Below, piece by piece: positions 1 to 35,188 of a DNA stretch of 35,188 nucleotides. The stretch comes from Bacteroidota bacterium (lineage in GTDB: Bacteria > Bacteroidota > Bacteroidia > Palsa-948), in contig SCSP01000130.1 in assembly GCA_004297845.1 (NCBI GenBank), positions 1 to 35,188 on the forward strand, in the 5' to 3' direction. Positions within the stretch are counted from its first letter, which is position 1. Every line of letters begins with the position of its first letter. The notes under the pieces were generated by a model, which had not been told where the DNA came from, did no database searches, and saw only the letters and a list, made by a program, of their open reading frames with translations. Made by a program: the position numbers and the translations under genes.

Positions 1-2039
1 CTGTTTGCATCTTGCAATTTGCAATCTGTAATCTGCAGTCTGCAATCTGTTTCGCCCAATACACCAAGCTGCTTGATTTCTCAGGCGCTGTAAACGGAAG
101 TAATCCTTATGGTTCGCTTGTTTCTGACGGAACTTTTCTCTATGGAATGACTTATAGCGGTGGTGCGAACAGTTATGGAGTAACTTTTAAAATAAAACCC
201 GATGGAACAGGATATTCCAAACTGCTTGATTTCTCAGGCTTTCCAAACGGATGCAGCCCCCTTGGATCTCTTATTTCCGATGGAACTTTCCTGTATGGAA
301 TGACAACTTATTGCGGAACAAACAGCGTAGGTTCCATTTTTAAAATAAAGCCCGATGGGACCGGATACGCCAAGCTGCTAGATTTCGCGGGCGCTGCAAA
401 TGGACAATACCCTACCGGTTCATTTATTTCTGATGGGGCTTTTCTGTATGGAACAACATCGACTGGCGGTACGAATAACATGGGAACCATCTTTAAAATA
501 AAACCCGATGGAACCGGATATGCCAAGCTACTCGACTTCGCAGGCGCGACAGATGGAAAGAATCCCCGCGGATCTCTTATTTCTGACGGAATCTTTCTCT
601 ATGGAATGACGCGCGGAGGCGGCATAAATGATTTGGGGGTCATCTTTAAAATAAAACCCGATGGAACAGGGTATGCCAGGATTCTTGACTTTTCAGGCGC
701 TGCAAACGGACAATATCCAAATGGCTCACTTATGTCTGACGGTGCTTTTCTCTATGGAATGACATCTCAGGGCGGTATAAACAATAAAGGTGTCATCTTC
801 AAAATAAAACCCGATGGAACCGGGTATTCCAAACTGCTCGATTTCGCGGGGACTGTCAATGGAAGCGGCCCTACCGGTTCTCTTATTTCTGACGGAACAT
901 TCTTATATGGAATGACAGATGATGGAGGCGCAAGCGATCTGGGAACCATTTTCAAAATAAAGACCGATGGTGCCGGGTATGTCAAATTAATGGACTTTTC
1001 AGGCGCTGCAAACGGAAAGTGGCCTTATGAATCTCTTGTTTCTGACGGAACCTTTCTCTATGGGATGACATATTATGGAGGCACAAACGATATGGGAACA
1101 GTGTTTAAGTATCAGTATAACACAGCGCCTGCCTGCATCGCATCCATCACAGGCAATGCAACAATATGCGCAGGACAAAGCGTCACCCTCACCGCTTCGG
1201 GAGGAACAACTTATTCATGGAATACCGGGGAGACAGCAACATCCATTGCAGTTTCGCCTTCAGCAAATGCAACTTATACGGTTACCGCTGCCACCGGCAC
1301 ATGTCTCGCAACAGCAACGGCTGCTGTTACGGTGAATCCGCTGCCAACCATATCCGTCAGCGGAAACACTTCGGTTTGTTTGGGGGGCTGTGATACGCTC
1401 ACCGCCTCGGGCGGTGTAACATACAGCTGGTCCCCGATGGGACAAACCGCAACGAGCGTTATTCTGTGCCCTGCCATTACGTCCTCTTATACCGCAACGG
1501 GAACAGATGCGAACGGATGCGCAAACACCGCTGCAACTTCCATAACTGTAAATTCTCTTCCCGCAACGCCAGCCATCACGGTGAACATGTCAACGCTTGC
1601 TTCCGGTTCGGCAGCGGGCTATCAATGGTACCTGAACGGGAACCCCATCAGCGGAGCGACTTCGCAATTCCATACCGCAACTCAGAACGGATTATATTCG
1701 GTTTGTGTTACGGATGCCAATGGCTGTTCCTCCTGTTCCGCGCCTTATAATTTTTCAACCACCGGAATTGCAGAAAATAACAACGCGAATGATATAAGCG
1801 TCTATCCTAATCCTACTAATGGAATATTCACCGTAACAGCAGCAGGATATGGGTACGAAATAGAAATTTACAATATAATGGGAGAAAAGATATTTCAATC
1901 AGTCATTCAGCAATTCAATAGTTTATTAATTGATTTTTCTTCTCAGCCGAGTGGAGTTTATTTCCTCCAAGTAAAATCGGGAAAGGAATCATTCACTCAA
2001 AAACTAATTATTTCATTATTACTACATTTACCCGAATAA
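1..2039 (+). CDS. T9SS-sorted GloVer tandem-repeat protein with Ig-like region (5' end not certain)
   Basis: Likely a secreted or cell-surface protein; its ligand is unknown. The frame is open to the left edge, so the start may lie outside the window; TTG at 12 is the first in-window candidate. A hydrophobic leader ends at FAQ, consistent with signal peptidase cleavage. Next come seven units of about 51 residues (core SDGTFLYGMT, then FKIKPDGTGY and KLLDFSGA), the pattern called choice-of-anchor tandem repeat GloVer. Two or three Ig/PKD-like segments follow (ICAGQSVTLTASGG, TYSW). The C-terminus is a T9SS type A sorting domain (SVYPNPTNGIFTV, then GVYFLQVKSGKESFTQKLI). Such domains usually end soon after KLI; here there is an extra SLLLHLPE tail. 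Most of the leader is encoded by a heptamer array. A coiled-coil gene starts 22 nt downstream and may be cotranscribed. The family call is firm; function is unknown. Confidence 0.85.
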   Translation, partial: VCILQFAICNLQSAICFAQYTKLLDFSGAVNGSNPYGSLVSDGTFLYGMTYSGGANSYGVTFKIKPDGTGYSKLLDFSGFPNGCSPLGSLISDGTFLYGMTTYCGTNSVGSIFKIKPDGTGYAKLLDFAGAANGQYPTGSFISDGAFLYGTTSTGGTNNMGTIFKIKPDGTGYAKLLDFAGATDGKNPRGSLISDGIFLYGMTRGGGINDLGVIFKIKPDGTGYARILDFSGAANGQYPNGSLMSDGAFLYGMTSQGGINNKGVIFKIKPDGTGYSKLLDFAGTVNGSGPTGSLISDGTFLYGMTDDGGASDLGTIFKIKTDGAGYVKLMDFSGAANGKWPYESLVSDGTFLYGMTYYGGTNDMGTVFKYQYNTAPACIASITGNATICAGQSVTLTASGGTTYSWNTGETATSIAVSPSANATYTVTAATGTCLATATAAVTVNPLPTISVSGNTSVCLGGCDTLTASGGVTYSWSPMGQTATSVILCPAITSSYTATGTDANGCANTAATSITVNSLPATPAITVNMSTLASGSAAGYQWYLNGNPISGATSQFHTATQNGLYSVCVTDANGCSSCSAPYNFSTTGIAENNNANDISVYPNPTNGIFTVTAAGYGYEIEIYNIMGEKIFQSVIQQFNSLLIDFSSQPSGVYFLQVKSGKESFTQKLIISLLLHLPE
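7..48. repeat. Heptamer array (GCAATCT-type) inside the signal peptide of the first gene
   Basis: Six consecutive 7-nt units: GCATCTT, GCAATTT, GCAATCT, GTAATCT, GCAGTCT and GCAATCT. They encode most of the hydrophobic leader. Because 7 is not a multiple of 3, the units are read in changing frames, giving the alternating ICNLQSAIC-like pattern. Confidence 0.75.
66..1115 (+). repeat. 153-bp coding tandem repeats (7 units)
   Basis: Unit starts fall at 66, 219, 372, 525, 678, 831 and 984, exactly 153 bp (51 codons) apart, each opening with a (K/R)-(L/I)-(L/M)-D-F codon block. The last unit decays after about 1100. The units are similar enough in DNA sequence to allow recombination that changes copy number. 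Confidence 0.9.
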
Positions 2040-2061
2040 AATCAATCCCTGCATTAGCCAA

Positions 2062-2985
2062 ATGGAAACAAACGAACCCATCCTAAAAGAAGAAAAGCCA
2101 AAACGCGATAAACTTTTTCTTTATCTGTTCCTTTTAATGACAGGCCTCTGTTTAGTATTGTCGGGGCTATTTTGGACACAAAAAGCGGAAACAGAGACAG
2201 TGATTACTGAAAACATTCAGATCACCCAGGAATCGGAAGTGGTGAAAAGAGATCTTCAAAATCTGCAAACCGATTATGCAATGCTTGAAACGAACGATGT
2301 ATTTCTGAAAGCTGAGATTGAAGAAAAGAAAAAGCTTATTGAACAGTTGCAGCGCGATGCCGAGAAACACAAAGATGACACGTACATCATTGCAAGACTT
2401 AAAAAGGAAACCAAAACACTGCGCGACATCATGCAGCACTTTGTAGTGGAGATAGATTCTCTCAATACCATAAATAAAAAATTGGTTGCAGAAAGAGATT
2501 CGGTAAGCACCGAACTGGGCAGCGAAAAAGAAAAGAGAAATGCTTTACAAACCGAAAAGGATAAGTTGTTTCAGCTTGGCTCCGTCATTAAATCAAGCGG
2601 CATGAAGGTTACGGCCTTAAATGTAAAATCAAAAACCAAGGCAACCGAAACCACCAAAGCAAAACGCACGGATAAGATTATGGTAGCCTTTAAACTTGAA
2701 GAGAATAACATTGCACCGAAAGGCCCGCGCACTATCTACGTTCGGATTGTGATGCCGGATGGCAAGGAATGGTGCGACTCGCCGGATGCAGACCATCTGT
2801 TCACCTTCGGATCCTCCAGAGGGTATTATGCCATGAAAAAAGCGCTACAATACAACAACGAGGATATCAGTGTGGAAATGCTGGTGAGGAAAAAAGAAAC
2901 CCAGGAGCTGCCTTCCGGAAAGTACCATGTGGAGGTTTGCCTGGATAACTCCCCCATCGGAAAAGCAACATTGGAACTGGATTAA
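2062..2985 (+). CDS. Membrane-anchored coiled-coil protein, function unknown
   Basis: A 307-residue protein. A charged N-terminus (1-17) is followed by one transmembrane segment at about 18-38 (LFLYLFLLMTGLCLVLSGLFW). Then comes a long heptad-rich coiled coil at about 50-180 (QNLQTDYAMLETN through SEKEKRNALQTEKDKL) and a compact C-terminal domain at about 185-307 (KIMVAFKLEENNIAPKGPRTIYVRIVMPDGKEW). The topology suggests an inner-membrane anchor with a periplasmic coiled coil and beta domain. I have seen this architecture in Bacteroidota proteins of unknown function and cannot assign a role. ATG at 2062 is 22 nt after the upstream stop, so cotranscription is plausible. Confidence 0.8.
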   Translation: METNEPILKEEKPKRDKLFLYLFLLMTGLCLVLSGLFWTQKAETETVITENIQITQESEVVKRDLQNLQTDYAMLETNDVFLKAEIEEKKKLIEQLQRDAEKHKDDTYIIARLKKETKTLRDIMQHFVVEIDSLNTINKKLVAERDSVSTELGSEKEKRNALQTEKDKLFQLGSVIKSSGMKVTALNVKSKTKATETTKAKRTDKIMVAFKLEENNIAPKGPRTIYVRIVMPDGKEWCDSPDADHLFTFGSSRGYYAMKKALQYNNEDISVEMLVRKKETQELPSGKYHVEVCLDNSPIGKATLELD

Positions 2986-3051
2986 ATTCCTTTCCCGGAA
3001 TTGGCAGTCCGGATGAAAACATCACAGCGAAAAGTGTAACCGGAAATAAAA

Positions 3052-4107
3052 TTACCCGAACTCTCTTTCGTTTTTCGACAAAGCCTTCAGTGGATTTGCG
3101 GTAATTTCTTTTTCTCCTTTTCTGGTTTTGAAAATATCGCAGGCAAGATATACCGCGCTGCGGAAGGAGTTTTCGCTGGCTTTATTTTTTCCTGCAATGT
3201 CATACCCCACTCCATGATCGGGCGAGGTGCGTATGATCGGAAGACCAGCAGAATAATTCACGCCCGTTTCGAACGCAAGCGCTTTGAAAGGAATCAAGCC
3301 CTGATCGTGGTACATGGCGAGCACCGCGTCAAATTTTAAATACAGGGAACTGCCGAAGAACCCATCGGCAGAATATGGTCCCATCACAAACATGCCTTCG
3401 CTTTTGACCTTCGTGATTGCCGGAAGGATCACACTTTTTTCTTCACTGCCTATAACTCCCGCATCGCCCGCATGAGGATTCAACCCCAGCACCGCGATCT
3501 TAGGTTTGCCTATGCCAAAATCATCCGCCAGGGACCGGTGCACCATTTTTATTTTCTGGATGATCTTCTCTTCGTTGATGATGGCTGAGACATTGGCCAG
3601 CGGCACATGTCCGGTCACCACGCCCACTCTCAACTGATCCGCACACATCAGCATGAGGGCAGGGCTTTTAAAACGCATTTCCAGGTAATCCGTGTGACCC
3701 TTAAATTGAAATTCGGGCGACTGAATATTATGCTTGTTAATGGGAGCTGTTACAAGGACGTCAATCTTTTTCTGCTCCAATGCTTCGCAGGCTGCTTCAA
3801 TGGATTTCAGAGAATATTTTCCTGCCAGCTCTGTAGCGCTTCCGAACTCGATCGGAATTTCTTCTTCATATACATTTAAAATATTGAACTGCCGGGGCGC
3901 TGCGGATTCTGCGCTGCGGATCGGGTTGAACCGCATTTCCACGTTCATCGCCTTGCGGTGAAAAGAAAAGGTTTTCTGTGAACTGAAAAGTACAGGCATG
4001 CAAATTTCCATCATCTGCGGATCCAGAAAGGTTTTGATGATCACCTCCAGCCCGATTCCGTTTGAATCGCCCTGAGTAATACCAACCCTTATTTTATTTT
4101 CGCTCAT
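3052..4107 (-). CDS. pdxA: 4-hydroxythreonine-4-phosphate dehydrogenase
   Basis: Oxidises 4-phosphooxy-L-threonine with NAD in the DXP-dependent pyridoxal 5'-phosphate pathway; cytosolic and metal-dependent. The 351 residues cover the whole family length. Family signatures in order are GITQGDSNGIG (9-19), TAPINK (120-125), GHTDYLEM (137-144), TGHVPL (165-170), GLNPHAGDAGVIG (208-220), MYHDQGLIPFK (265-275) and RTSPDHGVGYDIAGK (293-307). The three metal-binding histidines expected from E. coli PdxA are present as H167, H212 and H267. The ATG at 4107 is followed directly by the conserved N-terminus. It is convergent with the coiled-coil gene and divergent from mqnC across a repeat-rich 185-bp gap. 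No other vitamin B6 gene is in view. Confidence 0.97.
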   Translation of the reverse strand: MSENKIRVGITQGDSNGIGLEVIIKTFLDPQMMEICMPVLFSSQKTFSFHRKAMNVEMRFNPIRSAESAAPRQFNILNVYEEEIPIEFGSATELAGKYSLKSIEAACEALEQKKIDVLVTAPINKHNIQSPEFQFKGHTDYLEMRFKSPALMLMCADQLRVGVVTGHVPLANVSAIINEEKIIQKIKMVHRSLADDFGIGKPKIAVLGLNPHAGDAGVIGSEEKSVILPAITKVKSEGMFVMGPYSADGFFGSSLYLKFDAVLAMYHDQGLIPFKALAFETGVNYSAGLPIIRTSPDHGVGYDIAGKNKASENSFRSAVYLACDIFKTRKGEKEITANPLKALSKNEREFG

Positions 4108-4171
4108 GATTTAGTTGTCTTATTTATTGTGTAAATTCGAGGTTAAATGTAGATAAAAATCAGAACTACAG

Positions 4172-4267
4172 AACAGCCGCCCAGATTCACAGATTTTTCT
4201 ACAGCTAAAATCTGTGCAATGGTCGTTTGGCTGCTAATCGGCTGTTAATGTATAATCTGTGAATCTG
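4172..4267. repeat. Multi-armed inverted repeat (CACAGATT type) between pdxA and mqnC
   Basis: A perfect 14-nt inverted pair lies at 4182-4195 and 4254-4267 (CAGATTCACAGATT and its complement). A 10-bp hairpin lies at 4188-4197 and 4207-4216. An 8-bp pair (AACAGCCG/CGGCTGTT) lies at 4172-4179 and 4239-4246. The 8-bp and 14-bp pairs cross rather than nest, so the element can adopt alternative folds. It fills most of the divergent intergenic space. Confidence 0.8.
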
Positions 4268-4292
4268 TGGCAACCTTTTATAATGTTGAATT

Positions 4293-5417
4293 GTGAACAC
4301 CGGATCCCTCCTCAAACGTGCCCTCAATTTCGAATTCCTCTCCATCAAAGAGGGAATTTTCCTTTTCGAAAATACTCCCATCTCCGAGTTGATGTACGCA
4401 GCCAACGAACTCCGTAAAATCCAAAAGCCCGATGGGAAAGTTACCTGGCAGATAGACCGCAATGTAAACACCACCAATGTGTGCGTGGCCAACTGCAAGT
4501 TCTGTAACTTTTACCGCATCCCCGGACATCCTGAATCGTACATCACGGACATTGAAACCTACAAGCAAAAAATTGAGGAGACCTTTCGCTATGGCGGAGA
4601 TCAATTGCTGTTGCAAGGCGGGCATCATCCCGATCTCGGGCTTAAATTTTACACGGATCTGTTCCGCCAACTGAAAAGTTTGTATCCTCAGTTGAAGCTT
4701 CATTGCCTCGGCCCTCCCGAAGTGGCGCACATCACCAAACTTGAAAAATCCACGCATGCCGAAGTACTGAAAGCATTGGTGGATGCTGGCCTTGATTCAC
4801 TCCCGGGTGCAGGAGCAGAAATATTAAACGACCGCGTTCGCAGATTAATTTCGAAAGGAAAATGCGGTGGAAAAGAATGGTTAGAGGTGATGCGTGCCGC
4901 TCATAAACTTAATATCACCACATCGGCCACCATGATGTTCGGGCATGTTGAAACACTGCATGAACGCTTTGAACATTTGGTATGGCTGCGCGAAGTTCAA
5001 AATGAAAAACCGAAACAGGCAAAAGGCTTTCTGGCTTTCATCCCCTGGACCTTCCAGGACGCAGACACACTTTTGGCAGAAGTTCGCGGAGTGAAAAACG
5101 ATACTACCGGGGAAGAGTACATACGCATGATCGCCATGAGCCGCATTATGCTGCCCAACATCCTCAACATCCAGGCCTCCTGGTTAACCGTTGGAAAGGA
5201 AATTGCACAAATTTGCCTTCATGCCGGTGCCAACGATTTTGGCAGCATCATGCTGGAAGAAAATGTGGTCTCTGCCGCAGGTGCTCCTCACCGTTTTACC
5301 TCAAAAAGTATTCAAAAATCAATACGCGAAGCTGGGTTTGAGCCTCAATTGAGGAATCAACAGTATGAGTACCGATCCGTTCCTGCGGATATGGAGGTGC
5401 AAGTGGTGAATTATTAA
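4293..5417 (+). CDS. mqnC: Cyclic dehypoxanthinyl futalosine synthase (radical SAM)
   Basis: Radical-SAM enzyme of the futalosine menaquinone pathway that cyclises dehypoxanthinyl futalosine. The CX3CX2C iron-sulfur motif is C64, C68 and C71 (NVCVANCKFC). MqnC-type blocks follow: LPGAGAEILNDRVR, TTSATMMFGHVET, FIPWTFQ, ASWLTVGKE, and GANDFGSIMLEENVVSAAGA. These favour MqnC over its paralogue MqnE. The start is GTG at 4293: an in-frame stop lies just upstream, the ATG at 4283 is out of frame, and the first residues (LLKRALNFEFLSIKEG) already match the family N-terminus. No Shine-Dalgarno sequence is seen, as is usual in Bacteroidota. No other mqn gene is in the window, so the pathway genes must be dispersed. 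Confidence 0.95.
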   Translation: MNTGSLLKRALNFEFLSIKEGIFLFENTPISELMYAANELRKIQKPDGKVTWQIDRNVNTTNVCVANCKFCNFYRIPGHPESYITDIETYKQKIEETFRYGGDQLLLQGGHHPDLGLKFYTDLFRQLKSLYPQLKLHCLGPPEVAHITKLEKSTHAEVLKALVDAGLDSLPGAGAEILNDRVRRLISKGKCGGKEWLEVMRAAHKLNITTSATMMFGHVETLHERFEHLVWLREVQNEKPKQAKGFLAFIPWTFQDADTLLAEVRGVKNDTTGEEYIRMIAMSRIMLPNILNIQASWLTVGKEIAQICLHAGANDFGSIMLEENVVSAAGAPHRFTSKSIQKSIREAGFEPQLRNQQYEYRSVPADMEVQVVNY

Positions 5418-5509
5418 CCACCCCACCTAAATCCTCGCCAAATAAAAGGATTTGTAGTACTACACTCTCCCCCTTTTGGGGGAGTTGGAGGGGGTGGTAA
5501 TTTTTTTTT
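5418..5509. repeat. Nested GC-rich palindrome followed by a T-run (possible terminator of mqnC)
   Basis: Outer arms CCACCCC (5418-5424) and GGGGTGG (5491-5497) enclose a perfect hairpin CTCCCCC-TTTT-GGGGGAG (5467-5484). Nine Ts follow at 5501-5509, so the element could also terminate mqnC transcription. The same CTCC-core palindrome type recurs elsewhere in the window, between genes and inside coding sequences. Confidence 0.75.
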
Positions 5510-5537
5510 GCGGAATTGAACCTAATCCCTATCTTTG
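5507..5537 (+). promoter_or_regulatory. Bacteroidota-type promoter upstream of the small lipoprotein gene
   Basis: TTTG at 5507-5510 (-33 element), a 19-nt spacer, and TATCTTTG at 5530-5537, an exact match to the TAnnTTTG -7 consensus. The ATG at 5571 lies 33 nt downstream. Confidence 0.65.
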
Positions 5538-5570
5538 CAATACAAACCTTTAGGTTAAACGCATTGCAAT

Positions 5571-5945
5571 ATGAGCAGGAACAGTACTCGCAGCCTCCCT
5601 TTTTCTTTCGCGCTTCTTTTTGCGCTGGTGTTTATTTTCTCCTCTTCCTGCCGCAGGAATAAGGATTGTGACCTCGTTCTTACCGTATTGGATGGCGTTA
5701 CCAACGGTCCTGTTGTAGGTGCGTCTGTTGATATTGCCCCAAACCAGACAGGCGCCAATGGAACTCTTCAAATACAGGTTCAGTCATCTACTACCGATGC
5801 TGCAGGGGTAGCTACTTTTACCTTTAAACTTCCAGCCATTTTATCGGCCACAGTAACTCCTCCATCCCCATACCTGGTACCCGCTCCTACCCTCGTTAAG
5901 TTGGAAGAAGGGCGCTCGGTAAGCAAATCCATTAAAGTTTATTGA
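5571..5945 (+). CDS. Small lipoprotein with carboxypeptidase-regulatory-like fold
   Basis: A 124-residue protein. A type II signal peptide ends in a lipobox (IFSSSC, lipidated C27), which predicts an outer-membrane or periplasmic lipoprotein. The mature part (CDLVLTVLDGVTNGPVVGASVDI, then TTDAAGVATFTFKLPA) resembles the beta-sandwich of CarboxypepD_reg or transthyretin-like domains, where a -V.GA.V.I- strand is followed by -TD..G.A.F-. It has a good promoter of its own and is followed by the large CHU_C protein gene. No specific function can be assigned. Confidence 0.8.
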   Translation: MSRNSTRSLPFSFALLFALVFIFSSSCRRNKDCDLVLTVLDGVTNGPVVGASVDIAPNQTGANGTLQIQVQSSTTDAAGVATFTFKLPAILSATVTPPSPYLVPAPTLVKLEEGRSVSKSIKVY

Positions 5946-5949
5946 CTTG

Positions 5950-5967
5950 TCCTCGCAAAAGCGGGAT
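5950..5967. repeat. 18-nt intergenic copy of a sequence also found in the next gene's signal peptide
   Basis: TCCTCGC-AAAA-GCGGGAT here matches TCCTCGC-CATA-GCGGGAT at 6099-6116 at 16 of 18 positions. The second copy is coding. Confidence 0.6.
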
Positions 5968-6001
5968 GTATAACCTCTACCCTGTTTTTTGTCCTTTTTT
6001 A

Positions 6002-6033
6002 TTGAATTTATTACAGACTTAGCACTATTTTTG
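6002..6033 (+). promoter_or_regulatory. Bacteroidota-type promoter of the large CHU_C gene
   Basis: TTG at 6002-6004, a 21-nt spacer, and TATTTTTG at 6026-6033, which matches TAnnTTTG. The TTG start codon is at 6062. Confidence 0.5.
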
Positions 6034-6061
6034 TTGGGTAATCGTTAGTACATTTTGCCAC

Positions 6062-8848
6062 TTGAAAAAACTACTGCTCATATCCGCCAGCGGACGGATC
6101 CTCGCCATAGCGGGATTATTTTCTCTCTTCAGTTTTTCTGCTTTTGCCACGCACGAGCGGGCAGGAGAAATTACCTACAAGCACATCAGCGGCAGTACCT
6201 ATTCAATTACTGTAACAACCTATACCATGGGAAGCAGTGAACAGGCAGACCGGTGCACACAAACAATTATTTTTGGGGATGGCGATTCTGCCATTGTATG
6301 CAGAAGCAACTTTGAATCCAATGATCCAAACACGGATCCCTGGGGTGCCGGAGGTTGCACGGGCAATCCAAATTGTGCTACTCATCACATGGGAGAATGG
6401 ACCACAGGGAATCCTACCTGGCAAAGTTTGGACATTAAAAAAAATGAGTACTCCATCGTTCACACATTCCCCGGTTGCGGAACATATATTATTTCCATGA
6501 CAGACCCCAACCGGAACGATGGCATCGTAAATGTGCCGGACGGAACCCCTTTCAGCATACAGGATACGCTGAGAATTTTTTGCGTACCCGGACTGCCATC
6601 TTACAATAATTCTGTTTTTCTTAACAACCCTCCTATTGATAAAGCCTGTATCGGGGTAATATTCATACATAATCCTGGCGCTGTAGATATAGATGGAGAC
6701 AGTTTGTCTTACAAACTGGGTGTATGTTATGAGAATTTGAATGCGCCTATTCCTACATATACTCTACCGAGTGGCGTTTCGGTGGATCCTTATACAGGCG
6801 ATCTTACTTGGAATGCTCCAATTGCAGTGCCTCCTCCTTTTTTTCTTCCCTATGAATACAATTTCGCGATTGACATTGAAGAATGGAAATATAATGTTGC
6901 AAATAAAAAACGATATCTGGCAGGCACCGTTCGCAGGGATATGCAGGTGAGAGTATATGATTGCGATAACAAACCTCCTGTTATTGCGAATGTTGATGAC
7001 ACTTGCATTTTAGCTGGCGCCAATCTTACATTTACCGTTACAGCTACCGATCAGGGGAATAATGATATTGTTTTGTTCAGCGCTACGGGCGATCCGTTCA
7101 CTGCCAGCCCTCCGGCATCTTTTTCCTCCAATGTTCCGCCTCAACAGCTAACCACAGCCACCGGAGTTTTTTCATGGACTCCTTCGTGTAACCAGATCAG
7201 GTTGCAGCCTTATCTGGTAACTTTTAAAGCCCTGGATGATGGCGCTCCTGATTCTAATCCTCCTGTTCCTCTAACTGACTACGAAACATTTTTTATCCGG
7301 GTTATTGCTCCCTCTCCAAAAAATCTTACAGCCTCTCCTCAATGCACCAATATGCTTCTTACCTGGGATCCTGTGGTTTGTAATTCAGCGGGGAATCCTT
7401 TTTATAAATACAAAATTTACCGCAAGCTGGATTGCGATACGCTGAAACATGGTTATTGCGAAACGGGAATGCCTGCATCCTGGGGATATACGCAAATAGC
7501 AGTCCTTTCCAATAGCACAACCTCCTATTCGGATAACAACGGATTAGTTCACGGAAATATGTATTCGTACAGGGTGGTGGCGCTGTATCTGGATGGATCT
7601 GAAAGTTACGTATCTGATCCTATATGCAATAAATTAGTACGCGATGTGCCCATTATTACCAATGTGGATGTTTTTTCTACAAATGCAACTACCGGTTCCA
7701 TCCATGTAAAATGGATCAAGCCCATTGCCGATCCTGCCAACTACGATACTACAGCGGTTCTCAATCAGGGTCCTTATAAATTTGAACTGCTGCGTGCTGC
7801 CGGCTATGCAAATCCTGCTCAGCCTGCTATCGCCACATTCGGCAGTCCTTTCTTTGCAATGCTTAACACCACCTCTCACCCGGATGCACCGCTTAACACT
7901 ATTTCGTCTCCCTATACCTATCGCATCGAATTTTACTCGGATACGAATCATTGTCCTACACAAAATGCTTCCTCCGTGTTCCTTACCTGCAACCCAAGTG
8001 ATAATCAGATACAGATCTCCTGGAACGAGCAGGTGCCCTGGACGAACAAACAGTACGATGTTTACCGGCTGAATAAAGTTACCACGCTCTGGGATTCCAT
8101 CGGTACCACAGCCCTACAGACTTTCACCGATTCGGATCTTGCAAACGGAGTGCAGTATTGCTACAAGGTAAAAAGTATTGGAGCTTATCCGGATACTTCG
8201 CTTCCGCACCCCCTCATCAATTGGTCGCAGGAACTTTGCTGTGCGCCTCAGGACATGACTGCGCCCTGCGCGAACGAACTTGCAGTGGATTCCAGCTGCG
8301 ACCTCTCACAAAACATTCTTACCTGGACTAATCCGAACAATTCCTGCAGCGATGATGCGCTGTACTATATTATTTACCATTCCGATTCCACCGGATCGGA
8401 GTTTTATGTAACAGATACCATCTTCGATATAAACATTATTACATTCCTTGACGACAGCTTAAATTCCATTGCAGGATGTTATGCGGTTGCCTCTGTTGAT
8501 TCATTCGGAAACGAAAGCGCTTTCAGTAACCTGTTCTGCGTGGATAACTGCCCGTATTACCAGTTACCGAATGTGTTTACTCCCAACGGAGATGACTACA
8601 ACAATTACTTCACCCCTCTTCATCCTTATAAATACGTTCACAGCATCGACATAAAGATCTTTAACCGATGGGGAGTGGAGGTGTTCCGCACGGTTGATCC
8701 TGAAATTATGTGGAATGGATTGAGTGTGCAAACCAATGCGCGCTGCTCCGATGGGGTTTATTATTACGTATGCATCGTTTATGATATCCGTCTCGAAGGC
8801 ATCCTGCCTCATGTACTCACCGGCAACGTGCATTTGCTGAGTAAATAA
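6062..8848 (+). CDS. Gliding motility-associated (CHU_C, T9SS type B) secreted protein
   Basis: A 928-residue exported surface protein. The signal peptide is residues 1-29, ending SAFA before THERAGEITY, an opening seen in large Bacteroidota gliding and adhesin-like proteins. Repeated Ig, cadherin and fibronectin III-like segments follow at about 30-830, with VDIDGDSLSY, GVSVDPYTGDLTW and several KYKIYRKLD-like strands, and they are rich in cysteine. Residues 836-928 form the CHU_C/T9SS type B sorting domain (NVFTPNGDDYNN, IKIFNRWGVEVF, W.G, DGVYYYV). The start is TTG at 6062; an in-frame AAA AAA CTA CTG run gives the expected KKLLL n-region. The signal peptide contains an unexpected polar insert (SASGR) encoded by a palindrome-like repeat. 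The ligand is unknown. Confidence 0.9.
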   Translation: MKKLLLISASGRILAIAGLFSLFSFSAFATHERAGEITYKHISGSTYSITVTTYTMGSSEQADRCTQTIIFGDGDSAIVCRSNFESNDPNTDPWGAGGCTGNPNCATHHMGEWTTGNPTWQSLDIKKNEYSIVHTFPGCGTYIISMTDPNRNDGIVNVPDGTPFSIQDTLRIFCVPGLPSYNNSVFLNNPPIDKACIGVIFIHNPGAVDIDGDSLSYKLGVCYENLNAPIPTYTLPSGVSVDPYTGDLTWNAPIAVPPPFFLPYEYNFAIDIEEWKYNVANKKRYLAGTVRRDMQVRVYDCDNKPPVIANVDDTCILAGANLTFTVTATDQGNNDIVLFSATGDPFTASPPASFSSNVPPQQLTTATGVFSWTPSCNQIRLQPYLVTFKALDDGAPDSNPPVPLTDYETFFIRVIAPSPKNLTASPQCTNMLLTWDPVVCNSAGNPFYKYKIYRKLDCDTLKHGYCETGMPASWGYTQIAVLSNSTTSYSDNNGLVHGNMYSYRVVALYLDGSESYVSDPICNKLVRDVPIITNVDVFSTNATTGSIHVKWIKPIADPANYDTTAVLNQGPYKFELLRAAGYANPAQPAIATFGSPFFAMLNTTSHPDAPLNTISSPYTYRIEFYSDTNHCPTQNASSVFLTCNPSDNQIQISWNEQVPWTNKQYDVYRLNKVTTLWDSIGTTALQTFTDSDLANGVQYCYKVKSIGAYPDTSLPHPLINWSQELCCAPQDMTAPCANELAVDSSCDLSQNILTWTNPNNSCSDDALYYIIYHSDSTGSEFYVTDTIFDINIITFLDDSLNSIAGCYAVASVDSFGNESAFSNLFCVDNCPYYQLPNVFTPNGDDYNNYFTPLHPYKYVHSIDIKIFNRWGVEVFRTVDPEIMWNGLSVQTNARCSDGVYYYVCIVYDIRLEGILPHVLTGNVHLLSK
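6082..6116. repeat. Palindromic repeat inside the CHU_C protein signal peptide
   Basis: ATCCG (6082-6086) and CGGAT (6095-6099) form an inverted pair. The adjoining 6099-6116 is near-identical to intergenic 5950-5967. Together they encode SASGRILAIAG, which puts an arginine into the hydrophobic core of the leader. Confidence 0.6.
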
Positions 8849-8850
8849 TT

Positions 8851-8880
8851 TGTAAATTCGTTGTCATTCGTAATTCGTAC
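8851..8880. repeat. ATTCGTA short-period array upstream of ribE
   Basis: Units of the form ATTCGTA/ATTTGTA run up to the ribE start, including two adjacent ATTCGTA heptamers near the end. A similar array lies downstream of ribE (9542-9595). Confidence 0.6.
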
Positions 8881-8883
8881 TGA

Positions 8884-9540
8884 ATGTTCACAGGAATTGT
8901 AGAACCCACCGGCAAAGTAATTTCTCTTAAAAAAGAAAAAAGTAATCTCAGGATCGGGATCGGGTGTTCTTTTGCAAAAGAACTGAATATCGGTCAAAGC
9001 ATTGCACATAACGGGGTCTGCTTAACTGTTGAACGCCTCCTCCCCGGCCCTTCTCCAAAGGAGAATGGAGCAAAAGCATACCTAGTTACAGCCGTGAAAG
9101 AAACCCTCCAAAAAACAAATCTGGGCACGCTGAAGATCGGAAGTATTGTTAACCTGGAACGTTCCTTAAAGATCGGAGACCGCTTAGACGGGCATTTTGT
9201 ACAGGGGCATGTGGATACGACAGCAACATGCGCTGAGATCAAAAAAGAAAAAGGAAGCTGGATTTTTCAGTTCGGAGTTCAGCCTTCGGAGTTTGAAGAA
9301 AAAAACCTGATTGTGGATAAAGGAAGTATTTGTGTTAATGGAGTAAGCCTGACGATAGTCAACGTATTTAACTCTCAACTACTAACTTCCGGCTCCCAAC
9401 TATACTTTTCCGCAGCGATCATCCCTCATACTTTCAAACACACTAATTTCAGTACACTTAAAAAAGGGGATGCTGTAAATATTGAGTTTGACATTCTCGG
9501 AAAACATATTGAAAAAATTCTTTCCACCCGTTTAAAATGA
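8884..9540 (+). CDS. ribE: Riboflavin synthase, alpha chain, with two short insertions
   Basis: Dismutates two 6,7-dimethyl-8-ribityllumazine molecules to give riboflavin. It shows the two-fold repeated lumazine-binding domain: MFTGIVE (1-7), AHNGVCLTV, LGTLKIGSIVNLERSLKIGDRLDGHFVQGHVD (hinge), then GVSLTIVNV and IPHTF.HTNFSTLKKGD.VN.EFDILGKH in the second half. At 218 residues it is longer than the roughly 195-200 usual in this phylum. The excess matches two inserts: residues 52-63 (LLPGPSPKENGA, a palindrome) and 163-174 (NSQLLTSGSQLY, a heptamer array). Both fall between strands, at loops before the conserved VTAV and SAAIIP blocks, so activity is probably kept. It lies upstream of polA across an ATTCGT array. 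Confidence 0.95.
   Translation: MFTGIVEPTGKVISLKKEKSNLRIGIGCSFAKELNIGQSIAHNGVCLTVERLLPGPSPKENGAKAYLVTAVKETLQKTNLGTLKIGSIVNLERSLKIGDRLDGHFVQGHVDTTATCAEIKKEKGSWIFQFGVQPSEFEEKNLIVDKGSICVNGVSLTIVNVFNSQLLTSGSQLYFSAAIIPHTFKHTNFSTLKKGDAVNIEFDILGKHIEKILSTRLK
9037..9072. repeat. Palindromic insert in ribE (PGPSPKENG)
   Basis: A perfect TTCTCC-AAA-GGAGAA hairpin lies at 9051-9065, in a C-rich then G-rich context. Its CTCCAAAGGAG core is the exact complement of the intergenic palindrome core at 26982-26992. It is read in frame as P-S-P-K-E-N-G. Confidence 0.7.
9370..9405. repeat. Heptamer array insert in ribE
   Basis: Five consecutive 7-nt units at 9370-9404: AACTCTC, AACTACT, AACTTCC, GGCTCCC and AACTATA. 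With one extra base the insert is 36 nt, which keeps the frame. Confidence 0.75.
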
Positions 9541-9541
9541 T

Positions 9542-9595
9542 CATTCGTATTATTTGTATTATTCGTTTCATTAGTATCCATTCGTATATTCGCAT
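9542..9595. repeat. ATTCGTATT-type array between ribE and polA
   Basis: Degenerate units ATTCGTATT, ATTTGTATT, ATTCGTTTC, ATTAGTATCC and so on, about 9 nt in period, fill nearly the whole ribE-polA gap. I see no clear promoter in it. Confidence 0.6.
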
Positions 9596-9607
9596 TTGAA
9601 ATTTAAC

Positions 9608-12382
9608 ATGAACAAAAAACTGTTTCTCCTCGATGCGATGGCTCTTATCTATAGAGCATATTACGGACTTGCCAAGAACCCCCGCCTCACTTCCAAAGGC
9701 ATGAACACCTCTGCCATTTTCGGGTTCACTACTATTTTATACGAACTGCTTCGGAAAGAAAAACCGACCCACATCGCGGTTGCCTTTGATATGCACGGGC
9801 CCACCGAACGGGAAGGCTACTTTGCCGATTACAAAGCGAACCGTCAGGCAACTCCCGAAGATATTATCTGTGCAGTGCCTTATATCAAAAAAATTCTTGG
9901 CGGCTTTGGAATTCCGGTACTGGAGAGCGAAGGCCACGAAGCGGACGACATTATAGGTACGCTGGCTAAAAAAGCGGAGAAGCACGGCTATGAAACATAC
10001 ATGGTTACTTCCGATAAGGACTTCGGGCAGTTAGTAAGCGATAAAACATTCATTTTTCGCCCCCCTGTTTTCAAAACCGGTTGGACAGTTCTTAAAGAAG
10101 AAGATGTTTGCAAGCGATGGGAAATAAAAGATGTAAAACAGGTCATTGATGTCCTCGGGCTCATGGGTGATGCGGTGGATAATATCCCCGGATTGCCGGG
10201 CGTTGGTGAAAAAACTGCTATTAAGCTCGTCCACGAATTTGGAAGTGTGGAGGGAGTAATTGAAAATGCCAACAAACTGAAAGGCAAACTCCAGGAGAAC
10301 GTGATAAAGTTTGCCGACCAGGCTTTGCTCTCCAAGCGACTTGCAACCATTCACTGCGATGTGCCCGTGGAATGGGATGAAAAAGAGCTGATCATAAGCC
10401 CGCTGGACAAAGAAAAACTGACTGCGCTTTTTGCCGAACTCGAATTCAATACGCTGGGGAAAAGGGTATTGGGAGACAGCGCAGGTTCATCCCCTGCTCC
10501 CCTGCTTTCCGCTTCTCCGGTTCATAAAGAAGCAGAGATCGGGGGAAACGGAGAATCGGTGAGGCCATTACAAACAATTAAAGATACTGCACACACCTAT
10601 TACCTTGTTGACACAAAAGAAAAAAGAAAAAAACTTATTGTAGAGTTGAGCAAACAGAAATCTATCTGCTTTGATACAGAAACCACAGGTACGGATGCCC
10701 ACAATGTTGAATTAGTAGGAATGTCGTTTTCTTTCAGGCCATTTGAAGCCTATTACGTGCCTGTTTCTGAGAATTACAACGAAGCACAGGCCGTTGCAAA
10801 TGAATTCAAAGAAGTTTTTGAAGACGAAGGAATTGAAAAGACCGGTCAGAACATTAAATATGACATGTCTGTTCTGAAGTGGTATGACCTAGAGATAAAA
10901 GGAAAACTTTTCGACACCATGATCGCGCATTATCTCATCCAGCCGGATATGCGCCACAATATGAACTTGCTTTCGGAAACCTATTTGCATTATTCTCCTG
11001 TATCCATTGAAACCCTGATCGGAAAAAAGGGTAAGAATCAACTTAGTATGCGCTCGGTACCGATTGAACAGATTACTGAATATGCAGCCGAAGATGCGGA
11101 CGTAACACTTCAGTTACAAAATACGTTTATCCCGATGTTGAAAGAGACAGGAACTCAAAAACTTTTTGAGGAAGTGGAAATTCCGCTGGTGCCTGTACTT
11201 GCAGCTATGGAAGCAGAAGGCGTGAAGATTGACACCGCAGTCCTTAAAGAATTATCAGGAGAACTTGCAAAAGACATTGTGAAATCGGAGAAAGAAATTT
11301 ATACACTTGCCGGTCATGAATTCAACATTTCATCTCCGAAACAAGTAGGAGAAGTTTTGTACGATGTTCTGAAGATTGCAGATAAACCGCAAAAAACAAA
11401 AACAGGTCAGTATGCAACAGGTGAAGACGTGCTGGAAAAGCTCAAAGGCACTCATCCTGTCATAGATAAAATCCTTGAGTACAGGGAGTTACAGAAACTG
11501 AAAAACACATACGTAGATACTCTGCCGGAACTTGTAAATCCGCGTACCGGAAGGGTCCACACCACCTATAATCAGGTGGTTGCCGTTACGGGTAGATTGA
11601 GCTCCGATAATCCCAATCTTCAGAATATTCCTATCCGAACAGAAAGAGGGAGGGAGATCAGAAAGTCCTTTGTTCCAAGAAACAACAATTTCACATTGCT
11701 CTCGGCAGATTATTCCCAGATAGAGCTCCGGATAATCGCTGCATTGAGCCGCGATAAAGGAATGATAGACGCTTTCCGCAGCGGTGAGGACATCCACGCT
11801 GCAACTGCATCTAAAGTTTACGGGGTTGGAATTAAAGAAGTCACTTCCAATATGAGGAGAAACGCCAAGATGGTAAACTTCGGAATTATTTATGGAATCT
11901 CAGCTTTCGGGCTTTCTCAGCGCCTCAATATTCCACGCACCGAAGCAAAAAACATCATTGAAAATTATTTTTCCCAGTATCCGCAGATCAAAGAGTACAT
12001 GAGCAAAAACATTGAACTTGCCAAAGAGAAAGGATACGTGGAAACAATTCTGGGAAGAAGAAGGTATCTGCGCGATATAAATTCCGGCAATCATACCGTC
12101 CGTGGATTTGCGGAGCGCAACGCTATCAACGCCCCCATCCAGGGATCCGCTGCCGATATGATCAAAATCGCGATGATCAACATTCACAAAGAATTCAAAA
12201 AGAAAAAATTCCGATCACGCATGATTCTACAGGTGCACGATGAATTAGTCTTTGATGTGCACAAAGATGAAGTAAATGATGTAAAACCGGTAATTCAAGA
12301 TAAAATGAAACATGCAGTAAAGCTATCTGTGCCTATAGAGGTGGAAACCGGAACCGGAATTAACTGGCTGATAGCTCATTAA
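9608..12382 (+). CDS. polA: DNA polymerase I with intact 5' and 3' exonuclease domains
   Basis: Replication and repair polymerase. Start chosen at ATG 9608 (MNKKLFLLDAMALIYRAYYG); the TTG at 9596 would add four residues inside a repeat array. The 5'-3' exonuclease/flap domain (about 1-290) has ESEGHEADDIIG, TSDKDFGQLV and GDAVDNIPGLPGVGEKTA. The proofreading domain (about 330-520) keeps its acidic residues: D356 and E358 in FDTETTG, the D of IKYDMSVLK, and EDADVT. The polymerase domain has motif A (LLSADYSQIELRI), motif B (RRNAKMVNFGIIYG) and motif C (QVHDELVFDV, D about 878). The 924 residues are normal for the phylum. The linker between the exonuclease domains carries a low-complexity SSPAPLLSASPVHKEAEIGGNGES segment that may be repeat-derived. 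No operon partner is obvious. Confidence 0.97.
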   Translation: MNKKLFLLDAMALIYRAYYGLAKNPRLTSKGMNTSAIFGFTTILYELLRKEKPTHIAVAFDMHGPTEREGYFADYKANRQATPEDIICAVPYIKKILGGFGIPVLESEGHEADDIIGTLAKKAEKHGYETYMVTSDKDFGQLVSDKTFIFRPPVFKTGWTVLKEEDVCKRWEIKDVKQVIDVLGLMGDAVDNIPGLPGVGEKTAIKLVHEFGSVEGVIENANKLKGKLQENVIKFADQALLSKRLATIHCDVPVEWDEKELIISPLDKEKLTALFAELEFNTLGKRVLGDSAGSSPAPLLSASPVHKEAEIGGNGESVRPLQTIKDTAHTYYLVDTKEKRKKLIVELSKQKSICFDTETTGTDAHNVELVGMSFSFRPFEAYYVPVSENYNEAQAVANEFKEVFEDEGIEKTGQNIKYDMSVLKWYDLEIKGKLFDTMIAHYLIQPDMRHNMNLLSETYLHYSPVSIETLIGKKGKNQLSMRSVPIEQITEYAAEDADVTLQLQNTFIPMLKETGTQKLFEEVEIPLVPVLAAMEAEGVKIDTAVLKELSGELAKDIVKSEKEIYTLAGHEFNISSPKQVGEVLYDVLKIADKPQKTKTGQYATGEDVLEKLKGTHPVIDKILEYRELQKLKNTYVDTLPELVNPRTGRVHTTYNQVVAVTGRLSSDNPNLQNIPIRTERGREIRKSFVPRNNNFTLLSADYSQIELRIIAALSRDKGMIDAFRSGEDIHAATASKVYGVGIKEVTSNMRRNAKMVNFGIIYGISAFGLSQRLNIPRTEAKNIIENYFSQYPQIKEYMSKNIELAKEKGYVETILGRRRYLRDINSGNHTVRGFAERNAINAPIQGSAADMIKIAMINIHKEFKKKKFRSRMILQVHDELVFDVHKDEVNDVKPVIQDKMKHAVKLSVPIEVETGTGINWLIAH
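10484..10560. repeat. Repeat-like segment in the polA interdomain linker
   Basis: Two copies of TCCCCTGC are followed by TTTCCGC/TTCTCCG-like units of 7-8 nt. TTCTCCG (10513-10519) is inverted at 10549-10555. The linker is naturally variable, so this may be ordinary low complexity. Confidence 0.4.
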
Positions 12383-12421
12383 TACCTGAAAATCAAATAT
12401 TTACGTATATGAATAATTTTT

Positions 12422-12429
12422 TATCTTTA
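12422..12429 (+). promoter_or_regulatory. Candidate -7 element upstream of the 12472 lipoprotein gene
   Basis: TATCTTTA differs from TAnnTTTG at the last base. It lies 43 nt before the ATG in an AT-rich gap. No convincing -33 element is seen. Confidence 0.35.
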
Positions 12430-12471
12430 CCCGCTTAATTGAACCTTTTCTAAAATCAAATTAAAATCATC

Positions 12472-13398
12472 ATGAATTCTCTGAAAAAATTATTCGCATC
12501 CGGCATTGCAGTTGCCTTCCTATCACCCTTCTTTTACAGTTGCGGCTCTAATGAAGGTACAGGGGAATCTGACGGATCGGACACTATCGAAACGGAATCG
12601 GGTGGAATGACAAAATCCGGTGGTGGTGCACAGAACATTTTCTATGCTATTCCATCTCCTATTGAGTTAGCACAATTGATCCAGAAAGCAGGCGCTACTT
12701 ACAATAAAGATTTGCTTAATCCCATTGACAATGTAAGCAAATATAATTCAAACAGTTCGAAAGCGCTCAACCTGGGTGTTTATGGAGCTGATCTAAGCTA
12801 TACAAGCGTGTTTGACAACAACACACAGGAGTCAATTCTTTATCTCGGATGCACACGCAAACTGGCTGAATCTCTTGGTGTAGGAAATGCTTTTGACGAA
12901 AAAACAGTTGACCGCATTCAGGCCAATACCGGAAAGAAAGACTCTCTGCTGTCTATCATCTCTGACTCGTATATGTCCACCGATGAAATGCTGAAAGAAA
13001 GTCAGCGTGAAAACGCTTCCGCACTTGTGATCGCAGGAGGTTACATTGAAGGAATTTACCTTGGCACCCAACTTGCCAAAGCATCTAAAAATGGCGCTGA
13101 CATCGTAAACAGAATTGCTGAGCAGAAAGGAACTCTTGATAATGTCATCGGCTTATTGAGCGCCAGCGGATCGGATGCGGCAGTTCTTGTTATTCTGGAA
13201 GATATGAAAGCGCTGCAAACAATTTTCACAGAAGTACAGGTTAATACAGCTACCGCAGCAAGCGTTAAAACAGATCAGGCTACCAAAGTAACTACCATTG
13301 GAGGTAAAATTGTTTACACAGTTACTCCCGCAACTTTTGAAAAGTTAACTGCAAAAGCAGCAGAAATCAGAACCAAAATCATCAGCGGCCAAAACTAA
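12472..13398 (+). CDS. Lipoprotein, function unknown
   Basis: A 308-residue protein. The signal peptide ends with lipobox FYSC (C24), followed by a Gly/Ser/Glu/Asp-rich tether (about 25-50), as expected for an exported lipoprotein. The mature domain is largely alpha-helical with conserved-looking segments IPSPIELAQLIQKAGATYNKDLLNP (about 61-85), LNLGVYGADLSYTSVFDNNTQES and SDAAVLVILEDMKALQTIF. I recall similar lipoproteins in Bacteroidota genomes but know of no function. Start ATG 12472 gives a standard signal peptide. The small secreted protein gene starts 8 nt after its stop, so the two are probably cotranscribed. Confidence 0.8.
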   Translation: MNSLKKLFASGIAVAFLSPFFYSCGSNEGTGESDGSDTIETESGGMTKSGGGAQNIFYAIPSPIELAQLIQKAGATYNKDLLNPIDNVSKYNSNSSKALNLGVYGADLSYTSVFDNNTQESILYLGCTRKLAESLGVGNAFDEKTVDRIQANTGKKDSLLSIISDSYMSTDEMLKESQRENASALVIAGGYIEGIYLGTQLAKASKNGADIVNRIAEQKGTLDNVIGLLSASGSDAAVLVILEDMKALQTIFTEVQVNTATAASVKTDQATKVTTIGGKIVYTVTPATFEKLTAKAAEIRTKIISGQN

Positions 13399-13406
13399 TA
13401 ACCTAC

Positions 13407-13871
13407 ATGAAAAACCTTTTAACCCTCACGGTCATCCGCTCCTTCGGAGGAAGATTTGCTTTAATCTGTGCGCTTGCGCTTCTTCCATCCGTTACAACAT
13501 TTGCTCAATGCAAAGGGTTTGTAAAAAAACAGATCACAAAACTTACGCCATTCATTCATAACGGACAAGTTAACAGTTCCGTTCTTCTCTCCGGGGACCA
13601 GGCGGAACTTACACTCACATTTTATTCCGGGCAAACCTACCGAATCCTGGTATCTTCACAAGAAGTTTTAGGCGATGTATATTTTGTCATGAAGGATGCT
13701 TCCAGAACACAACTGTTCAGCAGCAAGGAACTTGGAAAATTTGATTACTGGGATTTTTCAGTTGAATCTACTCAACAAATGACTTTGGAAGTGATTGTTC
13801 CGAACGTGGATACCCCCTCCGGATTAGTTCCCAGCGGATGCGTTTCTATCTTAGTTGGGTTCAAGCAGTAA
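13407..13871 (+). CDS. Small secreted protein, function unknown
   Basis: A 154-residue protein with a signal peptide ending TTFAQ before C-K-G-F (about 1-33). The mature part is predicted all-beta: KQITKLTPFIHNGQVNSSVLLSGDQAELTLTFYSGQTYRI, then FDYWDFSVESTQQMTLEVIVP. That pattern fits a small beta-sandwich. The leader carries an odd RSFGGR stretch in its hydrophobic part, encoded by a CTCC-TTC-GGAG hairpin. It sits 8 nt downstream of the lipoprotein gene and ends just before a strong hairpin. I do not recognise a named family. Confidence 0.75.
   Translation: MKNLLTLTVIRSFGGRFALICALALLPSVTTFAQCKGFVKKQITKLTPFIHNGQVNSSVLLSGDQAELTLTFYSGQTYRILVSSQEVLGDVYFVMKDASRTQLFSSKELGKFDYWDFSVESTQQMTLEVIVPNVDTPSGLVPSGCVSILVGFKQ
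13433..13455. repeat. Small palindrome in the signal peptide of the 13407 gene
   Basis: CTCC-TTC-GGAG at 13439-13449, inside a sequence encoding IRSFGGR. It resembles the CTCC-core palindromes elsewhere in the window but is short. Confidence 0.45.
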
Positions 13872-13876
13872 GCGCT

Positions 13877-13928
13877 CCCCGCCCTAGCTGATCTTCGGTC
13901 GCAACCTATGGTTGTCCGAAGATAGGGG
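13877..13928. terminator. Hairpin between convergent genes (possible bidirectional terminator or palindromic repeat)
   Basis: ATCTTCGG (13891-13898) pairs with CCGAAGAT (13916-13923). GCAACC and GGTTGT extend the stem around a TAT loop, and outer CCCC/GGGG arms flank it. There is no immediate T-run, so it may be a palindromic repeat rather than a true terminator. Confidence 0.55.
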
Positions 13929-13972
13929 AACGTTTAAACTATTTTTACCAAAAAGTCGCAGGGTATTTTCTT

Positions 13973-14917
13973 TCACATCACCCACTCAAACCCCTTCTTC
14001 AACATCGCTAACATTTTTTCTTCAGAACTGTTTTTCTCCGGCAAAAAATTATATGCCCAGTTTGCCTGAGGAGGGAGACTCATTAAAATAGATTCTGCCC
14101 GACCATTTGTTTCCAGTCCAAACTTTGTTCCACGGTCGTATATTAAATTAAACTCCGCGTAGCGTCCCCGCCTGAACAGTTGCCACTGCTTTTCTTTTTC
14201 TCCGAAGATTTTGCCTTTATTCTTGCGAATAAGGTGCGTATAGATAGGAAGGAAAACATTTCCTATTGCTTGTACAAATTCAAAAAGTTGTCCCCACCCG
14301 ACATCTTGTATTACTCCCCTCTCCTTTTGGAGAGGAGTAGGGGGTGAGGCGATATGGTCGAAAAAAATTCCACCGATGCCCCGTGTTTCATTTCTATGTT
14401 TGATAAAGAAATAATCATCTGCCCATTTTTTGAATTCAGGGTAAAATGAAGGATGAAATCGGTCACAAGTCGCTTTTAATGTCCGGTGAAAATAAATGGC
14501 ATCTGCTTCGTCAACATAAATGGGAGTGAGGTCAATGCCGCCACCGAACCACTCAGAAGTTCGGAGTGGGGAGTTCGGGGTTTGGAGTGAAAGATGCCGC
14601 ACATTCATGTGAATGATCGGCACCATCGGACTCTTAGGATGAATTACAAGGGAAACTCCTGATGCAAAAAATGTTGCAGGTTCTTTGGAAAGCAATTCAG
14701 GAGCGGGACCAAATACTTCCGAAAAATTTACTCCGCCTTTTTCGATCACATTCCCGTTCTGTATAACACGGGTTCTTCCGCCTCCACCACCTTCGCGGAT
14801 CCATTTGTCTTCCTGAAATTTTTCCAGACCATCGGCTTGTTCAAGCCCTTTACAGATAGTATCCTGAAGGCTTTGAAAATACTGTACTATGTCTCCTTTC
14901 TCAAACATAAATTTCAT
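13973..14917 (-). CDS. hemF: Oxygen-dependent coproporphyrinogen III oxidase, with two short insertions
   Basis: Converts coproporphyrinogen III to protoporphyrinogen IX using O2, which implies growth with oxygen. Family signatures include GGGGGRTRVI, GVNFSEVFG, IIHMNVR, WFGGGIDLTP, the RGIGGIFFDH block and FRRGRYAEFNLIYDRGTKFGLETNGR.ESILMSLPP. ATG at 14917 is preferred; a GTG at 14920 lies inside a hairpin repeat. Residue numbers here count from that GTG, so subtract one for the ATG start. Two inserts are unlike the family: 111-123 (SLQTPNSPLRTSE, heptamer array) between NVRHL and WFGGG, and 192-203 (SPPTPLQKERGV, palindrome) after FFDHIA. Without them the length is about 290, normal for the family. 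The positions are surface-loop-like and all core motifs are intact, so function is probably kept. Confidence 0.95.
   Translation of the reverse strand: MKFMFEKGDIVQYFQSLQDTICKGLEQADGLEKFQEDKWIREGGGGGRTRVIQNGNVIEKGGVNFSEVFGPAPELLSKEPATFFASGVSLVIHPKSPMVPIIHMNVRHLSLQTPNSPLRTSEWFGGGIDLTPIYVDEADAIYFHRTLKATCDRFHPSFYPEFKKWADDYFFIKHRNETRGIGGIFFDHIASPPTPLQKERGVIQDVGWGQLFEFVQAIGNVFLPIYTHLIRKNKGKIFGEKEKQWQLFRRGRYAEFNLIYDRGTKFGLETNGRAESILMSLPPQANWAYNFLPEKNSSEEKMLAMLKKGFEWVM
14312..14347. repeat. Palindromic insert in hemF (SPPTPLQKERGV)
   Basis: CTCTCC-TTTT-GGAGAG at 14319-14334 with outer ACTCC/GGAGT arms. The 36 nt are read in frame with K-E-R-G, matching the frame of the ribE (K-E-N-G) and TonB receptor (K-E-G-G) inserts. 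Confidence 0.75.
14552..14590. repeat. Heptamer array insert in hemF
   Basis: Five 7-nt units on the plus strand at 14555-14589: AGAAGTT, CGGAGTG, GGGAGTT, CGGGGTT and TGGAGTG. The last 17 nt match 19731-19747 in the DUF4175 gene with two mismatches, in the same reading frame. Confidence 0.8.
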
Positions 14918-14918
14918 C

Positions 14919-14972
14919 ACCGCTAAGACGCAAAAGTGCCAAGATTTTTTTTCGTCTTGGCGCCTTTGCGGT
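14919..14972. repeat. Hairpin repeat between metZ and hemF
   Basis: GCCAAGA (14938-14944) pairs with TCTTGGC (14955-14961). ACCGC (14919-14923) pairs with GCGGT (14968-14972), and GCAAAAG/CTTTGC add to the stem with a bulge. It abuts the hemF start codon and could act as a folded 5' leader. Confidence 0.65.
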
Positions 14973-14976
14973 AAAA

Positions 14977-16233
14977 TTATTTTTTACTGCTTTTAAGCGC
15001 GATTTCTATATCGTCAATAATATCATCGATGTGTTCCAGTCCAACCGACACACGAATCAACCCCGGAGTAATTCCAGCGGCCTTTTTTTCTGCTTCCGAA
15101 AGCTTTGAATGAGTAGAGGAAGCCGGATGAGTGGCAATAGTTCTGGTATCTCCCAGATTTGCGGAGAGGGAGATCATATCCAGCGCATCCATAAATTTTT
15201 TTGCGCGTTCGTACCCGTCCGCCTTGCGAGATTCGTCCTTGGGCGAACTTTTTATGGTAAATGTTATGACCCCGCCTCCTGCTTTCATCTGCTTCTTTGC
15301 CGTTTTGTATTGAGGATGAGAAGCAAGGAAAGGATAATTCACGGTTCCTATTTCGTTGTGCTTGCTGAGGTGTTCAGCAAGTTTCAATGCGTTATCACAA
15401 TGCCTGTCCATGCGAACGGCCAGTGTCTCCAGACTTTTAGATAATATCCACGCGTGGAAAGGAGAAAGCGCAGGACCAGTATTGCGACAGAACAGATAAA
15501 TTTCTTTTATCAACTCTTTTTTCCCGCAAACCGCACCGCCCAGAACGCGCCCTTGTCCGTCAATGAATTTGGTGGCGGAGTGTGTAATAATATCTGCTCC
15601 GTATTTTACCGGTTGTTGCAAATAAGGCGTGGCAAAACAATTATCCACGTGGTAAATCAGTTTATGCCTCTTCGCAATTTTTCCAATGGATTCCAGATCA
15701 AAAATTTCAAGTCCCGGATTGGAAGGAGTTTCCACAAAGATCATTTTTGTATTTTTTCGGATAAGCTTTTCTATTCCATGTAAATTGGAACCATCTCCAC
15801 CAGTCCGTAAAGATTCCCTCGGAGAGGCAGACCATCCTTCGGCTGGAAAATAAGAATGTTCTATTCCCCATTTAGGCAAATACTTGGTGATCAGGGTATG
15901 CGTGCTCCCGAAAATTGCACGTGCCGAAACAACATGATCTCCTGCTTTCAGAAAGGCCATGAAACTTGCGAACACCGCTGCCATGCCGGTAGCGGTGGCA
16001 TAGGCGGCATCTGTGCCTTCGAGTAAGGCCATCTTGTCTTCAAATTCTTTTACGGATGGATTGGAAAAACGGCTGTAAATGTTTGCTTCTACTTCATCTG
16101 TAAAAGCAGCACGCATGTGTTCCGCGTTGTCGAACGTAAAACCCGAAGTGAGAAACAGGGGGGAGGAATTTTCTTTCTCCGGGGTCTGCTTAATTCTTGT
16201 ACGGACTGCAATAGTTTCGAATTTTTTTCCCAT
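14977..16233 (-). CDS. metZ: O-succinylhomoserine sulfhydrylase / Cys-Met metabolism PLP enzyme, with two short insertions
   Basis: Fold-type I PLP enzyme of transsulfuration or direct sulfhydrylation in methionine synthesis. The signatures are SSPLFLTSGFTFD, YSRFSNPS, LEGTDAAYATATGMAAV, HVVSARAIFGST, FVETPSNPGLEI, HVDNCFATPYLQQP, the PLP lysine K222 in HSATKFIDGQGRVLGG, and RTIATHPASSTHS. The LGDTRTIATHPASSTHSKL end and overall pattern favour O-succinyl- or O-acetylhomoserine sulfhydrylase; cystathionine gamma-lyase/synthase is the alternative. Its 418 residues exceed the usual 385-395. Two stretches look inserted: 130-149 (PAEGWSASPRESLRTGGDGS) and 329-343 (SSPKDESRKADGYER). Both are encoded by imperfect palindromes. 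ATG 16233 gives the normal N-terminus. Confidence 0.9.
   Translation of the reverse strand: MGKKFETIAVRTRIKQTPEKENSSPLFLTSGFTFDNAEHMRAAFTDEVEANIYSRFSNPSVKEFEDKMALLEGTDAAYATATGMAAVFASFMAFLKAGDHVVSARAIFGSTHTLITKYLPKWGIEHSYFPAEGWSASPRESLRTGGDGSNLHGIEKLIRKNTKMIFVETPSNPGLEIFDLESIGKIAKRHKLIYHVDNCFATPYLQQPVKYGADIITHSATKFIDGQGRVLGGAVCGKKELIKEIYLFCRNTGPALSPFHAWILSKSLETLAVRMDRHCDNALKLAEHLSKHNEIGTVNYPFLASHPQYKTAKKQMKAGGGVITFTIKSSPKDESRKADGYERAKKFMDALDMISLSANLGDTRTIATHPASSTHSKLSEAEKKAAGITPGLIRVSVGLEHIDDIIDDIEIALKSSKK
15205..15249. repeat. Palindromic insert 2 in metZ
   Basis: Ends GTTCG (15207-15211) and CGAAC (15244-15248) form an inverted pair, with CCC and GGG continuing the stem past a bulge. It is read in frame as SPKDESRKADGYER. 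Confidence 0.6.
15787..15846. repeat. Palindromic insert 1 in metZ
   Basis: CCAGTCCG (15800-15807) and CGGCTGG (15840-15846) are inverted copies differing by one deleted base, around an inner CCTCGGAGAGG. It is read as an AEGWSASPRESLRTGGDG loop between GIEHSYF and the NLHGIEKLI helix. Confidence 0.6.
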
Positions 16234-16317
16234 ATTAAAGCGAAACTACAATGAATTTTGGAATCCTGTTAATAGGGAAAGACAGTTCCTTCGACAAACT
16301 CAAAGTGACAGCGAGTG

Positions 16318-16731
16318 TTATTTTTTTAATATGAACTCGAGGATCACCTTAGTTCCTTTGTCCTCAAAAGTTACCTTGTCACACAAGTGCCTCATTAAAA
16401 AGATGCCGCGGCCGGTGGGCTTCTCAATGTTCTTTGGATCCGTTGGATCGGGAAGGTTATTGAAATCAAATCCAGTGCCCTGATCTTTAACGGTGAAATA
16501 AAGCGTATCATCCTTTACTTTAAACGTAACCTCAATATGGGTATCCGGATTTGCCTTGTTGCCGTGCTGAAGTCCGTTGTTAACGGCCTCGGTGAGGGCC
16601 ACTAAAATATGCCCGTAAATTTCCTCTTTGATGTCAAAAAGGTCGCATACATCATCCACCAGTTTCTCAACAAGTACAATGTTCTCGGATTTAGAGGGGA
16701 TGAGCAATTTCTGATTTTCAGACAAAACCAT
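16318..16731 (-). CDS. RsbW-like anti-sigma / serine-threonine kinase ATPase (HATPase_c)
   Basis: A 137-residue single-domain GHKL ATPase of the RsbW/SpoIIAB type, which binds or phosphorylates partner proteins in partner switching. The N-box is ALTEAVNNGLQHGN (45-58), the G1 box is DQGTGFDF (83-90) and the G2 box is GRGIFLMRHL (107-116), followed by a short GTKVILEF strand. All ATP-binding elements are present. It starts 2 nt after the DUF4175 stop, so the two are almost certainly cotranscribed, although no sigma factor or STAS antagonist is nearby. Candidate partners are the PP2C phosphatase and Sia proteins elsewhere in the window or unlinked STAS proteins. Confidence 0.9.
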   Translation of the reverse strand: MVLSENQKLLIPSKSENIVLVEKLVDDVCDLFDIKEEIYGHILVALTEAVNNGLQHGNKANPDTHIEVTFKVKDDTLYFTVKDQGTGFDFNNLPDPTDPKNIEKPTGRGIFLMRHLCDKVTFEDKGTKVILEFILKK

Positions 16732-16733
16732 AA

Positions 16734-19700
16734 TTATTTTTGTTCGTTAGCGAAATTATTAAAATACTCAGATACCTTATTTTTGTAAAAACTCTTAAAA
16801 GAAGGAGGAACAGTTTTCAGAAGTTCGGTCTCTTTCTCTTTACGCTTGTTATACTCGCTAAAATCAGAAAGGTTACGTTTATGGTCATCTTTTGCCTGAG
16901 TAGCCTGCCTTTTTTGCTCAGTTTCTCGTTCTTTTTCGGCTTTTTCAAAATCCAGCAGTTTTTCCATGATCTGATTCTGCCTGTTTATGGTTTCTTCGGT
17001 GATTGTTCGGTTCACAACATCCTTTTGTGACTGCTCTAACAATTTGAGGGTATTCTCCAGTTCCCCGGGTTTCATGCCACCCTCTTTTTGCATTTCCATC
17101 ATCATTTGCTTGAGGGCCGACTGCTGTGCTGCTATCTTCACCAGTTCCTGGCTCCAGCCGCTGTTGCCTTGCTGAGTGCCTCCCTCTTTTTTGCCCTGTT
17201 CCATGGATTTTTTAAGTGCTTCCATCTGCTTTTTGAGTTGCTGCTGCATCTGCTTCATTTTAGCGCTGGAAGGTTTTTCTCCGTGACCAGGTTTCTTACA
17301 GGATCCCGGTTTGGAACAGGACCCGCTTTTCTTACAATTATTCTGCATCTGATTCAATGCTTCATTGAGCATGAGTGCCAGGTTGTTGATGGAGGTCATG
17401 GAGAATTGCTGACGGGAGGAAATATCGGGCGTGAACTTGTTCTCCCGTTTGCCCATCAATGAGATGGATTTTTCCATGTTGGAATTAATAGCTGCAATTT
17501 CCCGGTTCACTGTAGAAGCAATAGATACCTGCCTTTTGCTCAATGCCAGTAAACTGTCTTCGATCATTTGGGAATCATCCTTGAGTTTTTTCTGTTGCTG
17601 GGAAAGTTTTACATACTGGGGATTATCCGTTTTTGTCTTATCAACGTCTTTCATCAATGCTTCCTGATCGAAGGAAAGCTGGATGAGGTTGTTGAGGATA
17701 TCCCGAAGCGCATGTTCGTCCTCCGCCTCCTGTTCCGATTCCTGCTCCCCCATGGCCTCCTGCATCTGCTGTGCCATCTGGTTCATTTTCTGAGAGGCAT
17801 CCTTTTGCTTTCCGGACGCATCTTTTTTCTTGCCTTCGTTCAGTTCCTTGCTGCTGTTCTGCATGTCCTTTTTGATGTCTTCCTGCTTTTCTTTTGTATC
17901 GGGCATGTTCTGTGGTTCCTCCAGTTCGCTGTTCTTCTTCTCCATATCCTGCATATCCTTTTGAATATCTTCAAATTGCTTGTTCAGGGAATCCTGTTCC
18001 TTTTTGATCTCCTGGCTGTCTGATTTCTTCTCAAGGGACTTATCGCCAAGATCATCCTGCTTTTTTGAAAGTTCGTTCAGCTTCTCCAGGGTCTTCTCCA
18101 TCTTCTGCTCGAACTCCATTTTTTTGAATAGCTCAAGGGTACGATCCAGTTCCTTCTCCATGTCCTTATTAGACAGCTGCATTTTCTCCATCATCTCCTG
18201 GATCTTGTTCTTGTCCATCTTATCCATCATCTTCTGCATATCTTCCATGATCTTTTTCATCTCCTCGCTCATCACCTGGTCTATCAGCTTCTGCAGTTGC
18301 TGCTGCTTTTCAGCCAATGCATCATTGGGTTTCTGAAATTCGGATTGCTGCTGGTTATTCTGCTGGTTCTCTTTCTTTATCTCGTTCACTTTTTGCTCAA
18401 GCTCTTTCTGTTGCTTCAACACTTCTTTCAGTTTTTTCTTTTCTTCCCAGGAAAGGCTTTTCTTTTCCAGAATTTTTTTGTAGAGGTCGTCCATTTCCTT
18501 CTGAAGTTCTTTTGCCTGTTTGATGCTTTCCTCCATTTCCTCTTTGATCTCGGAATTATTCTTTTCTGTATTCCGGTTGATCTCGCTGAGCGTAGGTGCG
18601 CGGTAGATCATGCTTTGCGAGCGGGTGGGCTTGTGTCCGTTCACTCCATCGTTGTCCCACACTTCAAAATAATATTCTATCTCATCACCGGGTGAGATGG
18701 TTAGGTTTATCATATCCCAGTAGTGATAAAATGATTGAGAAGAAACACCCTTTGCAATGGGAATTGGAACAGAGGAAAGAGGAAAGAGGGAAGAGGGAAG
18801 AGGGGAAGCCGAATCATTATGAACTAAAAATTTATAATTAAAAGTGAGTGCGCTGAATCCATAATCATCTTTAATGCCTCCTGCATAATAAAACTGCCGG
18901 AGTGATACGGAATCTTTCTTCTCTTCCACCGCAATGACAGGGAACGCATCGGGTACTACGTTCACGGAGTAAGTGATTGAATCCCTGTTCTGCAGAAATT
19001 CGTTGGAGGTGGTGATGGAATAAGTTTTGTCTTTCAGGAAAATCTGCGTGGCCGTAAATTTGTTTTCATCGGAGGGTGAAACAAAAAATGCGGTATCAGC
19101 GAAGGATAACCTCATCTGCTTCGTATGCTGCGTGGAGAAATTCCATGACACTTTTGTCCCGGCAGGAATTACCAGATCCCCTGTATTGTGAAGGGTTTCG
19201 TCTTTTTTTTCCAGGTATTCCGGATAACTGAGATCCAGTGAGAAGTCCAGTAAAATTGGTTTAGGCAAGGCAATCAATTGATATTCTTTAGAAGAAAATC
19301 CATCCGCAGAAAGCTGAAAGGAAATATTTTTCTGCACGTTCTTAAACAAAAAGCTGAATGTAGTTTTACCTTCCTTCGCGAGTTTGTATTCGCTGCCGTT
19401 AAGGTTCACAAAGATTTGTTCAGGAATTTCCTTGCCGTCCATTTTCACCGCAAGCAAAAAATCTTCCTGCTGGGGAGTTTTAAGTTCTTTGTTCTCAATG
19501 ATGAATTGAAAGGGCGCCTGTTTTTCAAAATAAGTTCCATGTTTTATCAATCGCTCTGTACTTTCAGTGATAATGCCGGGTGCTCTAAAAAGAACAGCGA
19601 AGAACAATAGAAGAGGAACCAGTGCGTATTTTAAATACTTTCTGTTCTGCCTCAGGTCAATGGCTGAAGTGAACGGGATAGGCTTGAACTCTTTTATTTT

Positions 19701-20108
19701 TTGGTTGATACTTGCAAAAACCAGCTGGTGGTTCGGGCTTTGGAGTTCCGAGAGCTGCCGGAGTTGAAGAACGTTAAGCAGTTTATCCTGCACATTTGAA
19801 AAATGCTTGCCTATAATATCGGATGCCTGTTCGTTGGTAATAGTCGTTCCCATTTTGTTCAGGTGCAGCAGGGGAATGACAATCAGTTTTGTGAGAACAT
19901 ATCCGTTTGTGATTACAAAAAGATAGAACAGAGCTGTGCGGAAAACGATATCAAAATGCCCGAAGTATTCCATCACGGCAATGACAAGAAAAAATGCCAG
20001 AACTGCTCCGGTGGAATACAGAACTCCGCGGATGAGCCGGTTCGTGTAATACTTGCGGATGAACTCATCCAGCTTGGCAAGCAAGATGTCATATTCTGAG
20101 TTATACAT
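16734..20108 (-). CDS. DUF4175 family membrane protein with very long charged coiled-coil region
   Basis: A 1124-residue protein. It has two N-terminal transmembrane segments (about 27-47 and 57-80) and a third at about 157-172 (LVPLLLFFAVLF). An Ig-like beta region (about 190-510) includes YYFEVWDNDGVNGHKPTRS. A very long Lys/Glu/Gln/Met-rich coiled coil runs from about 520 to 1100, interrupted by a CSKPGSCKKPGHGEKPSS spacer. This is the arrangement of DUF4175 proteins, which are common in Bacteroidota and of unknown function. Two short insertions look repeat-derived: about 120-127 (LSELQSPN) and about 434-448 (SPLPSSLFPLSSVP). ATG 20108 is preceded by an AGGAGG sequence. The RsbW-like ATPase gene follows 2 nt after its stop. 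Confidence 0.9.
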   Translation of the reverse strand: MYNSEYDILLAKLDEFIRKYYTNRLIRGVLYSTGAVLAFFLVIAVMEYFGHFDIVFRTALFYLFVITNGYVLTKLIVIPLLHLNKMGTTITNEQASDIIGKHFSNVQDKLLNVLQLRQLSELQSPNHQLVFASINQKIKEFKPIPFTSAIDLRQNRKYLKYALVPLLLFFAVLFRAPGIITESTERLIKHGTYFEKQAPFQFIIENKELKTPQQEDFLLAVKMDGKEIPEQIFVNLNGSEYKLAKEGKTTFSFLFKNVQKNISFQLSADGFSSKEYQLIALPKPILLDFSLDLSYPEYLEKKDETLHNTGDLVIPAGTKVSWNFSTQHTKQMRLSFADTAFFVSPSDENKFTATQIFLKDKTYSITTSNEFLQNRDSITYSVNVVPDAFPVIAVEEKKDSVSLRQFYYAGGIKDDYGFSALTFNYKFLVHNDSASPLPSSLFPLSSVPIPIAKGVSSQSFYHYWDMINLTISPGDEIEYYFEVWDNDGVNGHKPTRSQSMIYRAPTLSEINRNTEKNNSEIKEEMEESIKQAKELQKEMDDLYKKILEKKSLSWEEKKKLKEVLKQQKELEQKVNEIKKENQQNNQQQSEFQKPNDALAEKQQQLQKLIDQVMSEEMKKIMEDMQKMMDKMDKNKIQEMMEKMQLSNKDMEKELDRTLELFKKMEFEQKMEKTLEKLNELSKKQDDLGDKSLEKKSDSQEIKKEQDSLNKQFEDIQKDMQDMEKKNSELEEPQNMPDTKEKQEDIKKDMQNSSKELNEGKKKDASGKQKDASQKMNQMAQQMQEAMGEQESEQEAEDEHALRDILNNLIQLSFDQEALMKDVDKTKTDNPQYVKLSQQQKKLKDDSQMIEDSLLALSKRQVSIASTVNREIAAINSNMEKSISLMGKRENKFTPDISSRQQFSMTSINNLALMLNEALNQMQNNCKKSGSCSKPGSCKKPGHGEKPSSAKMKQMQQQLKKQMEALKKSMEQGKKEGGTQQGNSGWSQELVKIAAQQSALKQMMMEMQKEGGMKPGELENTLKLLEQSQKDVVNRTITEETINRQNQIMEKLLDFEKAEKERETEQKRQATQAKDDHKRNLSDFSEYNKRKEKETELLKTVPPSFKSFYKNKVSEYFNNFANEQK
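18774..18808. repeat. Heptamer array in the DUF4175 gene
   Basis: Five 7-nt units on the plus strand: GGAAAGA, GGAAAGA, GGGAAGA, GGGAAGA and GGGGAAG. They are read on the minus strand as the LPSSLFPLSS loop between VHNDSAS and VPIPIAKG. Confidence 0.8.
19727..19754. repeat. Second repeat-like segment in the DUF4175 gene, shared with hemF
   Basis: Positions 19731-19747 match 14573-14589 in hemF at 15 of 17 positions. Heptamer phasing is visible (CGGGCTT, TGGAGTT). Both genes read it on the minus strand as L-Q-(S/T)-P-N, at residues 122-126 here. Confidence 0.7.
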
Positions 20109-20113
20109 GATGT

Positions 20114-20119
20114 CCTCCT
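20114..20119 (-). promoter_or_regulatory. Canonical Shine-Dalgarno sequence for the DUF4175 gene
   Basis: AGGAGG on the minus strand, 5 nt before the ATG at 20108. It stands out because most starts in this window lack one, as is usual in Bacteroidota. It supports the chosen start. Confidence 0.55.
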
Positions 20120-20171
20120 AGATTTAGATAAAAAAGCATAAAACGAATCTCCTTTTTAAGGTAGGGACATC

Positions 20172-21464
20172 TTATTTCAGCAAGGTTACGGTTCCTTTCT
20201 TTTTGACCAAAGCACCGTCATTAAGCGTTGCCTTTATTGTATACATATACACTCCTTCATTGACCTCTTTTCCCCTCGGAGTGGAGCCGTCCCATCCCTT
20301 GGTGACATCGGTAGTTTCAAATACAAGGTTGCCCCAACGATTATAAATTTTGAAATTTATATCCTTAATGCAATTATTTCTGGGCTTGAATAGCTCGTTG
20401 TGATTGTCTCCGTTGGGAGAAAATGCATTCGGAATAAAAAAATCTCCGCAGAGAGTGGGAGGCGGAGGCTCCACTCCTTTCAATGTCCAGATGGATAAAA
20501 TATTTACAGAGGAAACAGTTACCGTATTTAAAGAAGAATTGTCTGTTCCTTTAGTTGGATTCAGCCATTGTGTTCCATTCCATCGCCAGGACTTCAAGCT
20601 GTCTTCTGCAATAGTATTTGTGCTTCCTCCTGAATTATCCCATTCGGAATCTCTATAAGAAAAAGTAATATTTGCTGTGGGAACCGGAGCAAAGTTATTT
20701 GCATTTGTTATCCAGAACCTATCCGCACAAGTTACTGCGCTTTCATTTCCGCTGGCATCATTTAAATTTCCAATAGCAGCCGGAAGCGGACGATTGTTCG
20801 GACTCGCTGTAACATTGGTCGGGTAAGTTGCCACTGCAATATTTCCTGTTCCGGATGGTGCTCCCGCAGCAGTTATGTTATAGAGAAAAGGAATATATCC
20901 GCCACTTATTGTTCCGAACGGATAAGCATAGTTTCCTGTTGAATTGCCAAGATTCCATTGAACAATTCCGTATCCTGATGTTGGATCTGTTTCAGAAACA
21001 GCATATCCGGAAGTGCGGGTGATTCCACCGTTAGATGGGTTCGTCATGTATAACGTATTGGTGTTAAGAATAAACGGGCTGCTCTTTAGCTGCAGAACAC
21101 CCGATGTGCCGCCAACATACGTATCAATATTCAGTGTTTTTGTGCCGCCATTTTCACAATTCAGATTGTTGAAAGTGGTGGATTGCGTTCCTGTTATTGT
21201 TTGAGCATTGCCATATAGCCAAACAGTGCCTGTAGTCGGATCCAGGCATCCTGATGCAGCGTCATTTATCCAGTCACGGGTGAGATAAATATCTCCTTTG
21301 TTATGAATGGCGCCTGTGCTGTTATTGTTAATGTTACCATCCACATAAATAATTGATCCGGCATCTGCTGTGATAAAAGTTCCTCCGTTATAAAGAACGG
21401 TCTGTGCAAACAAACAGGCAGGCATCGTGGCGATGACGGAAGCAATATAAGATGCCTTTTTCAT
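20172..21464 (-). CDS. T9SS type B (CHU_C) secreted protein
   Basis: A 430-residue protein. The signal peptide (about 1-20) ends CLFAQ. The N-terminal half has short repeated strands typical of adhesin-like beta helices (TVLYNGGTFITADAGSIIYVDGNINNNSTGAIHNKGDIYLTRDW). Residues 345-430 are a gliding-motility type CHU_C domain (NAFSPNGDNHNELF, FKIYNRWGNLVFE, W.G, GVYMYTIKA), the signal for type IX secretion. A good promoter lies upstream, so it need not be read from the TonB gene. It is one of three T9SS cargo proteins in the window. The ligand is unknown. Confidence 0.88.
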   Translation of the reverse strand: MKKASYIASVIATMPACLFAQTVLYNGGTFITADAGSIIYVDGNINNNSTGAIHNKGDIYLTRDWINDAASGCLDPTTGTVWLYGNAQTITGTQSTTFNNLNCENGGTKTLNIDTYVGGTSGVLQLKSSPFILNTNTLYMTNPSNGGITRTSGYAVSETDPTSGYGIVQWNLGNSTGNYAYPFGTISGGYIPFLYNITAAGAPSGTGNIAVATYPTNVTASPNNRPLPAAIGNLNDASGNESAVTCADRFWITNANNFAPVPTANITFSYRDSEWDNSGGSTNTIAEDSLKSWRWNGTQWLNPTKGTDNSSLNTVTVSSVNILSIWTLKGVEPPPPTLCGDFFIPNAFSPNGDNHNELFKPRNNCIKDINFKIYNRWGNLVFETTDVTKGWDGSTPRGKEVNEGVYMYTIKATLNDGALVKKKGTVTLLK

Positions 21465-21482
21465 GTTTGTAATTTAGAATTA

Positions 21483-21512
21483 TAAAGGTAGGAAAATAAT
21501 TTTGTTTTGCAA
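21483..21512 (-). promoter_or_regulatory. Bacteroidota-type promoter of the CHU_C gene
   Basis: On the minus strand TTG (21512-21510), a 19-nt spacer, and TACCTTTA (21490-21483), one base off TAnnTTTG. The spacing is as expected; the ATG at 21464 is 18 nt downstream of the -7 box. Confidence 0.55.
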
Positions 21513-21550
21513 CAACTGATTTTAAATAAACAACTGGATTTTCTACCTAT

Positions 21551-23995
21551 TTAAAAATCAATCTTATAGTAGAATAGCGGAAGGAACCCCAACTGGTAAT
21601 TCTCCCGAACCACATCGGTTGGATTTTTGGGATTGGGAGTATAGGTTAACGACAACACATTTTTAGTGCTGAGCACGTTGACGACATCCAGTCCAAGTTC
21701 ATGCGTAACTTTTTTGCGGTTTGCACGGAAGCCGATCTTCAGGTCCCAGCGGAAATAGTTTTTGAAACGCTTTGTGTTTCGCAACGAATCTATCCCCACA
21801 ATTTCACTGGCAGCAGCAGAAGCAAGTGTGTCGGCCGGAGTGTACCGCCTTCCTCCCGCGTAGGTAGCTTTTGTCCCTAATGTGAGAACAGAATTTTTGT
21901 TCCTTCCTATTTTATATTCTTTGGCAATAAGTCCGTTCACAGCAAAATTCCCGTTGAAATCGGTATTGCGCTCCACTCCATCACTGCCTTTATACTTTGA
22001 ATCAAACACCGAAGCGGTAATCATGAAAAAGAAATTCCTGCTGAAAAACTTTTCAATGGTGAGTTCTGTTCCAATATTCTTTCCGGTACCTTTGTTGGTG
22101 AGGGTATCCGGGAAAAAACGGTCATAACCTGACCCTTGATTCAAAACTGAATACGAAGAAGAATAAATATCAATGGGCGCTTCGTATATATACTGATAAT
22201 ACGCCTCTGCCTTCATCCTTAAATTTTTTGAAAGCGCGACATCGTACGTAATCACATGGTGAATACTTCGCGTGAAGCCCAACCGCTTGTTATGCCAAAC
22301 ATAAACACCGTTCGAATCGGTTTTATGCGTGAAATAAATATAGGTGGGCTGCATCTGGCTGTGCATTCCGAAACCAACGCTCAATGTCTGATCTTCTTTC
22401 AGGTTCCATTTTGCACCCAGTCTCGGTTCTATGGAGGAACTTCCGCTGATGTCAAAATACTGGGAATGCAATCCTGCGGTGAAAAGAAATTTGTCACTGG
22501 TTTTAATCCTGTACTGCAAAAAACCCTGAAACATGCCGCAGCCGCTTTGGTAATCGTTCCTTTTTTCAAACTGCCAGGTGGCTGAGTTGCGATTGCTGTC
22601 CAGAAAATTAAAGTTGTAGTAATTAAGCTGCAGTCCCGCTTTCAGATTAGTTTTTGTGGTGATCTTTCTGCTGATTGAAAAGTTCAGAGACGATTTTTGC
22701 TCGATGTATTTATATCCTAACTGTTCCACCAACGAATCAATGGCATAGCTTGAATCGCGGAAAACCCGAATATGATGAGAATGTACTTCACTGCCCGAAT
22801 GTGCCGCTACCACTTTGATAAATGTTTTTTCGTTGAGCGATTTTGTGTAGGAGGTTCCCAACACCCCCATGGAGGAACCGAAAAGCTGGTCTCGGTCCTT
22901 GTCTCCGTACAGGTCTTCCGATGGCTCAGTGTATGAACTAACCAGAATATCGATCTTACTCTTCCCTCCCACTCCAAACAGGGAGAAATTGCTTCCGTCC
23001 TTCCCGGGAAAATTAAATTTGAACGCACCATCCTGATAACTGGGCACTGCATCGGTTCCTATCTTGATGTTCAATGCCTCGAAAATTTTCAGAGTGGAAT
23101 AGCGGTATGAAAACAAATACGAGGATCCCCTGCCCCCCGAAGGGGGGGGAAGGGTGGATGCTTTTCCATCGCCCCCTTCTTTGTGGGACGGGGGGGCTAT
23201 AGGTCCTTCCCCGCTTACCTCAGTTCCCAAAAAACCAAACTGACCGGTGAACTCGTGCTTCTCGTTGTTGCCGTTGCGCATTTTCAAATCAAACACACCC
23301 GAGTTTCCGTTTCCAAATTCGGCAGGAAAAGCTCCGGTATAAAAATCCGAATTTTCCAGCACTTTATTATTAATGATGTTCACCGGGCCGCCTGTGTTGC
23401 CTGCCACCGCAAAGTGATTGGGATTGGGAATATCAACTCCTTCCAATCTCCAAAGCAATCCCATAGGGGAATTACCCCGTATCACAATATCATTTTTGGA
23501 ATCATCGGTTCCCTGCACACCGGCAAAGTTGGAAGCCATACGCGCAACATCGGCCCTGCTTCCCGCGTAACGATTGGATTCTTCCACGGAAAATACGCGC
23601 GCACTCACCGTTGCCATTTCATTTCGCACCTCTCCTTTTTTAGAAGCAGTCACAACAACCTCCTGCACTTTCACGGCAGATTCTTCCATTTCAAAGTTCA
23701 GGATGATCTCTTTGGCAGAGGTAACCTCAATTTTAAAACTTGCCGGTTGGTATCCAATAAATTTCGCGTTCAGCATTACCCTTCCTATGGGAACATTTTG
23801 CAGGCGAAAAACTCCATGCACATCTGTTTGCACGCCTTCAATCTTCGAAGAGTCTTTATATAAAACGACCTGAACTCCCGGCAACTCCGACTTTGACGTT
23901 GCATCCACCACCCTGCCCCGAATGGTTTGGGTGAAGTTCTGCGAAAAAAGAAAGTAAGAGGAAAAACAAAAAAATGTTGCGGTAAATATTCTCAT
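21551..23995 (-). CDS. TonB-dependent outer-membrane receptor with CarboxypepD_reg-like N-terminus, with short insertion
   Basis: An 814-residue outer-membrane barrel that would import a substrate using TonB energy. The signal peptide (about 1-19) ends LFSQ. A CarboxypepD_reg-like domain (about 22-108) has IRGRVVDATSKSELPGVQVVL. The plug (about 125-240) has NDIVIRGNSPMGLLWRLEGVDIPNPNHFA. The barrel ends in a terminal phenylalanine (YKIDF), as outer-membrane barrels do. Residues 267-290 (APPSHKEGGDGKASTLPPPSGGRG) interrupt the otherwise normal SGEGPI-SSYLFSYRYST join and are encoded by palindromes. No SusD partner is adjacent, so it is not a classical SusC. It follows the M48 peptidase gene by 26 nt. 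The substrate is unknown. Confidence 0.92.
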   Translation of the reverse strand: MRIFTATFFCFSSYFLFSQNFTQTIRGRVVDATSKSELPGVQVVLYKDSSKIEGVQTDVHGVFRLQNVPIGRVMLNAKFIGYQPASFKIEVTSAKEIILNFEMEESAVKVQEVVVTASKKGEVRNEMATVSARVFSVEESNRYAGSRADVARMASNFAGVQGTDDSKNDIVIRGNSPMGLLWRLEGVDIPNPNHFAVAGNTGGPVNIINNKVLENSDFYTGAFPAEFGNGNSGVFDLKMRNGNNEKHEFTGQFGFLGTEVSGEGPIAPPSHKEGGDGKASTLPPPSGGRGSSYLFSYRYSTLKIFEALNIKIGTDAVPSYQDGAFKFNFPGKDGSNFSLFGVGGKSKIDILVSSYTEPSEDLYGDKDRDQLFGSSMGVLGTSYTKSLNEKTFIKVVAAHSGSEVHSHHIRVFRDSSYAIDSLVEQLGYKYIEQKSSLNFSISRKITTKTNLKAGLQLNYYNFNFLDSNRNSATWQFEKRNDYQSGCGMFQGFLQYRIKTSDKFLFTAGLHSQYFDISGSSSIEPRLGAKWNLKEDQTLSVGFGMHSQMQPTYIYFTHKTDSNGVYVWHNKRLGFTRSIHHVITYDVALSKNLRMKAEAYYQYIYEAPIDIYSSSYSVLNQGSGYDRFFPDTLTNKGTGKNIGTELTIEKFFSRNFFFMITASVFDSKYKGSDGVERNTDFNGNFAVNGLIAKEYKIGRNKNSVLTLGTKATYAGGRRYTPADTLASAAASEIVGIDSLRNTKRFKNYFRWDLKIGFRANRKKVTHELGLDVVNVLSTKNVLSLTYTPNPKNPTDVVRENYQLGFLPLFYYKIDF
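23126..23197. repeat. Double palindromic insert in the TonB receptor gene
   Basis: Two GC-rich palindromes are seen: CCCCCC-GAA-GGGGGG at 23133-23147, and CCCCC (23172-23176) against GGGGG (about 23190-23196). The 72 nt are in frame, and the first part is read P-P-S-H-K-E-G-G. Confidence 0.7.
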
Positions 23996-24021
23996 GCGGT
24001 AAAATTAAAAATTTAAGAAGA

Positions 24022-24936
24022 TCATCGCTCAATATTATAGACTTTACCCACCATGATTGCATCGCCCGCGTATGTTTTGCTCCACATTTTTCCTCTTGAA
24101 TCCACTCCGTAGGTAAGGCTTTGAACAGAAAATATCCAGTCGAAACCGGGATCCTGTGATTTTACTTTATAGCCAACCACGTATGGTTGTAAATAATCAT
24201 CTATTGAGACCACCTGGTTTTTTTCGTCCACATAATAATAATTCTTATCTCCGTAGATCATGCATTTATATACGTAAGGGGTTTTCTTTTTCTTTTCAAG
24301 GTCAGTGGAAAGAAAAGGCAGCGGGTTGGAAGTAGCCGTATCCACCGAAAAAATTCCTTCTTCCAGTTTATTGGCATCCAGCCATCCCAGGGTGATCGCG
24401 ATAAGACGCTCTGTTTTTGGAGGATGTGTTTCGGTGCTGCTGTTTAGTTCTACCAGGGAGGCGCAGGATTTTGCTTCTTCAAGCGGAGCTCCCATTTTAT
24501 AAAGGATGAAACCGGAAAAACGGTCTGCTTCCAACTCTTCCTTGGGGTCCCTTCTGCGGGTTATCAGCGTATGTCCGGAAAGGTGATGCCCGATCTCATG
24601 TGCCAGCACACTGATAGCGCCCCAGTCTGATTTCGTCCTGTCCTTCACCCGCAGCATGAATTGAGGATTATAAGCGATATATCTCTGCTTTTTCTTGTTA
24701 TACGCGATAGCAGTTGGGATGGCGGTATTTTCAACGATCTGGAAATTCTGTGTTAAGCCGGTGTATTTTACAATATTTTCCACCGCATCTCTCGCCTCCT
24801 TTTTGGAATCAATCATGAATTTGGTGTGTATCAGGCTGTCGCCATGCTTCTTCGAATACGTTTTTTCAGGTTGGGCAAAGGCGGCTATACTGAAGAGAGC
24901 TATCAGGATAAAAAAAGAAATTATTTTGTGATGCAT
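24022..24936 (-). CDS. Secreted M48-type zinc metallopeptidase
   Basis: A 304-residue protein with a signal peptide (about 1-21, IAAFAQ). The catalytic HEIGH is at 113-117 (SVLAHEIGHHLSGHTL), with the downstream E136 of EELEADRFSGF as the probable third zinc ligand. HPPKTERL at 171-178 is typical of M48 enzymes. The C-terminal 100 residues form a small beta domain (YVYKCMIYGDKNYYYVDEKNQ) of unknown role. It is likely periplasmic. It lies 33 nt after pyrH and 26 nt before the TonB receptor, all on the same strand, so cotranscription is likely, although a role tied to either neighbour is only inference. Confidence 0.88.
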   Translation of the reverse strand: MHHKIISFFILIALFSIAAFAQPEKTYSKKHGDSLIHTKFMIDSKKEARDAVENIVKYTGLTQNFQIVENTAIPTAIAYNKKKQRYIAYNPQFMLRVKDRTKSDWGAISVLAHEIGHHLSGHTLITRRRDPKEELEADRFSGFILYKMGAPLEEAKSCASLVELNSSTETHPPKTERLIAITLGWLDANKLEEGIFSVDTATSNPLPFLSTDLEKKKKTPYVYKCMIYGDKNYYYVDEKNQVVSIDDYLQPYVVGYKVKSQDPGFDWIFSVQSLTYGVDSRGKMWSKTYAGDAIMVGKVYNIER

Positions 24937-24969
24937 AAGTATGTGAAGGTAAGAAATAGACCCGATATA

Positions 24970-25680
24970 TTAAAATTCCACGAGCGTTCCCACCCTTTCG
25001 CCAAGCACCACTTTCCTGAGATTGCCCGGTTTATTCATGTCAAACACAATAATGGGTATCTTGTTTTCCTTGCAGAGAGTGAAGGCGGTAAGGTCCATTA
25101 CCTGCAATCCCTTTTTATAAACTTCGTCAAAAGATATCTTATCATAACGAGTAGCCTTTTTGTCCTTTTCCGGGTCGGCAGAATAAATTCCGTCAACGCG
25201 TGTTCCTTTCAAAATAATGTCTGCTTCAATCTCTATGGCGCGGAGCGAAGCGGCTGTATCGGTGGTGAAATAGGGATTTCCTGTTCCTGCTCCAAAAATG
25301 ACCACCCTGTTTTTTTCCAGGTGGCGGATGGCTCTCCTGCGGATGAAGGGCTCGCATATCTGCTCCATCTTAATGGCTGAAAGCAGGCGCGTTTGCAACC
25401 CAGCTTTTTCGAGTGACATCTGAAGCGCCATGCTGTTTATCACCGTGGCGAGCATTCCCATGTAATCGCCCTGCACACGGTCAAATTCGTTCTCCTTGTT
25501 TGCCTGAATGCCGCGGAAAATGTTCCCCCCTCCTATCACAATGGCTACCTGAACATCCTTTTCCGCAATCTGCTTTATCTCTTTGGCGTACCAGCTCAGG
25601 CGGTTGTGGTCAATGCCAAATTCTTTGTCGCCCATGAGGGCTTCACCGCTAAGTTTCAGGAGGATTCGTTTGTATTTCAC
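24970..25680 (-). CDS. pyrH: UMP kinase
   Basis: Phosphorylates UMP to UDP in pyrimidine nucleotide synthesis; cytosolic and usually essential. The 236 residues match the family. The motifs are KLSGEALMG (9-17), [44 protein letters not shown], and [18 protein letters not shown] with the C-terminal GTLVEF end. ATG 25680 gives the normal [15 protein letters not shown] opening. It heads a minus-strand run of pyrH, M48 peptidase and TonB receptor, and is divergent from siaB across 173 bp. The usual neighbours rpsB, tsf and frr are absent. Confidence 0.97.
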
Positions 25681-25788
25681 AGGCAGTATCTCTAATCGCG
25701 AAGATACGAGAAATTACCATCGGGGCAGATATCCGGATACTCCCACTTTTCCTGAAAAAACATTTTTCGGCACAGAAAAATATTTTCT

Positions 25789-25796
25789 TAAATTTG
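25789..25796 (+). promoter_or_regulatory. Bacteroidota -7 element upstream of the SiaB-like gene
   Basis: TAAATTTG, an exact TAnnTTTG match, 57 nt before the ATG at 25854. It overlaps the TTG codon at 25794, which argues that translation starts at 25854 and not there. No clear -33 element is seen. Confidence 0.5.
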
Positions 25797-25853
25797 CACC
25801 GATTGGTGGGACTATTGTTTTGGGTAAATCCCGGCAATACTCAAATCTCCTTT

Positions 25854-26411
25854 ATGAGCAAGCAAACATCCGAAGCACTTGAGATCCATGAGTACATGAA
25901 TGAGAAGAACATCATCATGTCTTTCATGGGGGAATTGACGCATCAGGTTACCACTTCTTTGCTGAAAAATCTCAAAGAAAGCATGTCCTATTCCAATGTG
26001 AACCTGATGACCCAAAAGCGTTTGTACGGCATCATTGTGGAGTGCCTGGACAACATTGCCAAACACTGGGCAGCGCTCGATATACAAAAAGTGATGGGCA
26101 GGTCATCTCCTCCTATTTTCATGTTGAGCAAAAAAGGCAATTACTATTACATCGTTACCGGCAATCATGTTTCCAACGAACAGGTGGCTGCTCTCGCCAC
26201 TAAAATTGAAATGGTGAACTCATTAGACAAAAAAGGGTTGCAGGATTTTTACCGGCAAACGCTGGCACAAGAATCGCCCTTAGACAGAGACAATGCGGGT
26301 TTGGGTATTATTGACATAGCACTTAAATCCGGAAATAAACTCGAATATGAATTCAGGCCCATCACGGAAACAGTGTCATTTTATGTTGTACAGGCAAGAA
26401 TTTTAATTTAA
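25854..26411 (+). CDS. SiaB family protein kinase (DUF6272)
   Basis: A 185-residue protein resembling SiaB, the kinase that phosphorylates SiaC in the Pseudomonas SiaABCD system. A GHKL-like fold is visible: an N-box-like helix RLYGIIVECLDNIAKHW (56-72, E63 and N67) and a G-box-like DNAGLGIIDIALKSG (146-160). ATG 25854 is preferred: the longer TTG start at 25794 overlaps a -7 promoter box and would add a non-homologous tail. SiaC follows 27 nt after the stop, so the pair is one operon. The matching phosphatase may be the HAMP-SpoIIE gene 6 kb away. Family assignment comes from recalled sequence patterns and operon partner, not a search. Confidence 0.85.
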   Translation: MSKQTSEALEIHEYMNEKNIIMSFMGELTHQVTTSLLKNLKESMSYSNVNLMTQKRLYGIIVECLDNIAKHWAALDIQKVMGRSSPPIFMLSKKGNYYYIVTGNHVSNEQVAALATKIEMVNSLDKKGLQDFYRQTLAQESPLDRDNAGLGIIDIALKSGNKLEYEFRPITETVSFYVVQARILI

Positions 26412-26438
26412 ACTTTTAAACTAAAGAAAAATCGTAGC

Positions 26439-26843
26439 ATGAATGCATTAATCATCGAACCAAGCGATTTTTCGCCAAAAGTGGTTTTAGACCCTACTAA
26501 AAATGTTTTTGAACTTTCGGGAGAATCGCGCCCCGAAAACACGAGCAAGTTTTACGTACCCATCCTGCAGTGGCTGGAGCAGTACCAGAGCGTTCTGTAT
26601 TGGGAAAAAGACAAATTCGGACAAGGAGCTCAACGTACGTTTGAATTTAAATTTGATTATTTCAACTCCACTTCCGCTAAATTCATCATGGATGTGCTAA
26701 TGCAGCTCGACAAAATGGCTCAGGAAGGCTATAACATCAATGCGAAATGGCATTACGACAAGCGCGATGAGGACATGAAAGAATCGGGTGAAGAGTTCTC
26801 GAAGTTGCTGAAGAAACTGCCGATAGAGTTTGTTGAGATATAA
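26439..26843 (+). CDS. SiaC family regulatory phosphoprotein (DUF1987)
   Basis: A 134-residue protein with the DUF1987 pattern: IIEPSDFSPKVVLDPTKNVFELSGESRPENTSKFYVPILQWLEQYQ (early) and FDYFNSTSAKFIMDVLMQLDKM (72-93). In Pseudomonas SiaC a threonine in the matching YFNTSS-like segment is phosphorylated; here the candidate acceptors are S77, T78 and S79. It directly follows the SiaB-like kinase. In SiaABCD, dephosphorylated SiaC activates the diguanylate cyclase SiaD; no GGDEF protein is in this window, so its output here is unknown. Confidence 0.87.
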   Translation: MNALIIEPSDFSPKVVLDPTKNVFELSGESRPENTSKFYVPILQWLEQYQSVLYWEKDKFGQGAQRTFEFKFDYFNSTSAKFIMDVLMQLDKMAQEGYNINAKWHYDKRDEDMKESGEEFSKLLKKLPIEFVEI

Positions 26844-26847
26844 ATAT

Positions 26848-26877
26848 CCCCTCCTAACCTCCCCCAAAAAGGGGAGG
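26848..26877. repeat. GC-rich palindrome after siaC (copy 1)
   Basis: CCTCCCC (26858-26864) pairs with GGGGAGG (26871-26877). The copy opens CCCCTCCTAACC, nearly the inverse of the end of copy 2. A T-run is lacking, so terminator activity for siaC is only possible. Confidence 0.7.
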
Positions 26878-26978
26878 GATTGCAGGACGTGAAAAGCAAA
26901 AAAATTTAAGAATTTAAAATGTTTGTGGTTACGGCAATTCCGCAATGGAATTTAGTACCTGTTCGTGTACCCGCAATT

Positions 26979-27005
26979 CCCCTCCTTTGGAGGGGTTAGG
27001 GGAGG
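26979..27005. repeat. GC-rich palindrome before gatC (copy 2)
   Basis: Perfect CCCCTCC-TTT-GGAGGGG at 26979-26995, then GGTTAGGGGAGG. Its core is the complement of the ribE insert core. With copy 1 it flanks a 100-nt gene-free stretch between convergent siaC and gatC. Confidence 0.75.
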
Positions 27006-27014
27006 TTGCTGCTA

Positions 27015-27311
27015 TTATTTCTTCTCCACCACCTTCGGCACTTTAAAATAATCAGAATCTTTTTTGGGTGCGTTGCTGAGCGCTTGCTTTTGCGTGATAT
27101 CTGTTTTTGCTTCATCGTTACGCAAAACATTTTTCTCGTCTGCCATATATATAAGCGGCTCCACACCGGTGGTATTGAGTTCATTTAACTTGCCCACAAA
27201 ATCGAGCATGCGGTTAAGGTCGCTCATAATCTCTTCTCTTTCCTTGCCGTCAAATTCCAGGCGGGAGAGGGTGGCGAGTTTGTCAACGGTATCGGGGGTG
27301 ATCTTTGCCAT
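27015..27311 (-). CDS. gatC: Asp/Glu-tRNA amidotransferase subunit C
   Basis: Small subunit of the GatCAB complex that amidates Glu-tRNA(Gln) or Asp-tRNA(Asn). The 98 residues are normal. The pattern DTVDKLATLSRLEFDGKEREEIMSDLNRMLDFVGKLNELNTTGVEP, then RNDE.KTDITQKQALSNAPKKDSDYFKVPKVVEKK, is diagnostic. ATG 27311 follows a short-period repeat array that includes a TACCTTTA -7-like box. gatA and gatB are not adjacent. plsC lies 51 nt upstream on the same strand. Confidence 0.95.
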   Translation of the reverse strand: MAKITPDTVDKLATLSRLEFDGKEREEIMSDLNRMLDFVGKLNELNTTGVEPLIYMADEKNVLRNDEAKTDITQKQALSNAPKKDSDYFKVPKVVEKK

Positions 27312-27320
27312 GGGAGGTAT

Positions 27321-27341
27321 GGGTATAGGGTAAAGGTATAA
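27321..27341. repeat. Heptamer array upstream of gatC
   Basis: Three clean 7-nt units, GGGTATA, GGGTAAA and GGTATAA. The complement contains TACCTTTA (27338-27331), a possible -7 element for gatC, so the array may also supply a promoter. Confidence 0.65.
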
Positions 27342-27361
27342 GTCGGGATTCTGTATTTCCC

Positions 27362-28111
27362 TTATTTCCCTATCCCTTTTTCTAATGTTTCCTGAATGAT
27401 GCTTTTCACTTTCTCCCGCAAAGGTATTAAATCCGCATTTGTCAACCCTTTTGTTCCCACCGCATTGAGCATACGGGCGCGCAGTATGCCAGGTCTTCCG
27501 TTGGAAGTTAAGAATCCTCCGCTCTGCAAATGTTTCCAGTTATCAAAAAAAACAATCGGCACAACAGGCACCTGTTTATCAATAGCGAGTTTGAACGCCC
27601 CGTTCTTAAACGGTATCAAGGTGCCGCTGGAAGAAATGGTGGCTTCGGGAAATATGAAAACACTTTGCCCTTTGTCGATTTTTTCCCCGGAACGCAGATA
27701 CGCGCGGTGCGAATCCACATTGCTTTTGCGATTCACGAGAATATGCATGCGCTTGAAAAAAAGGCGGAATAAGGGGGCCTTATCCAACTCCTGCTTCCCG
27801 ACAAAAATAAAGAAGTTCGGAACAACAACATAGCTCAGAATGATATCAATGTAGGAAGAATGATTGGAAATAAAAATACAGGGTTCTGGGATGTTGTTTA
27901 TATCGATCTCGTATTTTACAACAGGGAACAGACCCGCTCCATAACACAGCCATTTTGCCCAAAAGCGTATCAGATGAAAGGCGGCACCGAACCGGCTTTC
28001 GCGGGACAGTAAAACAAGAAACACCGGATACAACAACAACAGCGTGATCAAAAAGTTGAGCACAAACCACAACTTCCACAAAATGCGTGGTATCATCCAT
28101 ACAAATTTCAT
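27362..28111 (-). CDS. plsC: 1-acyl-sn-glycerol-3-phosphate acyltransferase family protein
   Basis: Transfers an acyl group to lysophosphatidic acid to make phosphatidic acid; inner membrane. From ATG 28111 the protein has 249 residues. A hydrophobic N-terminal segment (about 12-36) anchors it. The catalytic HX4D is H84-SSYI-D89 in ISNHSSYIDI. The acceptor-binding motif is FPEATISSSGTLIPFKNGAFKLA (154-176), a variant of the usual FPEGTRS. The TTG at 28120 is rejected as start because it sits inside a -7 box. It lies between gatC and rnc. PlsC or a related acyltransferase of the same superfamily is possible. Confidence 0.9.
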   Translation of the reverse strand: MKFVWMIPRILWKLWFVLNFLITLLLLYPVFLVLLSRESRFGAAFHLIRFWAKWLCYGAGLFPVVKYEIDINNIPEPCIFISNHSSYIDIILSYVVVPNFFIFVGKQELDKAPLFRLFFKRMHILVNRKSNVDSHRAYLRSGEKIDKGQSVFIFPEATISSSGTLIPFKNGAFKLAIDKQVPVVPIVFFDNWKHLQSGGFLTSNGRPGILRARMLNAVGTKGLTNADLIPLREKVKSIIQETLEKGIGK

Positions 28112-28117
28112 CGGGTG

Positions 28118-28125
28118 CAAAGGTA
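28118..28125 (-). promoter_or_regulatory. Bacteroidota -7 element immediately before plsC (possible leaderless transcript)
   Basis: TACCTTTG on the minus strand, an exact TAnnTTTG match, with its 3' end 6 nt before the A of ATG 28111. Initiation at the usual distance would begin at or next to the start codon. Upstream TACCTTTA boxes from the repeat array could also serve. Confidence 0.5.
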
Positions 28126-28147
28126 AGGTATAAAGGTATAAGGCATA
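28122..28147. repeat. AGGTATA array upstream of plsC
   Basis: AGGTATA copies at 28126-28132 and 28134-28140 and AGGCATA at 28141-28147, near-heptameric with one extra base. Related to the gatC-upstream array. Confidence 0.6.
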
Positions 28148-28198
28148 AAGCGTCTTTTGATTCGGGTGTGCCTCTATCCCTTTATTTCCCTATCCTTT

Positions 28199-28909
28199 TC
28201 ATGTGATTCCAAGTTTGATGCAAGTGGCTTCGGCCGAAAGCTGCTCGGCCTTTTTTTTGGAGAAGTGCTGCGCCTGCGCCACCGCTTCCCCCTGCACCAT
28301 CACCGCGATCATAAATTGTTTATCGTAGCCGTTACCCTGCTCCTCCACCACCGTAAAGCGCACTTCCTGCCTTTCCCGTTGTGACCATTCGATAAGCTTG
28401 CTTTTGAAATCTGTTTCCGTAAGAAGTATCTTTTCCACATCCACATGAAATTTCAGGATGCGGTTGAGAATAAAATTCTGTGCAGCATAAAATCCTTTGT
28501 CCATATAGATAGCTCCGATAAGCGCTTCAAACGCATCCCCGTTCATGGAAGAAAATTTCAGATTGGGGTCGTTAGTCTGCGATAAGAATTTGTTCAGCCC
28601 GAGTTTCAGCGCCAACTGGTTCAGATGATTGCGGCTCACAATTTTGGAACGCATCTTGGTCAGAAAGCCTTCGTCCTTGTATGGAAATTTCCGGAAAAGA
28701 TAATCCGCGATCACCGCATTCAGCACTGAATCTCCAAGATATTCAAGTCGTTCGTTGCTGTCCTTCACTCCTTCTTTGATCTCTTTCGCTACGGAATTGT
28801 GACGGAAAGCCTGAGTATAGAGGGTAATATTTTTCGGAGAAATGCCGAGAATGTTCTTTAAAGAAGACTTCAGCTTTTTTTCATGAGGGGGGAGAAAGAG
28901 GTCAAACAT
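28199..28909 (-). CDS. rnc: Ribonuclease III
   Basis: Cleaves double-stranded RNA (rRNA and mRNA processing). Start set at ATG 28909 (MFDLFLPPHEKKLKSSLKNILG, 236 residues). The longer ATG at 28951 would add 14 residues encoded by a GGGGAAT-type repeat array. The catalytic domain has the signature NERLEYLGDSVLNAVIADYLF, then GDAFEALIGAIYMDKG. The C-terminal double-stranded RNA-binding domain (about 165-236) has DFKSKLIEWSQ and the KKKAEQLSAEATCIKLGI helix. It lies between the hydroxyanthranilate dioxygenase gene and plsC on the same strand. fabF/acpP, its usual neighbours in Bacteroidota, are not in view. Confidence 0.95.
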   Translation of the reverse strand: MFDLFLPPHEKKLKSSLKNILGISPKNITLYTQAFRHNSVAKEIKEGVKDSNERLEYLGDSVLNAVIADYLFRKFPYKDEGFLTKMRSKIVSRNHLNQLALKLGLNKFLSQTNDPNLKFSSMNGDAFEALIGAIYMDKGFYAAQNFILNRILKFHVDVEKILLTETDFKSKLIEWSQRERQEVRFTVVEEQGNGYDKQFMIAVMVQGEAVAQAQHFSKKKAEQLSAEATCIKLGIT

Positions 28910-28911
28910 TA

Positions 28912-28955
28912 GCAGGGGAATAGGGGAAATAAGGGAATAAGGGAAATACACCTCG
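28912..28955. repeat. GGGGAAT-type array upstream of rnc
   Basis: Alternating 8- and 9-nt units: AGGGGAAT, AGGGGAAAT, AAGGGAAT and AAGGGAAAT. It overlaps an in-frame N-terminal extension of rnc that should not be annotated as coding. Confidence 0.65.
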
Positions 28956-28984
28956 ATCTTTATTTCCCATATTTTCCTTTGCGC

Positions 28985-29533
28985 TTAATGTGTTGATTGT
29001 GCTTTTTGCTCTTCCATTTTCCGGGGCGGTTCCATTATATGCCCGCATTTTTTACAGATACGGTGATCTTTGCTTCCGTAAAACCGTTCAAACACTTCCT
29101 GGAATTGTGTCATGATATTGGTAAGGGGAAAATATTCATCGTAGAGCTTGCTGTTGCATTTTTCGCAATACCACTGCAACCCGTCCTTTTCACCATCGCG
29201 CCTTTTGCGTTCTATAACTAATCCTACCGTATTGGGACCTCTGCGTGGAGAATGCGGAATGCGGGGAGGCAGCAGGAATATCTCTCCCTGTTTGATCGGC
29301 ACATCCACCGCTTTTCCGTTCTCCTGGATGCCCACTTCAATATCCCCTTCGAATTGGTAAAAAAATTCTTCGCTTTCATTGAAGTGATAATCTTTGCGGG
29401 CGTTGGGGCCTCCCACCACCATGATGATGAACTCGGTATCTTTGTAAACAACTTTATTGCTTACCGGAGGTTTTAGAAGATGACGATTTTCATCGATCCA
29501 CTTTTTAAAATTGATAGGGAATAATACAGGCAT
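28985..29533 (-). CDS. nbaC: 3-hydroxyanthranilate 3,4-dioxygenase
   Basis: Opens the ring of 3-hydroxyanthranilate, a step of the kynurenine route of tryptophan breakdown or NAD synthesis. Start ATG 29533 (MPVLFPINFKKWIDENRHLLKPPVSNK, 182 residues); the longer frame to 29662 has no family similarity. The cupin iron ligands are H50 and E56 (DYHFNESEEFFYQFEGD) and H94 (LPPRIPHSPRR). The C-terminal rubredoxin-like site of bacterial enzymes is intact: C123/C126 (WYCEKC) and C160/C163 (RICKKC). No kynureninase, KMO or QPRT gene is adjacent, so the pathway is not resolved here. Confidence 0.95.
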   Translation of the reverse strand: MPVLFPINFKKWIDENRHLLKPPVSNKVVYKDTEFIIMVVGGPNARKDYHFNESEEFFYQFEGDIEVGIQENGKAVDVPIKQGEIFLLPPRIPHSPRRGPNTVGLVIERKRRDGEKDGLQWYCEKCNSKLYDEYFPLTNIMTQFQEVFERFYGSKDHRICKKCGHIMEPPRKMEEQKAQSTH

Positions 29534-29704
29534 GAGGATTTTATTTAGACGACCAAAGTACAAATTTTTATGCCTAGTATTAAAAACTGCCGAACCATTT
29601 TGGTGTAAATATGTCTTTGTGACCTCCTGTAAATTTGAAGAAATTATTTTCCCCGTATTCACTGATTTTGTACGATATTTGCCTTCCTTTATAACATAAT
29701 ACCC

Positions 29705-30721
29705 ATGAAAACAATATCTTTAATCTCGTTTTTTGTACTTGTGTTTCTTTGCCAGATTTTTTCTTCCTCTGCTCAAGAACCTCTTTTTCCCATCGTAGAA
29801 AAAGGGAAATACGGATTCATCAATAAATCGGGCAATGTTGTTATTGCGCCTCGGTTTGATTTTGCCGAATCCTTTTCTGAGGGAATGGCAGCAGTAGGCG
29901 TTGCGGGAAAACGCGGATTTATAGACCAGACGGGGAAAGTTGTTATTCCCCTGCAATTTGACAAAACCACTTTTTTTTCAGAGGGTGTGGCAAGCGGAAA
30001 AATGAATGGCAGCTGGACCTATTTCGACAAAACAGGAAAAGTGCTTATTGAGCCGGACTGCGATTATGCCTATAATTTTTCGGATGGTGTTGCGCGTTTG
30101 CAGGTTGGCAGCAAGATGGGATTCATCAATAAAACCGGAAGTTTTGTTGTGAAACCCGAATACGATGGCGCATACGATTTTTCAGAGTCACTTGCACGTG
30201 TTAAGAAAGGCAACAAATGGGGGTATATAGATAAAACAGGCAAAGAGGTAATTAGTTTTCTATTTGACGACTGCTTTGATTTCATGGAAGGATTTGCCAA
30301 TGTTCGCAGAGGAGATGGCGAAGCCGGCAAATGGGGGTTCATTGATAAAACCGGAAAAATTGTCATCGGACTAAAATACGAAAGAGCCTGGCCATTTTCT
30401 GAAGGGATGGCTCTCGTCCGGATAGGAGATTTCAAAAAAGGAAAGTACGGATACATCAATAAAACAGGAGAAGAAGTAATCCCTGCCACGTTTACCGGGG
30501 GTGATTATTTCAAAGATGGAATTGCTTGCATCACTTCAAGCTTAGGCACCAAGAGTGCTACCTTTCAGTTCATCGATAAAAAAGGAATCGTGGCGATCAA
30601 TAAAAATTTCACGTTCCTCACTGCGTTCAAAAACGGTCTGGCAAAAGTTGCCAGCTCCGATTTGAAAGCCGGCTATAGCTATGGCTACATTGATAAAACG
30701 GGGAAATATGTTTGGCCATAA
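29705..30721 (+). CDS. Secreted WG-repeat protein
   Basis: A 338-residue protein with a signal peptide (about 1-24, SSSAQ). It then has about eight WG repeats of some 35-45 residues, built as KYGFINKSGNVVIAPRFDFAESFSEGMAAV, then GFIDQTGKVVIPLQFD, GYIDKTGKEVISFLFD and so on to the C-terminus. WG repeats form beta-rich domains in many bacterial secreted proteins; their function is generally unknown, and some act in binding. It is divergent from nbaC and has no obvious partner. A near -7 box (GATATTTG) precedes it. The repeat call is certain, the function is not. Confidence 0.9.
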   Translation: MKTISLISFFVLVFLCQIFSSSAQEPLFPIVEKGKYGFINKSGNVVIAPRFDFAESFSEGMAAVGVAGKRGFIDQTGKVVIPLQFDKTTFFSEGVASGKMNGSWTYFDKTGKVLIEPDCDYAYNFSDGVARLQVGSKMGFINKTGSFVVKPEYDGAYDFSESLARVKKGNKWGYIDKTGKEVISFLFDDCFDFMEGFANVRRGDGEAGKWGFIDKTGKIVIGLKYERAWPFSEGMALVRIGDFKKGKYGYINKTGEEVIPATFTGGDYFKDGIACITSSLGTKSATFQFIDKKGIVAINKNFTFLTAFKNGLAKVASSDLKAGYSYGYIDKTGKYVWP

Positions 30722-30787
30722 ATCCCGTAGGAAATCATCCAATGGGATGGATAAATTGTTGTGTTTTCCCACTTTTTTCAAATTGTT

Positions 30788-30795
30788 TACCTTTG
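30788..30795 (+). promoter_or_regulatory. Bacteroidota -7 element upstream of the YfiR-like gene
   Basis: TACCTTTG, an exact TAnnTTTG match, 112 nt before the ATG at 30907, so the transcript would have a long leader. A weak CATCC-AATG-GGATG hairpin (30736-30749) lies upstream and may end the WG-repeat transcript. The rest of the 30722-30906 gap shows nothing further. Confidence 0.5.
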
Positions 30796-30906
30796 CACTC
30801 TCATTCCGAATAATATATTCGGGCAGGTAACTTGAAAAATTTAAGATTTTGATACGGTTGTCGTCATGGCACAAAAATGGTTTATACGGTCCCAGAGTTG
30901 ATCTGA

Positions 30907-31443
30907 ATGCGGAAATATATCATCATAGCAATTACGCTTCTTTGCATATCTGCTGACTGGGTGCGGATGCCTGTATTTCAGGATCCAAATAATTCTAACT
31001 CTAAAATTAAAGCCACTTTCATTTACAATTTCACCAAGTACATTGACTGGCCTGAAAAATACAAGGAGGGAAATTTTGTTATAGGCGTACTGGGAACCAC
31101 TGCGTTCTACAACGACCTTACTGCGTTATTGACCAAAAAAAGCGTAGGCAAGCAGACCTTTGAAATAAAAAGTTACACCGGCAGCGAATCGGTTTCAGGT
31201 GTTTGTCATATTTTATTTATCACTGCGGAAAATTCTGCCCAGCTTCCTGACGTTTTGAAGAGAATGAAAGGTAAAAGTACGCTGATCGTTACGGAAAAAA
31301 CCGGGATGGCAAAACAAGGCTCCGGAATAAATTTTGTGGTTGAAAATAACAAGCAGCGTTTTGAATTGAACAAAACAAACATTGAAAAATACAATATGAA
31401 GGTGAGTTCCACATTAGCCTCGCTGGCAATTGCGGTTGAATAA
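30907..31443 (+). CDS. YfiR family protein (DUF4154)
   Basis: A 178-residue protein. An N-terminal signal-like segment (about 1-20) is followed by the YfiR/DUF4154 pattern: KIKATFIYNFTKYIDWPEKYKEGNFVIGVLG (about 35-65) and a C-terminal GSGINFVVENNKQRFELNKTNIEKYNMKVSSTLASLA. In Pseudomonas YfiR is a periplasmic repressor of the diguanylate cyclase YfiN. Here no GGDEF partner is present; a TPR-like gene starts 1 nt after its stop and a HAMP-SpoIIE gene follows. Hence I infer it controls the receptor phosphatase instead, but the sequence does not prove it. Confidence 0.88.
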   Translation: MRKYIIIAITLLCISADWVRMPVFQDPNNSNSKIKATFIYNFTKYIDWPEKYKEGNFVIGVLGTTAFYNDLTALLTKKSVGKQTFEIKSYTGSESVSGVCHILFITAENSAQLPDVLKRMKGKSTLIVTEKTGMAKQGSGINFVVENNKQRFELNKTNIEKYNMKVSSTLASLAIAVE

Positions 31444-31444
31444 A

Positions 31445-32422
31445 ATGAAGAACAAGATTCACATAGTGTTCCTTTCGGTATCTCTGACGATCTGCGTGAA
31501 TGTTGTTTTCGCACAGCGCGACAGTGTGGCAAAGGCCATCGTGCTCGCGCAGGACCAGAACATAGCAGCTGAGGTGCGAGTGAAAAAAGCGCTGGAGATA
31601 ATTGACAATTCCATTACACACGCGCAGTCGGTAAAGGATCCTTTCGCCTGGTATGTACGCGGCTACATTTATAAGGAGTGGTATAAAACATTTGAGCCGC
31701 AAAATAAAAAATCAAAAACCCGGCTCGAGGCAATGGTGTTCCTGAAAAAAGCGCTGGAACTGGATACCTCGCACGGAAAATCATTCTCGGTTACCTCAAA
31801 TTTCCACTACTCCGGGCAGATCGCAACAGTTACGCTGGACTTTGACCCCAAAACCATCCGGCAGATCCTGAAATATCTGGGCGCTACCTTCTATAACGAT
31901 GCAGGCTCTCTGCTTGATCCGGACAATTATCCGGCAGCGATTGAAAACTATGAGAAGTTCAAGGAGTGTATGCTGATTGCGGAGCCGAATTATAATTTGA
32001 AAGCCCGGGAAATTGAATTTAAGAACGCACTGGCTACGGTGTATGAAAAAATATTCCGGTCTGATATTAAAATGCAATCTCAGTTCTTTGGAATGACCGA
32101 GAATCTGTATAGGCAGGTACTGGCGCTTGACACCAACAACTGGGGAGCCAATTACAACCTGGCCATGCTCTATTACAATTACGGGGTGGATCTCATCAAT
32201 AACATGAATGTTACCGATGACATTGTGGTCGTTGATAACATTACCGATGAGTCCACCGCTCTTTTCAAAAAAGCCCTGCCTTTTGCATTGAAGGCAAATG
32301 CGCTGAAACCCGACCGAAGAGAAGTGCTCGTGTGCCTGATGGGTATCTATTTCAGCCTGTACGAATGGGACAAATCGGATGAGTACAAGGCAAAGATCGC
32401 TCTATTAGATAAGGAGAAATAA
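31445..32422 (+). CDS. Secreted TPR-like protein
   Basis: A 325-residue protein from ATG 31445, whose signal peptide (MKNKIHIVFLSVSLTICVNVVFAQ, about 1-24) is clear. The TTG at 31430 would start inside the YfiR gene. The body is helical with TPR-like repeats, for example FAWYVRGYIYKEWYKTFEPQ, KKALELDTSHGKS, NWGANYNLAMLYYNYGVDLINNM and ALKANALKPDRREVLVCLMGIYF. It probably acts as a periplasmic scaffold. The gene is separated from yfiR by 1 nt and from the phosphatase by 65 nt, so all three are likely expressed together. No closer family is recognised. Confidence 0.8.
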   Translation: MKNKIHIVFLSVSLTICVNVVFAQRDSVAKAIVLAQDQNIAAEVRVKKALEIIDNSITHAQSVKDPFAWYVRGYIYKEWYKTFEPQNKKSKTRLEAMVFLKKALELDTSHGKSFSVTSNFHYSGQIATVTLDFDPKTIRQILKYLGATFYNDAGSLLDPDNYPAAIENYEKFKECMLIAEPNYNLKAREIEFKNALATVYEKIFRSDIKMQSQFFGMTENLYRQVLALDTNNWGANYNLAMLYYNYGVDLINNMNVTDDIVVVDNITDESTALFKKALPFALKANALKPDRREVLVCLMGIYFSLYEWDKSDEYKAKIALLDKEK

Positions 32423-32454
32423 TACACCCCGAATCCTTCCTATTCTTTCTCACC

Positions 32455-32462
32455 TATTTTTG
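32455..32462 (+). promoter_or_regulatory. Bacteroidota -7 element upstream of the phosphatase gene
   Basis: TATTTTTG matches TAnnTTTG, 25 nt before the ATG at 32488, with no TTG-containing -33 element at the expected distance. It may be an internal promoter of the yfiR cluster. Confidence 0.35.
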
Positions 32463-32487
32463 TATTTTCGTTGCGAATTTATCTGTA

Positions 32488-34296
32488 ATGAATTTTCGCT
32501 TTACCATTGGCCGTAAAATTGGCGTAGGCTTCGGCACACTTATCTTCCTGACGTTTGTCGCTTTTGGACTTACCCTGATCACCCTCACCGAAAGCCGGGA
32601 GATAAATGACAAGATCACCAACCAGTATACTCCTTCCGTAAGCGCATTGCAGGAACTGAACAACCTGGTGGTGCGTTCTAAAATGCTCATTATAAGCTGG
32701 GCGAATGTGCAGGGAGACCACGAAGATAAAAGCAAGTTGAAAGAGCTTATCAAGAATGAATATCCGGAACTGAAAAAAAAGGTCAACGGGCTTGCGAAAG
32801 AATGGAACAAAGATGACCAACGGGCCATAACCTACATCTTCAGCCTGCTGGATGAACTGATCGCCAATCACGAATACATCATGTCCCAGCTAAACTCATT
32901 CGACAGTTATGAGACTTTGCAGAAGAATGATCCGGGCGTTTGGATGGAGCTGAGAATGTCCGTGGAAGATGCCGACAGCGAGTTGAATGATAAAACACGA
33001 AACATCCTCGACAAACTTTCAGCGCTCATATCCCAGCAGTACGATCAATCCCGGCTGAAGAACATTGAAATGCTCGAATCCTTTTTCTTCCTGAAAACTG
33101 TTGTGCAGGGATTGGGAATCATGCTGCTCATTGGTGGAGTGTTAATTGCGATATTTACCGCACGTACCATTGTAAAGCCTGTTGGCCAGGTAAGAGCCCT
33201 GCTCCTGCGCATGGCACGCGGCATTTTGCCCGATACAAGAATAAAAGAAGGCAGCGATGAGATAGGTGAAATGTCTCTCGCCCTGAACCGCCTGATTGGA
33301 ACCATGAAACTTACCACAGAGTTTGCACGGGAAGTAGGAAGCGGAAACTTTGACTCTTATTACAAACCGCTCTCGGAAGAAGATAATTTAGGGCTTGCGC
33401 TGTTGAAGATGCGTGAAGACCTGCACGTGAATGAGCGTATGCTCGAAGATAAAGTGGCGCAGCGCACTGCGGAAGTGGTTCGGCAAAAAGCGGAAATAGA
33501 ACTACAGTCGCAGAAAATCGAAGTGTTTTACAAACAGGTAACGGACTCCATTCGTTACGCAAAACGCATCCAGGAAGCCATTCTGCCTCCCGACAGTTAT
33601 GTAAAAAAATTATTGCCCGATTCATTTGTGCTCTACAAACCCAAAGATATTGTAAGCGGGGATTTTTACTGGTTCGATCAGTTGAACGGAAAAGCCATGT
33701 TCGCAGCCGTGGATTGCACTGGCCATGGGGTGCCGGGCGCTTTCATGAGCATTGTGGGCTACAACCTGCTGAAACAGATCATCAGCAAACACCAGAATAC
33801 ACAGCCCTCTTTCATTCTGGATGAATTGAGCAAAGGGGTGAGCGAAACCCTGCACCAGCGCAATTTCGAAGAGTCCACTTCAAAAGATGGAATGGATATT
33901 ACGCTCTGCTCCTATGACGCGAAGCAGCGCGAGTTGGAATTTGCCGGAGCTTTCAACCCGCTGTTCTTAGTGCGGGAGGGAGAAATTTTTGAGATCAAGG
34001 GAAATAAATTTCCTATCGGTATCTTCCTTGAAAAAGAAGCCAAAAAATTCACGAATCACAAACTGAAAGTTAAAAAAGGCGATGTACTGTATATTTTTTC
34101 AGATGGCTATGCCGATCAGTTTGGCGGTGCCAAAGGAAAAAAATTCATGCAAAGTCAGTTCCGGAACCTTTTGTTTGACATCCATAAAAAACCCATGCCC
34201 GAGCAGCGCAGAATCCTCGACCAAACCATAGAACACTGGCGTGGCAATGAAGATCAGGTGGATGATATTCTTGTCATTGGAATGAGGGTTAACTGA
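32488..34296 (+). CDS. Membrane receptor with HAMP domain and SpoIIE/PP2C serine phosphatase
   Basis: A 602-residue protein. TM1 is about 13-35; an extracytoplasmic helical sensor spans about 36-200; TM2 is about 207-228 (LGIMLLIGGVLIAIFTARTIVKPV). HAMP and a second linker follow (about 225-330), then a coiled coil (about 315-360, DKVAQRTAEVVRQKAEIELQ). A PP2C/SpoIIE domain (about 365-600) has metal-binding D392 (SGDFYW) and D409 (VDCTGHGVPGAFMS), then SKDGMDITL, FSDGYADQFGG and DDILVIGM. The layout is that of SiaA, which dephosphorylates SiaC, or of RsbU-like switches. It is separated from SiaB/SiaC by about 6 kb. It sits behind YfiR and a TPR-like gene. Confidence 0.93.
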   Translation: MNFRFTIGRKIGVGFGTLIFLTFVAFGLTLITLTESREINDKITNQYTPSVSALQELNNLVVRSKMLIISWANVQGDHEDKSKLKELIKNEYPELKKKVNGLAKEWNKDDQRAITYIFSLLDELIANHEYIMSQLNSFDSYETLQKNDPGVWMELRMSVEDADSELNDKTRNILDKLSALISQQYDQSRLKNIEMLESFFFLKTVVQGLGIMLLIGGVLIAIFTARTIVKPVGQVRALLLRMARGILPDTRIKEGSDEIGEMSLALNRLIGTMKLTTEFAREVGSGNFDSYYKPLSEEDNLGLALLKMREDLHVNERMLEDKVAQRTAEVVRQKAEIELQSQKIEVFYKQVTDSIRYAKRIQEAILPPDSYVKKLLPDSFVLYKPKDIVSGDFYWFDQLNGKAMFAAVDCTGHGVPGAFMSIVGYNLLKQIISKHQNTQPSFILDELSKGVSETLHQRNFEESTSKDGMDITLCSYDAKQRELEFAGAFNPLFLVREGEIFEIKGNKFPIGIFLEKEAKKFTNHKLKVKKGDVLYIFSDGYADQFGGAKGKKFMQSQFRNLLFDIHKKPMPEQRRILDQTIEHWRGNEDQVDDILVIGMRVN

Positions 34297-34470
34297 TGTA
34301 GGGAGAATTTGTGAAAATCAGTGTAATTAGTGGCGTGCATTGATATTTTTTCGTAAGAAATTTTTAGAAAGAAAAAAGGTGTATGTATCGGTAAAAATCC
34401 CCATATTTGTGAAACAATTTTTTAGCTCTTCTCGTTAAACAGGACATCCCGGAAAAACCAGTATGATTTG

Positions 34471-35188
<718 letters not shown>

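Follow-up and report, generated by a model that had tools for sequence, protein, structure and literature searches.

The window analysed here, the whole 35,188-nt stretch of a contig from a Bacteroidota bacterium, carries genes for riboflavin synthase, for the oxygen-dependent coproporphyrinogen III oxidase HemF and for a membrane protein of the DUF4175 family, each with at least one short array of 7-nt units (Table 1). A preliminary description of this DNA had drawn attention to a 17-nt stretch shared by hemF and the DUF4175 gene, and proposed that its common reading frame could reflect either selection for a tolerable peptide or a common origin by insertion. The two stretches, GTTCGGGGTTTGGAGTG at 14573–14589 and GTTCGGGCTTTGGAGTT at 19731–19747, are indeed present and differ at 2 of 17 positions. 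Both are read from the minus strand in identical codon phase, as LQTPN in HemF and as LQSPN in the DUF4175 protein. Sequences resembling the 17-mer are also found above chance genome-wide, with 59 matches at up to three mismatches compared to 27 for a reversed control.

Table 1. Positions of the genes, heptamer arrays and other repeats discussed in the text (window coordinates unless a locus label is given).
Feature	Position	Strand	Details
Other repeat, first ORF	64-1128		153-nt (51-residue) repeat, at least six copies in tandem
Riboflavin synthase, two lumazine-binding domains	8884..9540	+	PF00677 E 3.4e-44
Third GTTYGGR-like array, sense, in riboflavin synthase	9259..9298	+	score 24/28; peptide WIFQFGVQPSEFEE
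hemF, oxygen-dependent coproporphyrinogen III oxidase	13973..14920	-	PF01218 E 3.5e-119; PDB homologues
Palindromic insert in hemF	14313-14338		RNA fold z -4.6
Heptamer array GTTYGGR (about 4.4 units) in hemF, antisense to gene	14558..14588	+	score 26/28; peptide SLQTPNSPLRT
DUF4175 family membrane protein gene	16734..20108	-	PF13779 E 3.1e-8, above gathering score
Second, clear period-7 array in DUF4175 gene (site 2)	18771..18804		AGAGGAA/AAGAGGG, sense CCTCTTY; peptide PLPSSLFPLSS
Degenerate heptamer array (3 units), DUF4175 hypervariable loop (site 1)	19730..19752	+	score 19/21; peptide LSELQSPN
Other repeat, ORF at 29705-30721	29799-30712		diverged copies of a KGKYGFINKTGNVV-like motif
Other repeat, contig end	34861-35184		9-nt tandem repeat
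Putative signal-peptide-core arrays	L217:14991-15031; L214:13665-13699; L204:13585-13620; L227:3436-3481

Repeats of other lengths lie elsewhere in the window. The 9-nt repeat at the contig end codes for a collagen-like run, and the diverged repeats at 29799–30712 make their ORF resemble, going by its sequence, a WG-repeat protein.

Heptamer arrays in hemF, DUF4175 and riboflavin synthase

Taken alone, the pair of 17-mers is expected by chance. Five dinucleotide shuffles of the window yielded 47–69 same-strand 17-mer pairs with up to two mismatches per shuffled window, and the real window holds 233 such pairs, including 111 outside two obvious repeat tracts. The entire likeness could be of this kind: a stretch of 35 kb offers dozens of random near-matches, of which the pair would be one, and the copy in DUF4175 would have nothing to do with the repeat. 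Besides the shuffles, the one-in-three probability of a shared frame speaks for this explanation, as does the DUF4175 site being only weakly periodic at 7 nt. A consensus unit, GTTYGGR, was derived from elsewhere in the genome and then scored on the window. Both sites are the window's top scores against this independent consensus, and neither score of (GTTYGGR)n (26/28 at hemF, 19/21 at DUF4175) was reached in 300 shuffled windows. The hemF loop moreover exceeds that of its congener by 21 nt, and three congeners carry tandem repeats in the DUF4175 loop. We consider chance a very unlikely explanation for the sites as a whole. For the hemF array it is refuted by the consensus score and the longer loop, and we accept it for the isolated pair only.

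The hemF array reads GTTCGGA GTGGGGA GTTCGGG GTTTGGA. Only two members of the genus have hemF, so the comparison within the genus is with a single congener (G006), whose protein is the closest ortholog (76% identical). It has RYLQLETKEWFGGG where the window has RHLSLQTPNSPLRTSEWFGGG, and the seven additional residues in the window correspond to 21 nt, or three units. Among the outgroup proteins, 21 of 28 are 18 nt shorter. In two structurally known HemF proteins the loop at the place of the array is only two residues shorter than in the window, and this length is therefore evidently tolerated. An inverted partner was sought at the hemF array and none was found; the array lacks the stem-loop palindrome that characterizes Rickettsia palindromic elements. 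Elsewhere in the same gene lies a palindromic insert, ACTCCTCTCC AAAA GGAGAGGGGAGT, which codes for SPPTPLQKERGV and makes the protein about 9 residues longer than that of G006 at this position. Similar peptides (LTPLPKERGEG, PLSQGRE) are found in other congener genes.

In the DUF4175 gene, site 1 is located between KLLNVLQL and ASINQK. Its periodicity is weak (10/16 lag-7 matches, the same as at lag 9), and with an array this degenerate, it is the consensus score, together with the history of the site, that assigns it to the family. Congeners carry period-8 arrays at this place in three cases (AATCAACC in G001 and G005, TCTTCCAT in G004) and short loops in two. These period-8 arrays (L050, L051, L052) stand out, period 8 being otherwise rare in the genus. 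Site 2 was compared in five congeners. A different heptamer unit is present in four of them (CATCAAC in G001, CTGCTCT and CTTACAT in G004, GCCATCT and TACCTCT in G005, and AAATCCC in G006), and no heptamer array in G003. The loop at this site has equal length and differing units.

The riboflavin synthase site was found by the consensus scan (at 9270) and compared with relatives only afterwards. A period-7 array occupies this loop in 6 of 6 congeners, with 13–15 of 15 lag-7 matches and units that include AAAATCC, AAAATTC, AAGTCTC and TTCAAAG. It is absent from all 13 outgroup proteins examined (6–10 of 15 lag-7 matches), most of which have loops 3 residues shorter.

Genome-wide, three successive GTTYGGR units (up to two mismatches) gave 18 overlapping matches in 9 arrays compared to 1 match for the reversed control. 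Such matches are present in all seven genomes of the genus and in 4 of 93 other genomes from a sample of relatives, and a longer pattern in 4/7 genomes of the genus versus 7/388 others in the class. A single contig of a class-level relative outside the genus (G347 contig 32) holds 8 matches of the longer GGAGTTY pattern, and the repeat is therefore not strictly confined to the genus.

The shared frame follows from the unit length. As 7 is not a multiple of three, reading along an array takes in each frame in turn and is back at the first after 21 nt; (TCCGAAC)n encodes the cycle SELRTPN in any frame, and both of its strands are stop-free. The two sites would thus encode alike peptides in whatever frame they were read, so that selection on the frame is unnecessary and the frame match itself carries little information. 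What holds of the proposed peptide selection is that the arrays look filtered for a peptide that can be tolerated, as seen in their orientation and their stop-free units. GGAGTTY arrays are antisense to the gene in 57 cases and sense in 18 (p = 7e-6). Among 56 coding arrays the unit is stop-free in 54 when read sense and in 22 when read antisense, the sense figure being partly built in, as an open frame was required.

Period-7 arrays across the genus

The genus is uncultured and its named relatives are distant, the best being the MAG Bacteroidetes bacterium nzgw125 with 81% in DNA polymerase I. Arrays were surveyed in 400-kb samples from three congeners (1.2 Mb), taken from contigs known to hold at least one array and thus subject to a mild ascertainment bias; the assemblies were mostly fragmented and genes were called by a simple ORF model. 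The samples contained 15, 27 and 28 period-7 arrays (70 in total), versus only 0–3 each for periods 4–6 and 8–13, with harmonics of period 7 at 14 and 21. Two 200-kb outgroup samples held 1 and 4 period-7 arrays. In the genus the 7-nt unit is in excess over other unit lengths, which is the mark of heptanucleotide SSRs. Array size is about 30–35 nt, or 4–5 units. The units of the 70 arrays fall into 51 classes, and some units recur above expectation (38 coincident pairs versus 4.2 expected). An assembly artefact is not favoured: arrays of this size should fit within one read, and they are present in seven separate genomes.

Inside the ORF model lie 56 of the 70 arrays, somewhat under the 90% expected for random stretches. 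We count this as many because tandem repeats with units longer than 3 nt are reported to be under-represented in E. coli genes (PMC4692102). The host genes include those for LeuRS, ValRS, dihydroorotate dehydrogenase, AnmK, GlmM, KDO transferase, dihydrofolate reductase, UbiE and glycine decarboxylase. Coding arrays are centred within the first 40 codons in 22/56 cases, compared to 10.7% expected (p = 2.7e-8), and many of these early arrays look, going by sequence, like hydrophobic cores of signal peptides, e.g. ILASGFWLLASDLFA. In several congener genes such putative cores consist of GGCTTCT or GGCTACT arrays (LASGFWL or LATGYWL cycles).

The encoded peptides show seven-residue cycles, as expected if a seven-residue peptide repeat were favoured at the protein level and the DNA pattern were secondary. 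The DNA period is, however, 7 nt and not 21, and the remaining 14 of the 70 arrays lie outside genes. We reject this explanation, which we consider extremely improbable, because the matches fall at lag 7 nt across codon positions, which selection on amino acids does not explain.

Unit turnover at orthologous sites

Sites orthologous to an array were compared in 304 within-genus ortholog pairs. In 61% of the comparisons the site had 12 or more of 15 lag-7 matches, versus 2.5% at random positions in the same genes, and at lags 4–6 and 8–10 the threshold was reached in 0–2%. These pairwise comparisons repeat sites, and distinct sites were counted separately. There are 31; more than one species carries an array at 15 of them, and at all 15 the consensus unit differs between species, mostly with a small change in length; at least two differ by about one base. 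In AnmK the loop has one length in six species and carries four kinds of heptamer, with one species lacking an array. In PyrD the loop is as long as in 13/15 outgroups, nearly all of which are aperiodic, and it holds a perfect CTCACTT array in G004 and CTCCRAA in G006. In other genes the loop is mostly 3–24 nt longer in the genus than in outgroups. Arrays therefore often bring a gain in length, not necessarily by a multiple of 7 or 21, and purely length-neutral overwriting is clear only in PyrD. All interspecies length differences are multiples of three, as surviving genes would show anyway.

In-frame insertion into coding genes is seen both in hemF, by comparison with G006, and in GlmM of G000 and G004 (L294, L295). 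The latter carries a clean 63-nt insert in the C-terminal domain, composed of inverted heptamer halves (AGGAGTC.. / ..AACTCCA), with a hairpin z of -3.8; five congeners and 13 outgroups lack it. A model of pure 21-nt insertion was not retained. It predicts a peak of indels of 7 residues, and the indel spectrum between congeners has no clear peak there (20, versus 18 of 6 residues and 5 of 8, several of them from one gene).

These data show a strong preference for period 7, diverse units, a mostly genic location, and near-constant length with differing units at orthologous sites. With units turning over at each site, sites that resemble one another do so more through a shared process than through shared descent. 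The suggested common origin by insertion agrees with the longer loop around the hemF copy, but as units vary between species at any one site, the hemF and DUF4175 sites need no shared origin. Our results point to the 17-mers being fragments of 7-nt tandem arrays and to an unusual mutation process, with no link between hemF and DUF4175.

Known repeat systems and the origin of the arrays

In many bacteria, heptanucleotide repeats are known to outnumber all other repeats with long units, and slippage has been proposed for them (PMC4679880, which cites Mrazek 2007). Described families include GGGNATC of Xanthomonas and Nostoc (PMC4692102) and TAACTGA of Beggiatoaceae (PMC4679880), and a preference for four units has been reported (PMC4692102). 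The arrays of this genus are alike in their 7-nt unit, few copies, genome-wide scatter and lineage specificity. They differ in that described families are mostly intergenic with one favoured unit, whereas these arrays are mostly genic, with many units and site-wise turnover. Intergenic location, which the genus arrays do not share, is a reported habit of those families and not a strict definition. The arrays are heptanucleotide repeats, a known kind, with an unusual place and turnover. Heptamer arrays that lie in coding sequence and change their unit are not described in the open papers searched, which is weak evidence of absence.

Phase-variable contingency repeats switch genes through changes in copy number. 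They too are genic tandem repeats with a unit that is not a multiple of three, but in the genus the loops keep nearly the same length from one species to the next, and housekeeping enzymes are the hosts. Rickettsia palindromic elements form families with a recognisable sequence and a roughly fixed length. They insert in frame into the surface loops of conserved proteins that are unrelated to one another, as seen here in GlmM and hemF, and some of the inserts here are likewise hairpin-capable. In contrast to them, the genus arrays share a period and not a sequence, the hemF array has no palindrome, and an inverted partner is present only in a minority.

A dispersed or mobile repeat family of that sort, with heptamer elements, some hairpin-forming, inserting in frame and then decaying, would account for GGAGTTY at many unrelated loci and for the coincidence of units above expectation. 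Close array pairs (within 80 nt) among 106 arrays, 10 inverted versus 1 direct, and the GlmM insert in two species agree with it as well. It is at odds with the differing units at every shared orthologous site, the usually conserved lengths within the genus, the 51 unit classes and the unpaired hemF array. We regard such a family as rather unlikely, and reject a single family of inserted elements as the whole story because units differ at orthologous sites.

The explanation that we favour, and consider probable, is a mutational process in 7-nt steps that yields short arrays, which persist where they are tolerated and whose units are rewritten by misalignment and realignment and then selected. 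The tolerant places would be surface loops, linkers and the cores of signal peptides. Within an array, the strand being synthesised would pair out of place by one 7-nt unit, and copying would proceed in the shifted register until realignment, overwriting neighbouring units with little or no net change in length. Occasional true insertions, such as the 21 nt in hemF and the 63 nt in GlmM, would survive if their net length was a multiple of three. Selection would then retain stop-free units with a seven-residue cycle that fits the site, polar SELRTPN in loops and hydrophobic LASGFWL in signal peptides. Single 7-nt steps would break the frames of essential genes, and lengths are steady while units change; misalignment followed by realignment is therefore the most economical mechanism. 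The inverted close pairs and the hairpin-forming GlmM insert show that insertion or strand switching occurs too. Several points stand against misalignment and realignment. The mechanism is inferred and no mutation event was observed, the excess recurrence of units fits dispersal or convergence equally, there is no clear 7-residue indel peak, and DUF4175 site 1 is only weakly 7-periodic.

A bolder and doubtful proposal is that a process of the genus, possibly with dedicated machinery, uses 7-nt tandem copies to overwrite the sequence of loops and signal peptides in situ, at little or no net length change. If true, it would be a standing engine that changes housekeeping proteins without breaking their frames.

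Genes are expected to be cleared of repeats whose unit length cannot be divided by three. Despite this expectation, the arrays of the genus occupy fixed sites in conserved enzymes, with a unit that differs per species, and thereby provide a natural experiment on the origin and homogenisation of 7-nt repeats. When unrelated proteins of such genomes share peptides like TPNSELR or NHQPSTI, these are traces of repeats in the DNA and not homology. The arrays show a route by which a process at the DNA level supplies proteins with loop and signal-peptide sequence.
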